Assembly (NCBI GenBank): GCA_017617065.1
Contig: JAFZWP010000013.1
Span: 186,001-250,000, forward strand
Reading direction: 5' to 3'
DNA from: Bacilli bacterium
Lineage (GTDB): Bacteria; Bacillota_I; Bacilli_A; ML615J-28; CAG-698
Length of the DNA stretch: 64,000 bases
Shown: positions 1 through 64,000 of the stretch, one piece after another
Layout of the letters: each line of letters starts with the position of its first letter
Position numbering within the stretch: the first letter of the stretch is position 1
Made by a program: the position numbers and the translations under genes
Notes under the pieces: model-generated
The model's database searches: none
Told to the model about the DNA's origin: nothing
The model's input: only the letters and a program-made list of their open reading frames with translations

Positions 1-6
1 TGCCAT
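1..6 (-). CDS. Start of a further glycogen gene (partial; probably glgD or glgA)
   Basis: Only the first two codons (ATG GCA, Met-Ala) are inside the window; the rest lies beyond base 1. A good Shine-Dalgarno GAGGAG sits at 15-20, eight bases upstream of the ATG, and the start follows the glgC stop by two bases, so the gene is clearly the next cistron of the glg operon. In related Bacillota the gene after glgC is usually glgD or glgA; this is inferred from context only. Confidence 0.45.
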
Positions 7-8
7 AA

Positions 9-1190
9 TTAATTCTCCTCTTCTAGCATTGTTCCGTTTGCTACATTACTATTAACAGTTAAACCGCCAGCAATAATAGTTAGTTTAGCTCCACTATCTT
101 TACTAGCTCCAACTTCTACTTTCTTTTTAACTGTTACACCACTATCAATAATTGCATATTCTACTTTGGCACCAGCTTCAATTAATACATCATCAAAGAT
201 TACACAGTCTTTAACGATAGCTCCCTTTTCAACTCTAACGTTATTTGAAAGTACTGAATTAATTACAGTTCCTTCAATTACACAACCTTCAGTGATTGTA
301 GAGTTATCTAGAACTGCTCCTGCTTTAATTAATTGAGGAGGATATGCATCATTTCTAGAATAAATTTTCCACTTTTCATCATTTAAATTAAACTTTGGAT
401 TAGCACCAAGTAGATCCATATTAGCTTCCCAAAGTGAATCTAAAGTCCCCACATCTTTCCAATATCCTTCAAAATCATAAGTATAAAGTTTTAATCCATC
501 TTTAAGCATATTTGGAATGATGTTTTTACCAAAGTCATTACTACTAGTAGGATCTGCATCATCTTCAGTTAAATATTTTTTAAGAACTGAATAGTTGAAT
601 AAATAAATACCCATTGATGCTTTAGTAGATTTAGGATGTTTTGGTTTTTCTTCAAATTCATAAATAGATCCATCTGGATTAGTATTCATAATACCAAATC
701 TAGATGCTTCTTCTAGGCTAACATTTAAAACAGCGATTGTACAATCAGCATTGTTTTTACGATGAACTGCAATCATCTTGTTATAGTCCATCTTATAAAT
801 GTGGTCACCTGATAAAATCAAAACATATTCAGGATCATATTGGTCAATAAATGGTAAGTTTTGGTAAATAGCATTAGCAGTACCTCTATACCAATCAGTA
901 TGAACTTTCTTTTGATAAGGAGGTAAGATGTGTGCTCCACCAAAGTTTCTATCTAAGTCCCATGGTTGACCATTACCAATATATTGGTTTAACTTAAGAG
1001 GCTGATATTGCGTTAAAACACCGATTGTATCGATGTATGAATTTACACAATTAGAAAGTGGAAAGTCGATGATTTTATACTTTCCTCCAAATGTAACAGC
1101 TGGTTTAGCTACATCAGTAGTTAGAGAATATAATCTACTTCCTTGTCCACCAGCAAGTAGCATAGCTACACAGTATTTCCTTCTTTTCAT
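9..1190 (-). CDS. glgC: Glucose-1-phosphate adenylyltransferase
   Basis: Makes ADP-glucose from glucose-1-phosphate and ATP, the committed step of bacterial glycogen synthesis in the cytosol. The 393-residue protein has the nucleotidyltransferase signature GGQGSRL at 14-20, a substrate-binding stretch around [20 protein letters not shown] (28-47), [10 protein letters not shown] at 127-136, and a C-terminal left-handed beta-helix region from about 290, the normal length and order for GlgC. Its ATG overlaps the glgB stop in an ATGA junction, which implies translational coupling to glgB. The next cistron starts two bases after its stop. Likely transcribed from the promoter in front of glgB. Confidence 0.96.
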
Positions 1191-3010
1191 AATTTGACCT
1201 CTTCTTTCTTTTCCTCTACTCTTTTTAATATTACGATACTTTGTGCTTCAACAAACACTTCTATCTTTCCATTTATATTTTTAATATCTTTATTAACTTT
1301 ACCATTTCCACCATAAATACTACGGTTTGAATTAAATACTTCTTCATAATTATAAATAGTATCAATGGCCTCAATAAAACTATCGTTCATATTGAAGTTT
1401 AATAAAATTAATAATTCTTCACGGTTTTTATTAAATCTTTTATAAATATAACCTTCATGGCCATTATCTTCTTTTATCCATTCAAAGCCAGACGTATCTT
1501 GATCAAGCTCCCATAGCTCTGAATGTTTTAAATAGAATTTATTCAAATCCGCAAAATACTTTTGCATTTGATTATGACGTGGGTATTTAAGTAAAATCCA
1601 GTCAAGCCCTTGCGTATAATTCCATTCAATAAATTGAGCAATCTCAACTCCCATAAAGGTTAATTTCTTACCAGGGTGAGTCATCATATAGCCATAATAT
1701 GCTCTTAAATCATTAAATTTTTGATCATATTCACCAGGCATCTTATCAAGTATTGATTTCTTACCATGTACTACTTCATCATGACTTAAAGGTAATATAT
1801 AGTTTTCATTATAAGCATAATCTAAAGAAAACGACATATTGTGATGGCAACCCCATCTAGTAGTTGATTGCATATAATTTAGCGTATCATGCATCCAGCC
1901 CATATTCCATTTAAAATCAAATCCAAGTCCACCTAAATAAACCGGTGTAGTAATACCCGCAAAAGATGTAGACTCTTCGGCGATTGTTATAACATTAGGA
2001 TATGCTTCATGAATCGCTACATTAAAGTTCTTAATAAAATCAATTGCTTCTAGACAGTACTTTTCTCCATATCTATTAGGTTTCCATTCGCCTTCTCTTT
2101 TTCCAAAATCAAGATATAGCATTGATGCTACCGCATCAACTCTAATTCCATCCACATGATATAAATCCACATACATCATAGCAGCGGAAATTAAGAAGTC
2201 TTGCACATATGGAGACTCAAAATCAAAGATTCTAGTTCCCCATTCTTGACGTTCTTTTTTCAAAGGATCGCGATATTCATATAAACATTTACCATCAAAA
2301 TCAATTAGTCCTTCTTCATCTTTACAAAAATGAGCTGGTACCCAATCAACAATTACCCCAATTCCTTCACGATGGGCGGCATTAACAAATTCCATAAAAT
2401 CGTAAGGTTCACCATATCTAGCAGTTATCGCATAAAAGCCAGTTACTTGATAACCCCAGCTACCATCGAATGGAAATTCACTAATTGGCATTAACTCAAT
2501 ATGGGTATACCCCATCTTTTTAACGTAAGGAATTAATTCATCTTTTAATTCTTTATAAGTGTAGAATGATCCATCTAAATGTCTTTTCCAAGAACCTAGG
2601 TTACATTCATAAATATTAAGTGGTTTATTTATATGATTAGGTTGTACTTTATGTAAATATGAATAATCTTGCCACTTAAATTCATCTGTACTATAAATTC
2701 TTGAATTTCTGTTTGGCCCTAGATCGCTAAAGCTAGCGAAAGGATCAGCTTTATATAGTTTTAAATCATTATTCCAGATAACATATTTATAATTATCTAG
2801 TTCCATTGCGGATGGAATAATGACTTCATAATTACCATCACCTAAATAATTCATCACATGAGTGTTTTCATTCCAATTGTTGAAATCACCAATGACACTA
2901 ACTTTAGTTGCATGGGGAGCATAAAGGCGAAAAATAAACCCTTTATTCGTGAAGTGACATCCGTAATAATTATACAAATGGTATTTAGTTGGAATCTTGT
3001 CAACCTTCAT
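1187..3010 (-). CDS. glgB: 1,4-alpha-glucan branching enzyme
   Basis: Introduces alpha-1,6 branches into glycogen. It has an N-terminal CBM48-like domain (about 20-110) followed by a GH13 barrel. The GH13 motifs are intact: VDWVPAHF at 221-228, [10 protein letters not shown] with nucleophile D292, TIAEES with acid/base E345, and [11 protein letters not shown] with H410 and D411. At 607 residues it is slightly short but complete for the family. It is the first gene of the glg operon, has its own strong promoter at 3039-3067, and overlaps glgC by four bases. It ends in TGA, which shows that UGA is a stop in this organism. Confidence 0.96.
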
Positions 3011-3038
3011 TCGAAAATCCCCCTTTTACCCTAATATC

Positions 3039-3067
3039 ATTATAATATGAATAATGCTATTTTTCAA
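3039..3067 (-). promoter_or_regulatory. Sigma-A promoter of the glg operon
   Basis: On the minus strand TTGAAA (3062-3067) is separated by exactly 17 bp from TATAAT (3039-3044), about 30 bp upstream of the glgB start. It lies just downstream of the terminator of the preceding gene. Confidence 0.85.
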
Positions 3068-3072
3068 GGCAT

Positions 3073-3099
3073 AAAAAAAGATGCTACATTGTAGCATCT
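3073..3099 (-). terminator. Rho-independent terminator of the uridine kinase-like gene
   Basis: Perfect 9-bp stem AGATGCTAC/GTAGCATCT (3079-3087 with 3091-3099), three-base loop, then seven U residues in the minus-strand transcript. It starts immediately after the stop at 3102. Confidence 0.9.
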
Positions 3100-3101
3100 A
3101 A

Positions 3102-4739
3102 TTAATCTTCATCGTAGAAGCAACTTCCACCAATAAATTCTCTAAGTAAAGAATTACATGGAACATAACGATCATCAATATCTTTAAAATACTTTAAGAA
3201 CTTAACAAATCTATTAGCTTGAATGTAATATTCATTGTTACGATCTACTGCACTTAAAGCAGGTAGAGCGTACTTCTTCATTACACATAATTCATACGTT
3301 AATTCTGTATTATAAATATAATCAGCACTTTCTTGATTTGGATAAATCCACTTGAATTCTCCTCTTCTAACTGATGGCCACATTGCTAAAGTCTCAACTG
3401 GATCAGTCTTTCTAAATTGGGCATCCCTAACAATTCGGCGAAGTAATCTTACATCAGTAGCATTGATTGGGTTATGATTATCAATATTAATTTGTGTTAG
3501 AGGGCTAATATAAATCTTAAACTTTTGATGTTTTAAGATTGATTTAGTCAATCTTTCATTTAAAGCATGAATTCCTTCAATAATGATAATTGCATCTTTT
3601 GGTACTTTAATCTTATTAACTTTATCGCTTCTAGCACCAATTGTGAAATCAAAGATTGGTGAGGCTACTTCTTTACCTTGAATTAATTCTAATAGATGTT
3701 TATTAAATAGTGGTACATCTAATGCATCCACATGTTCTAAATCTGGTTTACCTTCTTCATCAAGTGGAGCATCACCTTTATTTTTATAATAATCATCCAT
3801 TGAAATCTTAAATGTTTTAATTCCTCGTGCCATTAATTCAATACGAAGTCTATGAGAGAATGTAGTCTTACCAGATGAAGATGGACCAGCTATACAAATA
3901 AGTCTTAGTTCTGGATTAGATTTAATCCTTAAACCTAAATCAGCTAACATATCATTATGTCTAGTTTCACACATATTAACAAAGTCAGCCATTGTTTGAT
4001 CATCTAAGTGCTTATTCATCTTAGCAACAGTGTCACCATCACATCTAATCGCCCATTCTTTTGCTTCTTTAATCATTCTTGTAAATACTGGAGCGTCTTC
4101 AAATTCAGGAATCTTTCCACCTAAATCAGCTCTTGGGTATTGAATCAAGAAATCACCTTCATAAACAACAAGTTTCCATTCGCTAACATATCCAGTGCTA
4201 GGTACCATATAACCAAACATATAGTTAATGTATCCATCACACTCATATGTATTAACATAATCATTTGGACGATATTTTAGTGCATCGACTTTATCAGTAT
4301 ATCCTTTTTCTTTATATAACTCTAAAGCTTCTTCTTTAGAAATACGATGTCTATTGATCTTATAATCAGCTTTAACGATTTCTGTCAATTTAGCATTTAG
4401 TTTATCTAAAAATTCTTCATCAACTTCGATACCTTCAAGATGGCATGCAATACTTCTTGATACACCTTGACTAAAGAATACTTTAATTGAAGGATTGATT
4501 CTTTCTAATGCCATTATAATTAAATATCTAAGTGATGTATCATATACTCTTGTAGCATCATAATTATCAAATCCAATGAATTCAACATTACAATCATAGT
4601 TAATATAATATCCTAACTCCCTAATACGATTATTAACTTTGGCTGCTAAACATTTAATGCCAAGTTCGCTTGCAATTGATTCTAATGTTTTATTTTCTTC
4701 ATAATTATAAGTTTTACCATTGATTAATACTCTATACAT
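3102..4739 (-). CDS. TGS-domain uridine kinase-like nucleoside kinase
   Basis: A cytosolic P-loop kinase of the uridine kinase/phosphoribulokinase superfamily carrying threonyl-tRNA-synthetase-like N-terminal domains. The ATG at 4737-4739 follows a consensus GGAGG (4746-4750); an upstream in-frame ATG lacks a ribosome site. Seen in order in the 545-residue protein: a TGS-like beta-grasp segment (about 1-60), a ThrRS second-additional-domain-like stretch with HRISKEEALELY, and the kinase with Walker A GPSSSGKTT near residue 283, DDYY further on and a lid rich in Arg. It probably phosphorylates a nucleoside; the natural substrate cannot be read from sequence. This architecture is a known family in Firmicutes and Thermotogae. 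Confidence 0.85.
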   Translation of the reverse strand: MYRVLINGKTYNYEENKTLESIASELGIKCLAAKVNNRIRELGYYINYDCNVEFIGFDNYDATRVYDTSLRYLIIMALERINPSIKVFFSQGVSRSIACHLEGIEVDEEFLDKLNAKLTEIVKADYKINRHRISKEEALELYKEKGYTDKVDALKYRPNDYVNTYECDGYINYMFGYMVPSTGYVSEWKLVVYEGDFLIQYPRADLGGKIPEFEDAPVFTRMIKEAKEWAIRCDGDTVAKMNKHLDDQTMADFVNMCETRHNDMLADLGLRIKSNPELRLICIAGPSSSGKTTFSHRLRIELMARGIKTFKISMDDYYKNKGDAPLDEEGKPDLEHVDALDVPLFNKHLLELIQGKEVASPIFDFTIGARSDKVNKIKVPKDAIIIIEGIHALNERLTKSILKHQKFKIYISPLTQINIDNHNPINATDVRLLRRIVRDAQFRKTDPVETLAMWPSVRRGEFKWIYPNQESADYIYNTELTYELCVMKKYALPALSAVDRNNEYYIQANRFVKFLKYFKDIDDRYVPCNSLLREFIGGSCFYDED

Positions 4740-4769
4740 AAGTATCCTCCTTTTCTTTCCCACACTTAC

Positions 4770-4799
4770 ATTATAACATAAGATATAAAAAGGCACCAA
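4770..4799 (-). promoter_or_regulatory. Probable promoter of the uridine kinase-like gene
   Basis: TATAAT on the minus strand (4770-4775) with a weak -35 TTGGTG 18 bp upstream (4794-4799). The -35 overlaps the rplT terminator hairpin. The -10 is perfect, the -35 poor. Confidence 0.5.
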
Positions 4800-4812
4800 T
4801 ATTAGGTGCCTT
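4787..4812 (-). terminator. Terminator of the infC-rpmI-rplT operon
   Basis: Stem AAGGCACC/GGTGCCTT (4790-4797 with 4805-4812), seven-base loop, short U-run on the minus transcript. It follows the rplT stop by about 13 bases. Confidence 0.8.
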
Positions 4813-4825
4813 CTATATCGTTAAA

Positions 4826-5185
4826 TTATGCATTTAAAGCAGATTTTGCTTGGTTGCATAAGTTAGCAAAGAAATCAGGTTGGTTAACTGCAAGTTCAGC
4901 TAACATCTTTCTATTGATTTCAACGTTTGCTAATTTTAAGCCGTGCATTAATTGGTTATAGCTTAAACCATTAATTCTTGCACCAGCGTTAATACGTGTA
5001 ATCCATAATTTACGGAAATCACGTTTTTTAGTACGACGATCACGATATGCATAAGATAATGATTTCATTACTTGTGCATTGGCAGTTCTATAAATTGTAT
5101 GCTTTGAACCAAAGTAACCCTTAGCTAATTCTAAGACTTTTTTACGTCTTCTTCTTGAAACGATTCCACCTTTTGTACGAGCCAT
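4826..5185 (-). CDS. rplT: 50S ribosomal protein L20
   Basis: Early-assembly 23S rRNA-binding protein of the large subunit, and in Firmicutes the repressor of its own operon through the infC leader. The 119-residue protein has the typical basic N-terminus (MARTKGG, RRRRKK) and the central [15 protein letters not shown] segment; full family length. It is the last gene of infC-rpmI-rplT, 13 bases after rpmI, and is followed by a terminator hairpin. Confidence 0.98.
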
Positions 5186-5198
5186 GATTCATTACCTC

Positions 5199-5399
5199 CT
5201 ATTGAATATTATCGACCATTTGTCTGATGTGTTTTAAATCTGAAGTACAAACTGTACCTTCTTTACGTAATCTACGAATTCTTGCTTGAGTCTTACCTGG
5301 AGCTAAATGACTAGTGCCTGGACGGCCACGCATTATTTTTCCAGATCCTGAAATTTTTAAACGTTTTTTAGTGCCTTTATGGCTTCTCATTTTTGGCAT
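5199..5399 (-). CDS. rpmI: 50S ribosomal protein L35
   Basis: Small basic large-subunit protein of 66 residues with the hallmark MPKMRSHKGTKKRLKISGSGK start and the GRPGTSHLAPGKT middle. It lies between infC (48-base gap) and rplT (13-base gap), the standard three-gene operon, and shares the L20-regulated leader. Confidence 0.97.
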   Translation of the reverse strand: MPKMRSHKGTKKRLKISGSGKIMRGRPGTSHLAPGKTQARIRRLRKEGTVCTSDLKHIRQMVDNIQ

Positions 5400-5447
5400 G
5401 ATATTTAATATCTCCTTTGTATAATAGTCTTAAATTTTACCTAATTG

Positions 5448-5981
5448 TTATTTTTTCTTTGGTGCTAAAGTAGCAGATATGTTTTTACCTTCTAAAACTG
5501 GTTGTCTTTCTACGTTAGCATATTCGCTTACGGCATCAATATACTTAGTTAACATAGAAAAGTCAGGATTAGTATTAAGCATTCTTGCACGGCGATTAAA
5601 AGTTAGCGTAACTTTTAATTTATCGCCACCTTGAAGAAACTTAATACCTGCTTTAAGTTTAGTTTCAAAATCACCAATACTAATAACAGGTGTTAAACGG
5701 ATTTCTTTAACACTTACGATCTTTTGATTTTTCTTAGCTTCTCTTGCTTTCTTTTGTAAAGTATACATATACTTGCTGTAGTCCATGAATTTACATACAG
5801 GAACTGGAGCATTTGGAGCAACACAAACTAAATCTAAATCTCTTGCTTCAGCCATTTTAATAGCTGTAGCTGTTTCTTGTTCACCTAATGAAACACCATT
5901 TTCATCAATTACTAATACTTTAGCAGCTGTGATGTTTTCATTAACTAACGCTTCACTTTTACGTTCAACGACTTTACTTAT
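5448..5981 (-). CDS. infC: Translation initiation factor IF-3 (ATA start codon)
   Basis: IF-3 binds the 30S subunit and discriminates against non-standard start codons. The first in-frame ATG (5855) would give a truncated 135-residue protein without most of the N-terminal domain. Reading further upstream gives SKVVERKSEALVNENITAAKVLVIDENG, the normal IF-3 N-domain, and no ATG, GTG or TTG occurs before an in-frame TGA. The only workable start is ATA at 5979-5981, nine bases after GGAGG (5991-5995); a second ATA at 5985-5987 is only three bases from it. This gives 177 residues, the family's usual length. A rare start codon in infC fits the known IF-3 autoregulation (E. coli uses ATT). Confidence 0.92.
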   Translation of the reverse strand: MSKVVERKSEALVNENITAAKVLVIDENGVSLGEQETATAIKMAEARDLDLVCVAPNAPVPVCKFMDYSKYMYTLQKKAREAKKNQKIVSVKEIRLTPVISIGDFETKLKAGIKFLQGGDKLKVTLTFNRRARMLNTNPDFSMLTKYIDAVSEYANVERQPVLEGKNISATLAPKKK

Positions 5982-5995
5982 ACTTATTCACCTCC

Positions 5996-6160
5996 ATTAA
6001 GTATTTTTAATTTACCCAAGGGAAAATAAAAAAGTAGGCGCATAAAACGCCCACTAAAAAATCGCATACGTAAAATTTATTTTACAGTGACATTTATACC
6101 TACCAACGCAAGTCAGTCAGGTGAGAAGCGGGCGCTTCCTCTTTCCACATGGTTAAATTC
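5996..6160 (-). promoter_or_regulatory. infC leader (L20-type autoregulatory leader)
   Basis: About 165 nt of structured 5' UTR lie between the promoter and infC. On the minus strand it contains AAGCGCCCGCTTCTCACCTGA, which resembles the conserved core of Firmicute L20 leaders as I remember it, and ends in an intrinsic terminator at 6026-6055 before the coding region. In the known Bacillus system L20 binding favours termination upstream of infC-rpmI-rplT. The operon content supports the call; the exact L20 sites were not modelled. Confidence 0.75.
6026..6055 (-). terminator. Attenuator hairpin in the infC leader
   Basis: Stem AGTGGGCG/CGCCTACT in the RNA (6048-6055 with 6033-6040, one G-U pair), seven-base loop, then a U-rich run (6026-6033). 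It sits 45 bases upstream of the infC start, so it can only act as a premature terminator. Confidence 0.85.
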
Positions 6161-6167
6161 TATTACC

Positions 6168-6196
6168 ATTATACTCTTATAGCCCCTCTTTGTCAA
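6168..6196 (-). promoter_or_regulatory. Consensus promoter of infC-rpmI-rplT
   Basis: TTGACA (6191-6196), 17-bp spacer, TATAAT (6168-6173) on the minus strand: a perfect sigma-A promoter directly after the copA stop, as expected for a heavily transcribed ribosomal protein operon. Confidence 0.92.
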
Positions 6197-6200
6197 GGCT

Positions 6201-8249
6201 TTATTTAATTTTGATGTACTTAATTCTAATCGCATTACCTACTACTAATAGATTAGATAACCCCATCATAATGCTTGATAATACCGGACTAGTTATGCCT
6301 GCGCATGCTAGCGGTATCATAACGATATTATATATCGCAGCAAACACTAAATTCTCTACGATATTTCTAAATGTTATTTTAGAGATTGCAATCGTATCAC
6401 AAACTAAATTCAAATTATCTTTAAGCAATATTACATCACTAGCACTAACGGAAATATCAGTTCCACTAGCTACCGAAAACCCCACATTTGCACTCTTCAG
6501 CGCAACTGCATCATTAATGCCATCGCCTACGAAGCCACATACTTCATCAGATTCTTTAATGATATCAGCTTTTTGAATTGGATTAAGGCTACTATGATAA
6601 TTTGGTATTCCTAGGCTGCTAGCAACCTCTTTGGCAACCCCATCATTATCTCCAGTTAGCATATATGGGCTTATGCCCATCTTTTTAAGTCTATCAATTA
6701 CTTCTTTAGAATCATCTCGAATAATATCTGCTAACTTGACATAACCAATAGAAGTTCCATCCAATAATATTTGGACTTTTGTGAACTTTGGATCATCAAT
6801 GCTCTTTACTTCCACTAATTTGCCATCTACTTTACCTTTGATCCCCACACCAGGGATATTTTCGTAATCAGTAACTACTAAAGATTTTACATCTTTATAA
6901 TAACTAATAATCGCTTTAGCAATTGGGTGAAGTGACATCTTCTCTAAACTAACTAAATAGATAGCATCTTCTTCACTTAAACTAGCATCTATTACTTCCA
7001 TATTACCAAGGGTTAATGTCTTAGTTTTATCAAAATAGATGCGCTTAATCTTACGAGCATATTCTAAATAGTCACCACTTTTATATAATATGCCTAAATT
7101 TGCGCTGCGATTACTTCCTACTAAAATCGCCATTGGTGTGGCTAGTCCTAGCGCGCATGGGCAGCTTATTAGTAAAACACTGGCAGAAGTTACGACCGAC
7201 TTTTCGATTCCTTTGCCTAAGATTAGCCAAATTATAAATGTAACTACCGCAATACTTACAACTGCCGGCACAAAGATATTAGCTATTTTTTTAGTAAGTC
7301 TTTCGATTGGTGGCTTATACATACTAGCTTGTTCTACCGCTTCAATCACCTTAGAAATGAAGGTTTCATCGCTATTAGTTGTGACTTTAACTTTGATTGT
7401 CCCTTCAATTAAAATGGTGCTTGCGAGAACTTTTGACCCTATTTTTTTACTTACAGGCTTACTTTCTCCACTAATAATTGCTTCATCTACACTTGCATTG
7501 CCTGATACTACTACTCCATCAACCGGAATAGTTTCACCTTGTTTTACTAAAACAATATCACCAATCTTAACATTTTTAGCTTCAATTTCTGTTATTTCTT
7601 CTAGCCCATCATCATCTGTTTCTATCAAATTAGCCTTACTACTAATCTTACTAGAGAGCATACTAACAGTGTAAGATGTATTATGTTTTACTTTTGCTTC
7701 GATTAATTTACCAATACTTACTAACGTAATAATCATCGATACGCTAGCAAAATAATACATATCAGCACCTTTTATTATTTGATAAATGCTTAGTCCGTAT
7801 GCACTAGTTACACCTAAACATACTAAAACATCCATTCCAAGTGACATATTTTTAATATCAAAAAAGGCATGATAATAAAACTTTAACCCTAATGTGAATA
7901 GCACAATACTAGCTAGTCCTAACCCTAAATAAGGGTTATTAAATATAGCTGGGATGTTTAGCCCAAACATTCTTAGTTCACCAACTAAGAAAAATATCGT
8001 AATAACAATACCTAACACTAATGCTACTTTTTCAAACGTTTCGTTAGAATTATCGCATTTATAGCCTAGTTTTTTTATCTCTTTTTTAAACATTGATAGC
8101 TTATATTGATCAGGATTATAATCAATCACGACTTCTCCACTATCTAGTTTTACACTAGCTTTTACCCCATTAAAACTATTAAGTTTCTTTTCAATTTTAC
8201 TAGAACACATTGCACAATGCATTCCGTAAACATTAAACTTTTCTCTCAT
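6201..8249 (-). CDS. copA: Copper-type P1B ATPase (CopA-like) with variant motifs
   Basis: Predicted membrane pump exporting Cu(I). ATG at 8247-8249 follows GAGG (8257-8260); the longer reading starts at an unsupported upstream ATG. The 682-residue protein has one heavy-metal domain with GMHCAMC (9-15), actuator ISGES (258-262), the CPC metal-site motif (363-365), HP locus SLHP (439-442), TGD and GDGINDA (575-581), and late helices with YN and MxxS. Odd: the phosphorylation motif reads DKTKTLT (D407) instead of DKTGTLT, and the hinge reads GDGINDAVAL instead of GDGxNDxPAL. No copper regulator is adjacent. Copper specificity is inferred from CPC and the metal-binding domain. Confidence 0.88.
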   Translation of the reverse strand: MREKFNVYGMHCAMCSSKIEKKLNSFNGVKASVKLDSGEVVIDYNPDQYKLSMFKKEIKKLGYKCDNSNETFEKVALVLGIVITIFFLVGELRMFGLNIPAIFNNPYLGLGLASIVLFTLGLKFYYHAFFDIKNMSLGMDVLVCLGVTSAYGLSIYQIIKGADMYYFASVSMIITLVSIGKLIEAKVKHNTSYTVSMLSSKISSKANLIETDDDGLEEITEIEAKNVKIGDIVLVKQGETIPVDGVVVSGNASVDEAIISGESKPVSKKIGSKVLASTILIEGTIKVKVTTNSDETFISKVIEAVEQASMYKPPIERLTKKIANIFVPAVVSIAVVTFIIWLILGKGIEKSVVTSASVLLISCPCALGLATPMAILVGSNRSANLGILYKSGDYLEYARKIKRIYFDKTKTLTLGNMEVIDASLSEEDAIYLVSLEKMSLHPIAKAIISYYKDVKSLVVTDYENIPGVGIKGKVDGKLVEVKSIDDPKFTKVQILLDGTSIGYVKLADIIRDDSKEVIDRLKKMGISPYMLTGDNDGVAKEVASSLGIPNYHSSLNPIQKADIIKESDEVCGFVGDGINDAVALKSANVGFSVASGTDISVSASDVILLKDNLNLVCDTIAISKITFRNIVENLVFAAIYNIVMIPLACAGITSPVLSSIMMGLSNLLVVGNAIRIKYIKIK

Positions 8250-8305
8250 GATATTACCTCTATAAACATTATACAAGTTTTAAAATATCACTTCAATTAA
8301 AACAC

Positions 8306-9022
8306 TCATTCACTTCTTCTATCTGCCTTCACGTAAAATAGTAGACTAATTATGATTAATACAATAATTATTAAAATATAAATAATGTTATTATAAAACA
8401 TTCTATCTAATGAATTTAGGCTAACTGGTGCTATTATAAATAGCAACTTCTTATATATATTAATATTACCTTGAGATAAGGATGTGGATAGAATGGATAA
8501 AAGGGCTGGCACTGAAAAAGTAAACATATTGTGAAATACATTAACTAATATATTGGCATATAATGAATAAATTATTGTACATATAAATATGCAATAAAAT
8601 GCTCTCACATGCTTAACATCATATACAAATCCTTTAATAAACAAAAAACCACTAAGTAAAAAAAGTAAACATAGTAACATTAAATTAAAGAATAAAACAA
8701 AAACAATACTACTTAACTTAGTTAAGTAATATTGTTCTTTTTTAATTCCACTAGTTATAATTAAACAAATATAAGCATCATTTCTATCTAAATAAAAACT
8801 ACTCATTATAAAACAAGATAACATACAATTAATTACCTTTGTAATAGTAACAGATGAATAATAATAAGTATTAATATTTTCTTTATAACTTGCATTATCA
8901 ACCGATAATGCATTAGTAACATATACAAATGACAATATTATTAATACTATTAATATACTAACAATACTACTCTTAGATAATAAATATGATAAATGACATT
9001 TAATTAAGTTTAATAATTTCAT
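8306..9022 (-). CDS. ABC transporter membrane subunit (ABC-2-like)
   Basis: Highly hydrophobic 238-residue protein with about six predicted membrane helices (first at about 20-40, last near the C-terminus) and short charged loops. I start it at the ATG at 9020-9022, which overlaps the 3' end of the ATPase gene by 23 bases; an ATG farther upstream would overlap by 83 bases and adds a second hydrophobic stretch. It is the natural partner of the adjacent ATPase and the last gene of the four-gene cassette. No family signature is recognised beyond the ABC-2 permease style. No clear terminator separates it from copA, 56 bases downstream. Confidence 0.75.
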   Translation of the reverse strand: MKLLNLIKCHLSYLLSKSSIVSILIVLIILSFVYVTNALSVDNASYKENINTYYYSSVTITKVINCMLSCFIMSSFYLDRNDAYICLIITSGIKKEQYYLTKLSSIVFVLFFNLMLLCLLFLLSGFLFIKGFVYDVKHVRAFYCIFICTIIYSLYANILVNVFHNMFTFSVPALLSILSTSLSQGNINIYKKLLFIIAPVSLNSLDRMFYNNIIYILIIIVLIIISLLFYVKADRRSE

Positions 9023-9629
9023 TGATAATCCCACCATTAAAATATAAAGCATAATCAAATATATCATTATAATATTTATCATAATGAGTACATAATATTA
9101 CAGTTTTTCCTAAATCTTTTAACCGTTTTAAAGTATTTAAAAAGAATGCTTGTGAAGATGGATCTAATCCATTTAATGGTTCATCAAATATATATAAATC
9201 CACATCTTCAATTATTGCTTGAATGATTAATAATTTTTGTTTCATTCCTTTGGATAATTCACCAATCAGTTTATTTTTATCTATTTTCCATTCATTAAGT
9301 AATGCCTCTATTTTATCTTTCCTATTTATATTAATCCTTACTCTACATAAATTATCTAAAAAATCATATACTTTAATATTTAAAGGAAAACTAAATCTCT
9401 CTGGTACATAACTAATCAACTTACTTAGTACTAATATGCTTCCTTTAGTTGGTTTAACTAAGCCCGTTATTATTTTAATTAAAGTAGATTTACCTGCCCC
9501 ATTTTCCCCAATTAACAAATAGAAATTAGATTTATAAAAAACAAAAGAATCAATATCTAATACTTTATTCTTTCCATAATACTTAATAATATTATTAATT
9601 TCAATAATCTTAGTTGTATTCAAATTCAT
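9000..9629 (-). CDS. ABC transporter ATP-binding protein
   Basis: A 209-residue single ATPase domain: Walker A GENGAGKST near 42-50, signature LSKGMKQK near 124, Walker B YIFDEPLNGLD near 145-155 and switch His in LCTHYD. Its closest style is the ATPase of ABC-2 exporters. Its ATG lies inside the 3' end of the upstream gene (20-base overlap) and no Shine-Dalgarno site is visible, so translation is probably coupled. The substrate is unknown; the cassette also encodes a secreted and a membrane-anchored protein. Confidence 0.9.
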   Translation of the reverse strand: MNLNTTKIIEINNIIKYYGKNKVLDIDSFVFYKSNFYLLIGENGAGKSTLIKIITGLVKPTKGSILVLSKLISYVPERFSFPLNIKVYDFLDNLCRVRININRKDKIEALLNEWKIDKNKLIGELSKGMKQKLLIIQAIIEDVDLYIFDEPLNGLDPSSQAFFLNTLKRLKDLGKTVILCTHYDKYYNDIFDYALYFNGGIINEIIKLN

Positions 9630-10503
9630 AAATCGTTAAATCACTAATCTTTACACTTCTTTCATTATTAATAAAGAATGTAAAGTTGTCTATATACATA
9701 TATTTATTTATCCCATCAACTGTATAACTAATTCTTAGAGGGAAATTATTAATTTCATATTTATATAAATAATCTATCTTTATAACTATTTCATAACTGC
9801 CATTAAATGAAAAACTATTACTACTATTTAAATTATTTAAATCAGCTAATGTATTTGTTTGATCATAAACACAATTCATCATTTTTCTAGTTACTAAATT
9901 ACAATCTAGACACTCAATATTATTTACTTCTATATTACATTTACTATTTAATCTTAACACTACTGCTTCTATTGCTACTTGATTATTAGTTTTAGAAGTA
10001 ATTGCTTTCATACAAGATAAGCTAATTTCTAAATCATTATTTACTTCTCCTTTATAAATAGAAATACTACCAATCATTATATCTAGCGATTTAGAATTAT
10101 TATAATTTAATACTAAATATGCTTCATTAATTATCACATCATCATTAATATCTATTTTAAATGTTAAGGAAAGATTATAAACATAATAATTTTCTTTTTT
10201 AATACTTGTTTGATTAATAATATCAATTGAATTTACATTCATTTGATATTTGTCTTGTTTTTGATAAGATGTGATAAAACAAGATGATATTTTATTAATA
10301 TCAGTTATATAACTATCTTTTTGATTAACATATAAATTAACATTTAATTTAGGCTTATTAGTATCACTTACTAACATACTATATGATTCTTTAACAGTAG
10401 TTACTTTAATTGATTGATTATTAAAATACCAAATAAAGACCATTACTATAATAAACAGACAAATTGCTACTCCAACTAGTATTTTTTTAAGCATCTTCTT
10501 CAT
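9610..10503 (-). CDS. Membrane-anchored extracellular protein of unknown function
   Basis: Not recognised. An N-terminal helix (about residues 5-27 after MKKMLKK) is followed by a roughly 260-residue Ser/Asn/Lys-rich, beta-strand-like extracellular region with several Cys residues, including a pair in ECLDCN. I start it at the ATG at 10501-10503; a TTG three codons upstream is also open. Neither has a good ribosome site, and the start overlaps the preceding gene, so coupling is likely. It sits between the secreted protein gene and the ABC ATPase, so a role in binding, delivering or protecting against the transported molecule is possible but is inference. Confidence 0.7.
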   Translation of the reverse strand: MKKMLKKILVGVAICLFIIVMVFIWYFNNQSIKVTTVKESYSMLVSDTNKPKLNVNLYVNQKDSYITDINKISSCFITSYQKQDKYQMNVNSIDIINQTSIKKENYYVYNLSLTFKIDINDDVIINEAYLVLNYNNSKSLDIMIGSISIYKGEVNNDLEISLSCMKAITSKTNNQVAIEAVVLRLNSKCNIEVNNIECLDCNLVTRKMMNCVYDQTNTLADLNNLNSSNSFSFNGSYEIVIKIDYLYKYEINNFPLRISYTVDGINKYMYIDNFTFFINNERSVKISDLTIYEFEYN

Positions 10504-11137
10504 ATAGTTCAAAATATGATGTAGTTACATCAACTATTTCGAACGCTCCTTTCTTTGTACAAATACCAATAAAATAATATTTCGCAAATCCTAAACTGAT
10601 TTTGCATTCCCCTCTTACCCTTAGAGTTATCTTTTTGTTTGGGTTAACAGTTATTGTCATCGTATTAGTTTCGGTTGTTTTAATTGACGATTCACTTGAT
10701 ACTTTTATTTCAAATGATTCAGCCCCATTTAATTCTACTTTTTTAAGCTTTGATACTTGCTTTAACGATATACCTCCACTATACGAATAACTATGCATTT
10801 CATAAAATACTTCACTTAAAGAATATGTAAATGTTAAAGGTGCTAAAGTCTTATTGCTCCTAGAAAAGACAATATCACCAATATATGTGCCATCTTCATA
10901 TTCATGGACAGAATTAGCATTCCAACCAAAAGCAATTCTCTTTATCTTTGCGTAATTATTATCAATCATTGCCTGACTATAATCTTTTAAGATTACATAA
11001 TCACTATTATCATATGCTAAATAACTAAACTGTTCATGACCAGTATTAGAATATGCATCATGATTAATGCTATTGCCATCAACAGTCAATAAAAAAGTAA
11101 GTAATAATATAAATACTAGTTTTAGTTTTGTATACAT
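10487..11137 (-). CDS. Secreted protein of unknown function, first gene of ABC cassette
   Basis: A 216-residue protein with a typical signal peptide (LKLVFILLLTFLLTV, about 5-19), no lipobox and no later membrane helix, so probably secreted. The ATG follows a strong GGAGGT six bases upstream (11144-11149), unlike the coupled genes downstream. The C-terminal half alternates Ser/Thr with hydrophobic residues (TETNTMTITVNPNKKITLRV), a pattern typical of amphipathic beta-strands and loosely reminiscent of beta-pore-forming proteins; this is only a resemblance. No homologue is recognised. It overlaps the next gene by 17 bases. Confidence 0.7.
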   Translation of the reverse strand: MYTKLKLVFILLLTFLLTVDGNSINHDAYSNTGHEQFSYLAYDNSDYVILKDYSQAMIDNNYAKIKRIAFGWNANSVHEYEDGTYIGDIVFSRSNKTLAPLTFTYSLSEVFYEMHSYSYSGGISLKQVSKLKKVELNGAESFEIKVSSESSIKTTETNTMTITVNPNKKITLRVRGECKISLGFAKYYFIGICTKKGAFEIVDVTTSYFELYEEDA

Positions 11138-11189
11138 ATAAATACCTCCATATATATATTTAACAAAACTAATGTTTTTTTCTTATTAA

Positions 11190-11224
11190 AATAAAAAAAG
11201 TTAACTATAAAAATAGTTAACTTT
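11190..11224 (-). terminator. Terminator of the pepP operon
   Basis: Perfect 12-bp stem AAAGTTAACTAT/ATAGTTAACTTT (11197-11208 with 11213-11224), four-base loop, U-run on the minus transcript. It starts just after the pepP stop and separates it from the ABC cassette. Confidence 0.9.
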
Positions 11225-11230
11225 TCTTTA

Positions 11231-12493
11231 TTATTTTTTATTTCTGCCCTTAGCCATATAAGCTTCTATATCATCAACTTCTTTAATGATATCTTTGCTT
11301 AGTACAACTGGTCCATCTTTAGTAACTAATACATCGTCTTCAATTCTAACACCGATGCCTTCTTTTTCTAAATATAAGCCTGGTTCAACCGTTATAATCA
11401 TTCCTTCATCAATTGGGATATCACGACTAGCAGGATCATGAGTATCCAGACCAATAGGGTGACCTACACTATGCCAATAATAATTAACTAGTTCGCTATC
11501 TTCTTTGATTAAGCCAATCTCTTTTAATCCTTTAGCAAGTAAATCTCTAGCATACTTATAATAATCTGCAAATGATAAACCTGGTTTTAAGTAATCAATA
11601 CATTTCTTATTAGTATCAAGTACTATTTCATAGATTTGTCTTTGGCGAGGAGTAAATTTACCATTAGCAGGGTAAGTACGTGATATATCACTAATATAGA
11701 ATTCATATCTTGCACCCAAATCAAATAAAACTAAATCGCCATCTTTGATTTTACAGTTATTAGCCGTGTAATGTAAGACGGTTGCATTCTTTCCACTTGC
11801 TACGATTGTAGTGAAGGCAGAATCTTTTTGGCCATCATATTTAATATATGAATCAAAATATGTTTCAGCTTGGTATTCATACATTCCTGGCTTTAAGTTT
11901 TGCATTATTACATCTAGAGCGCCTTTAGTAGTATCAATTGCTACTTGATGCATAGCAATTTCTTCTTTAGTTTTTACTCTTCTAAGTAAAATTAAATCAT
12001 CATATGCATTCTTAATGACTAGCCCTGTGTATCTTGCTTCTAACTGGTCTTTTAGCTTCATTGCACTAGTAACATAGTTTACTAAATTCTTTTGTTCTAA
12101 ATCTAAGTAAACTGTCTTTAGACCATTTAGTTTATCATTTAATAATATGTTTAAAGCAGGAATAAAATCAGGATGATAGAATACTTTATCAATACCACTA
12201 ATCATGCTTGCTTCATCTTTATATAGTTTTTCTCCGACCCATTTTACTTTTACTGGATCGTTTTCTTCGATGAATAGCATTTCTTTTTTCTCTTTACCGC
12301 TTTTAGCCATGATTAACATAACGTTATCTTGGTTTATACCTGTGAAATAATAAAAGTTTTTATTAACTTCAAACAAGAATTGTTCATCAGCTGTTTTATC
12401 TTTTAATTCACCAGAATATAAAACAATTAAACTATTATCGTCCATCACCTCAAATAAGCGGTTACGATTGTTACGATAAAACTTTTTATCCAT
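11231..12493 (-). CDS. pepP: Xaa-Pro aminopeptidase (aminopeptidase P, M24B)
   Basis: Cleaves N-terminal residues that precede proline; a cytosolic dinuclear metal enzyme. The 420-residue protein has an AMP_N domain (about 1-135) and a pita-bread M24 domain with all five metal ligands: D258, D269, H345, E370 and E385, and catalytic-region His in VLHYTANN. Its start overlaps the phosphohexomutase stop (TAATG), so the two are coupled. A strong terminator follows. Family length and motifs are normal. Confidence 0.95.
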   Translation of the reverse strand: MDKKFYRNNRNRLFEVMDDNSLIVLYSGELKDKTADEQFLFEVNKNFYYFTGINQDNVMLIMAKSGKEKKEMLFIEENDPVKVKWVGEKLYKDEASMISGIDKVFYHPDFIPALNILLNDKLNGLKTVYLDLEQKNLVNYVTSAMKLKDQLEARYTGLVIKNAYDDLILLRRVKTKEEIAMHQVAIDTTKGALDVIMQNLKPGMYEYQAETYFDSYIKYDGQKDSAFTTIVASGKNATVLHYTANNCKIKDGDLVLFDLGARYEFYISDISRTYPANGKFTPRQRQIYEIVLDTNKKCIDYLKPGLSFADYYKYARDLLAKGLKEIGLIKEDSELVNYYWHSVGHPIGLDTHDPASRDIPIDEGMIITVEPGLYLEKEGIGVRIEDDVLVTKDGPVVLSKDIIKEVDDIEAYMAKGRNKK

Positions 12494-14163
12494 TATTCAA
12501 TATCACCTACAATTTTCATTACTTTGTCTTCAATTTCTTTTACTTTAGCCTTAGCATCTTCCATTGAAGGAGCAACGCAAGCAATGTATACTTTCATCTT
12601 AGGTTCTGTTCCACTAGGTCTTAATACAAACCAAGATCCATCTCTTAAGAAGAATTTAATTACATTAGAAACTGGTAAAGTTAAATCAGATTCTTTACCT
12701 GCTAAATAATCATATCTTTTACGTAATTCGTAATCTTCTTTAGCTACAATATCAAAACCAGCAGGGTTATTTACTCTAAAATGATTTAGAATACGGCCAA
12801 TCTTTTTAGCGCCTTCTTCACCAGCTAGGCCAATATTAACTAAACCTTCTTGATGGTATCCATATTCTTTATATAAGTCTTCTAACACGTCAACTAGTGT
12901 TTTACCAATTGAATGATAGTAATTAGCAGCTTCACTAATCATCGTAATAGCTTGAAGTGAATCTTTATCTCTTACAAAATCACCGATTACATATCCATAT
13001 GATTCTTCATATCCAAAGAAGAATTTAGTATCTGTTCCTTCAAGAAGTGTAGCTTGTTCGCCGATATATTTAAAACCAGTTAGAGTCGAGAAAGTTTCAA
13101 TACCATGTTTTTGTGCAATTTCGGCACCTAAAGATCCTGTAACGATTGTATTAAATAATTTAGCTTTAGAGAATGGTCTAAATTTACATAAATAATTAAT
13201 TAAAATAGCACCTGTTTGGTTACCTGTTAAATATTTATATTCCCCATTATGTAGTACGGCTATACCAAGTCTATCGGCATCTGGGTCTGTTGCTATAACT
13301 AAATCAGCTTTAGCTTCTTTTGCATACTTAATAGCAAGCTCAAATGCACTAGCATTTTCTGGATTAGGTGATTTAACTGTAGAGAAATCTCCATCTGGAA
13401 CCATTTGTTCTTTAACAGCTACAAAGTCATAACCTAAATCAGTTAATAATTTAGATCCTAAATAGCCACTAGTACCATGAAGTGGTGTAAAGACAATCTT
13501 TATTTCTTTTTTTGCACCAACTTTAACTTGAATGCCTTTTACAGCATTTAAGTATGCTTCATCAATAACTGGACCAACAATTTCAATTAAACCTTCTTTT
13601 ACTAATTCATCATATTCTCTTGGTTGAATATCAAAGTATCCTGGGGCTTTATCAATTTCCCTAATTACTTCTTCTACAAGATCAGGAACATATTGGCATC
13701 CTGTATGATCATAAATCTTATAACCATTATATTCAGGAGGATTATGACTAGCCGTAACAACTATTCCACCAGTTGCATGAAGGAATCTTACTGCAAATGA
13801 TAATTCTGGAGTTGGAGTAATCTTATCAAATAAGAATACCTTTACACCTAAACTTGCTAGTACCCTAGCTGAATCTTTCGCAAAATCAAGTGATTTATGA
13901 CGAGGGTCATAAGCAATTGCTACGCTTGGTTTATCATAGTGAGCAAGTAATACTTTACCATAACCATAATTAGCTCTACGTAAAGTATAGATATTCATTC
14001 TATTTGTTCCTGCACCAATTACGCCTCTCATACCGCCAGTTCCAAAAGTAATGTCAGTATAAAATGCATCATTCAACTCTTCTTCACTATAAGAATTAAG
14101 TTGTTCTCTTAAATCTGCCTCTAAACATTTAGCATCAAACCATTCTTTTGCTTTTTTATTCAT
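12493..14163 (-). CDS. pgcA: Phosphoglucomutase/phosphomannomutase (alpha-D-phosphohexomutase)
   Basis: Interconverts hexose-1- and hexose-6-phosphates, feeding glycogen and cell-envelope sugar synthesis; it would supply glucose-1-phosphate to GlgC. The 556-residue protein has the phosphoserine loop TASHNPPEYNGYK (S139), the Mg-binding DPDADR (D293, D295, D297), the sugar-binding GYEESYGY and the phosphate-binding RPSGTEPK near the C-terminus. Overlaps pepP by one base and the upstream CDF gene by eight. The gene symbol is a best guess among PgcA/ManB-type enzymes. Confidence 0.94.
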   Translation of the reverse strand: MNKKAKEWFDAKCLEADLREQLNSYSEEELNDAFYTDITFGTGGMRGVIGAGTNRMNIYTLRRANYGYGKVLLAHYDKPSVAIAYDPRHKSLDFAKDSARVLASLGVKVFLFDKITPTPELSFAVRFLHATGGIVVTASHNPPEYNGYKIYDHTGCQYVPDLVEEVIREIDKAPGYFDIQPREYDELVKEGLIEIVGPVIDEAYLNAVKGIQVKVGAKKEIKIVFTPLHGTSGYLGSKLLTDLGYDFVAVKEQMVPDGDFSTVKSPNPENASAFELAIKYAKEAKADLVIATDPDADRLGIAVLHNGEYKYLTGNQTGAILINYLCKFRPFSKAKLFNTIVTGSLGAEIAQKHGIETFSTLTGFKYIGEQATLLEGTDTKFFFGYEESYGYVIGDFVRDKDSLQAITMISEAANYYHSIGKTLVDVLEDLYKEYGYHQEGLVNIGLAGEEGAKKIGRILNHFRVNNPAGFDIVAKEDYELRKRYDYLAGKESDLTLPVSNVIKFFLRDGSWFVLRPSGTEPKMKVYIACVAPSMEDAKAKVKEIEDKVMKIVGDIE

Positions 14164-15340
14164 CTTTTCCTCCTATATAATTTCTATCTATTGTTATTAT
14201 AACATTATAATTTTCACTTACTTCTTTTACTTTAGAATTAATTAAACTAATTAATTCTTCATCTTTCTTATTATATGCAGTAGGTATAACTACATCAAAT
14301 AAGATATTTGAATGTGTTGGTCCGTGAACTACTCTAAAATCATGGAAAGTTAAATCTTTATCTATTTCATTTAAAATAGTAGCAACAATTGCTTTTAGTT
14401 TATTAGTTTCTGGATCATTAATTCTAACTGGGTCCATATGAACTACTAAATTTATATTATCATTCATAAAATCATGTTCAATATTATCTACGATATCATG
14501 ACTAATTAAAATATCTACATCCGCATCTACTTCCACATGCACACTAATAAAAGTTTTAGCTTGACCATATGAATGAATTACTAGATCATGAATACCAAGT
14601 ACGCCTTCATAAGATAATATTTTGTTTTCAACCATCTTAACAAAATCTTTATCCGGTGCTTCACCGATTAATGGGCTCGATGTTTCAATAATTAACTTAA
14701 TTGCATTAAAGATAATAAAGCCAGCTACTAGTAAACCAATATAACCATCGATTTGCAGACTCCATATCTTCGCTACTACTAAACTAATTAGTACAACGCT
14801 AGTCGATAATATGTCTGACAGGCTATCTTTAGCGGTTGCAATTAATGCTGGTGAATCAATTAATTTTGCACACTTATTATAGAATAAGTTTTGCCATAGC
14901 TTTATTAAGATTGATACACTTAAAGCTATAATTGCTATCCAAAAATAATCTAAGTTAATATCAGTTGGATTGATTATCTTTTCAATTGAAGTTTTAACTA
15001 ATAATACCCCAATTATTAAAATAACTAGTGATACAATTAATCCATTAACGTATTCAATTCTTTCATGTCCAAATGGATGATCTTTATCAGCTGGTTTATT
15101 TGCTAATTTAAATCCAACTAAAGTAATAATGCTAGAGCCACCATCAGTTAGGTTATTAATACCATCAGCCATAATTGATATGGCTCCACTGATAATACCT
15201 ACTATTATTTTAAACGCACATATTAAAAGATTAGTAACAATTCCAAAGATTGCACACAATACCCCATATGCACTTCTAACATTATTATCTTTTACATTTT
15301 TATAATCTTTAATAAATATTCTTGCTAGTATATTTAGCAT
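14156..15340 (-). CDS. Cation diffusion facilitator (CDF) family transporter
   Basis: Predicted inner-membrane divalent metal/H+ antiporter with six helices in the first 230 residues and a cytosolic ferredoxin-like C-terminal domain (about 235-390). CDF metal-site signatures are present: MADGINNLTDGG in helix 2 and KDSLSDILST in helix 5; the linker HPFGHERIEYVN is typical of the family. An extra C-terminal tail (YNVIITIDRNYIG) is normal for the long Firmicute forms. Zn, Fe or Mn could be the substrate. It leads the CDF-mutase-pepP operon, with GGTGAT as ribosome site. Confidence 0.92.
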   Translation of the reverse strand: MLNILARIFIKDYKNVKDNNVRSAYGVLCAIFGIVTNLLICAFKIIVGIISGAISIMADGINNLTDGGSSIITLVGFKLANKPADKDHPFGHERIEYVNGLIVSLVILIIGVLLVKTSIEKIINPTDINLDYFWIAIIALSVSILIKLWQNLFYNKCAKLIDSPALIATAKDSLSDILSTSVVLISLVVAKIWSLQIDGYIGLLVAGFIIFNAIKLIIETSSPLIGEAPDKDFVKMVENKILSYEGVLGIHDLVIHSYGQAKTFISVHVEVDADVDILISHDIVDNIEHDFMNDNINLVVHMDPVRINDPETNKLKAIVATILNEIDKDLTFHDFRVVHGPTHSNILFDVVIPTAYNKKDEELISLINSKVKEVSENYNVIITIDRNYIGGKDE

Positions 15341-15411
15341 TTATATCACCTATACCATTATAACATAGTTACGATTTTTTTTACACTATGAAAAAACTTA
15401 AAAAGAAATAA

Positions 15412-15440
15412 TTTAAAAGGCGCTATTTTCATAGCGCCTT
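15412..15440 (-). terminator. Terminator of the ychF-to-acpP gene run
   Basis: 10-bp stem AAGGCGCTAT/ATAGCGCCTT (15417-15426 with 15431-15440), four-base loop, U-rich tail on the minus transcript, right after the acpP stop. Confidence 0.88.
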
Positions 15441-15450
15441 TATTATAATA

Positions 15451-15681
15451 TTATTTTTTAATGCTTTCAGCGTATCTTACGATATCACCAACAGTTTGAA
15501 TAGATTGAGCAACTTCATCACTAATCTTAATATCATATTGTTCTTCTACTGCCATAATTAATTCTACAGCATCTAGTGAATCTGCGCCTAAATCATCAAT
15601 TAATTTAGCATCCATAGTGATAACAGATTCATCCTTGATATTTAATTCTTGAGCAATAATTTTTTTAATTTCTTCAAACAT
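15451..15681 (-). CDS. acpP: Acyl carrier protein
   Basis: Carries acyl chains on a 4'-phosphopantetheine arm for fatty acid synthesis. The 76-residue acidic protein has the attachment motif GADSLDAVELIM with the modified serine in DSL. It stands alone, without other fab genes, 20 bases after the lipid kinase gene, an interesting lipid-metabolism pairing. Strong terminator downstream. Confidence 0.96.
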   Translation of the reverse strand: MFEEIKKIIAQELNIKDESVITMDAKLIDDLGADSLDAVELIMAVEEQYDIKISDEVAQSIQTVGDIVRYAESIKK

Positions 15682-15701
15682 TTTCTTTTCTCCTTATATT
15701 A

Positions 15702-16613
15702 TTATTTTGCTTCCACAAACTTTAATGCATTATGCATTAATTTCACACTAAATTCATTAACTACACTTGTTTCACCATCTAAACACAAAGCAATACCTTT
15801 AGGAGCTATTACTTTAACTTCCTTACCTGCTTCGTAGATGATGTATGGTCTAACCACTTTGTTTTCTAAATGGGTGCCTGCTTTATATGCATTAACTGCT
15901 TTGCTAATTTTAAATAAAGATAATGCTTTGATCATGCAAAGTTGGAACTTGCCGTCATCGATTTCTGCGTCAGGAGCGCATTTATAGCCTCCGCCGTAAA
16001 TCTTAGCATTAGCTACAGCACAAAGTAGCATCTTACCATTATGGATTTCTTTTCCATCTAAGATAACTTGGCAACGATTATTTCTCTTAAATAAAATACT
16101 ATATAAAACAGCATTACTATACGAATGTTTACCACCAATTATTTTCTTACGACGAAGTTTATCCATTACAACACAAACAGTTGCATCCATTCCAAAATTA
16201 GTAATATTTATTGAATATTTGTCATCAACTTTTAAAACATCAATTAGTCTAGGAGTTCCTTTAACTACTTTTTCTAAATCTTTAAAAGCATCTGGATTTT
16301 CAAAATACTTAACAAAGTCATTACCTGATCCACATGGGTAACATGCTAGCTCTATATCTTTAGTAAAATCTAAGCCATTTAATACTTCATTTAAAGTACC
16401 ATCACCGCCACAAGCATAAAATCTAAGTTTACCTTCAAGGCTTGCACAATAGTTGCGTGTAGCAACAGTTGCATCACCTTTAGATGTTGTTAGATGAACT
16501 AAATAATCAAATTCATCACCCAATTCATTTTTTAGATTTTCTAGTTTTTCGATTATTCCTTTAGAGCAATCAGATAAGCCTGCTGCTGGATTAACAATAA
16601 AAATGTGTTTCAT
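15702..16613 (-). CDS. Diacylglycerol kinase-family lipid kinase (YegS/DgkB-like)
   Basis: Phosphorylates a lipid, probably diacylglycerol or undecaprenol-like substrate, at the membrane surface. The 303-residue protein has NPAAGLSD at the start, the nucleotide-binding GGDGTLNEVLNG near 75-86, PCGSGNDF near 99-106 and the C-terminal beta-sandwich with CLDGE near the end, the standard DAGK_cat/YegS fold. Starts after GGGAGAAG; 36 bases downstream of tex and 20 upstream of acpP. DgkB (a soluble DAG kinase in lipoteichoic acid turnover) is one possible identity. Confidence 0.88.
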   Translation of the reverse strand: MKHIFIVNPAAGLSDCSKGIIEKLENLKNELGDEFDYLVHLTTSKGDATVATRNYCASLEGKLRFYACGGDGTLNEVLNGLDFTKDIELACYPCGSGNDFVKYFENPDAFKDLEKVVKGTPRLIDVLKVDDKYSINITNFGMDATVCVVMDKLRRKKIIGGKHSYSNAVLYSILFKRNNRCQVILDGKEIHNGKMLLCAVANAKIYGGGYKCAPDAEIDDGKFQLCMIKALSLFKISKAVNAYKAGTHLENKVVRPYIIYEAGKEVKVIAPKGIALCLDGETSVVNEFSVKLMHNALKFVEAK

Positions 16614-16649
16614 AAAGCTTCTCCCAAATATTACAATTCAATTATAATA

Positions 16650-18977
16650 TTATTTTTGATTTGGGTCAATCATTGTTAATTGTAGTCTACCTTTTTGTAG
16701 ATCAACACCAATTACCCATACCTTAACAATTTCTCCAACTTTAACGACATCTAGTGGATGCTTAATATAACCTTTTTTAATCTTAGAGATGTGAACAAGT
16801 CCATCTTCATGGATTCCGCAGTCTACAAATACACCAAAGTCAACTACGTTTCTAACTGTTCCTTGAAGTTCCATACCTGGTTTTAAGTCTTCTAGATTTA
16901 AGCAGTCGCCTCTTAAAACTGGTTGAGCAACATCATCACGTGGGTCACGAAGTGGAGCAACAAATGAATCTAAAATATCGTTTAGAGTATATTCACCAGC
17001 ACCAGTTTTTTCCATTAACATCTTACGATCAGCTTTCTTGATAGCTTGTTTTAACTCTTCAGTTCCAATTGCATCTTCACCAAATCCAAGTAATTCAAGA
17101 ACTTGTTTAGCAACATTATAACTTTCAGGGTGAATTGAAGTCATATCAAGTTTTTCACTTCCTTCAGGAATACGTAAGAAACCGATAGCTTGTTCTAATA
17201 CTTTATCGCTTAATCCTTTAATCTTCAAGTCTTCACGTGTAGCATAAGGACCATGTTCATCACGATAAGCAACAATTAACTTAGCAGTCTTAGTAGTTAA
17301 GCCTGATACTCTTTGAAGTAAAGAAACTGATGCACTATTTACATTTACACCAACGCTTGATACAGCGCTTGATACAACATAGTTAACAGATTCTTTAAGT
17401 TCTGCATCTGGTAAGTCATGTTGATACTGACCAACACCAATTGATTCAGCTGGAATCTTAATTAATTCAGCTAATGGATCTTGAATTCTACGAGCAATAG
17501 AAATTGCACTTCTTTCTTCAACGTTAAAGTCAGGGAATTCTTCTTTAGCTAATGGACAAGCAGAATATACTGATGCACCAGCTTCACTAACGATGATGTA
17601 CTTAACTGGTTTTTCCATTTGTTTAACAGTATCCGCAATAAATGCTTCTGTTTCTCTACTAGCAGTACCATTACCCATAGCAATAACTTCTACGTTATAT
17701 CTTAAGCATAAGTCTTTAACGATAGCTTGTGCTTCTTTATATAATTCCATATCTACAGCAGCATTAGGTGATTTTTGATGAGGATAAATCTTACTCTTTT
17801 CTAAGAATTTACCAGTTGCATCAACTACTGCTACTTTACATCCAGTTCTAAATCCTGGGTCAACACCTAAAACGATCTTACCTTTCATTGGTGGAGTTAA
17901 TAAGTAATGACGTAAGTTTTCTGAGAATACATGAATTGCTTGTTCTTCAGCTTTTTCTTTTAAGTCAGATCTTATTTCTCTTTCAATTGAAGGTTTAATA
18001 AGACGTTTATATGCATCTTCAATTGCCATTTTAATGTATTCCGCAGAAGGACTATTAGGGTCTAAGATTGTACGTTTGCAAACAAAATTGATTGCTCTTT
18101 CGCTATCTTCACTAATACTAATCTTTAATACTTTTTCTGCTTCACCACGGTTCATAGCAAGAACTCTGTGTAATTTAATTTCAGAAATAGGTTCTTGATA
18201 ATCGTAATACATTTCGTATACTTTCTTTTCATCCTTAGCATCTTTTTTGTATTCACTAACGAACTTACCATTTCTTTCAACGAATTGTCTAATCCATTTA
18301 CGGAATTTAGCATTATCAGATACGATTTCAGCGATGATATCCATTGCACCTTGCATTGCATCCTTAACATTAGTAACAACGCTATCTTCTTTCTTTTGCT
18401 CTTCAGTAGGTTCAAGCGTTACATACTTCATAGCTTCTTCAATTGGATCATCTGGATGACATTCAAGTAACCAATTAGCAAGAGGTTCTAAGCCTTTACG
18501 TTTAGCTTCAGTTGCTCTTGTCTTTTTCTTTTCTTTATAAGGACGATATATATCTTCTAATTCGCTTAACTTAGTACAATTAACGATTTCATTTCTTAAT
18601 TCTTCAGTTAATTTACCTTTTTCTTCAATAAGACGAATTACATCTTCTTTTCTTTCAGCTAGTTTTAATCCATATTCATAAGCAGTTTGAATTTCACGAA
18701 TTTGATCTTCATTTAAATTGCCTGTTGCTTCTTTTCTGTAACGAGCGATGAATGGAACAGTTGCATCATCTGCAAGTAGTTTTAATACGGCATCAATTTG
18801 ATAACGTTTTAAACCTTGTTCTTCTTCAATTTTCTTTAATAATTGCTCAGTAATACTAGCATCTTTAATCTCAACTTTAACTTTCTTTTGTTCTTCAACG
18901 ACGTTATATTCTTCTACAGTTTCTTCTTTCTTTTCTTCTGCATTTTCAATAACGCCATCTTTGATTTCATTTTCCAT
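16650..18977 (-). CDS. tex: Tex-family RNA-binding transcription accessory protein
   Basis: Tex proteins bind nucleic acids and influence transcription. Domain order in 775 residues: an acidic Lys/Glu-rich N-terminal extension (about 1-40, not in most Tex), helical Tex N domain, YqgF/RNase H-like fold (VLGVDPGFRTGCKVAVVD near 370), helix-hairpin-helix repeats (GVNVNSASVSLLQRVSGLTTKTA), and an S1 domain at the C-terminus (LKPGMELQGTVRNVVDFGVFVDCG near 695). Ribosome site AGAGG. Part of the same-strand run from ychF to acpP. Confidence 0.95.
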   Translation of the reverse strand: MENEIKDGVIENAEEKKEETVEEYNVVEEQKKVKVEIKDASITEQLLKKIEEEQGLKRYQIDAVLKLLADDATVPFIARYRKEATGNLNEDQIREIQTAYEYGLKLAERKEDVIRLIEEKGKLTEELRNEIVNCTKLSELEDIYRPYKEKKKTRATEAKRKGLEPLANWLLECHPDDPIEEAMKYVTLEPTEEQKKEDSVVTNVKDAMQGAMDIIAEIVSDNAKFRKWIRQFVERNGKFVSEYKKDAKDEKKVYEMYYDYQEPISEIKLHRVLAMNRGEAEKVLKISISEDSERAINFVCKRTILDPNSPSAEYIKMAIEDAYKRLIKPSIEREIRSDLKEKAEEQAIHVFSENLRHYLLTPPMKGKIVLGVDPGFRTGCKVAVVDATGKFLEKSKIYPHQKSPNAAVDMELYKEAQAIVKDLCLRYNVEVIAMGNGTASRETEAFIADTVKQMEKPVKYIIVSEAGASVYSACPLAKEEFPDFNVEERSAISIARRIQDPLAELIKIPAESIGVGQYQHDLPDAELKESVNYVVSSAVSSVGVNVNSASVSLLQRVSGLTTKTAKLIVAYRDEHGPYATREDLKIKGLSDKVLEQAIGFLRIPEGSEKLDMTSIHPESYNVAKQVLELLGFGEDAIGTEELKQAIKKADRKMLMEKTGAGEYTLNDILDSFVAPLRDPRDDVAQPVLRGDCLNLEDLKPGMELQGTVRNVVDFGVFVDCGIHEDGLVHISKIKKGYIKHPLDVVKVGEIVKVWVIGVDLQKGRLQLTMIDPNQK

Positions 18978-19009
18978 AATAAACTAATCCTCTTCTTTCT
19001 AAATATAAA

Positions 19010-20110
19010 TTACACAACAAGATCGCCATCTTTAATTAAATTAAAGCGGCGGAACACAAAATCTACAATATAAACTAAAACGATTGGTAATACTACTAGT
19101 CCTAACCCTACATTAAGTAGTAAGACTTGCGCACTTACTCCCATAGCGCCTTCGTTTATAACGCCGAATATACCAACTAAACCACTTGTTCCCATACCTG
19201 CTCCACTTGGAACGCATAGCGTTTTAAAGGCGCAAGTAGTAATAGGACCAAGGATAGCACTAACTATAATTGTTGGTAACCAAATGATTGGTTTACGAAC
19301 AATATTTTTAAACTGTAACATACTAGTTCCAATACCAATTGAAATCACTGTACCAATCTTATTATCCTTTCTACTCATGATAGCAAATCCTAACATTTGG
19401 ACGCAGCATCCAACCACTGCAGCACCACCTGCTAAGCCAGTTATGCCAAAGCTTGCGGCAATAGCAGCTGAAGAAATTGGGGCAGTTAGTGCCATACCCA
19501 TTAAGACAGCTATAATAATACCCATAATAAATGGATGAAGTTCAGTTGCTTTGTTAATGAAAGCACCAACTACTGTAGTTAACCAAGATACTGGCATACA
19601 AATTAGTAAAGTAATTATTAAGCTTGATACAATTGAAAACAAAGGTACGATAATAATATCAACTGGGGTTTTCTTTCTTAATACTAAAGGTATTAATAAA
19701 CATACTGATATAACCACTACATAGATAGTTAATGGATCACCAATCTTAAAACCAAAATTAGTATAATTGAAATGATCAATAACTCCATCAACTACGCTCC
19801 ATGTTCCACTCATAAATGAGGAAATGGCGCCAGCTGCTCCAATTGATATAAGTTTTAGACCATCAAATTTTAAACTTAAGCCAATACCTAAGCCGATTCC
19901 CACGCCAGTTAAGTTCTTAAGTAAACTAGCTACGCTTGTTAATACTTTATAAACATAACTATCAGCGTTAAAGAATCCACCGATTGTTCCAATAATAGTA
20001 CCAATGATAAGCGTAGAGAATAAACCATACGCCATACCATTCATCGTTTTAATTATATAATCTAAAACAATTTTACCTTTTGATTCTTTCTTTTCTTCTG
20101 TATTTTCCAT
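19010..20110 (-). CDS. PTS EIIC-like membrane transporter (EIIC_2 family)
   Basis: A 366-residue membrane protein with about ten hydrophobic segments rich in Gly and Ile, and the motif PSGAGMGTSGLVGIFG near the C-terminus, characteristic of the EIIC_2 group of phosphotransferase proteins. No EIIA or EIIB gene is adjacent, so it may be an orphan permease; the substrate is unknown. Its ATG shares the cinA stop (TAATG) without a ribosome site, so it is translated by coupling to cinA. Confidence 0.8.
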   Translation of the reverse strand: MENTEEKKESKGKIVLDYIIKTMNGMAYGLFSTLIIGTIIGTIGGFFNADSYVYKVLTSVASLLKNLTGVGIGLGIGLSLKFDGLKLISIGAAGAISSFMSGTWSVVDGVIDHFNYTNFGFKIGDPLTIYVVVISVCLLIPLVLRKKTPVDIIIVPLFSIVSSLIITLLICMPVSWLTTVVGAFINKATELHPFIMGIIIAVLMGMALTAPISSAAIAASFGITGLAGGAAVVGCCVQMLGFAIMSRKDNKIGTVISIGIGTSMLQFKNIVRKPIIWLPTIIVSAILGPITTCAFKTLCVPSGAGMGTSGLVGIFGVINEGAMGVSAQVLLLNVGLGLVVLPIVLVYIVDFVFRRFNLIKDGDLVV

Positions 20111-21315
20111 TATTTATTTAAAACGCAATAAACATTGAATAAAATGTCTCTTGCCGCCCTCTCTCTAATCATATTGCGGTTGCCTTTAAAATGTTTTTCA
20201 AAAACACTAATTTGCTTATTATACTTAATAGCATAGCAAACTTTGCCAACTTCAGCCCCATCAGGTCCCGCATAGCCACTAACAGCAACACATACATTGC
20301 TATTAGATAATTTTTCTAATCCATTTACCATTTCCATAACAACTGGTTTAGAAACAACATCAAATTTATTAATAGTATCAAGTGATACTCCTAAATATTT
20401 ATTCTTAGCGCTTGCAGCATAAGTTACAAACGATTGATCAAGAACGTTACTAGCCCCACTAATGCTAGTAATCATCTCAGCAAGCAATCCGCCTGTCATA
20501 CTTTCAGCGAAGCTAATCTTTAATCCTTTTTCTTTAAGTAGTTTTACAACTACTTCCTCAATTGGTTCGTTATTTTTACTAACAATATTGTTACCAACAA
20601 TTTGTTCAAACTTTTCTTTAACACTATTGAATTCATCAATATATTCACTACTAGCAGTAAGTTGATATCTAATTTTTCCATTCCCACAATATGGTGCTAC
20701 ATTTACATTTATACAAGATGCTACTAGTTCTTTTAAATCATTTTCTAAACTTGATTCACTTCTACCAACAACTGTATATTCTTTAATGATTAATTCTTTA
20801 CCATATTTTAATAAATAAGGCTTAACACCATTTATATACATTGGTTGCATCTCATAAGATGGACCAACTAAAGATATAATTACTTTATCATTATGTTCTA
20901 AAATAAATCCATCAGCTGTACCTAGCTTGTTATGGACAATTATAGAGCCAGATGGCTGATATACTTGTTTATAATTACTATCAGTTCTTTCTTCTCCAAA
21001 GTAATTAAACATATCATCTTTAGCTTCTTTATTTTCAACTAATTCTACTTTACAATATTTTGCAATTTCTTCTTTAGTGAAATCATCATGAGTAGGACCT
21101 AAGCCCCCAGTAGTAATTAGTATTTTAGAAGAACTAGCCATAAATTCATCTAAGCAAGCATCAATTGATGCACTATCATCAGCAACAGTTAATACTTTTA
21201 CAACTGTAATACCAATCTTTTCTAGTTCCATTGCTAAGAATGAGGCATTAGTGTTAATTACTCTACCACTTAATACTTCATTACCTACACTTAGTAAATA
21301 AGCTGTGTTTTCCAT
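20110..21315 (-). CDS. cinA: CinA (competence/damage-inducible protein; NMN deamidase-type)
   Basis: 401 residues: an N-terminal MoaB/MogA-like domain (VGNEVLSGRVINTNASFLA, TTGGLGPTHDD near 67-77) and a C-terminal CinA/PncC domain (SFAESMTGGLLAEMIT, AVSGYAGPDG) that in characterised homologues deamidates nicotinamide mononucleotide. Complete in length. Unlike many Firmicutes, recA is not next to it. Lies eight bases after ychF and is coupled to the EIIC-like gene. Confidence 0.94.
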   Translation of the reverse strand: MENTAYLLSVGNEVLSGRVINTNASFLAMELEKIGITVVKVLTVADDSASIDACLDEFMASSSKILITTGGLGPTHDDFTKEEIAKYCKVELVENKEAKDDMFNYFGEERTDSNYKQVYQPSGSIIVHNKLGTADGFILEHNDKVIISLVGPSYEMQPMYINGVKPYLLKYGKELIIKEYTVVGRSESSLENDLKELVASCINVNVAPYCGNGKIRYQLTASSEYIDEFNSVKEKFEQIVGNNIVSKNNEPIEEVVVKLLKEKGLKISFAESMTGGLLAEMITSISGASNVLDQSFVTYAASAKNKYLGVSLDTINKFDVVSKPVVMEMVNGLEKLSNSNVCVAVSGYAGPDGAEVGKVCYAIKYNKQISVFEKHFKGNRNMIRERAARDILFNVYCVLNK

Positions 21316-21323
21316 ATTACCCT

Positions 21324-22418
21324 CTATAAGTTGAATCTAAAGATTGTCATATCACCATCTTGGAAAACATAATCTTTGCCTTCAAGACGGAACTTACCAG
21401 CTTCTTTAACTTTTTGTAAAGAACCATATTTAATGAAATCATCATATGCTACAACTTCAGCTTTAATGAATCCTCTTTCAAAATCGGAATGAATTACACC
21501 AGCACATTGAGGAGCTCTCATTCCTTTTTTGAATGTCCAAGATCTACATTCTTTTTCACCAGCTGTAAAGAATGTTTGTAAACCTAATAAATCATATGTT
21601 TCTTTAACTAGTAAATTTAGGCTAGTTTCACTAATGCCTAAATCAGCTAAAAACATTTCTTTATCTTCATCACTAAGTTTAGATAATTCTTCTTCAATCT
21701 TCGCACTAATTGCTACTACTTTATTATCCTCACCAATGGCTGCTTTAACTTCATTAATTAGTTTATCCGCATTAGCAATATCATCTTCTGATATATTTAA
21801 AACATAAATCATTGGCTTCATTGTTAAGAAGCTGAAGTTTCTAACTAGGCTAGTTTGTTCATCAGTTAGCTTAACGGTTCTTGCCATCTTGCCATCTTCT
21901 AAAGCTTGTTTGATTAAAGTTAAAGCTTCATATTCAGCGACACTTTCGTGGTCAACTTTCATCTTAGCTTTCTTTTCAATCTTTTCAATTCTTTTAGCAA
22001 TAACATCTAAGTCTGCAAATGCTAGTTCTAGATTTACTACTTCAATATCACCAACAGGATCAATAGCTCCATTTACATGCGCAACATTATCATCCTTAAA
22101 ACATCTAACTACATGACAAATTGCATCTACTTCTCTAATGTGAGCTAGAAATTGGTTACCTAAACCTTCACCATGACTTGCTCCTTCAGCAAGTCCAGCT
22201 ACATCTGTAAATTGGAATGATGTTCTAACTACATTTCTTGGCTTTACAATCTCTACTATTCTATCAAGTCTCTCATCAGGCACTTCTACTGCGCCAATGT
22301 TTGATTCTTGAGTAGTATATGGAAAAGCAGAAGTTGGTGCATCAAGCTTTGTTAATGCATTAAATAATGTTGTCTTCCCTACATTTGGAAGTCCTAAAAT
22401 ACCAGCAGTTAAACCCAT
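21324..22418 (-). CDS. ychF: Redox-regulated ATPase/GTPase YchF (Obg family)
   Basis: Universal ribosome-associated P-loop NTPase. The ATG at 22416-22418 lies eight bases after GAGG (22427-22430); a GTG three codons upstream overlaps that site and is unlikely. The 364-residue protein has G1 GLPNVGKTT, the switch region DAPTSAFPYTTQ, G3 DVAGLAEGASHGEGLGN (Leu/Ala context typical of HAS NTPases), NISEDD in place of the guanine-specific NKxD (the reason YchF prefers ATP), and a C-terminal TGS domain. First gene of a long minus-strand run with its own promoter. Confidence 0.97.
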   Translation of the reverse strand: MGLTAGILGLPNVGKTTLFNALTKLDAPTSAFPYTTQESNIGAVEVPDERLDRIVEIVKPRNVVRTSFQFTDVAGLAEGASHGEGLGNQFLAHIREVDAICHVVRCFKDDNVAHVNGAIDPVGDIEVVNLELAFADLDVIAKRIEKIEKKAKMKVDHESVAEYEALTLIKQALEDGKMARTVKLTDEQTSLVRNFSFLTMKPMIYVLNISEDDIANADKLINEVKAAIGEDNKVVAISAKIEEELSKLSDEDKEMFLADLGISETSLNLLVKETYDLLGLQTFFTAGEKECRSWTFKKGMRAPQCAGVIHSDFERGFIKAEVVAYDDFIKYGSLQKVKEAGKFRLEGKDYVFQDGDMTIFRFNL

Positions 22419-22443
22419 AACTAACACCTCTTTTACTTATTCG

Positions 22444-22472
22444 ATTATACTATAAAATGCCTTTTTTTTCAA
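22444..22472 (-). promoter_or_regulatory. Promoter of ychF
   Basis: TTGAAA (22467-22472), 17-bp spacer, TATAAT (22444-22449) on the minus strand, 26 bp upstream of the ychF start. Confidence 0.85.
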
Positions 22473-22504
22473 TAACAAACGCATCGATTTTGTTTATTTA
22501 TTGC

Positions 22505-22534
22505 TTGACAAAATATGCCTATAAGGCATATAAT
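22505..22534 (+). promoter_or_regulatory. Promoter of the XRE-chorismate mutase gene
   Basis: TTGACA (22505-22510), 18-bp spacer, TATAAT (22529-22534), 25 bp upstream of the ATG. The spacer carries a palindromic operator. Confidence 0.9.
22513..22531 (+). promoter_or_regulatory. Palindromic operator inside the promoter spacer
   Basis: Perfect 8-bp inverted repeat ATATGCCT-ATA-AGGCATAT lying between -35 and -10 and reaching into the -10. A dimeric repressor here would block RNA polymerase; the adjacent XRE gene product is the obvious candidate (autoregulation, inferred). The core TGCC-N5-GGCA recurs in the promoter at 44961-44989. Confidence 0.75.
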
Positions 22535-22558
22535 GGAATTTAGAAAGAGGTATGCAAA

Positions 22559-23023
22559 ATGGATCTAAAAATCATTCGTAAAAATAGAGGATTAACCCTA
22601 AATCAAGTAGCAAATATGACTGGTCTTTCTCAAAGTTTTCTAACAAGACTAGAAAATGGAGAAAGAGGACTAACTGTGGCAACAGCTAAAAAATTAGCAT
22701 ATGCTTATGATATTAGCATTAACGAGCTACTTAGGAATGATACATTTGATGCTAACTCAATCGAAAGCATGCGTCTTCAAATTAATGCTATTGATCAAGA
22801 AATGGCTATGCTATTTGAAAAAAGAATGAACTTAGCTAAGCATATTGGTATTTATAAAGTTAAAAATAATTTATTAATTACTGATGAGGCTAGGGAAGCT
22901 GATTTAGTTAAAAAGAATACATCATACATTAGCGATAAAGAAATAAAAAAATATTATCAAAAATTTATTTCTAATACTATTAAACTATCAAAAGAATATC
23001 AAATTAAAGTGACGGAACAGTAA
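22559..23023 (+). CDS. XRE-type HTH regulator fused to an AroQ chorismate mutase domain
   Basis: 154 residues. Residues 1-58 are a classical HTH_3/XRE DNA-binding domain (LTLNQVANMTGLSQSFLTRLENGERG). Residues 68-150 align along their full length with type II chorismate mutase, keeping every catalytic position of the E. coli domain: R72 (R11), R89 (R28), K100 (K39), D109 (D48), R112 (R51), E113 (E52), S144 and Q148 (Q88). The fusion may be a regulator that senses chorismate or prephenate, or a working enzyme that controls itself. It has a private promoter, operator and terminator, so it is monocistronic. No other shikimate-pathway gene is in the window. Confidence 0.88.
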   Translation: MDLKIIRKNRGLTLNQVANMTGLSQSFLTRLENGERGLTVATAKKLAYAYDISINELLRNDTFDANSIESMRLQINAIDQEMAMLFEKRMNLAKHIGIYKVKNNLLITDEAREADLVKKNTSYISDKEIKKYYQKFISNTIKLSKEYQIKVTEQ

Positions 23024-23061
23024 TAAATTTTGCTAAAAAGCTATCGATACTCTTAATTAAT

Positions 23062-23100
23062 AAAAAGCTGCTGGATTTAGTTTACAGCAACTTTTTATTT
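23062..23100 (+). terminator. Terminator of the XRE-chorismate mutase gene
   Basis: Stem AAAAAGCTGCTG/CAGCAACTTTTT with one mismatch (23062-23073 with 23085-23096), 11-base loop, then U-run. The A-run on the other side means it could also act on the minus strand. Confidence 0.8.
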
Positions 23101-23198
23101 TTCAATATATCATCTATGACAACATATTTCTACGTTTTTTTTAATAGTATATTAAACTCCATATGATATCATTTAATAATGATTTTCAACCATTAGTT

Positions 23199-23855
23199 CT
23201 ACTTTTTTTTAAATTTGGAATAATAATTTTCTGATACTCTTATATATTCATTATATTTATGATGAATTGTATTTGTAAAAATCAATTCTTGAAAAGGATT
23301 TCCAATTATGTCTGCAATAATTATATTTACTACTGTTCTTCCATTCTTTACAATCCAATATTCTTTTTTCTTTTTTTTGCTCATTATGACTATTTTAAGA
23401 TTTTGATATTTAAAATTCCTGTGAACTCTTAAACTGCTGCTTATTCTTCGAATTGGCATCTTCATTCTATTAATTATTTCAAAGTGTATATTTCTTACAA
23501 AAAAAGCCCTTAGAAAGCTAATAGGAAAAAAACATCCTTTCATATTAAATGTCATACTTTTTTCTCCACTGATTACATTATAAACTCGCATATCATTTTG
23601 TATGCAAACAACATATGTGTTATCAGCAGCATTATAATCTGCAAAATTATCCTTCTTAACATCAAATGAATACTCTCGAATGCTATTAAGCGGATATTTT
23701 CTAATATGATTTTGATAGGCAATAATATCTACAATCATCATAATTGGAAGAAAAAAGCCTAGAACATATATATAGCCATACGAAATATAGAACAAAAAAA
23801 CTGTAATAATTATTATATTTGAAGTATTAAAAAACAATAAAATAATTCTTTTCAT
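23199..23855 (-). CDS. Two-helix membrane protein of unknown function
   Basis: Not recognised. 218 residues: two adjacent N-terminal membrane helices (about 5-25 and 30-48), then a roughly 165-residue, Lys/Arg/Ile-rich soluble region that probably faces the cytosol (KKKKKEYWIVKNGRTVVNIII). Its ATG shares bases with the stop of the upstream gene (TAATG), so the two are translationally coupled. No catalytic motif is visible. Confidence 0.65.
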   Translation of the reverse strand: MKRIILLFFNTSNIIIITVFLFYISYGYIYVLGFFLPIMMIVDIIAYQNHIRKYPLNSIREYSFDVKKDNFADYNAADNTYVVCIQNDMRVYNVISGEKSMTFNMKGCFFPISFLRAFFVRNIHFEIINRMKMPIRRISSSLRVHRNFKYQNLKIVIMSKKKKKEYWIVKNGRTVVNIIIADIIGNPFQELIFTNTIHHKYNEYIRVSENYYSKFKKK

Positions 23856-24166
23856 TAGAAGCCTCCAATTGAAGCAATCAAAGAAATTATTCCTCCAATT
23901 GATTCTGTTAAGAGTGTGTTGGTTAATAGATAATATATGTTTTGTATAATTTCTTTACTCATATCTTGCTTAGAATTGTTAAGCACATAAACAAATGCAT
24001 TAGACAACCTTTTAACTTCAATTTCTTGCTTTGACTGAGCCACTAATAAATCAAGTGCAATTCTTTTGTATCTTTCATGTGTTAATGAATATCCACACAT
24101 TTTTGATACAAATTCAACAAACCTATAATATTGTTTTACACTTGTCTCCTTTCTAACATTCATCAT
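23855..24166 (-). CDS. Small hypothetical protein coupled to the two-helix membrane protein
   Basis: Not recognised. 103 residues, mostly alpha-helical and charged, with a Gly/Ile-rich hydrophobic C-terminus (ESIGGIISLIASIGGF). Strong ribosome site GGAGGTGA seven bases before the ATG. It forms a two-gene unit with the following gene and has an inverted-repeat pair upstream (24189-24237). The pair lies between the chorismate mutase fusion and the amino-acid ABC operon but shows no obvious functional link to either. Confidence 0.65.
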   Translation of the reverse strand: MMNVRKETSVKQYYRFVEFVSKMCGYSLTHERYKRIALDLLVAQSKQEIEVKRLSNAFVYVLNNSKQDMSKEIIQNIYYLLTNTLLTESIGGIISLIASIGGF

Positions 24167-24188
24167 ATAGTCACCTCCACTAGTTATA

Positions 24189-24237
24189 TGCTATCAGCAA
24201 TTTTATCATTCTTTCAACTACCACTTATATGATAGCA
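24189..24237. repeat. Spaced inverted repeat upstream of the two-gene hypothetical unit
   Basis: TGCTATCA (24189-24196) and its exact complement TGATAGCA (24230-24237), 33 bases apart, in the upstream region of the gene starting at 24166. Possible paired operator half-sites or the base of a DNA loop. No clear sigma-A promoter was found between them. Confidence 0.45.
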
Positions 24238-24272
24238 CACTGCAAAAATGATAACAAATTATTTAAGAAATC

Positions 24273-24298
24273 AAAAAAAGTGCCCAATGTATGGGCAC
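24273..24298 (-). terminator. Terminator of the TrpXYZ-type ABC operon
   Basis: Stem GTGCCCA/TGGGCAC (24280-24286 with 24292-24298), five-base loop, seven U residues on the minus transcript, just after the ATPase gene stop. Confidence 0.9.
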
Positions 24299-24308
24299 GC
24301 TATTTATA

Positions 24309-25109
24309 TTATTTTGAAAGCAATAATTTGTCATCTAAAACAACATCTGAATCATTTTCAAATTTCTTCAATAGTTGTTCAATTGTTAAGTTTTTCTTTT
24401 CTTCTCCTTTAATATCTAAAACAATATGACCACTATCGAACATAATTAGTCTATTACCATATTTAATAGCATCCCTCATATTGTGAGTAATCATTAAAGT
24501 AGTTAATTTGTTTTCTTCTACTACTCTACATGTTAAATCTAAAACCTTTGATGCCGTTTTTGGATCTAGAGCAGCAGTATGTTCATCAAGCAATAGAAGT
24601 TTTGGCTTCTTTAAAGTAGCCATAACTAATGTTACCGCTTGACGTTGTCCACCTGATAATAATCCTACTTTGTGTGATAATCTATCTTCTAAACCTAGAT
24701 TAAGCCCACTTAATGTCTTAACAAAAATTTCTTCGTTTTCTTTCTTAAAGCCCCAACGAAGAGTTCTTTTTTCGCCTCTTCTAATAGCTAATTCTAGATT
24801 TTCTGAAATTGACATATTGCTAGCAGTTCCCATCATTGGATCTTGGAATACTCTACCTAGATATTTGGCACGTTCATATTCTGGCTTATTAGTAACATCA
24901 ACACCATCAATCATAATAGTTCCACTAGTTGGTGCAAAAACACCACTAATCATATTCATTAATGTCGATTTACCCGATCCGTTTCCACCAATGATCGTTA
25001 CAAATTCACCATCTTCTATAGATAAGCTAATATCATCTAAAGCAAGTTTTTGAAATTCAGGTGCCTGGTCTAAATTAAAAATCTTAGTCAAGTTTCTAAT
25101 TTCTAACAT
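24309..25109 (-). CDS. ABC importer ATP-binding protein (TrpXYZ type, probably tyrosine)
   Basis: 266-residue ATPase powering amino-acid uptake. Walker A GGNGSGKST near 39-47, Q-loop VFQDP, signature LLSGGQRQAVTL near 149-160, Walker B LLLLDEHTAALD near 171-182, switch THN. The EHTAALDPKT variant is typical of the ATPases that pair with ABC_sub_bind (TrpX-like) binding proteins. Overlaps the permease gene by 14 bases and ends at a terminator. Substrate inferred from the Tyr-codon leader of the operon. Confidence 0.9.
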   Translation of the reverse strand: MLEIRNLTKIFNLDQAPEFQKLALDDISLSIEDGEFVTIIGGNGSGKSTLMNMISGVFAPTSGTIMIDGVDVTNKPEYERAKYLGRVFQDPMMGTASNMSISENLELAIRRGEKRTLRWGFKKENEEIFVKTLSGLNLGLEDRLSHKVGLLSGGQRQAVTLVMATLKKPKLLLLDEHTAALDPKTASKVLDLTCRVVEENKLTTLMITHNMRDAIKYGNRLIMFDSGHIVLDIKGEEKKNLTIEQLLKKFENDSDVVLDDKLLLSK

Positions 25110-26058
25110 CTTTAGCCACCTTCTTCTTGAATAATGGTTTTAAAACTGGGAATGCTAAAATGAAGGCTATTAAAATAGCTACAACTAAGTTAAGGTAATG
25201 ATCTACACCTAGTTTAATGGCAATAGCTTTTAATAAGAAGAATATAAATGATCCTACAATTATAGAAATCAACGCTAACTTAAATGTCTTCTTACCAAAG
25301 ATAATCTCGCCGATGATAATAGCAGCAAGGCCGATTACGATTGCTCCTTTTCCACAGTCCACATTAGCTGTACCAGTATTTTGGGCAAACAAGGCTCCAC
25401 TTAAAGCAACTAATCCATTAGATATAGCAAGGCCAATTATAATCATTACTGGTGTATTGATACCTTGGGCATTAGCCATCTTTTGATTATTACCTGTTGC
25501 ACGTAAGCTCATACCGAATTCTGTACCAAATAAATAATAAATGGTTACATAGCATACAATTACAAAAGCACCAGTGATTAGAATAACACTAACCTTACTT
25601 GAGATTGCTTTAGTAAAGTTTTCCATGCCAAAGTTGTCATGGAATAAGCTAAAGATACCATTATTAGCTCCTTTATAAACAGTATTATTAATAGCTAAAC
25701 TTGCCAAACTTCCAGAAGTTTTGCTAGCTAATCCTAAGACAACTAAGTTTATTGATACTAAAGCTGTCATAGTAATAATACCTGAAAGGATTGCAGGAAT
25801 CTTTAGTTTTGTATGAATTAGGCCGGTAACCGCCCCTGCAGCAAGTCCGCCAATCATTGCAATAATGGTAGCTATAATTGGTGGCACATTAATAAAGATT
25901 AACAAAGCCGCAATTGTAGCACCAAGGGGGAATGTTCCTTCAACGCTTAGATCGGCACAATCTAAGACACGATAAGAAATATATACCCCAAGTACCATTA
26001 TGCTCCATATCAAGCCCTGCTGAAGGCCAGATACTAATAAATTTATAATTATATCCAT
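25096..26058 (-). CDS. ABC importer permease (TrpXYZ type, probably tyrosine)
   Basis: 320-residue permease of the branched-chain-type (BPD_transp_2-like) fold with eight to nine hydrophobic helices; motifs LDCADLSVEGTFPLGA near 32-47 and SLRATGNNQKMANAQGIN in the cytosolic coupling region are typical of TrpY-like subunits. Sits 12 bases after the binding-protein gene and overlaps the ATPase gene. It forms the channel for the substrate delivered by the upstream lipoprotein. Confidence 0.9.
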   Translation of the reverse strand: MDIIINLLVSGLQQGLIWSIMVLGVYISYRVLDCADLSVEGTFPLGATIAALLIFINVPPIIATIIAMIGGLAAGAVTGLIHTKLKIPAILSGIITMTALVSINLVVLGLASKTSGSLASLAINNTVYKGANNGIFSLFHDNFGMENFTKAISSKVSVILITGAFVIVCYVTIYYLFGTEFGMSLRATGNNQKMANAQGINTPVMIIIGLAISNGLVALSGALFAQNTGTANVDCGKGAIVIGLAAIIIGEIIFGKKTFKLALISIIVGSFIFFLLKAIAIKLGVDHYLNLVVAILIAFILAFPVLKPLFKKKVAKDVRN

Positions 26059-26070
26059 ATAATTATCTTT

Positions 26071-27057
26071 CTATTCAATAACTCTATGAGCTTTTGCTAA
26101 TAATGCTTCAGGTAATGTAATACCTGCTTCAATTGCTCTTTTCTTATTAATAACAAGTTCGAAATTAGTTAATGTAGCAACAGCTAAGTCACCAACTTTT
26201 ACTTCACCCTTTAATACTTTAACTGCCATTTCACCAGTTAATTCACCTAAGTGTTTGTAGTTAATACCTAAAGTAATAATTCCACCACCATTAACTAATG
26301 CTTCTTCTCCACAAATAGTAACAACTTTGTTGTTATTACAAATTGTAGCAACAGTATTAATATTATCAGCAACGATATTATCTGTTGGGATATACATTGC
26401 ATCAACTTTTTCATTTTCTACAAGATCAGTTACAGCACTTTGTAAATCATTAACTGTAGAGATTTGTCTTTGAACTAAAGTAATTCCAAGTTCTCTGCAT
26501 TTAGCATCAGCTAAATTAGCTTGAACTAATGAATTAGATTCACTTGATGTAAATACCATACCAATCTTCTTTACTTCAGTTCCAAGTTCTAAAGCTAGAG
26601 CGATTTGATCAGCTACTGGATTCATATCACTAGTTCCAGAAATATTTCCACCAGGTTTAGTTGCACTAGCTATGATACCACTAGCAACTGGGTCAGTTAC
26701 AGCTGTAAATAAAATAGGAACATCGCTACCTTGCTTTTCAGCTTCTGCTTTTAAAACTAAAGCAACAGGTGTTGCAATAGCAAATACGATATCATTATCT
26801 TGAATTGCTTGTTCAGCCATTGTAGCTAAATCTTCAGATTTAGCTTGTGGATTGTAAATGTTAATCTTTACATTCTTTCCATCTACAAATCCGCCTTTTG
26901 CTAATGCTTCTACGATACCTTCTCTTGCGCTATCTAATGCGCCAGCTGATACGTATTGAACAATACCAATTCTAAATTCAACTTTCTTACAACCAACCAT
27001 GATTAACATCATGACCATAACAAATACTAGACAAAATAAACGTTTAATTGCTTTCAT
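26071..27057 (-). CDS. ABC substrate-binding lipoprotein (TrpX-like, probably tyrosine)
   Basis: Surface lipoprotein of the ABC_sub_bind family that captures the substrate. ATG at 27055-27057 lies after a perfect AGGAGG (27064-27069); a longer reading runs into the leader terminator and is not credible. The 328-residue protein begins with a signal peptide and lipobox MVGC (lipid-modified Cys near residue 25), then RIGIVQYVSAGALDSAREG, TAVTDPVASG and PGGNISGTSD, hallmarks of TrpX-type proteins. The family was named for predicted tryptophan uptake; here the leader peptide points to tyrosine. Confidence 0.9.
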   Translation of the reverse strand: MKAIKRLFCLVFVMVMMLIMVGCKKVEFRIGIVQYVSAGALDSAREGIVEALAKGGFVDGKNVKINIYNPQAKSEDLATMAEQAIQDNDIVFAIATPVALVLKAEAEKQGSDVPILFTAVTDPVASGIIASATKPGGNISGTSDMNPVADQIALALELGTEVKKIGMVFTSSESNSLVQANLADAKCRELGITLVQRQISTVNDLQSAVTDLVENEKVDAMYIPTDNIVADNINTVATICNNNKVVTICGEEALVNGGGIITLGINYKHLGELTGEMAVKVLKGEVKVGDLAVATLTNFELVINKKRAIEAGITLPEALLAKAHRVIE

Positions 27058-27078
27058 AATTATCCTCCTTTTAAGCAA

Positions 27079-27112
27079 ATAAAAAGTGTTACTACTTTGG
27101 AGTAATAACACT
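27079..27112 (-). terminator. Attenuator terminator before the ABC operon
   Basis: 11-bp stem with one G-U pair (27085-27095 with 27102-27112), loop of six, then five U residues, only 22 bases upstream of the binding-protein start. It must be bypassed for the transport genes to be transcribed. Confidence 0.9.
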
Positions 27113-27218
27113 ATAATATCTAAAAATATATTACTGTTGTTACTCCGATTATTTATATATCGTGTAACAACTTATTTCTTTTTGGCTTTGCAAAAAGACC
27201 AAGTGAAAATTACACGAT
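27099..27218 (-). promoter_or_regulatory. Tyrosine attenuator: mutually exclusive RNA stems
   Basis: Four minus-strand segments can pair in two ways. A = ATCGTGTAA at 27210-27218 (spans the leader-peptide stop); B = GTTGTTACACGAT at 27159-27171; C = GGAGTAACAAC at 27136-27146; D = TTACTCC at 27099-27105, the 5' arm of the terminator. A pairs with B over 9 bp, and C with D over 7 bp (antitermination); or B pairs with C over 8 bp plus CGAT/ATCG (termination). A ribosome stalled on the Tyr codons leaves A free and so favours antitermination; one that reaches the stop covers A. Logic inferred, pairing seen. Confidence 0.8.
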
Positions 27219-27272
27219 TTTCCTTGGGTAGTAATAATAGTAATAAGATTGTGCAAATGATCTAATTTTCAT
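27210..27272 (-). CDS. Tyr-rich regulatory leader peptide
   Basis: A 20-residue open reading frame, MKIRSFAQSYYYYYYPRKIV, with six consecutive tyrosine codons (TAT TAC TAT TAT TAC TAC at 27228-27245). Ribosome site GGAAGG lies five bases upstream of the ATG (27278-27283), and a promoter ends about 24 bases further upstream. The stop codon lies inside a segment that controls a downstream terminator. The run of Tyr is the classical signature of amino-acid attenuation (as with His in the his leader), here in front of a TrpXYZ-type importer. Confidence 0.88.
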   Translation of the reverse strand: MKIRSFAQSYYYYYYPRKIV

Positions 27273-27295
27273 AATTTCCTTCCAATCTTACTTAA

Positions 27296-27324
27296 AGTAT
27301 AATATCCCATAATTATACATGCAA
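27296..27324 (-). promoter_or_regulatory. Promoter of the Tyr-attenuated ABC operon
   Basis: TTGCAT (27319-27324), 17-bp spacer, TATACT (27296-27301) on the minus strand, placing the transcript start near 27289, just before the leader peptide's ribosome site. Confidence 0.8.
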
Positions 27325-27340
27325 GCATTTTTTTATTTTT

Positions 27341-27919
27341 TTATGAAAAAATCAAAGGTATAACCCCATAAGCTATTATTCCAAGCACCGCTGATATCAA
27401 AATAAATAATATTGGATGCATCTTTTTCTTAAATATTAGCATTAAACCAATTAAGATAACGCTAATGATAACTGATGCCCATCTAACTGATACAAATGTA
27501 TCATTATCAAAAACAAATAATTCATCAACTGCTAGGTTTGCTACAACCGCTAGAATCAAACCAATAACAACGGCTTTAATACCATTTAAGATGGCTTTAA
27601 CACATTTATTGCCAATTACTTTTTCATATATTTTAAAGATAGCAATAATGATAATAAATGAAGGAAGCACCATGCCCAAAGTCGCTACAAGTGATCCTAA
27701 AACACCAAATTGTCTAAAGCCAATAAATGTGGCAACATTTATAGCAAATGGGCCAGGTGTTGATTCAGATATTGCTAAAAAGTTAGCAAGTTCGGCCTCA
27801 TTTATCCAGCCTCGATTCATGACTTCACTTTCAATCATTGGTATCATGGCATAGCCACCACCAATTGTAAACAAACCAATTTTAAAGAATGTCCAGAAGA
27901 CCATAAGTAACTCTAACAT
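27341..27919 (-). CDS. Chromate transporter family half-protein (second of pair)
   Basis: 192-residue membrane protein of the CHR family, short (single-domain) type. The N-terminal signature FFKIGLFTIGGGYAMIPMIESEV (about 9-31) and the ESTPGPFAINVATFIGFRQFG motif are clear; five to six helices. Overlaps its partner by seven bases; such pairs work together as the two halves of a ChrA-type antiporter. Characterised homologues export chromate, but in gut or anaerobic bacteria the physiological anion is unknown. No terminator is visible before the next promoter. Confidence 0.9.
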   Translation of the reverse strand: MLELLMVFWTFFKIGLFTIGGGYAMIPMIESEVMNRGWINEAELANFLAISESTPGPFAINVATFIGFRQFGVLGSLVATLGMVLPSFIIIIAIFKIYEKVIGNKCVKAILNGIKAVVIGLILAVVANLAVDELFVFDNDTFVSVRWASVIISVILIGLMLIFKKKMHPILFILISAVLGIIAYGVIPLIFS

Positions 27920-28536
27920 ACTTCGTCCTCCTTATTTTCTTTTTCTTCTTTCGCTTTTTTCTTTTTAGCTATCTTTGTAGCGATTAAAAATTCTACACCG
28001 GCTACAACTCCGCCAAATAATAATACATATATTGAAGATATCGATGGAATTAAAATAGTGATAGCTAGTCCAATTAGCAGCAATATATAAGTCAAATATC
28101 TTTTTTCAATCTTTTTATAAATCTTAATTGCCGCATTGAATATTAATATAGCTACAGCACATCTAATACCCATAAATGCGTATGCCACATACTCAAGTCC
28201 TAAGAACCAATCAATTACTAATGATATTAAGATAATTATTATTAGTGAAGGTAATACTAAACCTAAAGTTGCACACATTGCTCCAAATAGCTTACCAACT
28301 TTATAACCAATAAATGTAGCCGCATTAACGCTAATTGGACCAGGAGTTGCTTCTGATATGGCTAGAATATCACCCATTTGGTCTTCATCAACCCAGCCAT
28401 GTTTTTCTACTGTTTCTTTAGTAATAAGTGGTAGCATTGCTAATCCGCCACCAAAAGTAAACAAGCCGACTTTAAAGAATGTCCAAGTTAAATCCAAATA
28501 TTTATTTAGTTTTCTTTTGCTTTGTGACTTTTCCAT
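27913..28536 (-). CDS. Chromate transporter family half-protein (first of pair)
   Basis: 207 residues with FFKVGLFTFGGGLAMLPLITKE (about 19-40) and SEATPGPISVNAATFIGYKVG, and a charged Lys/Glu-rich C-terminal tail. Topologically complementary to the second half, which it precedes in a coupled two-gene operon. Divergent from the TetR-family gene at 28656, which could regulate it. A perfect -10 TATAAT (28555-28560) lies upstream with only a poor -35. Confidence 0.9.
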   Translation of the reverse strand: MEKSQSKRKLNKYLDLTWTFFKVGLFTFGGGLAMLPLITKETVEKHGWVDEDQMGDILAISEATPGPISVNAATFIGYKVGKLFGAMCATLGLVLPSLIIIILISLVIDWFLGLEYVAYAFMGIRCAVAILIFNAAIKIYKKIEKRYLTYILLLIGLAITILIPSISSIYVLLFGGVVAGVEFLIATKIAKKKKAKEEKENKEDEVC

Positions 28537-28596
28537 AATTATACCTATATAAGGATTATACCATAACTTGCTATCTTTTTAAAGGCTTACCTTGAA

Positions 28597-28625
28597 TTGA
28601 CTAAAAGTATCATTTTTGGTATAAT
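28597..28625 (+). promoter_or_regulatory. Promoter of the TetR-family gene
   Basis: TTGACT (28597-28602), 17-bp spacer, TATAAT (28620-28625), 30 bp upstream of the start codon. It is back to back with the -10 of the chromate transporter pair on the other strand. Confidence 0.88.
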
Positions 28626-28655
28626 CGTATAGTATAAAAATACAAAGGTGATAAT

Positions 28656-29270
28656 ATGGAACAAGTAGATGCAAGAATCGGAAAATCAAAAGCCGAATTA
28701 AAAAAAGCTTTTTTAAAGCTTTTAAAAGAAAATGCTTTTGATCATATTAGCGTATTACAAATATGTAAAGAAGCTAATATCACTCGTGGAACATTCTATA
28801 AATATTATGAAGATAAATACGAATTATTATATGCTATCATTCTTGATATAAGAAAACTAGTTTCTAATAAATATCATGAAATGATAGATTCGAATCGTGC
28901 TGAAAATGATCCCGATGGATGCTTAAAAGAACTTATAGAAATGATGATTGATCTATGTCTTGAAAACAAGGATATATTAATCAACTTATATGCTGATCAA
29001 GATAATTCGATGATTGAATATATTTTAAAGTCAGCTGTTGATAAGTTTGTTAAGCATGTTCTTGATTTATATGCTTTAAAAGCAAATCTAAAATATCCAT
29101 CAAGTTTGGTTTCTGCTATCATCGTTGGTGGAACATCGAACCTAGTAAATGAATGGTTAACTAATGAACAAGATTATCCAAAACAGATGTTAATTGATTT
29201 GATAATGGATATATTCTCTATTGCTTGTAGTAAGGAAGCAATATTCGTAGATAAAGAACCATTATCATAA
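28656..29270 (+). CDS. TetR/AcrR-family transcriptional regulator
   Basis: 204 residues. N-terminal HTH (KSKAELKKAFLKLLKENAFDHISVLQICKEANITRGTFYKYYEDKYELL) is a textbook TetR_N domain; the C-terminal ligand domain resembles the DhaS/TetR_C_8 group (LIDLIMDIFSIA). Ribosome site AAGGTG. Divergent from the chromate transporter pair and upstream of tRNA-Ser and the acyltransferase gene, any of which could be targets; the ligand is unknown. No terminator between it and the tRNA, so the tRNA may be co-transcribed. Confidence 0.92.
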   Translation: MEQVDARIGKSKAELKKAFLKLLKENAFDHISVLQICKEANITRGTFYKYYEDKYELLYAIILDIRKLVSNKYHEMIDSNRAENDPDGCLKELIEMMIDLCLENKDILINLYADQDNSMIEYILKSAVDKFVKHVLDLYALKANLKYPSSLVSAIIVGGTSNLVNEWLTNEQDYPKQMLIDLIMDIFSIACSKEAIFVDKEPLS

Positions 29271-29275
29271 TAGGT

Positions 29276-29363
29276 GGAAGAGTACCCAAGCGGCTGAAGG
29301 GGGCGGTTTCGAAAACCGCTAGGTCCAAAAGATGCAGGGGTTCAAATCCCCTCTCTTCCGCCA
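29276..29363 (+). tRNA. tRNA-Ser (anticodon CGA)
   Basis: 88 nt, class II. Acceptor GGAAGAG/CTCTTCC (29276-29282 with 29353-29359), discriminator G, encoded CCA at 29361-29363; D-arm CCC/GGG; anticodon stem GCGGT/ACCGC around loop TTCGAAA giving anticodon CGA (reads UCG); long variable arm; T-arm AGGGG-TTCAAAT-CCCCT. G at position 73 and the long variable arm fit serine. It lies five bases after the TetR gene. Confidence 0.96.
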
Positions 29364-29399
29364 TTTGTTTCATTAATAAAGAAAGAAATTAGGTAATTT

Positions 29400-30230
29400 A
29401 TGAAAAAAGAAATATACATTCATGATGTAAACTTAGCATATCCTAACAAAGAATTCGTGCATATGATTAAAAATGAAAAGTATCATAATTATACATATGA
29501 TGAAACTTTTCCTTATCGCTTAAAAGGCTTCAAATGTATGTTTATTCGTTTTTGGATAAAAGTGGCAATGATTATCTTAGTTAAACCTATATGTGCTATT
29601 CGTTATGCCTTAAGAATCAAAGGTAAAAAGAACATCAAAGAATATTTTAAAATGACTGATTCTAAAGGTATGATCAGTATTTCTAATCATACAACTGAAT
29701 GGGATACAATATTTGTGTTATTAACTAGATATTTTAAGTTTACAGAATTTCCAATTTGGCAAGAAGGTGCAGAATCTAAATCAGGCATGTTATACCGCGA
29801 AGTTGGTGGTATTCCAATGCCAATTACATCTAGCCACGGCATGGCTTATGCTTATAAAGCAATGAGAGATGTTGTAAAAGAGAATAAATGGTTACATGTA
29901 TTCCCAGAAGCTGCATGTTGGGCATTTTACCCAGCAGTTAGAACATTCCAAAATGGTACATTTAAGCTTGCTTATGAATTAAATAAACCAATCTTGCCTA
30001 TGGCAGTAACTTATAGGGCGCCTAAAGGCATTTATAAATTATTTAAAAAACATCCTAATGCCACAATCACAATTGGTAAGCCAATAGTTGCTAATTATAA
30101 TTTAGGCAAAAAGGAAGCAATTGAAGATTTCATGGTTAGATCAAGACTATCTATTATGAATCTTATGGGTATTGAAAACGAACAAGAAAATGAGGAAATT
30201 AGAAATAGCCTAAAAACATATGAGGCATAA
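29400..30230 (+). CDS. PlsC-family 1-acyl-glycerol-3-phosphate acyltransferase
   Basis: Membrane-associated acyltransferase of phospholipid synthesis. The 276-residue protein has one N-terminal hydrophobic stretch (about 48-66), the catalytic HX4D as ISNHTTEWD, GGIPM and VFPEAACWAF in place of the usual FPEGTRS (motif III altered after FPE), and PILPMAVTYR. The substitution of Gly-Thr by Ala-Ala after FPE is a divergence typical of uncharacterised PlsC paralogues, so the acceptor lipid may differ. Weak ribosome site; ends at a bidirectional terminator. Confidence 0.85.
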   Translation: MKKEIYIHDVNLAYPNKEFVHMIKNEKYHNYTYDETFPYRLKGFKCMFIRFWIKVAMIILVKPICAIRYALRIKGKKNIKEYFKMTDSKGMISISNHTTEWDTIFVLLTRYFKFTEFPIWQEGAESKSGMLYREVGGIPMPITSSHGMAYAYKAMRDVVKENKWLHVFPEAACWAFYPAVRTFQNGTFKLAYELNKPILPMAVTYRAPKGIYKLFKKHPNATITIGKPIVANYNLGKKEAIEDFMVRSRLSIMNLMGIENEQENEEIRNSLKTYEA

Positions 30231-30234
30231 AAAA

Positions 30235-30260
30235 GGTGCGATTATTCGCACCATTTTTTT
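30235..30260 (+). terminator. Terminator after the acyltransferase gene
   Basis: Stem GGTGCGA/TCGCACC (30235-30241 with 30246-30252), four-base loop, seven U residues (30254-30260). The opposite A-rich flank lets it serve the converging minus-strand gene as well. Confidence 0.88.
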
Positions 30261-30486
30261 ATCTCTTAAAACGAGAAAACATTAATAAGCATAATACTAC
30301 TACTGCTACACATACGCCAGCGCCAATGTAAGCTATAGTTGGTTGTAGATAGTTAGCAATCATTGAGCCAATAAATACTACTGCTCCTGCTAAAGCAATG
30401 CTTGATAGTAAGCAAAGTAATGTAAGTTTAGCATTAGATGATTTAGAATGAGATCTTTCTAAAGATGATTTATCATTACGATTCAT
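30259..30486 (-). CDS. Small two-helix membrane protein, hypothetical
   Basis: 75 residues: a hydrophilic Ser/Lys-rich N-terminus (about 1-18) and two hydrophobic helices (about 20-45 and 50-69) with a short basic end. Ribosome site in the AGGTAATT stretch just upstream. Nine bases after the DUF1294 gene and probably co-transcribed with it and the Nudix gene. Function unknown. Confidence 0.65.
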   Translation of the reverse strand: MNRNDKSSLERSHSKSSNAKLTLLCLLSSIALAGAVVFIGSMIANYLQPTIAYIGAGVCVAVVVLCLLMFSRFKR

Positions 30487-30495
30487 AATTACCTC

Positions 30496-30786
30496 CTATG
30501 CTAAAACAAAGATAACTAATGCTGCTATAGTAGCTGCTTGCATTAGCATGCTGAAATAAATGACCATTGAGAAATACTTTTTATCAGTTTTATGATGAGC
30601 AAGTATTCTACCTAAGAATGCACCAACTGAACCAAAGAATACAGCTAAGAATAATAATGTTTTTTCTTTAGTTCTTTCTTTTCCTTTAACTGCTAATTTC
30701 TTATCTCTAAAATAAGCAATTAATGCTACAAAAGAAAAGAAAACTGTTAATCCTAAATAAATTATTAAGTAAATTATAGGTGTCAT
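30496..30786 (-). CDS. DUF1294-family membrane protein
   Basis: 96 residues with three hydrophobic helices and the family pattern FRDKKLAVKGKERTKEKTLLFLAVFFGSVGAFLGRILAHHKTDKKYF in the middle (conserved R..E, GG/GS-GAF and HKT-K-F positions). Members occur in many bacteria, some fused to cold-shock domains; the role is unknown. Lies between the Nudix gene and a small membrane protein. Confidence 0.85.
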   Translation of the reverse strand: MTPIIYLIIYLGLTVFFSFVALIAYFRDKKLAVKGKERTKEKTLLFLAVFFGSVGAFLGRILAHHKTDKKYFSMVIYFSMLMQAATIAALVIFVLA

Positions 30787-30817
30787 AAATACTTTTCCTT
30801 TCTAATTCATTTTACAT

Positions 30818-31273
30818 CTATTTTTTAATAACTTCAATAAGTTTATCGTTATCATAAACTAAATGATAATTTTGACATCTTTCATGTTTAATATCATTAA
30901 TAAATATTCTTAAGTCTGGTACTATTCCATAATTCTTTTCATCTAGTACCCAATCAATATCTTTAAAATCAATAATACCCTCACTTATTTTAATTGGATA
31001 TTTAGAAATATCAAATGAGGAAGGAAGATTAGATACATATACATATATTAAATCATCATCATAATTCCAAGTTGATATAGATACTAGTTTAGCATCCTTT
31101 ACTTCTAAATTACCTTCTTCTTTTATTTCGCGGATTGCGCCAGCTAGTACATCTTCTCCCTCTTCCACATGTCCACCAACCGCATTCCACATCCCCATAA
31201 ATGGGTATTTATTACGGTTTATCATTAATATTTTATTATCTACCTTTACAAAGCATAAAGTTACTATTGCCAT
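30818..31273 (-). CDS. Nudix hydrolase (MutT-like)
   Basis: Hydrolyses nucleoside diphosphates linked to another group, possibly oxidised dNTPs. The 151-residue protein has a perfect Nudix box, GGHVEEGEDVLAGAIREIKEEGNL (GX5EX7REUXEEXGU) near 34-56, preceded by KYPFMGMWNAVGG, a combination seen in 8-oxo-dGTP-type enzymes. First gene of a small operon with the DUF1294 gene. Confidence 0.92.
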   Translation of the reverse strand: MAIVTLCFVKVDNKILMINRNKYPFMGMWNAVGGHVEEGEDVLAGAIREIKEEGNLEVKDAKLVSISTWNYDDDLIYVYVSNLPSSFDISKYPIKISEGIIDFKDIDWVLDEKNYGIVPDLRIFINDIKHERCQNYHLVYDNDKLIEVIKK

Positions 31274-31308
31274 CTTTTCACCTCTATATTAATTATAATC
31301 TTAAAAAT

Positions 31309-31350
31309 AATAATTAAAAAGTATTAATGATTAAATCATTAATACTTTTT
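31309..31350 (-). terminator. Bidirectional terminator after the secreted protease gene
   Basis: 16-bp near-perfect stem AAAAAGTATTAATGAT/ATCATTAATACTTTTT (31316-31331 with 31335-31350), three-base loop. On the minus strand it follows the protease stop. Confidence 0.85.
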
Positions 31351-31355
31351 TTATC

Positions 31356-32669
31356 TTATGGTAATAAATTATTTGCTTGTAAATATTCCCTTACTGTTTG
31401 AATTGAAACAGCAAAGCCCATATTATCAATATCATCACTAGCAAGTTTTAATGTATTAATACCAATTACAGTACCATTCATATCAAATAATGGTCCACCA
31501 CTATTACCACTATTAATAGCAGCATCGTGTTGAATAAAGAGTGATGATTCATCTGATAATTTTCTATTTACATAAGATACGATACCAAATGTAGATGAAG
31601 AGAAATAATCATATCCTGTTGGATGGCCAATCGCTACTACAAATGATCCTGCTTTTACTGTATCAATATCACCTAATGTAGCTGGAGTGATATCAATTGC
31701 ATAAGTAAACTCTACTACTGCTAAATCTAATTCTTTATCACTAACAAGTACTGTTGCATCGATATCTTTTTCAATTGATTGAATATAAATCTTAACTTGT
31801 TCACTTTTATCGATTACATGTTGATTAGTTAATACGGTATATTTATATTCACCAGCATTAGCTGTTGCTTCCCTCTTATAAATAACACCCGTTCCAATGG
31901 CAACTCGCATCAATATCTTTTCTGTAGCAAAGCCATTTCTAATTGTTTGTGTTGCATAATTTGAAACACCGACTACGCTACCTACATTATTTTTAATAAC
32001 ATTGATAACATTTGTAGATAAAGCACTGAAATCAAATTCACCATTAACTTGATAAATTGCATTAATGATTGCTGTCACTTCTTTTGCATTATCTTCTACG
32101 TAAACAAGTGTTGAGCCACTAATTGTATCATCATCTTTGCAAGTAGCAATGATTGTACATAGTCCTCCAGAAACACCAGTTACAACGCCATCTTGATCAA
32201 CTGAAGCAATTGATGGATCACTACTTGACCATACAAATCCAGCTTTACTGCTTGAATTAGATAAAGTAGCTGTTAATGATATAGTTTTACCAACTTCAAC
32301 TGTTTGATTACCCGTTACACTAAGCTTTGCAGTTTCTGCTCTTAATAATACAGTTACATCAACACTAACACTTTGTTCACCAACAGTTAAAGTAATTGTA
32401 GTCTCACCTGCTTGTAAAGCTTCTAAAACACCATTTTCATCGATTCTAGCAACTTCACTATTTGAACTAGTCCAAGTAGGATTACCTTCTAGTCCGATAT
32501 CATCCGCATTAGAATAAAGCTTTAATACTTCACCTACATAAATATCACTGCTTGATACACTTGATCCAATAGCCAGTGTATTTGATCCAAATATATCACA
32601 ACCAGTTAGGCCAAATAATGTAATACTAAATAATAAAACAAATATACATAATCTTCCTATTTTTTTCAT
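31356..32669 (-). CDS. Trypsin-like serine protease lipoprotein with two Big2 domains
   Basis: Surface lipoprotein. ATG at 32667-32669, seven bases after GAGG, is preferred to one two codons upstream. Signal peptide with lipobox LTGC (lipid Cys at residue 24), two Big2 Ig-like domains (about 30-110 and 115-195; TWTSSNSEVARIDENGVL, VWSSSDPSIASVDQDGVV), then an HtrA-type chymotrypsin fold with H284 (TNQHVID), D315 (ELDLAVV) and S390 (NSGNSGGPL). No PDZ domain. It follows a paralogue gene (32680-34380) by 10 bases and is probably co-transcribed with it. Confidence 0.92.
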   Translation of the reverse strand: MKKIGRLCIFVLLFSITLFGLTGCDIFGSNTLAIGSSVSSSDIYVGEVLKLYSNADDIGLEGNPTWTSSNSEVARIDENGVLEALQAGETTITLTVGEQSVSVDVTVLLRAETAKLSVTGNQTVEVGKTISLTATLSNSSSKAGFVWSSSDPSIASVDQDGVVTGVSGGLCTIIATCKDDDTISGSTLVYVEDNAKEVTAIINAIYQVNGEFDFSALSTNVINVIKNNVGSVVGVSNYATQTIRNGFATEKILMRVAIGTGVIYKREATANAGEYKYTVLTNQHVIDKSEQVKIYIQSIEKDIDATVLVSDKELDLAVVEFTYAIDITPATLGDIDTVKAGSFVVAIGHPTGYDYFSSSTFGIVSYVNRKLSDESSLFIQHDAAINSGNSGGPLFDMNGTVIGINTLKLASDDIDNMGFAVSIQTVREYLQANNLLP

Positions 32670-32679
32670 ATTCATACCT

Positions 32680-34380
32680 CTAGAATGTAACCTCTAATGT
32701 TACATATTCTCCATTACGGTAAACAACGATAGTTGTTGTTTGACCACTATCAATAATAAAGTTGCCAAGTTGAGCTCTTAATTGATATGAGTAATGTACT
32801 TCCACATCATTAAAAGCAACAATTATATCACCAGGTAAGATGTTAGCTTTATGAGCAACTCCACCTTCTGTAACTTCTGCTACATAAAATCCAAATTCAA
32901 TATCATCAGGAATAACAATTCCATCATCTGTAGCATAACCTGGTGTAGCAAATGCTTCACGATTAGCTAAAATATCTAAAACATCCATAATTGATACACC
33001 AAGAATTGGTCTTTTAATTGTTTCACCTTTTTCTAGTTTTACAACTAATGTCTTAACTAAATTTATAGGAATAGCAAACGATAAGTTTTCTGCTTTGATT
33101 CCACTAGATGTTTCAATCTTCTTAGTCGTATTTATACCAATTACTTCACCCTTCATATTAACAAGTGCACTTCCGCAGTCGCCACTATTAATTGGAGAAT
33201 CATGTTGAATATATTCTGCGTCCCAGTCATTTGTACCATCACCATCAGTGTCATCAGAAATATATCTTTGTGGATGAGAAATAATACCAAATGAAATAGT
33301 TCTAAAGTATTCTTTTCCTTCAGCTGTACCAACAGAAACAATAAATTCACCAGCTTCTAAATCATCACTATCCCCAAGTCTTGCTATAGGGAAATAAGTA
33401 GTAGATGTAAATGAAATAACAGCTAAATCAATCTTTTCATCATATGCTATGATCTTTGCACCAATTTCAGTGCTTGATCCATAATACAAACCAATGAAAT
33501 CATAATTAGTTGTTGTTGATTTTTGTGTTCTTTCATTATATGTAGTACTTGCTACTATATGCTTATTTGTAATGACATAGTATTCATAGTTCTCTACAGT
33601 ATCTAAATCCATAACATTCTCTTCAGTTGTAGAGCCATCTTTAAGATGGGCAATACGTTTATAAACTAATCCACAACCTACTGTAGCAGCAGTTTTTGCT
33701 TCACCGCTAACTTGATATCCAGTGACCATTATAACTGAACTCTCAACGCTTCTTCCAACTGCTTCAAATGCTTCACTTAAATTAGAACTATCAATTGTAT
33801 AGTTTTCTTCTCTAAATTCAGTACTTACTACTTCTTTTACCATAACATATATTGATCCATATACGTTATTATATTTTTTTGATGTAGCTGTAATAGTAGC
33901 TAAACCTTCTTTTAACGCAGTAGCATTTCCATCTTGATCAATACTAATTACATCAGTATCACTACTTGACCATATAATTTCTTTATCAGCACAATCAGGA
34001 TATACACTAGATTCAAATTTATATGAATCACCAATATACATACTATTAGTTCCAATTACACTAATTACGCTTGCTTCATCCTTTACAAGTAATGTATAGG
34101 ATTTAACTACTTCATTAGTTTCTCTATTTATCTTTTGTATTACAACATAACCTGCACTAAGTGTATCTACTAGCCCATGCGCTTCATCATAAGTTGCTAC
34201 TTCTTCATTAGTACTACGAAATGTATATAAGCTATTAGACTTTAAGCTAAATGTTTCCCCTACATATACATTTTGCGCAATATCATAATGAATACTTAGC
34301 TTCTTTGGTGCATAACTAGAAGCAGCTGTTGTAAACACTAAGACAATTATTAATAAAACAATTGTTAAATACTTTTTCAT
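32680..34380 (-). CDS. HtrA-like secreted protease with Cys in the nucleophile position
   Basis: 566 residues, ATG at 34378-34380 with GGTGAAG upstream (a GTG four codons earlier overlaps the ribosome site). Signal peptide, an Ig-like segment (about 28-100), a clear Big2 domain (about 102-182; WSSSDTDVISIDQDGNATAL), a chymotrypsin-fold domain with H274 (ITNKHIV) and D318 (KIDLAVI), and a C-terminal PDZ domain (about 455-560). The usual GNSGGP is INSGDCGSAL: the nucleophile is Cys402 (codon TGC), as in viral 3C-like proteases. A DTDGDGTND loop (about 377-385) looks calcium-binding. The tandem paralogue keeps Ser. Confidence 0.88.
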   Translation of the reverse strand: MKKYLTIVLLIIVLVFTTAASSYAPKKLSIHYDIAQNVYVGETFSLKSNSLYTFRSTNEEVATYDEAHGLVDTLSAGYVVIQKINRETNEVVKSYTLLVKDEASVISVIGTNSMYIGDSYKFESSVYPDCADKEIIWSSSDTDVISIDQDGNATALKEGLATITATSKKYNNVYGSIYVMVKEVVSTEFREENYTIDSSNLSEAFEAVGRSVESSVIMVTGYQVSGEAKTAATVGCGLVYKRIAHLKDGSTTEENVMDLDTVENYEYYVITNKHIVASTTYNERTQKSTTTNYDFIGLYYGSSTEIGAKIIAYDEKIDLAVISFTSTTYFPIARLGDSDDLEAGEFIVSVGTAEGKEYFRTISFGIISHPQRYISDDTDGDGTNDWDAEYIQHDSPINSGDCGSALVNMKGEVIGINTTKKIETSSGIKAENLSFAIPINLVKTLVVKLEKGETIKRPILGVSIMDVLDILANREAFATPGYATDDGIVIPDDIEFGFYVAEVTEGGVAHKANILPGDIIVAFNDVEVHYSYQLRAQLGNFIIDSGQTTTIVVYRNGEYVTLEVTF

Positions 34381-34392
34381 ATACTTCACCAC

Positions 34393-35145
34393 TTATATTT
34401 TAAATAATTTATAAGTATTTTCCTCAATCTTTTTTTCAACTTTATCTATATCTATATTTAGCTCCTCACTAATCTTTTGAACAATTTCATAAATATAGGC
34501 TGGTTCGTTAGTTTTACCTCTGTATGGAACTGGAGCTAAATATGGTGCATCAGTTTCACTAACCAAATGATCAATACCAATATTTTTAATAGTTTCACCT
34601 AAATGACTGTTTTTAAATGTGACAACACCACCAATACCTAAATAATATCCGAGTTTCACATATTCTTTAGCCATTTCTAAACTACCTGAATAGCAATGTA
34701 TTACTCCTTTAGAATTTCCATATTTCTTAATGACATCAAAGCAATCTTGACTAGCATCACGTGAATGGACACAAATTGGTAAATCTAATTCTTTAGCAAT
34801 TTCAATTTGTTTAATAAACCATTCAATTTGTAAATCATTATATGATTTATCCCAATAATAATCTAGGCCAATTTCCCCGATAGCAATGACTTTCTTATCT
34901 TTTGCAAGCTCATATATCCAATCAAGGTTATCATCTTCTTTTAAGACATCGCTTGGATGAACTCCGATTGCCGCATACACGCCATCAAACATATTAGCAA
35001 TTCTAACTGCGTCGAAGCTTGATTTTTTGTTATAGCCAATAACTATCATTTTAGTTATTCCTTTGCTATTTGCTCTAGCTACAACTTCTTTTAAATTATC
35101 TTTGAATGCTTCATCATTAAGATGGCAATGAGTATCAATTAACAT
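34393..35145 (-). CDS. tatD: TatD-family metal-dependent DNase
   Basis: 250-residue TIM-barrel hydrolase (amidohydrolase superfamily) acting on DNA ends and implicated in repair or D-Tyr-tRNA processing in homologues. Metal ligands visible: THCHLND near the start, E in IGEIGLDYYW, H in CVHSRD, H in IHCYSGS and D in SETDAPYLAP. Normal length. First gene of the operon tatD-protease-protease, an unrelated combination. Divergent from the glycosyltransferase gene. Confidence 0.95.
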   Translation of the reverse strand: MLIDTHCHLNDEAFKDNLKEVVARANSKGITKMIVIGYNKKSSFDAVRIANMFDGVYAAIGVHPSDVLKEDDNLDWIYELAKDKKVIAIGEIGLDYYWDKSYNDLQIEWFIKQIEIAKELDLPICVHSRDASQDCFDVIKKYGNSKGVIHCYSGSLEMAKEYVKLGYYLGIGGVVTFKNSHLGETIKNIGIDHLVSETDAPYLAPVPYRGKTNEPAYIYEIVQKISEELNIDIDKVEKKIEENTYKLFKI

Positions 35146-35177
35146 AATCTCACCTACATGTACTATTATCCACTTTT

Positions 35178-35245
35178 TTCTTAAATGATTCTTAATTTTT
35201 AATACTATTCTTAAACATTATACCATATTTTGTTTTTATTCTTAA
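35178..35245. repeat. Four TTCTTAA repeats in the tatD/glycosyltransferase divergent region
   Basis: TTCTTAA occurs at 35178, 35189, 35208 and 35239, three times as ATTCTTAA. The last copy overlaps the tatD -35 region and lies next to the glycosyltransferase promoter. Could be regulator sites or chance in AT-rich DNA. Confidence 0.35.
35217..35245 (-). promoter_or_regulatory. Promoter of tatD
   Basis: TATAAT on the minus strand (35217-35222) with TTAAGA (35240-35245) 17 bp upstream; the -35 is weak. Confidence 0.6.
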
Positions 35246-35252
35246 TCATTCT

Positions 35253-35281
35253 TTGACTTTATCGCTTTTATTAGATAAAAT
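35253..35281 (+). promoter_or_regulatory. Promoter of the GT2 gene
   Basis: TTGACT (35253-35258), 17-bp spacer, TAAAAT (35276-35281), about 24 bp upstream of the start codon. Confidence 0.8.
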
Positions 35282-35304
35282 GATTAAAAGAAAAGGAGGT
35301 GAAA

Positions 35305-36609
35305 ATGATGTTTAAGTTTTTTCCAAAAATATTACCTGAACTAAACTTTGGGGAAATACTAAGTTTAATCAACTATATCGTATTTGCTATTCTATTTATC
35401 ATCTATTTTCACCATAATCTTTTTTTAATATTATCGATATTCTTTAAAAAGAAAAAATACCCGCCAGCGTCTAAAAACCACTTCTTTGCTTTTATTATAT
35501 CTGCTCGTAATGAAGATAAAGTCATTGCTAACTTAATAGATAGTATTAAAGGACAAGATTATCCAAAAGATAAATATAGTATTTATGTAATAGCTGATAA
35601 CTGTACTGATAATACTGCTAAAGTAGCAAGAGATAATGGAGCAATCGTAATAGAAAGAAATGATAAAACTTTAATTGGTAAAAGTTATGCTTTAGATAAA
35701 GTATTAAATTATGCAATTAAAGATGATGATCGAATTGAAGCATTCATTGTATTTGATGCGGATAATGTAGTTGATCCTGAATTTACAAAAGAAATGAATA
35801 AAGCATTTGATGCCGGATACAAAATTGCTACTTCTTTTAGAAATTCTAAGAATTATGGATCTAGTTGGGTTGCTAGTGGGGCTGGTATGACATTCTTTAG
35901 AGAATGTAGAGTAATGCACCGTATGCGTAGTAGGTTTAATATGACTACTTATGTATCTGGTACTGGCTTTATGGTTGATAAAAACATCATCAAAGAAAAT
36001 GGTGGTTGGGTTAACCACTTATTAATTGAGGATGTGGAATTCTCAATTGATGAATACTTAAAAGGAGAAAAAATAGCTTATGTAGCTGATGCTATAATGT
36101 ATGATGAACATCCAAAATCCTTTAAAGATTCATGTAGGCAACGTCTTCGTTGGTGTAAAGGTAATCATCAATGTTTCAAAAAATTCCATTTTAAATTATT
36201 TAAAAATGGAATTAAACATCCAAGTTATTCAAACATTGACTTATACGCCCATACATTTCCAGCTTCGGTTTTAAGTGTTGGCTGGTTAGGATTTTTATTA
36301 CCTTTAGCATATGGAATATATGCAATAGTTGAACATGTTGATTTTGCTATTTATTTTGAAGCAGCTGTTAGACCTTTAATTGATAGTTTAATATTTAGTA
36401 TTGCTTATACTATCTTAGTAGCTTTAATCATAACCATACTTTGTTGGAAAGATATTAAAGCAAAACCAATTAAAAAGATATTACATATCTTTACATTTCC
36501 ACTATATGCATTAAGTTATTTGTTTATTTCATTTATTTCAATATTTGTAAAAGTACAGTGGACACCAATTAAACATACTGATGATATTAAAATTGAAGAC
36601 ATAGAATAA
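35305..36609 (+). CDS. Processive family 2 glycosyltransferase (membrane)
   Basis: 434 residues. ATG at 35305 lies five bases after AGGAGG; a second ATG follows directly. One N-terminal helix (about 20-45), a GT-A catalytic domain with SARNEDKVIANLIDSI, DNCTDNT, FDADN (DXD-type metal site) and the processive QRLRWCKGN (QXXRW), then three C-terminal helices. The set resembles cellulose/hyaluronan synthase-like enzymes that extrude a polysaccharide, or glycolipid transferases. Monocistronic with its own promoter and terminator. The product is unknown. Confidence 0.9.
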   Translation: MMFKFFPKILPELNFGEILSLINYIVFAILFIIYFHHNLFLILSIFFKKKKYPPASKNHFFAFIISARNEDKVIANLIDSIKGQDYPKDKYSIYVIADNCTDNTAKVARDNGAIVIERNDKTLIGKSYALDKVLNYAIKDDDRIEAFIVFDADNVVDPEFTKEMNKAFDAGYKIATSFRNSKNYGSSWVASGAGMTFFRECRVMHRMRSRFNMTTYVSGTGFMVDKNIIKENGGWVNHLLIEDVEFSIDEYLKGEKIAYVADAIMYDEHPKSFKDSCRQRLRWCKGNHQCFKKFHFKLFKNGIKHPSYSNIDLYAHTFPASVLSVGWLGFLLPLAYGIYAIVEHVDFAIYFEAAVRPLIDSLIFSIAYTILVALIITILCWKDIKAKPIKKILHIFTFPLYALSYLFISFISIFVKVQWTPIKHTDDIKIEDIE

Positions 36610-36640
36610 AACCTCAACAATTACTGTTGAGGTTTTTGTA
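36610..36640 (+). terminator. Terminator of the glycosyltransferase gene
   Basis: Stem AACCTCAACA/TGTTGAGGTT (36610-36619 with 36625-36634), five-base loop, U-run. Confidence 0.9.
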
Positions 36641-36642
36641 TT

Positions 36643-36671
36643 AAAAAAAGGCTAGTAATAATACTAGCCTT
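36643..36671 (-). terminator. Terminator of the Big2 lipoprotein gene
   Basis: Stem AAGGCTAGTA/TACTAGCCTT (36648-36657 with 36662-36671), four-base loop, seven U residues on the minus transcript. The same stem sequence recurs in the terminator at 55361-55387. Confidence 0.9.
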
Positions 36672-36680
36672 TAGTGTTTT

Positions 36681-39494
36681 TTATTGAGCTTCTTCAGCTT
36701 GTGCAGCAGCAATCCATGCAGCATTAACATTGTACTTAGTAGCATCTAATGTTCTTGCCCAGAAGTATACGTTAGTTAATGTAGAAGTACGTCTTCTAAC
36801 ACCACCAAGTTGTGCAGTATATCCTTCAGGAAGTTGCCATTCATCATTTGTAGTGAATGTGTTACATGGATGAATGTTCCAGAATTCAATAGTTACTTCA
36901 TTACCAGCTGTAGAGAACATAGTTCCTACATATTCTTTAGTAGTATGATGAACCGAAACACCTTTAGAATCAGTATAGCCATCATCTTGAGCTTCACCAG
37001 CAGTCCAAGCAACACCACCATTTTGAAGTGTTAAGTATTGACAATATTCAACAGTTCCATCTTCTTTAGCAAGACCGCTTGATAAATCAGCAAGTGAATC
37101 TTCCCACTTAGCTTCTGCTTCTACGCATCCAACTTTGCCGTTAGGTTGAACTAAACCAGCATAATCGCCAGAATATAATGATAATGAAATAGCACCTAAA
37201 CCTTCAGTACCGAATTTAGATCTTTCACCAAACATCTTTTGGTCGTATGGTACATAAGTTACTTGACGAGTTTGACTAGTTAAAGTATCGTAATCTTTAG
37301 AATAAGAAATAGGAATTCTAATATCTTTTCCAGACATATTAACGAATACTAGATGATCCCAGTTTTGTTGATATCTGTCTAACATACTTAAAATCATTCC
37401 ATCGCCATCTTTATCAATTAAATCACCGTTTTCATCTACATCATCAGGTCCAATAACCCATGTCATAGCTTCTACAGTATAGAATTGGAATCTAATTCCA
37501 GAATCTGGATCATCCCAATATAATGTTACACCACCAAATCCACAGTTAACGCCAATACCGAATTGCATTGATGCTGTAACTGGTTTAGTAGCATAAACTT
37601 CAGCTTCTGTTGCATCAGGTTGAACGATAATGTTCTTAGTTAAATCTTCACTAGCGCCCATTCTGATTTCATAGTATTGACCTTTTTGGTCGCCTTTATA
37701 CCATGTTTGTTGTGCACCGATTCTTCCATCGAATGCAGAAATAGTTTGTAATGAGTCCATTGCTAAAGTGATTGAATCACCCTTTTGAACTGCTAATCTA
37801 GAGAATGAACCACCAATATGAGAAGTCATTTCTTTTTGTGCAATACCAACGTTTAGAGGAACTTCGATAACTTCTGTATTTTCACCTAAAACTACAGTAG
37901 CAGAAAGAATAACTCTATGATAACGTAAATATTGTTTTAATAAATTCATTTCAGAATCGAATAGACCTTCTTCTGAGCAAGTCCAGTTAAGTGCTACATT
38001 TGCATAATCGCCAGTAACGCCAGCTTCACCCATTGTTGCAGGAAGACCTGTTAATTGGTTAGATGCACGATCAATCTTACCCCAAGGGAACCAACCAGTT
38101 CCACCAGCAATGTTAGCTTTTGCATAAGCAGCTACTTTGTTAGCAGCTCTTGCAGAATCTGTGCAAGGGTAAACCATGAATTCGAACTTAACTTCTTCTC
38201 TAAATGAGTTCTTATTAGTAAATTCAGTAACTTCAACGCCATCATATAAATCGTCAGCAGTTACATATACTAATGTAGCAGTTAAAGTAACTTTTTCACC
38301 TTGATTTGAAGGTTTAGTTTCATCATCTGTGTAAACACCTTCAGCACTTAATAATTGAGGTTTATCTGAAGCCCAAGAAATTCTCATACCGAATTCTGAG
38401 TCATATCCAGGTAAAACGATGTCTTTTCTGATTTGTGCATCTGCAGCAGGAAGACCTGCACAGATTGTATCTTTGAAGTAAGCAACTTTTTCAGCTTTAG
38501 TAAATCCTCTAGCAGTAATATCGAACTTAACAGTTTCACCTTGAGCTCCTGCCATAATTGTAGCAACTAAGGCAACTTCTGTATTATCGATAGGTCTAGT
38601 ATATTCAACTTTGAAGTAGTCATCAGTCTTATCTAATTCTGTGTCTACACCAGCAGTTTGAGTAACTTTTAAGACTTTATCATTATCTGTACTCCAGATA
38701 ATAGCAACTCTAGGGTCTTTATCAACTTGTAAGTTCTTTTCAGCAACTTGATATTCAAGAATATTTTCATTAGCAAATAATGCTTCAACTTTTGCTTTTG
38801 CAGCAGCAATAGTTGTGAAGTCATTTACTTCTACATCACTAACAATATAAACTTCAATGATAATATCAGTTGTAGCACCAGTAGGTACATAAGTTACAGT
38901 ACAAGTTAATTTTTCAACAGAATCAACTTGTCCGCCTTCATACCATGCAGTGTTTCTATAGTTGTTCTTTTCATCAACTTCACCAGTTGTCATACTTCTA
39001 TATTTATAACTGATAACATCTGATCTGAATGCACAAGGAAGAGCAGTCTTTCTAGCAGTACCATCAATGAACTTTAAGTTTGCTTTTACATATTCACATG
39101 CTTCAGCAATTAAAGCACCGATATCTGCCGGATGAACACGTAGTTTAATTTCAGCAGTAACATCAGGATTTTTAACAGATGTAGCGATGATTTTAACTTC
39201 ACCAATCTCTACAGGTGTTACGAAACCGTTTTCATCAACTGTTGCAACTTTAGTGTTCTTTGATTCCCATGTAACAGATGTGTCAACGCCATCTTGTTCT
39301 TCAATAGCAAGAACGATGTCATCACCACCAACGCTTGTAGCTTTTTCAAGTGGTGCATAATCAACTAAAATATTAATTTCAGTTGGAGCTTTTAAAGCAG
39401 GTGTTGTAGGCTTATCTTCACCGCATGCTACAAGTAACAAAGCAGCAAATGCAAGAACTACAAAAACCATAATTCTCTTAAAATTTGTAAACAT
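36681..39494 (-). CDS. Large surface lipoprotein with Big2 and atypical Ig-like domains
   Basis: 937 residues; not recognised as a whole. Signal peptide with lipobox LVAC (lipid Cys24), a Big2 domain (about 38-122; VTWESKNTKVATVDENGFV), then several Ig-like repeats of an atypical type (WSTDNDKVLKV, ISWASDKPQLLSAEGVYTDDE, LNWTCSEEGLFDSEMN), and a C-terminal region rich in Trp, Tyr and Gly (about 590-937) that may bind a ligand or polysaccharide. GGAGGT precedes the ATG. It has its own promoter and terminator next to tuf. A surface adhesin or binding role is inference. Confidence 0.85.
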   Translation of the reverse strand: MFTNFKRIMVFVVLAFAALLLVACGEDKPTTPALKAPTEINILVDYAPLEKATSVGGDDIVLAIEEQDGVDTSVTWESKNTKVATVDENGFVTPVEIGEVKIIATSVKNPDVTAEIKLRVHPADIGALIAEACEYVKANLKFIDGTARKTALPCAFRSDVISYKYRSMTTGEVDEKNNYRNTAWYEGGQVDSVEKLTCTVTYVPTGATTDIIIEVYIVSDVEVNDFTTIAAAKAKVEALFANENILEYQVAEKNLQVDKDPRVAIIWSTDNDKVLKVTQTAGVDTELDKTDDYFKVEYTRPIDNTEVALVATIMAGAQGETVKFDITARGFTKAEKVAYFKDTICAGLPAADAQIRKDIVLPGYDSEFGMRISWASDKPQLLSAEGVYTDDETKPSNQGEKVTLTATLVYVTADDLYDGVEVTEFTNKNSFREEVKFEFMVYPCTDSARAANKVAAYAKANIAGGTGWFPWGKIDRASNQLTGLPATMGEAGVTGDYANVALNWTCSEEGLFDSEMNLLKQYLRYHRVILSATVVLGENTEVIEVPLNVGIAQKEMTSHIGGSFSRLAVQKGDSITLAMDSLQTISAFDGRIGAQQTWYKGDQKGQYYEIRMGASEDLTKNIIVQPDATEAEVYATKPVTASMQFGIGVNCGFGGVTLYWDDPDSGIRFQFYTVEAMTWVIGPDDVDENGDLIDKDGDGMILSMLDRYQQNWDHLVFVNMSGKDIRIPISYSKDYDTLTSQTRQVTYVPYDQKMFGERSKFGTEGLGAISLSLYSGDYAGLVQPNGKVGCVEAEAKWEDSLADLSSGLAKEDGTVEYCQYLTLQNGGVAWTAGEAQDDGYTDSKGVSVHHTTKEYVGTMFSTAGNEVTIEFWNIHPCNTFTTNDEWQLPEGYTAQLGGVRRRTSTLTNVYFWARTLDATKYNVNAAWIAAAQAEEAQ

Positions 39495-39532
39495 TGAAAC
39501 CTCCTATTTTTCAATAATTTATTTACATATAT

Positions 39533-39562
39533 ATTGTATCTTTTTTGCACTATTAAAGTCAA
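39533..39562 (-). promoter_or_regulatory. Promoter of the large lipoprotein gene
   Basis: TTGACT (39557-39562), 18-bp spacer, TACAAT (39533-39538) on the minus strand, about 39 bp upstream of the ATG. Confidence 0.75.
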
Positions 39563-39574
39563 CAAAAAGGGGTT

Positions 39575-39613
39575 AAAAAAAAGGTTTCAACCATAATAAA
39601 TGATTGAAACCTT
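39575..39613 (-). terminator. Terminator of tuf
   Basis: 10-bp stem AAGGTTTCAA/TTGAAACCTT (39581-39590 with 39604-39613), 13-base loop, run of U on the minus transcript (39575-39582). Confidence 0.88.
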
Positions 39614-39635
39614 ATAAATTTTACTTATAATTCAA

Positions 39636-40817
39636 TTATTTAATGATAGTAACTACGTTACCAGCACCTACTGTACGTCCACCTTCACGAATAGAGAACT
39701 TAGTTCCTTGTTCGATTGCGATAGGGTGAATTAACTTAACGTTTAATAATGCGTTATCACCAGGCATAACCATTTCTACGCCGTCTTTTAATTCGATAAC
39801 ACCTGTAACGTCAGTTGTACGGAAGTAGAATTGAGGACGATAGTTAGTGAAGAATGGAGTATGACGTCCACCTTCTTCTTTGCTTAATACGTAAACTTGT
39901 GCATCAAATTCAGAATGAGGGTTAACGCTCTTTGGTTTACATAATACTTGTCCACGTTCTACATCTGTTCTTGCGATACCACGAAGTAATGTACCAATGT
40001 TATCACCAGCTTCAGCTTGGTCTAATAATTTACGGAACATTTCAACGCCTGTAACAACAGTAGTTTGAGTAGGTTTAATACCAACGATTTCAACTTGATC
40101 ACCAACTTTAACAGTACCACGTTCAACACGTCCTGTAGCAACTGTTCCACGTCCTGAAATAGAGAATACGTCTTCAACAGGCATTAAGAATGGTTTATCA
40201 GTGTCACGTACTGGAGTAGGGATATATTCATCAACAACCTTCATTAAATCTAAGATATGTTGTTCTTCAACTGGATCACCTTCACCAGCTTTTAATGCAG
40301 AACCACGGATGATTGGAGTATCAGCAGGGAATCCATATTCTTCTAATAATTCGATAACTTCCATTTCAACTAATTCTAATAATTCTTCATCATCAACTAG
40401 ATCGCATTTGTTTAAGAATACGATTAAACGAGGAACACCAACTTGACGAGCAAGTAAGATGTGTTCACGAGTTTGAGCCATAGGGCCATCAGTTGCAGCG
40501 ATAACTAGAATTGCACCATCCATTTGTGCAGCACCAGTGATCATGTTCTTAACATAGTCAGCATGACCTGGGCAGTCTACGTGTGCATAGTGACGAGTTG
40601 CAGTTTCATATTCTACGTGTGCAGTATTGATAGTTATACCACGAGCTTTTTCTTCTGGAGCACCATCGATTTGGTCATATCTCATTTCTTTTGCATAACC
40701 TTGCTTTGCTAAAACTTTAGTAATAGCTGCAGTTAAAGTAGTTTTTCCATGGTCAACATGGCCAATAGTACCAATGTTTACATGGGGTTTAGTACGTTCA
40801 TATTTAGCTTTTGCCAT
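39636..40817 (-). CDS. tuf: Elongation factor Tu
   Basis: Delivers aminoacyl-tRNA to the ribosome. 393 residues with G1 [11 protein letters not shown]3 [12 protein letters not shown]4 [10 protein letters not shown], the switch [15 protein letters not shown] and domains 2 and 3 intact ([11 protein letters not shown] end). GGGAGG ribosome site. Last gene of the str cluster; it also has a private promoter in the 101-base gap after fusA and a terminator, so it can be expressed independently. Confidence 0.99.
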
Positions 40818-40851
40818 TTAATTTTCCTCCCTTAAATATCATACATACTAT

Positions 40852-40880
40852 ATTATATTTTATCTTATTTAAAATTGCAA
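40852..40880 (-). promoter_or_regulatory. Private promoter of tuf
   Basis: TTGCAA (40875-40880), 17-bp spacer, TATAAT (40852-40857) on the minus strand, inside the fusA-tuf gap. Confidence 0.85.
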
Positions 40881-40918
40881 GAGTTTAAAAGTAAACAATT
40901 GCGAATTGCAGTCAATTA

Positions 40919-42985
40919 TCAAGAACGAGCCTTAATAACTTCCTCTGCAATACTCTTAGGACACTCTTTATACTTATTGAATTGCATAGTATAGTTTCCT
41001 CTTCCTTGAGTATTGCTTCTTAGAGCTGTTGCGTAACCAAACATATTAGATAGTGGTACTAAAGCTTTAACGCTTTGAACGTGTCCATGACTATCTTGCC
41101 CTTCAATTGTTCCTCTTCTACTAGTTAAATCGCCAATTACACTTCCTAAGTATTCGTCTGGTACTAATACTTCTACGCTCATAATTGGTTCTAATAGAAT
41201 TGGTTGACACTTTTGAGCAGAGGCTTTAAATGCCATTGAAGCAGCGACTTCAAACGCAACAGAGCTTGAATCCACTTCATGATAACTACCATCAAATAGT
41301 GTAGCTTTGATATCAATTGTTGGATATCCAGCTAAGTTACCATTACTAATTGCGGCCTCTAATCCTTTTTGTACAGCTGGGATGTATTCTTTTGGAACTA
41401 CACCACCAACTATAGCATCAACAAACTCAAACCCTTTACCAGGATTTGGTTCGAATCTGATCCATACATCGCCATATTGGCCATGACCACCAGATTGACG
41501 TACAAACTTACCTTGTACTTCACCCATCTGTTTAATTGTCTCACGATACGATACTTGTGGTTTACCAACATTAGCTTCAACTCTAAACTCACGTTTCATT
41601 CTGTCAACGATTATATCAAGGTGTAATTCACCCATTCCTGAAATAATTGTTTGACCAGTTTCCATATCAGTATGAGTTCTGAATGTTGGATCTTCTTCGG
41701 CTAGTTTTGCAAGTGCAACGCCCATCTTGTCTTGGTCACCTTTTGTTTTTGGCTCGATGGCAACCGAAATAACAGGTTCTGGGAACACAATCTTTTCTAA
41801 GATTACTTTATGATTTTCACTACATAATGTATCACCTGTAGTTGTATCTTTTAGACCAACTGCGGCAGCGATATCACCAGCATGAACTTCTTTAATCTCA
41901 GTACGATTGTTCGCATGCATTTGAAGAATACGGCCGATTCGCTCTTTTTTATCTTTTGTGGAATTATATACATAACTTCCACTCTCTAATGTGCCTGAAT
42001 AAACTCTAAAGAATGTAAGTTTACCAACAAATGGATCTGTCATTACTTTAAATGCTAATGCCGCAAATCCTTTGTTATCATCAGCAATGATTTCAACTTC
42101 TTCACCACGCATATTAGTTCCCATCATACTAGCAACATCTAGTGGAGATGGTAAATAATCTACAACAGCATCTAAGACTAACTTTAAGCCTTTGTTTTTA
42201 AATGCACTTCCGCATAATACTGGGAAGAATTCAACGCTTAGAGTAGCTTTTCTTATTGCATTCTTTAATGCAGCTATATCAATTTCCATACCGTCTAAGT
42301 ATTGCATTAAAACATCATCATCATAATCAGCAACCGCTGATATTAATTCATCCCTTTTAGCTAATGCTTCATCCATTAGATATTCTGGGATTGCGATTTC
42401 TGAAAAGTTCTCATCAGGATCGCCATTAAAATGATAAGCTTTCATGCTAACTAGATCGATAATTCCAGTAAAATTAGCTTCTGAGCCTATTGGCATTTGA
42501 ATTGGAAATGCTTTGGCACCTAATCTTTTACCAAGACTTGCTACTGAATAATTAAAATCAGCGCCTGTCTTATCCATTTTATTTACTAAAACAATTCTTG
42601 GAACTTTATATTCGGTAGCTTGATGCCAAACCGTTTCGGTTTGAGGTTCAACCCCTGCTTGAGCGTCAAGTACTGTTACGGCACCATCTAGAACTCTTAA
42701 AGATCTAGATACTTCTACTGTAAAATCTACATGGCCGGGAGTATCGATGATATTAATACGATTACCTTTCCAATAAGCAGTTGTGGCAGCGGAAGTAATT
42801 GTAATTCCTCTTTCCTTTTCCTGCTCCATCCAGTCCATTTGACTTGCTCCATCATGGGTTTCACCCATTTTATGAATTTTGCCTGCATGGAATAGAATTC
42901 TTTCAGTAACTGTAGTCTTTCCAGCATCGATATGAGCCATAATACCTATGTTTCGTACATTTGCTAATGCTATTTCACGAGGCAT
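40919..42985 (-). CDS. fusA: Elongation factor G
   Basis: Translocation GTPase. 688 residues, with [45 protein letters not shown], and the domain IV tip ([17 protein letters not shown]) and domain V. AGGAGA ribosome site. Standard position between rpsG (39-base gap) and tuf. Full family length; no sign of a second, specialised copy here. Confidence 0.99.
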
Positions 42986-43024
42986 AAATCATATCTCCTT
43001 TTCTTAAATATTTTTAATAGATGA

Positions 43025-43495
43025 TTACCATTGATAATGTGCGAATGCTTTATTAGATTCAGCCATTCTATGAGTATCATCACGTTTCTTAACAGATGCG
43101 CCTAAACCTTGAGCTGCATCTAAGATCTCATTTGCTAAACGTTCTTCCATTGTCTTTTCCTTACGAAGTCTAGAATATTGAGTTAACCATCTTAAGGCTA
43201 AAGTCATCTTTCTTTCAGGTCTAACTTCGCATGGTACTTGGTAGTTAGCACCACCAATACGACGAGCACGAACTTCTAATTGAGGTGTAATATTTGCTAG
43301 TGCTTCATTGAATACATCTAGTGCAGGGCGACCAGTTTGTTTTTCGATTCTTTCAAAAGCACCGTATAAAATTTCTTGTGCAACACCTTTTTTACCATCC
43401 AACATGATATTATTGATTAATCTAGTAACAATTGGACTATTATATATTGGATCTGGTAATACTTTTCTTTTTGGAACATGTCCTTTACGTGGCAT
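43025..43495 (-). CDS. rpsG: 30S ribosomal protein S7
   Basis: Primary 16S rRNA 3'-domain binder that nucleates assembly of the small-subunit head. 156 residues with [46 protein letters not shown] and the C-terminal [13 protein letters not shown]. In the standard rpsL-rpsG-fusA order; the 34-base gap to rpsL includes its ribosome site. Confidence 0.99.
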
Positions 43496-43529
43496 AATGT
43501 TCCCTCCTTTCGTTAAATTATTTTATTGA

Positions 43530-43940
43530 TTAATCTTCTCTCTTTGCACCGTATTTAGAACGGGCTTGTTTTCTGTTCTTAACACCAGTCGCATCTAATG
43601 TACCACGGATAACATGATAACGTACACCTGGAAGGTCTTTAACACGACCGCCACGAATTAAAACTACACTGTGTTCTTGAAGTAAATGTCCAATTCCTGG
43701 AATATAGGCAGTTACTTCAATACCATTAGATAAACGCACACGGCAATACTTACGAATAGCTGAATTAGGCTTTTTAGGAGTCATTACAGTTACACGAGTA
43801 CAAACACCACGTTTTTGAGGAGATTGAACACTAGTATACTTCTTTTGTAAAGTATTGTACCCAATTCCTAAATGAGGTGATTTAGACTTTGAAGTCTTAG
43901 ATTCACGTGAGTTTCTAACTAATTGATTAATTGTAGGCAT
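43530..43940 (-). CDS. rpsL: 30S ribosomal protein S12
   Basis: Decoding-centre protein of the small subunit. The start is the ATG at 43938-43940 ([15 protein letters not shown]) after GGAG; an upstream in-frame ATG would add 19 residues not found in S12. 136 residues, with the streptomycin-site loop [17 protein letters not shown] carrying wild-type Lys, and [18 protein letters not shown]. First gene of the str operon, with a strong promoter about 120 bp upstream and a structured leader. Confidence 0.98.
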
Positions 43941-44011
43941 ATTTTCTCCTTTCATATTAATAATCTTAATTATTTGCCACATTACCTGGCGTATCAATAT
44001 TTCATAAGATA

Positions 44012-44035
44012 ATGGCTTTGGAACCCCAAAACCAT
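44012..44035 (-). promoter_or_regulatory. Hairpin in the rpsL leader
   Basis: ATGGTTTTGG/CCAAAGCCAT (10 bp, one G-U) around GGTT, soon after the transcript start and without a U-run, so not a terminator. A candidate binding site for a ribosomal protein that feeds back on the operon; untested. Confidence 0.45.
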
Positions 44036-44056
44036 ATCTATCTAAATACCTATTGC

Positions 44057-44085
44057 ATTATACTCTTTATACTAGTTATTGTCAA
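44057..44085 (-). promoter_or_regulatory. Promoter of the str operon (rpsL-rpsG-fusA)
   Basis: TTGACA (44080-44085), 17-bp spacer, TATAAT (44057-44062) on the minus strand: perfect consensus. The -35 adjoins the stop region of the HAD gene. Confidence 0.92.
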
Positions 44086-44087
44086 TA

Positions 44088-44882
44088 TTATTTTTTTAAT
44101 AAATTAGCCACATCTTTAATTGAATTCATCACATAAGTTGGCTTATATTCCCACTTATTTAAATCGCTGGCTGTAGCTTCCCCGCTTAATACACATATTT
44201 GATCAACACCCGCATTAATTCCAACCATTATATCTGTATAAAGTCTATCACCGATTACAACTGCATCATCTTTAGAATAACCATATTTTTCTAAAATAGT
44301 GTCAATCATATAACTTCTAGGTTTTCCAATAACAAAAGGTTTTCTTCCAGTAGTTGCTTCAAACATATACATTAGTGTTCCACAATCAGGAATATATCTT
44401 CCATCTTCAATCGGGCATCTTAAATCCGGATTAGCAGCTACATAATCTACACCATTTTCTAAATGCCAAGTGGCGCATCTTAACTTTTCATAAGTAAGTT
44501 CTGTATCAAAACCAATTACCACTACATCCACATGATCATAATATGCTCCAGTTTTAACAACAAAATGACTAGATAGTGCTTTATAAAAATCATTTGTGCC
44601 AACTAAATATACAACTGGATTATTATATTTCTTTAAATAATCGATTGTAGCATCAACTGATGTATAAATATTATCCATACTACAAGGGATATTAAAACCT
44701 TTTAGTTTAGCTAAATATGTATCATTATTCTTAGATGAATTGTTAGTTAAGAAAATATAATCTAATTTTCTTTCAACTAGGATATCAAAAAACTCTTTTG
44801 CGCCATCGATAAGTTTAGTTTCATGATATATCGTTCCATCCATATCTAAGAAAAATATCTTTTTTTCGTTGATTTTTGTCAT
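44088..44882 (-). CDS. HAD-family phosphatase (NagD/phosphoglycolate phosphatase-like)
   Basis: 264-residue haloacid dehalogenase-fold hydrolase, class IIA: motif I FFLDMDGTIYHE (nucleophile Asp in DMDG), motif II FLTNNSSK, a large cap domain (about 75-195), and motif III/IV GKP and VIGDRLYTDIMVG. Known relatives dephosphorylate nucleotides, phosphoglycolate or sugar phosphates; the substrate is open. It is inserted between rpoC and rpsL and has its own promoter with a TGCC-N5-GGCA palindrome. Confidence 0.92.
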   Translation of the reverse strand: MTKINEKKIFFLDMDGTIYHETKLIDGAKEFFDILVERKLDYIFLTNNSSKNNDTYLAKLKGFNIPCSMDNIYTSVDATIDYLKKYNNPVVYLVGTNDFYKALSSHFVVKTGAYYDHVDVVVIGFDTELTYEKLRCATWHLENGVDYVAANPDLRCPIEDGRYIPDCGTLMYMFEATTGRKPFVIGKPRSYMIDTILEKYGYSKDDAVVIGDRLYTDIMVGINAGVDQICVLSGEATASDLNKWEYKPTYVMNSIKDVANLLKK

Positions 44883-44898
44883 ATTTACCTCGTTTTAT

Positions 44899-44937
44899 TA
44901 AGCAATTATTTCCTATATTGAAGATAACAATTGCTTA
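44899..44937. repeat. Inverted repeat in the HAD gene 5' UTR
   Basis: TAAGCAATT (44899-44907) and AATTGCTTA (44929-44937), 21 bases apart. On the plus strand it is followed by a T-run, so it would terminate antisense transcription; on the minus strand it forms a loop just upstream of the ribosome site. Role unclear. Confidence 0.5.
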
Positions 44938-44960
44938 TTTTTTTATCTTCTTTCTATAAT

Positions 44961-44989
44961 AGTATAATGCCTAAATGGCAAAATTGCAA
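44961..44989 (-). promoter_or_regulatory. Promoter of the HAD phosphatase gene
   Basis: TTGCAA (44984-44989), 17-bp spacer, TATACT (44961-44966) on the minus strand. Confidence 0.8.
44968..44980. promoter_or_regulatory. TGCC-N5-GGCA palindrome in the HAD promoter spacer
   Basis: TGCCTAAATGGCA between -35 and -10. The operator in front of the XRE-chorismate mutase gene has the same core, TGCCTATAAGGCA, at the same place within its promoter. This suggests a shared repressor but could be coincidence. Confidence 0.45.
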
Positions 44990-44991
44990 AA

Positions 44992-45021
44992 GAAAAGGTA
45001 ATTACACGTATGTAATTACCT
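44992..45021 (-). terminator. Terminator of rpoBC
   Basis: Perfect 10-bp stem AGGTAATTAC/GTAATTACCT (44996-45005 with 45012-45021), six-base loop, U-rich tail on the minus transcript. It lies right after the rpoC stop. Confidence 0.9.
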
Positions 45022-45028
45022 TATTCGT

Positions 45029-48000
45029 TTAACCTAAAATAGCATTTTCATCTACTTCTGGGTAGTCTTCTTGATCATCATGATCTTCGTGATCGTGATC
45101 GCAGCAACAATCATCATCACAATGTTTAACTAAATCATTATCATTGATGTCAATTGCACCAGTTCCTGCAGGGATTAATCCACCGATGATTAAGTTTTCT
45201 TTTAATCCTTCTAGTGGGTCTTTCTTTCCGCGAATAGCAGTTTCTGTTAAGATTCTTGTAGTTTCTTGGAATGATGCAGCTGATAAGAATGAATCACTCT
45301 TTAGAGATGATCTAGTAATACCAAAGATTACAGGTTTTACTACTGGAGGTTGTTTGCCGTTTTCTAAGCATTCTTTATATATATCATATAACTCTGCTTT
45401 AGATAAGTTAGCACCAGGTAATAAATCAGTATCGCCTTCATCTACAACTACTACTTTTTGAAGCATTTGTTTGATGATGATTTCGATATGTTTATCAGCA
45501 ATTCCTACTCCTTGGCTACTATAAACCTTTTGAACTTCTAATAGAATGTATTTAGCAACTTCAATTGGATTAGTAACACGTAGTAATTCTTTTGGATGAA
45601 TTAAGCCCTCAGTAAGTTTTTGGCCAGCCTTAACGTGGTCACCAACTTTTACTAGTGGAACTTTACGGCTATCTGTTAAGTAAGTCTTTTCATCTTTATT
45701 AGCTTCGCTAGCTGCTTTCTTACCAGTCTTCTTAATTAAGATAGTTTCACCATTATATTCATGGTTAATCTTAATTAGATAACGGTGGTCTTTTTCTTCA
45801 GTAATAGATTCAACAACACCATCGATATCACTAATAATTGCTTTACCTTTAGGTTCTCTTGCTTCAAATAATTCTTGAATACGAGGAAGACCTTGAGTGA
45901 TGTCATCGCCACCGGCAACACCACCAGAGTGGAATGTTCTCATTGTTAATTGAGTACCAGGTTCACCGATTGATTGAGCAGCAATAATACCAACAGTTTC
46001 ACCTTTTTCAACAACTTCACGAGTTGATAAGTCAGAACCATAGCATTTAACGCATACACCGTTTCTGCAAGTACATGTAAGTAAGCTACGAATGTTAACT
46101 TTCTTAACGCCAGCAGCAACAATCTTGCCTGCTAGATTATCATCGATAAATTCGCCCTTCTTAACAATAACTTCGCCAGTATTAGGATCAACAACATCTT
46201 CATTAGAAAATCTACCGCAAATACGATCATATAATGATTCGATTACTTTCTTTTCTTTTTCATTATATAATTCGCAAACATCAATACCTTGATCAGTTCC
46301 ACAATCATCTTCTCTAACAACAACTTCTTGGCTAACGTCAACTAAACGTCTTGTTAAGTAACCAGATTCTGCTGTCTTTAAAGCTGTATCGGTAGAACCT
46401 TTTCTAGAACCATGGCTTGATGTGAAGAATTCAGCCATTGTTAAACCTTCACGGAATGAAGCTTTAATTGGGATATCACTTTCTTCACCATTAGGCTTAG
46501 CCATAATACCACGAATACCAGAAAGTTGAACATAGTTATCAATATTACCACGGGCACCACTATCACCCATCAAGTAGATGTGGTTGTCAATGTAGTGCTT
46601 ATTCATTTCTTTTTGAATGTCAGCTTTTAGTAAATTCTTAGTTTGTTTCCATACTTCAATTGTATGTAAGCTCTTTTCCTTAGCTGTCATTGCACCCATA
46701 TCATAGAAGTCATTGATTTCTTCAATCTTTTCTTCAGCTTCTTTAACTTTTTCTTTCTTTGTAGATACGTTTTCAATATCGTATACAGAAACAGTAATAC
46801 CAGAAACTGTAGAGTACTTGAAGCCTAAATCTTTCATTCTATCTAGTACTTTAGATGTTTCAGCTAATTTGAATCGTTTAAATACTTCTGCGATTACTGA
46901 ACTTAAGAATTTCTTCTTAAATGGGTGAGGAATCAACCATTTAGTATCAAAAGCTTCTCTTAAAGTCTTTTCGCTAATCTTTGAATTATATTTTGATGCT
47001 AATTTAACACGTTCAGCACCACTAGTTAGTTTCATTACTTCTTCAAATTGGTCTGCAGATAATGATTTCTTAACTTCATCAAGAGCATCAATTTGATGAG
47101 ATTCATCATACCATAGTCCTAACCATTCTTTTAAGTTAGTTCCTTTAGGAACAAAGAATCTATCATCTACACCAACTGTTAAGTTCTTTTCACTAGCTTC
47201 ATTAACATATGGAAGATCTTGAAACTCTTCATTTGTTTCAATATTTAATACATGTTTTGGAAAGATTGTGTTAAATATTAGTTTTCCATAAGATGTACAA
47301 ATGTACATATCTTTTTGCTTTTCAGTAAATCTTGTGCTATCAAAACTACTTACTGGTAAAAAGATTCTTGTGTGAAGAGAAATTTGATCATTTTCATATG
47401 CTAGTTCTACTTCTTTTTCATCTTTGAATACACGGCCATTTCTTTCATCGTATACATCTTCGATTGTTAGATAGTAGTTACCTAATACCATATCTTGACC
47501 AGGAGTAACGATTGGCTTTCCATCTTTTGGTGCTAAGATATTCTTAGATGCTAACATTAAAAGTCTAGCTTCAGCTTGTGCTTCTTCTGAAAGAGGAACG
47601 TGAACTGCCATTTGGTCACCATCAAAGTCAGCATTAAATGCTGTACATACTAGAGGGTGAAGACGAATAGCTTTTCCTTCAACTAGTTTAGGTTCGAATG
47701 CTTGAATACCAAGTCTATGTAAAGTTGGGGCACGGTTTAGTAGAACTGGATGTTCTACAATTACCTTTTCAACTTGTTCTAGTGCATCTGGATGTCCTTC
47801 TTCAACCATATCTCTAGCACGTCTACTGCTAATACGGTTGCCTCCTGTTTCAGGAAGAGTTGCATTCTTTTCCATTAACTTATTAATGATAAATGGTTTG
47901 AATAATATTAATGCCATTTCACGTGGGATACCGCATTGATACATTTGTAGATCTGGACCAACAGCGATAACGCTACGGCCAGAGAAGTCAACACGCTTAC

Positions 48001-49063
48001 CTAGTAAGTTTTGACGGAAACGTCCTTGTTTACCACGTAAAACATCAGATAGAGATTTAAGAGGACGGTTATTGCTTACAGCAACACGACGATTTCTCTT
48101 ACTATTATCAATTAAAGCATCAACTGATTCTTGAATTAAACGCTTTTCATTTTTAGTAATTTGTGATGGAGCGAATATTTCAATTTCACGACGTAGACGA
48201 TTGTTACGATTAATGATACGACGATATAAATCGTTGATATCAGTCTTAGCATAACGACCGCCATCTAGTGGTACCATTGGACGTAAGTCTGGTGGTAACA
48301 CTGGAATTCGTGTCATAACCATCCATTCTGGTTTATTACCAGAATTTCTGAACGCTTCAATAACTTCTAGTCTCTTGATAATCTTTTCTCTATTCTGCTT
48401 TGTAGCAGGTTTTTGTTTTGAATCTTTATCTTGAGGATCTGGTTTTAATTGTAAATGTAATCTTTTACTTTCTGCATCCAAATCGATATTTTGAAGTAAC
48501 CACTTAATTGCTTCAGCTCCTGTTAGAGCTTTGATTCTATGATATCCATATTGCAATTGGAAAAGACGTAAATCTTGTTCAGTAATTACTTTCTTTTCGT
48601 TTTCATTCTTAGAGCCATCATTTAAGCCTAAAACATTGTCAAGATCGCCAGCATCAACGATAACATATTTTGCAGAATAAACAATATCTTCTACATCCTT
48701 TGACTTCATATTAAGAAGTAAGGCAATCTTGCTTGGGCTATTCTTATAGAACCAAGTATGTACAACTGGGCTAGCAAGTTCGATACGGCCTAAACGTTCA
48801 CGTCTAACTTTACTTTCAGTTAATTCAACTCCACATTTTTCGCATCTTTTACCTTTTTCAGTAGTTCTCTTGCTCTTTCCACAGTAGCATTGATAATCTT
48901 TTTGTGGACCGAAAATTCTTTCGCAGAATAGTCCACCTGGTTCAGGTTTGAATGTACGATAGTTAATAGTTTCAGAGTTTTTAACTTCGCCGTATTCACC
49001 GCTCCATTCATAGATTTCTTCAGGAGATGCAATACCTATTTGCATATATTCATATTTCTTCAT
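45029..49063 (-). CDS. rpoC: RNA polymerase beta' subunit, with Cys/His/Asp-rich tail
   Basis: Forms the active site of RNA polymerase. 1344 residues; zinc-binding CYCGKSKRTTEKGKRCEKCG near the N-terminus, the Mg-binding NADFDGDQMAVHVPLS near 480, second zinc cluster CTCRNGVCVKCYG, bridge/trigger segments ESDIPIKASFREGLTMAEFFTSSHGSRKGS and GEPGTQLTMRTFHSGG. Somewhat longer than the Bacillus protein. Odd: the last 35 residues (after AIDINDND) form an acidic tail, KHCDDDCCCDHDHEDHDD, with four Cys and four His. Follows rpoB by 12 bases, GGAGG ribosome site. Confidence 0.98.
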   Translation of the reverse strand: MKKYEYMQIGIASPEEIYEWSGEYGEVKNSETINYRTFKPEPGGLFCERIFGPQKDYQCYCGKSKRTTEKGKRCEKCGVELTESKVRRERLGRIELASPVVHTWFYKNSPSKIALLLNMKSKDVEDIVYSAKYVIVDAGDLDNVLGLNDGSKNENEKKVITEQDLRLFQLQYGYHRIKALTGAEAIKWLLQNIDLDAESKRLHLQLKPDPQDKDSKQKPATKQNREKIIKRLEVIEAFRNSGNKPEWMVMTRIPVLPPDLRPMVPLDGGRYAKTDINDLYRRIINRNNRLRREIEIFAPSQITKNEKRLIQESVDALIDNSKRNRRVAVSNNRPLKSLSDVLRGKQGRFRQNLLGKRVDFSGRSVIAVGPDLQMYQCGIPREMALILFKPFIINKLMEKNATLPETGGNRISSRRARDMVEEGHPDALEQVEKVIVEHPVLLNRAPTLHRLGIQAFEPKLVEGKAIRLHPLVCTAFNADFDGDQMAVHVPLSEEAQAEARLLMLASKNILAPKDGKPIVTPGQDMVLGNYYLTIEDVYDERNGRVFKDEKEVELAYENDQISLHTRIFLPVSSFDSTRFTEKQKDMYICTSYGKLIFNTIFPKHVLNIETNEEFQDLPYVNEASEKNLTVGVDDRFFVPKGTNLKEWLGLWYDESHQIDALDEVKKSLSADQFEEVMKLTSGAERVKLASKYNSKISEKTLREAFDTKWLIPHPFKKKFLSSVIAEVFKRFKLAETSKVLDRMKDLGFKYSTVSGITVSVYDIENVSTKKEKVKEAEEKIEEINDFYDMGAMTAKEKSLHTIEVWKQTKNLLKADIQKEMNKHYIDNHIYLMGDSGARGNIDNYVQLSGIRGIMAKPNGEESDIPIKASFREGLTMAEFFTSSHGSRKGSTDTALKTAESGYLTRRLVDVSQEVVVREDDCGTDQGIDVCELYNEKEKKVIESLYDRICGRFSNEDVVDPNTGEVIVKKGEFIDDNLAGKIVAAGVKKVNIRSLLTCTCRNGVCVKCYGSDLSTREVVEKGETVGIIAAQSIGEPGTQLTMRTFHSGGVAGGDDITQGLPRIQELFEAREPKGKAIISDIDGVVESITEEKDHRYLIKINHEYNGETILIKKTGKKAASEANKDEKTYLTDSRKVPLVKVGDHVKAGQKLTEGLIHPKELLRVTNPIEVAKYILLEVQKVYSSQGVGIADKHIEIIIKQMLQKVVVVDEGDTDLLPGANLSKAELYDIYKECLENGKQPPVVKPVIFGITRSSLKSDSFLSAASFQETTRILTETAIRGKKDPLEGLKENLIIGGLIPAGTGAIDINDNDLVKHCDDDCCCDHDHEDHDDQEDYPEVDENAILG

Positions 49064-49075
49064 AGATATACCTCC

Positions 49076-52000
49076 TTACGCTCTATTGCTGCTCATTGCT
49101 TGGCTGATTTCTTCAACCAAACTCTTGTTAGCAACATTTTCTTTTGTTTCATTATCAATTAATTTAACACTTAAGCCTAAGCATTGTAATTCTTTAATTA
49201 ATACTCTAAATGCTTCAGGTACGCCTGGTTCTGGAATAGGTTTGCCATCAACGATAGCTTTACATACTCTATTTCTACCAACGATATCATCTGATTTAAT
49301 AGTCAACATTTCTCTTAATGTATAAGCAGCACCATATGCTTCTAGTGCCCATACTTCCATTTCACCAAATCTTTGACCACCATTTTGAGCTTTACCACCC
49401 ATAGGTTGTTGAGTTACTAGAGTGTATGGACCATCACTACGTGCATGTAATTTATCGTCAACCATGTGGGCTAACTTAATCATATACATTACACCAACGT
49501 TAATTCTATTATCAAATGGTTTACCAGTTCTACCATCAATTAAAGTACACTTACCATCAGGAGCCATACCAGCTTCTTTCATGATTGCACTTAAGTCTTC
49601 ACTTGTAACACCATCGAATACTGGTGTAGCAACATGTAAGCCTAACTTCTTAGCTGCCATTCCCAGGTGAACTTCAAGAACTTGTCCGATATTTAAACGG
49701 CTTGGTACACCTTGAGGGTTAAGCATGATATCAACTGGAGTTCCATCTTCCATATATGGCATATCTTCTGGAGGTAATATACGTGAAATAACACCTTTAT
49801 TACCATGACGTCCAGACATCTTATCACCTTCAGAAATCTTACGTTTTTGAACGATGAAGATTCTTACTTTTTGGTTAACGCCAGCATCTAGTTCATCACC
49901 ATTTTCACGGCTGAAGTAATCGATACGGTGAACGATTCCTCCACCGCCATGAGGAACAACAAATGATGTATTCTTAACATCTTTAGAATTGTCTGAGAAT
50001 AATACTTGTCCTAATTTTTCTTCAGGAGTAGGTTCGCTTTGACCTTTAGGTGTAACTTTACCAACAAGTACATCATTTTCTTTAACTTCAGCACCGATTC
50101 TAACGATTCCATGTTCATCAAGATTTGCAATTGTATCTTTCTTAACATTGTCAAGTTCACAAGTGATTTCTTCTTTTCCAAGTTTTGTATCACGTGCTTC
50201 AACTTCATATTGTTCAATATGGATTGAAGTGTATACATCATCTTGAACTAATCTTTCACTCATGATTACAGCATCTTCGTAGTTATAACCATTCCAAGTC
50301 ATGAAGGCGATTACTACGTTACGACCAAGTGCCATTTCGCCACGGTCCATTGAAGCACCATCAGCTAATACATCTCCAGCCTTAACTCTTTCACCACGAC
50401 TAACGATTGGACGTTGGTTAACACAAGTAGATTGGTTAGAACGACAATATTTAATTAGATTATAAGTTTTTAAAGATCCTTGATCTTCTTGAACAATAAT
50501 CTTTAATGCATCTGAATAAGCAACAACACCATCATGTTCGCAAACAACAGCTACACCAGAGTCTTTAGCTGCTTTTGCTTCGATTCCTGTAGCAACGATT
50601 GGAGCTTCAGGTCTTAATAGTGGAATGGCTTGACGTTGCATGTTAGTACCCATTAGGGCACGGTTTGCATCGTCATGTTCTAGGAATGGAATGCAAGCAG
50701 TTGATACTGCTACAATTTGCTTAGGAGATACGTCCATTAAACCAATCCTGCTCTTTTCACAAACAACAGTTTCGCCCATATAACGAGCCATGATTGATTC
50801 ATCAACGATTTCAAGTAAACCATCTTTCTTAGAATCACTATTTTCATATTTATTTAGTGTTACGTTAGCTTGAGCAATATAATATTTTTCTTCTTTGTCA
50901 GCAGTCAAATATAAAGGTTCTAAATCAGTTCTTACAACAGCATGACCATCGATTTGTTCTACTCTTAAATATGGAGTTTCGATAAAGCCATATTGGTTAG
51001 CTCTAGCGTATGTTGCGATAGAGTTAATCAAACCGATATTTTGTCCTTCAGGTGTTTCAATTGGACAAATTCTACCATAATGAGATACATGAACGTCACG
51101 TACTTCAAAGCCAGCTCTATCTCTAGTTAATCCACCAGCACCTAAAGCTGAAATACGACGTTTGTGAGTCAATTCTGATAATGGGTTAATTTGATCCATG
51201 AATTGAGATAATTGGCTTGAACTAAAGAAATCTTTGATTGTAGATGTAAGAGTACGATTGTTGATCAAGTTTTCAGGATTAACTGTCTTAGGATCAGCAA
51301 TTGTAGACATACGATCACGTACATTCTTTTCTAGTTTTGCTAAACCAACTCTAAATTGGTTTTGTAATAATTCACCAATTAAACGAAGACGTCTATTGCT
51401 TAAATGGTCAATGTCATCACATGTACCTACACCAAAGTGTAAGTTCATATAATAACTTGTAGATGCTATGATATCAGATAATGTGATATGGTTAGCTTCT
51501 TCTCTTTGATCATTACCAAGAATCTTAATTTCTTTACCATTTTCTAAAACAACAGTTACAGTATCTAAAATAACGCTATTGCCTTCAAGCATTTGCTCAT
51601 AAGTAAATGTCTTTCTTAGAACATCTCTATTTTCATGAAGTAATTCAACGTTTTCTTTATTAACAAGACTGCCGGCTTTAACTAATACTTTTTCAGTGAT
51701 TTCGCCAGTATCAGGATCAGTCATGCTAGCAACGATGTCGTCTTTAAATTTAACATCATCTAAGTTATCAGCGATAAATTCTAATCTAGAGAATATATCT
51801 AACTTTTTGTTAACTTTATAACGACCAACGCTTGCTAAATCATAACGTTTAGTATCAAATAAACGGCTTGCTAAAAAGTTACGCGCACCTTCAGGTGTAC
51901 TCTTTTCCCCAGGACGTACACGATCATATAGTGCAGCTAAAGCATCGTCTGTACCAAATGAATCATCTTTCTTGAATGTATTTTCTAGATATTCACTTGT

Positions 52001-52639
52001 GCCAAACATTTCTTTAATGTCACCGTTTCTACTTAAACCAATCGCACGTAAAAATGTGATCAAAGGAATCTTCTTTGAACGGTCAACTTTAGCATACCAA
52101 ATGTCTTTGTTTCCTAATTCGAATTCAATCCATGCACCACGTGTTGGAATAACTTGGCCAGAATAAAACTTCTTTGCTGTTTTCTTATCAACTTCATTTG
52201 AGAAGAATACACCGGCAGAACGAATGATTTGTGTAACAATAACTCTTTCTGCACCATTAATTACAAATGTGCCCCAAGGAGTCATTCTTGGATAATCACC
52301 TAAGAAAATACGGTTTTCTTTGATTTCTCCAGTTTCATTGTTCTTTAACATTACATCAACGTTAAGTTTGCATGAATAATTCTTCGTGTTTCTCTTTGCT
52401 TCTTCAATTGAACATTCTGGTTCATCAAAACTATAATCGCCAAAATACAATTCTAATTTTCCAGTGTGGTCCTTAATTGGAGATACTTCAGTAAACAAAT
52501 CCTTTAAACCATTACTAATGAATTCATTAAATGACTTAGTTTGAATCTCAATTAGATCTGGTAATTCCACATTTGTTTGCACACGTGAATAATTTCTTCT
52601 TACTCTGTCTTTACCATAAACAACATTTTTGTAGCTCAA
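49076..52639 (-). CDS. rpoB: RNA polymerase beta subunit
   Basis: Catalytic partner of RpoC. Start uncertain: no ATG is available. A GTG at 52646-52648 lies inside the AAGGGGTG ribosome site, so the TTG at 52637-52639, eight bases after GGGG, is more plausible (1187 residues); the GTG reading gives 1190. The rifampicin region SSQLSQFMDQINPLSELTHKRRISALG is wild-type in the positions that usually mutate to resistance; HYGRICPIETPEGQNIGL, SGRHGNKGV and KAQNGGQRFGEMEVWALEAYGA are intact. Own promoter; cotranscribed with rpoC. Confidence 0.97.
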   Translation of the reverse strand: MSYKNVVYGKDRVRRNYSRVQTNVELPDLIEIQTKSFNEFISNGLKDLFTEVSPIKDHTGKLELYFGDYSFDEPECSIEEAKRNTKNYSCKLNVDVMLKNNETGEIKENRIFLGDYPRMTPWGTFVINGAERVIVTQIIRSAGVFFSNEVDKKTAKKFYSGQVIPTRGAWIEFELGNKDIWYAKVDRSKKIPLITFLRAIGLSRNGDIKEMFGTSEYLENTFKKDDSFGTDDALAALYDRVRPGEKSTPEGARNFLASRLFDTKRYDLASVGRYKVNKKLDIFSRLEFIADNLDDVKFKDDIVASMTDPDTGEITEKVLVKAGSLVNKENVELLHENRDVLRKTFTYEQMLEGNSVILDTVTVVLENGKEIKILGNDQREEANHITLSDIIASTSYYMNLHFGVGTCDDIDHLSNRRLRLIGELLQNQFRVGLAKLEKNVRDRMSTIADPKTVNPENLINNRTLTSTIKDFFSSSQLSQFMDQINPLSELTHKRRISALGAGGLTRDRAGFEVRDVHVSHYGRICPIETPEGQNIGLINSIATYARANQYGFIETPYLRVEQIDGHAVVRTDLEPLYLTADKEEKYYIAQANVTLNKYENSDSKKDGLLEIVDESIMARYMGETVVCEKSRIGLMDVSPKQIVAVSTACIPFLEHDDANRALMGTNMQRQAIPLLRPEAPIVATGIEAKAAKDSGVAVVCEHDGVVAYSDALKIIVQEDQGSLKTYNLIKYCRSNQSTCVNQRPIVSRGERVKAGDVLADGASMDRGEMALGRNVVIAFMTWNGYNYEDAVIMSERLVQDDVYTSIHIEQYEVEARDTKLGKEEITCELDNVKKDTIANLDEHGIVRIGAEVKENDVLVGKVTPKGQSEPTPEEKLGQVLFSDNSKDVKNTSFVVPHGGGGIVHRIDYFSRENGDELDAGVNQKVRIFIVQKRKISEGDKMSGRHGNKGVISRILPPEDMPYMEDGTPVDIMLNPQGVPSRLNIGQVLEVHLGMAAKKLGLHVATPVFDGVTSEDLSAIMKEAGMAPDGKCTLIDGRTGKPFDNRINVGVMYMIKLAHMVDDKLHARSDGPYTLVTQQPMGGKAQNGGQRFGEMEVWALEAYGAAYTLREMLTIKSDDIVGRNRVCKAIVDGKPIPEPGVPEAFRVLIKELQCLGLSVKLIDNETKENVANKSLVEEISQAMSSNRA

Positions 52640-52705
52640 TATTTTCACCCCTTAATCAAGCCACAATAACCCTAATTATACATTAGGCATTATTATGCGT
52701 TTACC

Positions 52706-52735
52706 ATTATATCATTTATAAAGACAACATGTCAA
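52706..52735 (-). promoter_or_regulatory. Promoter of rpoBC
   Basis: TTGACA (52730-52735), 18-bp spacer, TATAAT (52706-52711) on the minus strand, about 65 bp upstream of rpoB. Because the GH3-like gene separates rpoB from rplL, rpoBC appears to be transcribed independently. Confidence 0.92.
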
Positions 52736-52783
52736 CAAATATTTTTAAAATACGTGTAAATGTAAAACATTTTCATTCATAAT

Positions 52784-52812
52784 AAAAAACCTATCTATTT
52801 AATAGATAGGTT
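52784..52812 (-). terminator. Terminator of the GH3-like gene
   Basis: Palindrome AACCTATCTATT/AATAGATAGGTT (52789-52812) with U-run on the minus transcript, six bases after the stop. Confidence 0.88.
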
Positions 52813-52817
52813 AATTA

Positions 52818-54695
52818 TTATTCATTATCTTCTTCTAATGGTGGCCTATAGTCATTAATGCTTGCACCATTTAATAAGCAATCTATAAAAGCATCCACAT
52901 TTGCTCTTTCATATCCATAAGCGGAAATGTAGCAAATAGATCCATTTACACGGGATATATCAATTGGTACCGATAAAGATACAAATACACAATTATCCGC
53001 AAAGCTCATTCTTCTTCGCCAATCTAAATTGCCAATTGCAAATATAACATAATCATATTCCCAACTAGCATCGCTTATCTCTCTTGTGCCTCTCCAGTCA
53101 TCTAGATCAAATACTTGCCAATCAACATTATTGTACCCTTTATTAATAAGTTCTGTATAGACAATATAGGCAAATGAGTTACCATTTACGATATCGGCTA
53201 ACACTCCTAGATCACTACTAGCTAGAGGGGATGCTACTAATATCTTTTTATCTTTATCAAGTGTTGGGATTTCTCCCATTAAGATAGAAATACTTTCTTT
53301 TGCAACTTTGTTGAATGTGGCAACTTCGCCGGAGCAATCATAATCAGTTGCATTCCATACTGGTTTATAGTTGTTTCCATTTAACAAATCATATTTATAT
53401 TTCTTTAATAATATTTTAATTACCGCTTCATCTAATCTAGCTTGCTCTATTTTGCCAGTTGATACAGCATCAATGATGGCATTATAATCTTCATTAATAT
53501 AATTAACATCTAAATACATTAACATATCAATGCCTGCTTGAATAGCAATAACAGCCACATTATCTTCTTTATCACGATAATGATCATTCAACTCTTCATC
53601 ATCTAAATAATTACTGATAATTAAGCCATCATATTCAAATCCTTCTTTAAGCATCGTGGTAATGATTGGATAAGACAAAGTTGCTGGATATGTAGTGTCA
53701 AATGCAGTAAACAATACATTACTTGCTATTATTGCATCTAATCCATTTTCAAATGCATTTAGGAATGGCATTAAATCATCGCGTTTCAATGCATCCATAT
53801 TTTTACCGTTTTGTGGTAAAGTGTCCCATCGATCTTCCCCAGTTCCAGGAAAAGTCATACCAATTGGCATAACTCCGGCATACGTGTATCCTTCTGCTTC
53901 TTTTAATGCATATTTAGAAACAGTTTCAGGCTCATCTAAATAATTGTATTCAGAATCTTCAAGTAACATATTTGGAGAAAGGGTTGCATTAAAGCCAAAA
54001 TTTCTGAGCTCGCTACCAAGTCCATATGCTACATCATGTGCATTGTTTTCATTGTTTGTGGCAAGAATTGTAATGCAAGATGGAATTGTAGCTAAACTTG
54101 ATAATAATTTATATGTTGGAGCATCTTTAGTATTAATAATAAATCCCGGAACAACATTATTATTTAAGATTTCACCTTGAATTGAATTAACTAAATCAAC
54201 TAATTCTTGGAAGCTTAAATCTTTATTTGGATTTAGAATTACGTTTCCTATATTATTATTTCTAATTACTCTTTTTATATTATTAGAAAAATCACCATTA
54301 ATGCTTAGTATAAATAGTTCACCAACTTTTTGCTCTAGGCTCATACTACTTAGTATTTCTTTTGCTTTACCTAAATATGGATCATCTTCTTTAGTATGAA
54401 CTTCACCAACTACTTTTATCTTTATGCTTGCTTCACTTTTTGCACTGCTAGCATAAATTGTAGCTTCCCCTGCTTCAATTCCTGTTACTACGCCTTTAGA
54501 AACAGTGGCAACAGTTTTATTAGAACTACGCCAAACAACTGGTTCGTTAGATGTAGTCTTGGCTTCAAGCGTAATTGTGGCACCAACTGCTACAATATTT
54601 GGTCCGGTGATTTCTATTTTATTGTTTGCACAAGCCACTAATGTAGTAAGCAAAGCTAACAATAATATATATAATAAGAAAACAAGTCTTTTCAT
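52818..54695 (-). CDS. GH3 (NagZ-like) lipoprotein with Big2 domain, probably catalytically dead
   Basis: 625-residue surface lipoprotein: lipobox LVAC (Cys22), one Big2 domain (about 27-97; VVWRSSNKTVATVSKGVV), then a GH3 N-terminal barrel (about 110-440) of the beta-N-acetylglucosaminidase type, and a C-terminal GH3_C-like part. The nucleophile Asp of NagZ (ISDD) is Asn362 in LIISNYL, and the KHFPGHGD...DSH acid/base loop reads MTFPGTGEDRWDTL (280-293), with Lys and both His lost. GIDMLM is kept. Likely a binding or scaffold pseudoenzyme for peptidoglycan-type sugars (inference). Inserted between rpoB and the methyltransferase gene. Confidence 0.85.
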   Translation of the reverse strand: MKRLVFLLYILLLALLTTLVACANNKIEITGPNIVAVGATITLEAKTTSNEPVVWRSSNKTVATVSKGVVTGIEAGEATIYASSAKSEASIKIKVVGEVHTKEDDPYLGKAKEILSSMSLEQKVGELFILSINGDFSNNIKRVIRNNNIGNVILNPNKDLSFQELVDLVNSIQGEILNNNVVPGFIINTKDAPTYKLLSSLATIPSCITILATNNENNAHDVAYGLGSELRNFGFNATLSPNMLLEDSEYNYLDEPETVSKYALKEAEGYTYAGVMPIGMTFPGTGEDRWDTLPQNGKNMDALKRDDLMPFLNAFENGLDAIIASNVLFTAFDTTYPATLSYPIITTMLKEGFEYDGLIISNYLDDEELNDHYRDKEDNVAVIAIQAGIDMLMYLDVNYINEDYNAIIDAVSTGKIEQARLDEAVIKILLKKYKYDLLNGNNYKPVWNATDYDCSGEVATFNKVAKESISILMGEIPTLDKDKKILVASPLASSDLGVLADIVNGNSFAYIVYTELINKGYNNVDWQVFDLDDWRGTREISDASWEYDYVIFAIGNLDWRRRMSFADNCVFVSLSVPIDISRVNGSICYISAYGYERANVDAFIDCLLNGASINDYRPPLEEDNE

Positions 54696-54722
54696 ATTAT
54701 TACCTCTTGGTAAAATTATAGC

Positions 54723-54760
54723 ACAAAAAAAGAGATGTAAAATACTAAATTACATCTCTT
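54723..54760 (-). terminator. Terminator overlapping the methyltransferase stop
   Basis: 11-bp stem AAGAGATGTAA/TTACATCTCTT (54730-54740 with 54750-54760), nine-base loop, U-run; the 5' arm in the transcript contains the last codons and stop of the methyltransferase gene. Confidence 0.88.
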
Positions 54761-55346
54761 TTGCACTTTTATAGATCATATACCCATTATCTTTGTTTAT
54801 TAAAGTAACGTTTCCAAATGTTTCTTCCATAACTTTTTTCATTGATTCAGCACCTTGTTTCTTTTGAATAACCACATATACCATTCCACCTTTATTTAAA
54901 TGGCTAAAGCCTTCTTTAATAACCCCATGAACTATTGTTTTACCAGCTCTAATTGGTGGATTAGATATGATTACATCAAAGTTAGAATCAATATTATCAA
55001 ATAAGCTACTAACGATCGTATTAGCGTTATTAACTCCATTTAACTTGATATTCTTGTTAGCTAAATCAATAGCGTGAATGTTTACATCACTCATTGTAAC
55101 GTTAGTGTTTTTATATCCTTTTGCGACCAATATACCAATTACTCCTACTCCACACCCTAAATCTAAAATTGTTTTATTAGATAAATCTTCGAGTGAGTTA
55201 ATTAATAAATTAGTACCAAAGTCTACTCTTCTTTTAGAGAAAACACCATCGTTAGCAATAAATGTAAATTCCTTACCTTTAAATGTATAATTGAATTTAT
55301 ATTCATTGTTTGAATATACGTTATCATTTGTATAATAATGTGGCAT
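54750..55346 (-). CDS. Class I methyltransferase, RsmC/YbxB-like
   Basis: 198-residue SAM-dependent methyltransferase of the MTS group. Motif I LDLGCGVGVIGI (about 60-71), acidic loop MSDVN, and the N6/N2-type catalytic SNPPIRAGK (about 127-135). Its place directly after rplL matches ybxB in Bacillus, the assumed rRNA guanine-N2 methyltransferase. Ribosome site AGGAGG. A terminator between rplL and this gene may reduce its expression relative to the ribosomal proteins. Confidence 0.9.
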   Translation of the reverse strand: MPHYYTNDNVYSNNEYKFNYTFKGKEFTFIANDGVFSKRRVDFGTNLLINSLEDLSNKTILDLGCGVGVIGILVAKGYKNTNVTMSDVNIHAIDLANKNIKLNGVNNANTIVSSLFDNIDSNFDVIISNPPIRAGKTIVHGVIKEGFSHLNKGGMVYVVIQKKQGAESMKKVMEETFGNVTLINKDNGYMIYKSAKEM

Positions 55347-55360
55347 AAGTCCTCCTAAAT

Positions 55361-55387
55361 AAAAGGCTAGTATAATACTAGCCTTTT
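55361..55387 (-). terminator. Terminator after rplL
   Basis: 12-bp stem AAAAGGCTAGTA/TACTAGCCTTTT (55361-55372 with 55376-55387) with three-base loop and a short U-rich tail. Probably partial, since no obvious promoter precedes the methyltransferase gene. Nearly the same stem is used at 36643-36671. Confidence 0.85.
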
Positions 55388-55403
55388 AAATTATTTGCTT
55401 TTC

Positions 55404-55775
55404 TTATTTGAATTCAACAACAGCGCCAGCTTCTTCTAATTTAGCCTTTAATGAGTTTCCTTCATCTTCAGAAACGCCTTCTTTAACAGCTTTAGGAGCA
55501 GCATCAACTAAGTCTTTAGCTTCTTTTAATCCTAAACCAGTTAATTCACGAACTACCTTAATAACAGCAATCTTGTTAGGACCAACTTCTTTTAAGATTA
55601 CATTAACTGTAGATGGACCTTCTTGTACAGCTTCGCCAGCTGCAGCTGCAACAGCAACAGGAGCGGCAGCAGTAACACCGAATTCTTCTTCGATAGCTTT
55701 TACTAATTCATTTAATTCTAATACTGTCATTTCTTTTAATGATGCGATAAATTCAGTTACATTAATTTTACTCAT
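55404..55775 (-). CDS. rplL: 50S ribosomal protein L7/L12
   Basis: Stalk protein that recruits translation GTPases. 123 residues: N-terminal dimerisation domain ([17 protein letters not shown]), Ala-rich hinge ([14 protein letters not shown]), and the C-terminal GTPase-contact domain ([28 protein letters not shown]). Follows rplJ by 24 bases as in nearly all bacteria; terminator downstream. Confidence 0.99.
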
Positions 55776-55799
55776 AATTTTTATTCCTCCCCTTGAATT

Positions 55800-56291
55800 T
55801 TAAGCATTTTGTTGATCTGCAACAGCCTTAATAGCGCAACCAAGATTGCGAATAGGTGCTTGTAGAACACTTAGTAACATAGATAACATACCGTTCTTGT
55901 CTGGTAGTGAAGATATAACTTTAAGATCTTCAACGTTGTAAACAGTACCATCAACAACTCCGGCTTTGATCTCTAACTTTTTATTAGTCTTTGCATATGC
56001 GTAGCAAACTTTTGCAGCAGCAAATGCATCACTTGAGAATGCAATTGCACTTGGGCCTTTAAATACTTCTGTTAACTCGTTATAACCTAAATCTTGGCAT
56101 GCACGTGTTAAAATGTTGTTTTTAATGACTTCAAGACGACAACCTTTCTCATACAATTGAGTTCTAAGTTCTGAAACTTCAGCAACTGTCAAACCAATGC
56201 AATTAACAACTACGATAGATTCGCAAGATTTAATATGACTTGATACTTCATTGACTCTATCGACTTTTCTTTGTAAAGTTGCTTCTTTCAT
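55800..56291 (-). CDS. rplJ: 50S ribosomal protein L10
   Basis: Base of the L7/L12 stalk and repressor of its own mRNA. The start is the ATG at 56289-56291 after GGAGGTG; the longer reading runs back through the leader's attenuator hairpin and is not real. 163 residues with the typical N-terminal KVDRVNEVSSHIKSCESIVVVNCIGLTVAEVSELR and a helical C-terminus that holds L7/L12 dimers. Preceded by a recognisable L10 leader. Confidence 0.97.
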   Translation of the reverse strand: MKEATLQRKVDRVNEVSSHIKSCESIVVVNCIGLTVAEVSELRTQLYEKGCRLEVIKNNILTRACQDLGYNELTEVFKGPSAIAFSSDAFAAAKVCYAYAKTNKKLEIKAGVVDGTVYNVEDLKVISSLPDKNGMLSMLLSVLQAPIRNLGCAIKAVADQQNA

Positions 56292-56314
56292 CTTGTCACC
56301 TCCATGAATTGATG

Positions 56315-56349
56315 TAAAAAATCCTCTTTGCCAACTAAGGTAAAGAGGA
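56315..56349 (-). terminator. Attenuator hairpin before rplJ
   Basis: 7-bp stem CCTCTTT/AAAGAGG (56342-56348 with 56323-56329), 12-base loop, six U residues (56316-56321), upstream of the rplJ ribosome site: a leader terminator. Confidence 0.82.
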
Positions 56350-56462
56350 AGCACTTTTCAAATGCATGCATTAACATTCTTTAGAATCTTAATACATCCT
56401 TCTATACCTCGGTAGGAAATTAAGCCTCTTGGGCACCTACTGTCTACGGCAGATAATCTGTA
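56350..56462 (-). promoter_or_regulatory. L10 leader (ribosomal protein L10-L12 binding RNA)
   Basis: On the minus strand the stretch from 56442 to 56407 contains AGTAGGTGCC, AGGCTTAATTTCC and CTACCGAGGT in the order of the conserved L10 leader. In known cases L10(L12)4 binds here and represses rplJL. The leader ends in an attenuator (56315-56349). Confidence 0.85.
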
Positions 56463-56507
56463 TTTCTATTTTTATTTATTTGTTTTTATTTATTATTATT
56501 TAAAATG

Positions 56508-57200
56508 TTAAATAGACTCTACGGCAACTTTAATGCCAGGGCCCATAGTACTTGAAATTGTAATATCTTTAATGTAAGTTCCTTTAACAGTTGATGGTTT
56601 AGCTTTAATGATTACATTCATAATAGTACGAATGTTTTCAGCTAATTTTTCAGCTTCGAATGAAGATTTACCAACTAATGTTTGGATGTTACCAGTCTTA
56701 TCAACACGGTATTCAACCTTACCTAGTTTAATTTCATTTACAGCTTTACCAATTGTCATTGTAACTGTACCAGTCTTTGCATTAGGCATTAAACCTTTAG
56801 GTCCTAAAATCTTACCAAGCTTTCCAAGTTCACCCATCATATCAGGTGAAGCAACGATAATGTCAAATTCGAACCAACCAGCTTTAATCTTTTCAAGATA
56901 TTCAAGATCACCAACGAAATCAGCACCAGCTTCTTTAGCTTCGTTAACTAAATTAGCGTTCTTTGTTAATACTAATACTTTACGAGTTTTACCAGTTCCA
57001 TTTGGTAACACGATTGCACCACGTAAATTTTGTTCAGCTTTACGTTGATCAAGATTCATGTTTAATGCAAGTTCGATTGTACTATCAAATTTAGTAACGC
57101 AAGTTTCTTTAACTAACTTAACAGCTTCATCTAGTGGATAACGTTTTGTAGAATCTACAAGTTTTGCAGCTTCTTGATATTTTTTACCATATTTTGCCAT
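56508..57200 (-). CDS. rplA: 50S ribosomal protein L1
   Basis: Mobile L1-stalk protein at the E site. 230 residues with [14 protein letters not shown], the RNA-binding [31 protein letters not shown] and the C-terminal [10 protein letters not shown]. Starts after GGAGG. Upstream lies an RNA stem that resembles the L1 binding site, so it probably represses its own translation. Between rplK (121-base gap) and the L10 leader. Confidence 0.98.
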
Positions 57201-57213
57201 TTTTTTCCTCCTT

Positions 57214-57241
57214 GTGGTCTAACGGAAATTCCTCCCACCAC
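57214..57241 (-). promoter_or_regulatory. Putative L1 translational operator
   Basis: In the transcript GTGGT (57241-57237) and ACCAC (57218-57214) close a stem enclosing GGGAGGAATTTCC, placed just before the rplA ribosome site. GTGGGAGG...ACCAC elements of this kind mimic the L1 site of 23S rRNA in many bacteria. Assigned by resemblance and position. Confidence 0.6.
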
Positions 57242-57321
57242 CTAAACCAAATTGTTTAGGTCAAATAATTATTTTTATAATTATTTTGTTTAAGAAAACA
57301 TCGTTAGAAATTTTTTGTTAA

Positions 57322-57750
57322 TTAATCCTCAACAACAATTCCCATATTTCTTGCAGTACCTTCAATAATCTTCATACCTGCTTCTACATCATAAGCATTT
57401 AAGTCAGGTAATTTGATAGTAGCGATTTCACGTAATTGATCACGTTTAATTGTTGCTACTTTTGTCTTCTTTGCATTTGAAGAACCGCTTTGAATTCCAG
57501 CTGCCTTCTTTAATAAGTCTGCTGCTGGTGGAGTCTTGACGATGAAACTAAAAGAACGGTCATCATAAACTGTAATGATTACTGGTAAGATGTTGCCAAT
57601 TTGATCTTTTGTTTGATCATTGAATTGAGTACAAAATTGCATACCGTTAATACCTGCTTGACCTAAAACTGGTCCTACTGGTACAACCATTGCTGCCTTA
57701 CCTGCTGGAACTTGCAATTTGATGACTTTTGTAACTTTCTTTGCAGCCAC
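57322..57750 (-). CDS. rplK: 50S ribosomal protein L11
   Basis: GTPase-centre protein. The start is GTG at 57748-57750, eight bases after GGAGG; an ATG 13 codons upstream precedes the ribosome site. This gives 142 residues (family norm 141): [53 protein letters not shown], and [15 protein letters not shown]. First gene of rplK-rplA-rplJ-rplL, with its own promoter because nusG is displaced by two c-di-GMP genes. Confidence 0.97.
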
Positions 57751-57859
57751 GAGACGCACCTCCTTTTTGTCCGTGTTGTGGTCATACAATAAGCATTTCG
57801 CTTATCTTCCACACAATATAATAATAAAAATAGATACGTGATTATTGCACGCTATAAGG

Positions 57860-57888
57860 ATTATACAATTTTAACTAAAAAAAGTCAA
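57860..57888 (-). promoter_or_regulatory. Promoter of the rplKA operon
   Basis: TTGACT (57883-57888), 17-bp spacer, TATAAT (57860-57865) on the minus strand. The -35 lies inside the 3' arm of the upstream gene's terminator. Confidence 0.88.
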
Positions 57889-57916
57889 TAGTAAAATAAT
57901 AATTCTACCATTGACT
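57877..57916 (-). terminator. Terminator of the HD-GYP gene, overlapping the rplK promoter
   Basis: 11-bp stem AGTCAATGGTA/TACTATTGACT in the transcript (57906-57916 with 57883-57893, one G-U pair), 12-base loop, seven U residues. The 3' arm plus U-run contains the TTGACT -35 of rplK. Confidence 0.85.
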
Positions 57917-57925
57917 TATTATAAT

Positions 57926-60900
57926 TTATCCATTAAAACCCATTTTATCTTCTTTAATAAGTTTTATAACGACATCGGCAACATTCGGATCAAACTGAAT
58001 ACCTTTATTCTTCTCAAATTCAGAAATCATTCTTTCTTTTGAATATGGTTCTTTATAAACCCTTCTAGTTGCCATTGCATCATAGCAGTCAGCACAACAA
58101 ATGATTCTTGCAATATATGGTATATCTTCTCCTTTTAGTCCTTCAGGATAACCAGATCCATCATATTTTTCATGATGATATTTTGCCCCTTCTACAATAC
58201 TAGGGATTGTAGAAATATCTTTTAAGATATTAGCGCCTTTTGTAGTATGGCTCTTCATAATGGCAAACTCTTCATTTGTTAGTCTATCTGGCTTATTTAG
58301 GATAGCATCAGGAATACCAATCTTACCAATATCATGAAGTAAAGCAATATAATACAAATTCTCTAAGTCATCCCCAACAAATCCAAGTTCAGCTGCAATT
58401 AGCCTAGAGAAATGACCAACTCTAATTGAGTGACCATTTGTATAATTATCTTTCGCATCAATTGTCCTAGCAATTGCTTCAATTGATTCAATCGTGATTT
58501 CTTTTAATTCATTTTCTCTAATCTTGGCTAGTTTTGTGCGGTGGTGAATAATTAAGTAGTTAATTAATGCTGCTAGTAAAATAACAAATATAGCAGCGAC
58601 AACCCAAAACCAAACTTGCTCGTAGAACTGTTTAGCTTTGGTAATTGTTATATCTACTTGATTACTCTTTTGCCCATTAGCATCAAGTACATAGATATGG
58701 AATACATAGCTTCCACCTGCTAGGTTTGTATATGATATTGTACTACTATCTTCACTAACTGCAATGTAATCATTATCTACGCCATCTAGTTTATAATAAA
58801 TTGTATGACCTTTATTTGGTTTAAAACCAAAGATTGATAAATTGAATTCCACACGGTGTACATTTTTATCTAATTGTAAATCACTACCATAATTTTGAAC
58901 ACCATCTACATCAACACTTCTAACAGCAATTCTTGTAGGGACATCTATATCTACTGATGCATTAAAGTCATATACATAAATACCATTAGTTGATTGGAAG
59001 AAATATTTTTGTTCTTCTTTATCAAAATAACCTGATGTATTAGCAATAACTGCTGGCAAGCCGTTTGTAGCATCATAAAACTCATAATCAGCTAATTGAG
59101 CATCTTCTAGTGAATCAGCAATATATATTTGCGTTTGACTACCAATTACATATTTATATGATTTATTACCAGCTTCATCCTCTAATTCAACCTTTGATAG
59201 TTCCACAATCGATCCCTTAATATAAGGAATAATGATTTCTCTTATATCATTTGTCTTAGTATCAAGGCAGAACAGCCTACTATTTAAAGTATAATAAATG
59301 TTATCCTCTTCAGCTAAAAACTTTAAAATATTACCATCATCATAAATCTTAACGGCATTTTCTTCTCCATCTAGAATTTCTTCTTCCTCGTTTTTCTTAA
59401 CGACTAAAATACCTTCAAGAGTCGAGAAATCATCACTTAATGTATACAAGCCTTTACTTTTATCAAATATCAAGCTACCATCACTTGCTTTATTAATATA
59501 TAAAACATTTGATCCAATTAGATTAATATCAAAACTAGTTCCATCAAAACGCATTATGCCTCTAGCATAACCAATAGCTAAATAATTATCAAATGCTCTT
59601 AAAGATCTAATGGTATTTGTTATTGTTAATATAGGATCATTGTAACTATTATTAATATGATTAGAAATATAATCTACATCATATATAACAACATCATTAT
59701 TATTTGGATTATATTCCACTAAACCAATATTATATGCCGCAAAATATAATTTGCCATTAAACATTTCTATATCTCTAAAATCATATTTAGGAATATTGTT
59801 AGCTATAGCATATGCTTTTATCGCTGGCATAATAATATTATCTTCAATAATCTTTTTCGTATTTACATCATATAAGTAAATACCTGACTTAGCAGCAATA
59901 TATAAAATGTTATTATACTTTTCAATAGCATAAACGTTTCTATCACTTGCTGGAGGTGATACTAAGTTTTGCCATGTAGCATCATCAAACAGTAAATCTA
60001 AAAGAGCATTTTTAGTGATTAATGATACGCCAGATGCTCCAATGTAATGTGATGCAACCCATAAGTTACCTTCATAATCGATCATTAAATCCACAAGTTG
60101 TGACTTGTTTTCTAGATCACTAGCAATTGTAAATTTACCTGTTTCTTCTTCGATACAATAAATTCCATTGTTTTCACAAGCCACAAATACTAATTTATCT
60201 TTTTCTGAATAAAGTATTCTATTAACTTGGTCACCAATTTCATAACTATCATCAAGTAATACATTATTCTTTAAATCATATCTATATACAATACCATCAA
60301 GGATTCCAATTAATAAAGTATCATTATAAATATAAATATCTAATATTTTATTATTAGGAAAGATACATTCATTGTTGGAATTAAAAACACCTATACCAGT
60401 AGAATAATAATATGTACTTCTATTAGCATCTAATGCTACATCAGTAACTTCTTGATCTTTTGTTCCTTCTACTAAGTTATTAGTTTTATCTTGAACGTTA
60501 TATACATATAATCCATCGTTACTGCATATATATAATAAATCTTTTTCGTTATCTAATTTGATATCAGTTATTACTCCACAATTAACATTAGCATTTGAAA
60601 ACGCATTGTTTTCGTAGATGTATACACTAGTTGATGTACCAATGTATAAAACATTATTCTTAGTAGCTAGTGCTCTAACATTAATAATGTCATATTTAAC
60701 ACCATTTTCACTAAATTCTTTGTAAGTAACAAATTCTTTAGAGTCGTATCTAGTAAGGCCTGAATATTGAGCAATCCAAACAAAGCCATCATCTGTTTGG
60801 CATAAAGCTTCAGCTCCTGATACTTCTAGGTTAATAGGAACTTCAGTCTTATCGCTCAAATATGATTCAGCTGATACTTTTATAATGCTAAATGAAAGAA

Positions 60901-60940
60901 TTGTAATTATTAACAGTAATGGTAAAAATAATTTCTTCAT
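57926..60940 (-). CDS. Reg_prop/Y_Y_Y sensor with HD-GYP c-di-GMP phosphodiesterase
   Basis: 1004 residues (ATG at 60938-60940 with GGAG upstream; another ATG ten codons earlier lacks a site). Order: signal peptide, about 650 residues of beta-propeller repeats of the two-component-regulator type (DGFVWIAQYSGLTRYDSKEF, GNLWVASH), a Y_Y_Y domain (about 690-770; GHTIYYKLDGVDNDYI), one membrane helix (about 775-797), then HD-GYP with HSIRVGHFS, LLHDIGKIGIPD (near 868), HHEKYDGSGYPEGLKG and DAMATRR: all catalytic residues present. It senses an extracellular, probably glycan-like, signal and degrades c-di-GMP. Reg_prop-HD-GYP is a less common arrangement than Reg_prop-histidine kinase. Confidence 0.93.
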   Translation of the reverse strand: MKKLFLPLLLIITILSFSIIKVSAESYLSDKTEVPINLEVSGAEALCQTDDGFVWIAQYSGLTRYDSKEFVTYKEFSENGVKYDIINVRALATKNNVLYIGTSTSVYIYENNAFSNANVNCGVITDIKLDNEKDLLYICSNDGLYVYNVQDKTNNLVEGTKDQEVTDVALDANRSTYYYSTGIGVFNSNNECIFPNNKILDIYIYNDTLLIGILDGIVYRYDLKNNVLLDDSYEIGDQVNRILYSEKDKLVFVACENNGIYCIEEETGKFTIASDLENKSQLVDLMIDYEGNLWVASHYIGASGVSLITKNALLDLLFDDATWQNLVSPPASDRNVYAIEKYNNILYIAAKSGIYLYDVNTKKIIEDNIIMPAIKAYAIANNIPKYDFRDIEMFNGKLYFAAYNIGLVEYNPNNNDVVIYDVDYISNHINNSYNDPILTITNTIRSLRAFDNYLAIGYARGIMRFDGTSFDINLIGSNVLYINKASDGSLIFDKSKGLYTLSDDFSTLEGILVVKKNEEEEILDGEENAVKIYDDGNILKFLAEEDNIYYTLNSRLFCLDTKTNDIREIIIPYIKGSIVELSKVELEDEAGNKSYKYVIGSQTQIYIADSLEDAQLADYEFYDATNGLPAVIANTSGYFDKEEQKYFFQSTNGIYVYDFNASVDIDVPTRIAVRSVDVDGVQNYGSDLQLDKNVHRVEFNLSIFGFKPNKGHTIYYKLDGVDNDYIAVSEDSSTISYTNLAGGSYVFHIYVLDANGQKSNQVDITITKAKQFYEQVWFWVVAAIFVILLAALINYLIIHHRTKLAKIRENELKEITIESIEAIARTIDAKDNYTNGHSIRVGHFSRLIAAELGFVGDDLENLYYIALLHDIGKIGIPDAILNKPDRLTNEEFAIMKSHTTKGANILKDISTIPSIVEGAKYHHEKYDGSGYPEGLKGEDIPYIARIICCADCYDAMATRRVYKEPYSKERMISEFEKNKGIQFDPNVADVVIKLIKEDKMGFNG

Positions 60941-61029
60941 CTTTTCTTCTCCACTTATCAATTTTACCATAAATTTATTATAAACTACATATAAACATCA
61001 TTAATTTTTTTCTTTTATATGCATTTATG

Positions 61030-61058
61030 TTGTCATATTTATATTGTTGCATTAAAAT
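61030..61058 (+). promoter_or_regulatory. Promoter of the GGDEF-EAL gene
   Basis: TTGTCA (61030-61035), 17-bp spacer, TAAAAT (61053-61058), 30 bp upstream of the ATG. Divergent from the HD-GYP gene, which has a TATAAT at 60977-60982 but a weak -35. Confidence 0.75.
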
Positions 61059-61088
61059 TAAGTTGTAGAGAGTATTAAGGAGATAAAA

Positions 61089-63254
61089 ATGAAAAAGGTA
61101 TTGTCTTTTCTTTCTAATGTGTTTGGTTTTAATAAGCTTTCAAAACATGAAAATACATATCTTCATGAATCTAACATAAAAACAGGAATTTATATGGCTA
61201 CTATCATTGTAATCCTAGAAATATGGATTATACTTAGGCAGTATAAAAAATATGTCATTCCTGTAATTAATGATGGTGGAATGTTAGATAAAGATTTATT
61301 TACAAAAATAGCTTTATCCGTTTTCTTATTAATATTATTAACTAGTCTTGCAGTTATGATATTTAGTCTTCTTTATCAAACAAAGAATTTCACTAAAGGT
61401 AAATTCATAACGCAAATTTCGATTAGTGCAGCACCTACGCTATATAGTTTCTTTGTATTCTTTGAGCGTTTTTCTAAAGATGCTAGCCATAAAGCTAATA
61501 CAATGAATTCATTTTTAATCGTCTTGTACGTTTTAGGATTCATAATTGGGGCATCAAGTATCTTATATGCCTTCTTTAGATATTTCAAGAATAAAAGAAT
61601 AACAATTTTAGAGCATGTGATAATATCTTCATTTGCCGTACAATGTTTATCATTTGGTATTAGAGTATCATATAATGACTTCTTCGGTGGTAAAGAAATA
61701 ATTTGTTTTCTAACCATGGTAATCTACATTGGTTGCTTGCTAATATATAGACCATTTGTATCATTGTTATTACTTACAGCTAGTTTTGTAGGGTTCTGTG
61801 GTTTAGTTTATAGTGGTGACCCAACAATAATGGCAGATGAAGCTGCTGCTAAAATTATTAAATCAGATATTGTTAATTTAATAACATTTTATGTATCGTT
61901 AACCACTGTCTGCTTTGCCATTTACCACGGTCGACTTAGTGAAGCTAAAAAATCAGCATCCCTTGAAAAGCAGGCTAGGGAAGATAGTCTAACTGGCTTA
62001 TGGAATTATAACTTCTTTATTGAAAATGTTAAACAACGTATTGTCAATTTAAAAGATAATCTAGAAGATAACGTCTTATTGTTCATCGATATTCATAATT
62101 TCAAATCATTTAATAATCAAAGAGGATTTGAAGCAGGTAATGATTTTTTGATTAAAGTAGGGCAACTATTGCGCGATATATTTAAAGATTCCCTTTATGC
62201 CCGTCAAGCCGATGACCATTTCGTAGTATTCACTAAACAATTTGAATTAGAAGAAAAGATTAATAAACTAAATGAATTAGTAAATAACTTGGATAAAGAA
62301 ATAACACTAGGCATCAACTGTGGATCATACCGTTTAAACGATGCAAATCTTGATCCTCATAGATGTATTGATAGAGCAAGATATGCAACTTATCTAGTTA
62401 AGAAAGATCATGTCCATAATTTCATTGAATATGATAAATCAATGGCTGAAGCATATCGTAAACGTTTATACATTATAAATAATATTGATATAGCTATTGA
62501 AAACGGTTGGATTAAACCTTTCTATCAACCAGTTGTATGGAGTGACTCAAGACAGTTATGTGGATGTGAAGCATTAGCTAGATGGTTTGACCCGGTTTAT
62601 GGCAAGCTTAATCCTAGTGAATTTATTCCAGTTTTAGAAGAATATCGCTTAATCCATAAACTTGACCATGCTATATTTGAAGCAGTATGCAAAGATTTAC
62701 ATGAGGCAATAGATAAAGGCTTACCAGTTGTACCAGTATCGTTAAACTTCTCAAGATTAGATTTTGAATTAATGGATGCCAAAAATGTCTTAGAAGATTT
62801 AGTGTCTAAATATAATCTATCAAGAGAGTTGATACATGTAGAAATAACGGAGAGTGCGTTGATTGATAATTTTGCATCTTTGAGTGTATGCATGAATAGC
62901 TTAAAAGAATTAGGTTATTCGTTATGGCTTGATGATTTTGGATCAGGTTATTCTTCATTTAATGTTTTAAAGGATTATTCATTCGATGTTTTAAAGATTG
63001 ATATGGTATTCTTAACAAATGTAGAGAATAACGAAAAAGCTAAGACACTGCTTGATAGCATTATTCAAATGGCTGGTAGAATCAATATGTTAGCTTTAAC
63101 CGAAGGTGTTGAGACAGCTGAACAAGCCGACTTCTTAAGTAAGATTGGTTGCACTAGACTTCAAGGTTATTTATTTGGTAAACCAATTCCAATCGAAGAG
63201 TTGCACCAAAAGATTGCAAACAATGAATTAATTGTTTCTAATAAAATATTATAA
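61089..63254 (+). CDS. Membrane GGDEF (degenerate)-EAL c-di-GMP phosphodiesterase
   Basis: 721 residues: seven or eight membrane helices (about 30-290), a GGDEF-fold domain (about 300-460) whose signature is degenerate (RQADDHF in place of RxGGDEF near 370-376), and a C-terminal EAL domain (about 470-715) with the residues needed for hydrolysis: EALARW (near 494), NFS, EITES, DDFGSGYSS (near 615), KID, EGVE (near 673) and QGYLFGKP. Expected activity: c-di-GMP to pGpG, with the GGDEF-like part perhaps a GTP-binding regulator. Ribosome site AAGGAG. Divergent from another c-di-GMP phosphodiesterase. Confidence 0.93.
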   Translation: MKKVLSFLSNVFGFNKLSKHENTYLHESNIKTGIYMATIIVILEIWIILRQYKKYVIPVINDGGMLDKDLFTKIALSVFLLILLTSLAVMIFSLLYQTKNFTKGKFITQISISAAPTLYSFFVFFERFSKDASHKANTMNSFLIVLYVLGFIIGASSILYAFFRYFKNKRITILEHVIISSFAVQCLSFGIRVSYNDFFGGKEIICFLTMVIYIGCLLIYRPFVSLLLLTASFVGFCGLVYSGDPTIMADEAAAKIIKSDIVNLITFYVSLTTVCFAIYHGRLSEAKKSASLEKQAREDSLTGLWNYNFFIENVKQRIVNLKDNLEDNVLLFIDIHNFKSFNNQRGFEAGNDFLIKVGQLLRDIFKDSLYARQADDHFVVFTKQFELEEKINKLNELVNNLDKEITLGINCGSYRLNDANLDPHRCIDRARYATYLVKKDHVHNFIEYDKSMAEAYRKRLYIINNIDIAIENGWIKPFYQPVVWSDSRQLCGCEALARWFDPVYGKLNPSEFIPVLEEYRLIHKLDHAIFEAVCKDLHEAIDKGLPVVPVSLNFSRLDFELMDAKNVLEDLVSKYNLSRELIHVEITESALIDNFASLSVCMNSLKELGYSLWLDDFGSGYSSFNVLKDYSFDVLKIDMVFLTNVENNEKAKTLLDSIIQMAGRINMLALTEGVETAEQADFLSKIGCTRLQGYLFGKPIPIEELHQKIANNELIVSNKIL

Positions 63255-63257
63255 ACA

Positions 63258-63290
63258 TAAAAAAAGAGTTTCACTTTTGTGAAACTCTAT
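63258..63290. terminator. Bidirectional terminator between the EAL gene and nusG
   Basis: 9-bp stem GAGTTTCAC/GTGAAACTC (63266-63274 with 63279-63287), four-base loop, A-run before and T-run after, so it can end both converging transcripts. Confidence 0.92.
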
Positions 63291-63293
63291 TTT

Positions 63294-63848
63294 TTATTTA
63301 TTTTGTTTTACTTCAACGAATTCTAACTCTGTAGGTGTACTTCTACCAAAGAAGTCTACTTCTACTTTTAGAATTCCTTTTTCGTAATCAACTTCAGCTA
63401 CTTTTCCAGTTTGGCCACCAAATGGACCTGATAGAATTGAAACAACTTCACCGATTTCAAAATGATATTTTTGTTCGCCAGTGATTCCGCATTCTTTAAA
63501 TACAGCTGCCATTTCATGTTCTGGAACTGATACTGGTTTTGCTCCACCACCACTAGATCCTAAGAATCCAGTTACATAAGGAGTATTACGAACCATAAAC
63601 CATGTATCATCAGTAACAATCATATCGATGAATACATAACCAGGATGAATTACGATTTTCTTTTCTTTGATTTCTCCGTTTTTCTTCTTTTCTACGACAG
63701 TCTTTTCGGGAATTAAAACATCGAAAATATATTCACCCATATTAAAGCTTTCGGCACGGCTTAATATATTAGCTTTTACAGTATGTTCTAGACCATTAAA
63801 AGTTTGAAGAATATACCAAGCTCTAAAAGGCTTTTCTTCGTATTCCAT
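63294..63848 (-). CDS. nusG: Transcription termination/antitermination protein NusG
   Basis: 184 residues: NGN domain (WYILQTFNGLEHTVKANI, PGYVFIDMIVTDDTWFMVRNTPYVTGFLG) and C-terminal KOW domain (VVSILSGPFGGQTGKVAEVDYEKGILKVEVDFFGR). Binds RNA polymerase beta' and modulates pausing; its KOW contacts ribosomes or Rho. Starts directly after the secE stop, the universal order, but here a terminator and two c-di-GMP genes separate it from rplK. Confidence 0.97.
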   Translation of the reverse strand: MEYEEKPFRAWYILQTFNGLEHTVKANILSRAESFNMGEYIFDVLIPEKTVVEKKKNGEIKEKKIVIHPGYVFIDMIVTDDTWFMVRNTPYVTGFLGSSGGGAKPVSVPEHEMAAVFKECGITGEQKYHFEIGEVVSILSGPFGGQTGKVAEVDYEKGILKVEVDFFGRSTPTELEFVEVKQNK

Positions 63849-64000
63849 CTATTTTAATCCCTCAAGCCAGCTAACTAAAGCAGAGAAGCCTGTATCGATA
63901 GCTGTATAGAATAATGCTAAAACAGCAATGAATAATAATACGATTAATGAATCATATAAGAATTGTTTTCCTGTAGGCCAAGTAACTCTTTTAACTTCTT
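63849..64000 (-). CDS. secE: SecE, preprotein translocase subunit (partial, 3' end)
   Basis: The last 49 codons are inside the window; the start lies beyond base 64000. They read EVKRVTWPTGKQFLYDSLIVLLFIAVLALFYTAIDTGFSALVSWLEGLK: the conserved VTWPT segment and a single membrane helix, typical of SecE. The TAG stop abuts the nusG ATG. Confidence 0.95.
   Translation of the reverse strand, partial: EVKRVTWPTGKQFLYDSLIVLLFIAVLALFYTAIDTGFSALVSWLEGLK

Follow-up and report, generated by a model that had tools for sequence, protein, structure and literature searches.

The 64,000-nt stretch of DNA analysed here (the window) belongs to a 1.73 Mb draft genome of 24 contigs from an order of Bacilli of which 43 genomes were compared. 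Its minus strand carries a TrpXYZ-type importer operon, composed of a TrpX-type lipoprotein predicted to bind tyrosine (26071..27057; PF04392, best PDB match 6hni, with a Glu/Tyr signature), a TrpY-type permease (25096..26058; PF02653) and a TrpZ-type ATPase (24309..25109; PF00005). Scored against the TrpX equivalog NF041285, the lipoprotein obtains 259.3 bits, which is below the curated cutoff of 390. The nearest named relative is the Bacilli MAG RGIG10139 from yak rumen, whose TrpX is 91% identical.

Leader gene and RNA segments

Re-reading of the minus strand, together with the upstream regions of relatives, locates a leader peptide gene, MKIRSFAQSYYYYYYPRKIV*, at 27210..27272. It is preceded by the ribosome site GGAAGG (27283-27278) and contains six consecutive Tyr codons, TAT TAC TAT TAT TAC TAC (27228..27245), the putative sensor. 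As in known attenuators, a short reading frame thus has its own ribosome site and repeats the regulatory codon several times in a row. A candidate promoter, TTGCAT-17-TATACT (27296..27324), has a good -10 box (5/6) and a weak -35 box (3/6). It was absent from the list of a generic scan at these positions, and most relatives show TTGxxx-17/18-TATAAT at the matching place. In many relatives (L009, L011, L012, L005, L007, L016 and L017), cre-like palindromes of the TGTAAACGTTTACA type lie 5' of this promoter, some 85 nt ahead of the first leader codon, and suggest a possible control by CcpA. None were seen there in the genus of the window.

Directly 3' of the Tyr run, the motif CCAAG (27223..27227) forms the 5' arm of a hairpin, P1. 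Its 3' arm CTTGG (27203-27199) and the following T-rich tract occupy 27192..27203. Both arms and the tract are among the most conserved parts of the element, and the initial annotation had not mentioned them. P1 with its T-rich tract is probably an RNA polymerase pause hairpin. Many bidirectional terminators with P1-like letters, CCAAG...CTTGGCTTTTT, occur in G003, G004, G012 and G017. The pattern CCAAG-N-CTTGG-NN-TTTT was tried across the order as an element finder and discarded; besides elements it mostly retrieved unrelated sites, including bidirectional terminators.

Five further segments, all on the minus strand, account for the alternative pairings. Segment 1, ATCGTGTAA (27210..27218), includes the leader stop codon and is the exact complement, over 9 nt, of TTACACGAT (27167-27159); it is supported by a permutation test and by its geometry. 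Segment 2, GTTGTTACACGAT (27159..27171), is a partner of segment 1 or 3, as covariation and the permutation test indicate. Covariation likewise supports segment 3, GGAGTAACAAC (27136..27146), which pairs with 2 or 4, and segment 4, AGTGTTATTACTCC (27099..27112), which pairs with 3 or 5. Segment 5, GTAGTAACACT with a U tract (27077..27095), is the 3' half of the terminator according to both a terminator scan and covariation. A small hairpin, CTTTTTG/CAAAAAG (27178..27197), appears in the fold and is weakly conserved.

The antiterminator GGAGTAA:TTACTCC comprises 7 bp and the anti-antiterminator GTTGTTAC:GTAACAAC 8 bp. The terminator, AGTGTTATTAC/GTAGTAACACT followed by TTTTT, has 12 pairs (expectation from shuffles in the terminator scan, 0.2) and is the sole terminator-like site within 26900-27500. 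Folding of the 241-nt leader RNA yields -57.6 kcal/mol (z = -5.1), a value reached by none of 200 shuffles. The initial annotation had proposed the six-Tyr leader with ribosome site and promoter, the stop codon within a 9-nt segment with an exact downstream partner, the two competing helices of 7 and 8 bp and the terminator with its U-run; every one of these was found again.

Conservation of the element

A TrpX homologue is encoded in 28 of the 60 relatives searched. Most TrpX genes of the order have a Tyr-rich leader upstream, followed by the same segment layout; the exceptions are G005 and G018, in which the element precedes aro genes, and copies in G014 and G023 with a Trp T-box. In the latter (L027 and L030), short overlapping ORFs around CCnACATGAACTTT are located past the Trp T-box, with the stop TGA overlapping ATG. 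A covariance model detects the element in 24 of the 43 genomes of the order, plus G062 in one further family.

The alignment consists of 22 elements of the order, all with a Tyr-rich leader (22/22). Terminator-state helices are 94.2% paired with both-side changes in 10 pairs, and their covariation score of 0.215 (0.116 after shuffling) was matched in none of 500 shuffles. The antiterminator is 96.4% paired; its covariation support is weaker because its letters hardly vary. Two mutually exclusive structures, an antiterminator and an intrinsic terminator, are hence conserved with covariation, as in an attenuator. The 1:2 helix was scored by a permutation test, since indels prevent column scoring. 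Segments 1 and 2 of one species fit each other far better than those of different species: their duplex energy is -358.9 kcal/mol for own partners and -194.7 +/- 15.0 for permuted ones, with 0 of 20,000 permutations as good, and a non-redundant set (n = 21) gives -298.8 versus -160.7 +/- 13.8. For L020, L024 and L025, pairing was no better than permuted. Overall, the orthologous upstream regions (22 aligned; 24 of 43 genomes with the element) keep both the Tyr runs and the covarying stems that the initial annotation had proposed to look for.

Beyond the order, the element is conserved at sequence level in two other families. A second covariance model, R2, was built without the Tyr codons and finds G217 (family f10), which had not been used in its making; the ORF of this element, MFNKNLQTQVYYYYYYQGDIMI, has six Tyr codons. 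Further families of the class show Tyr-rich leaders and terminators with unrelated letters before TrpX homologues (L195, L213, L224, L237, L239), and the full architecture recurs, in other letters, in the Bacillales MAG L177. L206 and L241 have a Tyr-rich leader, with no terminator reported by the automatic scan; in L006 and L007, terminators missed by automatic finding are visible by eye. An order-wide search for further targets with the codon-free model gave no convincing new gene.

Two variants were observed in passing. G010 (L143:3926-6256) carries two TrpX genes in tandem, each under its own Tyr leader attenuator. In L237 and L238 (G368 and G344, single-contig genomes of one genus), the leaders before TrpX, QQWSYYYYFS and QQWSFYYFS, combine Trp with Tyr; TyrA over cutoff is missing in four genomes of this genus.

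Ribosome position and choice of helix

The spacing between sensor codons and segments is nearly constant. Counted from the first nucleotide of the last Tyr codon, the P1 arm lies at +3 to +9, segment 1 starts mostly at +11 to +13 (median +12), which in nearly all members is about where a stalled ribosome would end, and the leader stop codon has a median position of +24, in most cases inside segment 1. Measured from the first base of the A-site codon, a stalled ribosome protects approximately 12-13 nt. It would therefore melt P1, whose 5' arm falls within the footprint, and leave segment 1 free.

For modelling the switch, the ribosome footprint was masked and the RNA was folded either up to segment 4 or at full length. 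When the ribosome is placed on the last Tyr codon, as in a stall, the shorter RNA gives 0.91 for 1:2, 0.91 for 3:4 and 0.09 for 2:3; when it is placed on the stop codon, the values are 0.85 for 2:3 and 0.34 for 3:4. In 25 of 25 cases, a ribosome on the stop codon gives a higher 2:3 value than a stalled one. In silico, it is hence the position of the ribosome that decides which helix forms; the initial annotation had suggested such a comparison of stems with and without a block at the leader stop region. In the full-length RNA of the window, the terminator reaches 0.32 in the stalled state, 0.97 at the stop codon and 0.97 without a ribosome. At full-length equilibrium, many relatives favour the terminator even when stalled (mean 0.64), so that a kinetic switch is needed there. 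For L176, the modelled stall does not yield 1:2.

We consider the element, at a probability of roughly 90%, a ribosome-mediated transcription attenuator which senses charged tRNA-Tyr in front of a predicted tyrosine importer. With sufficient Tyr-tRNA, the ribosome would reach the stop codon and cover segment 1; segment 2 would then pair with 3 and segment 4 with 5, and RNA polymerase would terminate. When Tyr-tRNA is short, the ribosome would stall in the Tyr run. On the last Tyr codon, it would cover the 5' arm of P1 and leave segment 1 free just past its edge, such that 1 could pair with 2 and 3 with 4, no terminator would form and the importer operon would be transcribed. For the RNA of the window, the model predicts that termination is the default as long as no ribosome is present. 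The leader with its segments, their covariation and spacing, the preferred folds and the pocket residues come from computation, and stalling, pausing at P1, read-through and transport are inferred. Attenuation at Tyr codons, as put forward in the initial annotation, gains strong support at the sequence level from Tyr runs that are conserved within different flanks, covarying helices, the ribosome spacing and an aro operon that ends in tyrA.

Sensed amino acid, substrate and known systems

The genes that follow the element are aroB-aroC-aroEK-aroF-aroA-tyrA in G005 and aroB-aroC-aroE in G018 (names rest on NCBIfam or Pfam, except for aroF, aroA and the aroE kinase part, which were assigned by eye). 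Together with the Tyr pocket signature of the importers, the tyrA-ending operon indicates that the sensor codons agree with what the downstream genes make or import. G014 (L142:2015-3364) harbours an element with Cys codons in its leader (FYCAYCICF), followed by a 33-codon ORF and cysK. Since this ORF resembles a remnant of a lipoprotein signal and cysK may be transcribed from a promoter of its own, a role of cysteine is only a tentative reading. It is possible, if somewhat doubtful, that the element acts as a reprogrammable codon-sensing cassette, in which the same RNA frame was moved between operons and the sensor codons were exchanged (Tyr for import or synthesis, Cys near cysK in G014).

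The best PDB match of the TrpX in the window, 6hni, is CD0873 from C. difficile, which prefers tyrosine through Glu263 and Tyr279 (PMC6816091). Equivalents of both residues are present in the window TrpX and in nearly all homologues linked to a Tyr leader; in that of G217, Thr replaces Glu. Other pockets vary with their regulator: Val is found under the Trp T-boxes of L027 and L030, Glu in four binding proteins under Tyr (UAC) T-boxes, and Glu plus Tyr in two with Phe T-boxes. The Glu and Tyr pair is also common across the family, including homologues without a recognised regulator. Being this widespread, and occurring under two Phe T-boxes, it fits Tyr or Tyr/Phe and is no proof of Tyr alone. 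We predict from the pocket residues, which are evidence independent of the leader, that the importer of the window transports tyrosine, as the initial annotation assumed. Many importers that are now annotated for tryptophan may likewise carry tyrosine, a view that the findings support. The assignment is not the first of its kind, as a tyrosine-binding member of the family had already been solved.

In the leaders of several relatives, Phe codons occur alongside the Tyr codons, and Phe may therefore contribute to the signal. A general aromatic sensor that responds to Tyr and Phe together would explain the many leaders with Phe codons, the Phe T-boxes before two binding proteins with Glu and Tyr, and L023, whose Phe-rich leader RSYFFSYFR goes along with an Ala in the pocket as in the Phe binder VC_1101. 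We regard it as unlikely for the window, where the leader has six Tyr codons and only one distant Phe, and where Phe is handled by a pheS T-box in the same genome.

In TnaC and Erm leaders, the peptide itself stalls the ribosome. The FPR found after the Tyr run of many relatives would suit such an arrest, by YYYFPR and perhaps with binding of free tyrosine. This is very improbable, as the conserved feature is the nucleotides CCAAG, which are read FPR, FQE or NQG depending on the member while the pairing with CTTGG is kept; FLR with CTAAG also retains this pairing, and sensing of free Tyr with the same wiring would turn import on at high Tyr. That the Tyr run is a mere by-product of the RNA, with control by a ligand or protein, is hardly credible: TTATTAC in the run of many members does resemble segments 2 and 4 and is complementary to segment 3, but L177, L195 and L241 keep Tyr codons despite other letters, L024 and L025 keep Tyr/Phe codons without TTATTAC, the distance from codons to segments is constant, and no Rfam riboswitch matches the element.

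The preferred reading, a Tyr-codon attenuator, is consistent with the regulatory inventory of the genome. Searches revealed T-boxes before valS, pheS (UUC), thrS, trpB (UGG), hisS and alaS (genes named by eye) and no Tyr T-box; upstream of the importer operon there was no match to the T-box family RF00230, nor to any other Rfam family at the element. The genome has aroC and no TyrA match, which fits a dependence on tyrosine import. In family f1, 16 genomes have the element before trpX, and 15 of these lack TyrA over cutoff; in family f2 the pattern is mixed, and the association is suggestive only. With the attenuator as a guide, tyrosine import versus synthesis in uncultured Bacilli may become predictable from sequence.

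The element shares with the enterobacterial his, trp and phe attenuators a run of regulatory codons in a leader peptide, alternative helices and an intrinsic terminator, and its many-segment alternation is most like that of his. It differs in sensing Tyr, in its occurrence in Bacilli and in a segment 1 that overlaps the stop codon inside the conserved CCAAG/CTTGG hairpin; we know of no enterobacterial Tyr attenuator. Leader-peptide His attenuators were predicted for Clostridia and Bacilli, Erysipelotrichales among them, groups in which T-boxes are the common device (PMC9413887); those belong to histidine biosynthesis, whereas tyrosine and a TrpXYZ-type importer are concerned here. The uORFC-13-1 motif, likened by its description, also places a uORF and a terminator before a shikimate gene, in this case Acholeplasma aroF, with a Phe instead of a Tyr codon proposed as sensor in another genus and before another gene (PMC8632094). 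T-box control of TrpXYZ in S. suis (PMC9382623) acts on the same target operon and the same class of signal, uncharged tRNA, which is read directly by the RNA rather than via a translating ribosome. Tyr T-boxes before TrpX were also found in Clostridia in the present analysis. In the position that the attenuator occupies before this transporter, other bacteria carry a Tyr T-box, such that two unrelated RNA mechanisms appear swapped for one task.

Leader-peptide attenuation is classical; its His versions had been predicted for Firmicutes, and a family member that binds Tyr was known. What is new is an attenuator based on Tyr codons, the lineage in which it occurs and its placement before genes of both import and synthesis. 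The initial annotation called such a leader unusual in low-GC Gram-positive bacteria. This holds for tyrosine, for which no earlier description was found in the open-access literature; for leader-peptide attenuators as such, the His and uORFC-13-1 cases are precedents.

Near the importer, the window also encodes a 154-aa protein (22559-23023) in which an XRE-type HTH is combined with a chorismate mutase type II domain, possibly an aromatic-sensing regulator. Leaders of the ribosomal proteins L10 and L20 are located at 56308-56467 and 6020-6149, respectively.
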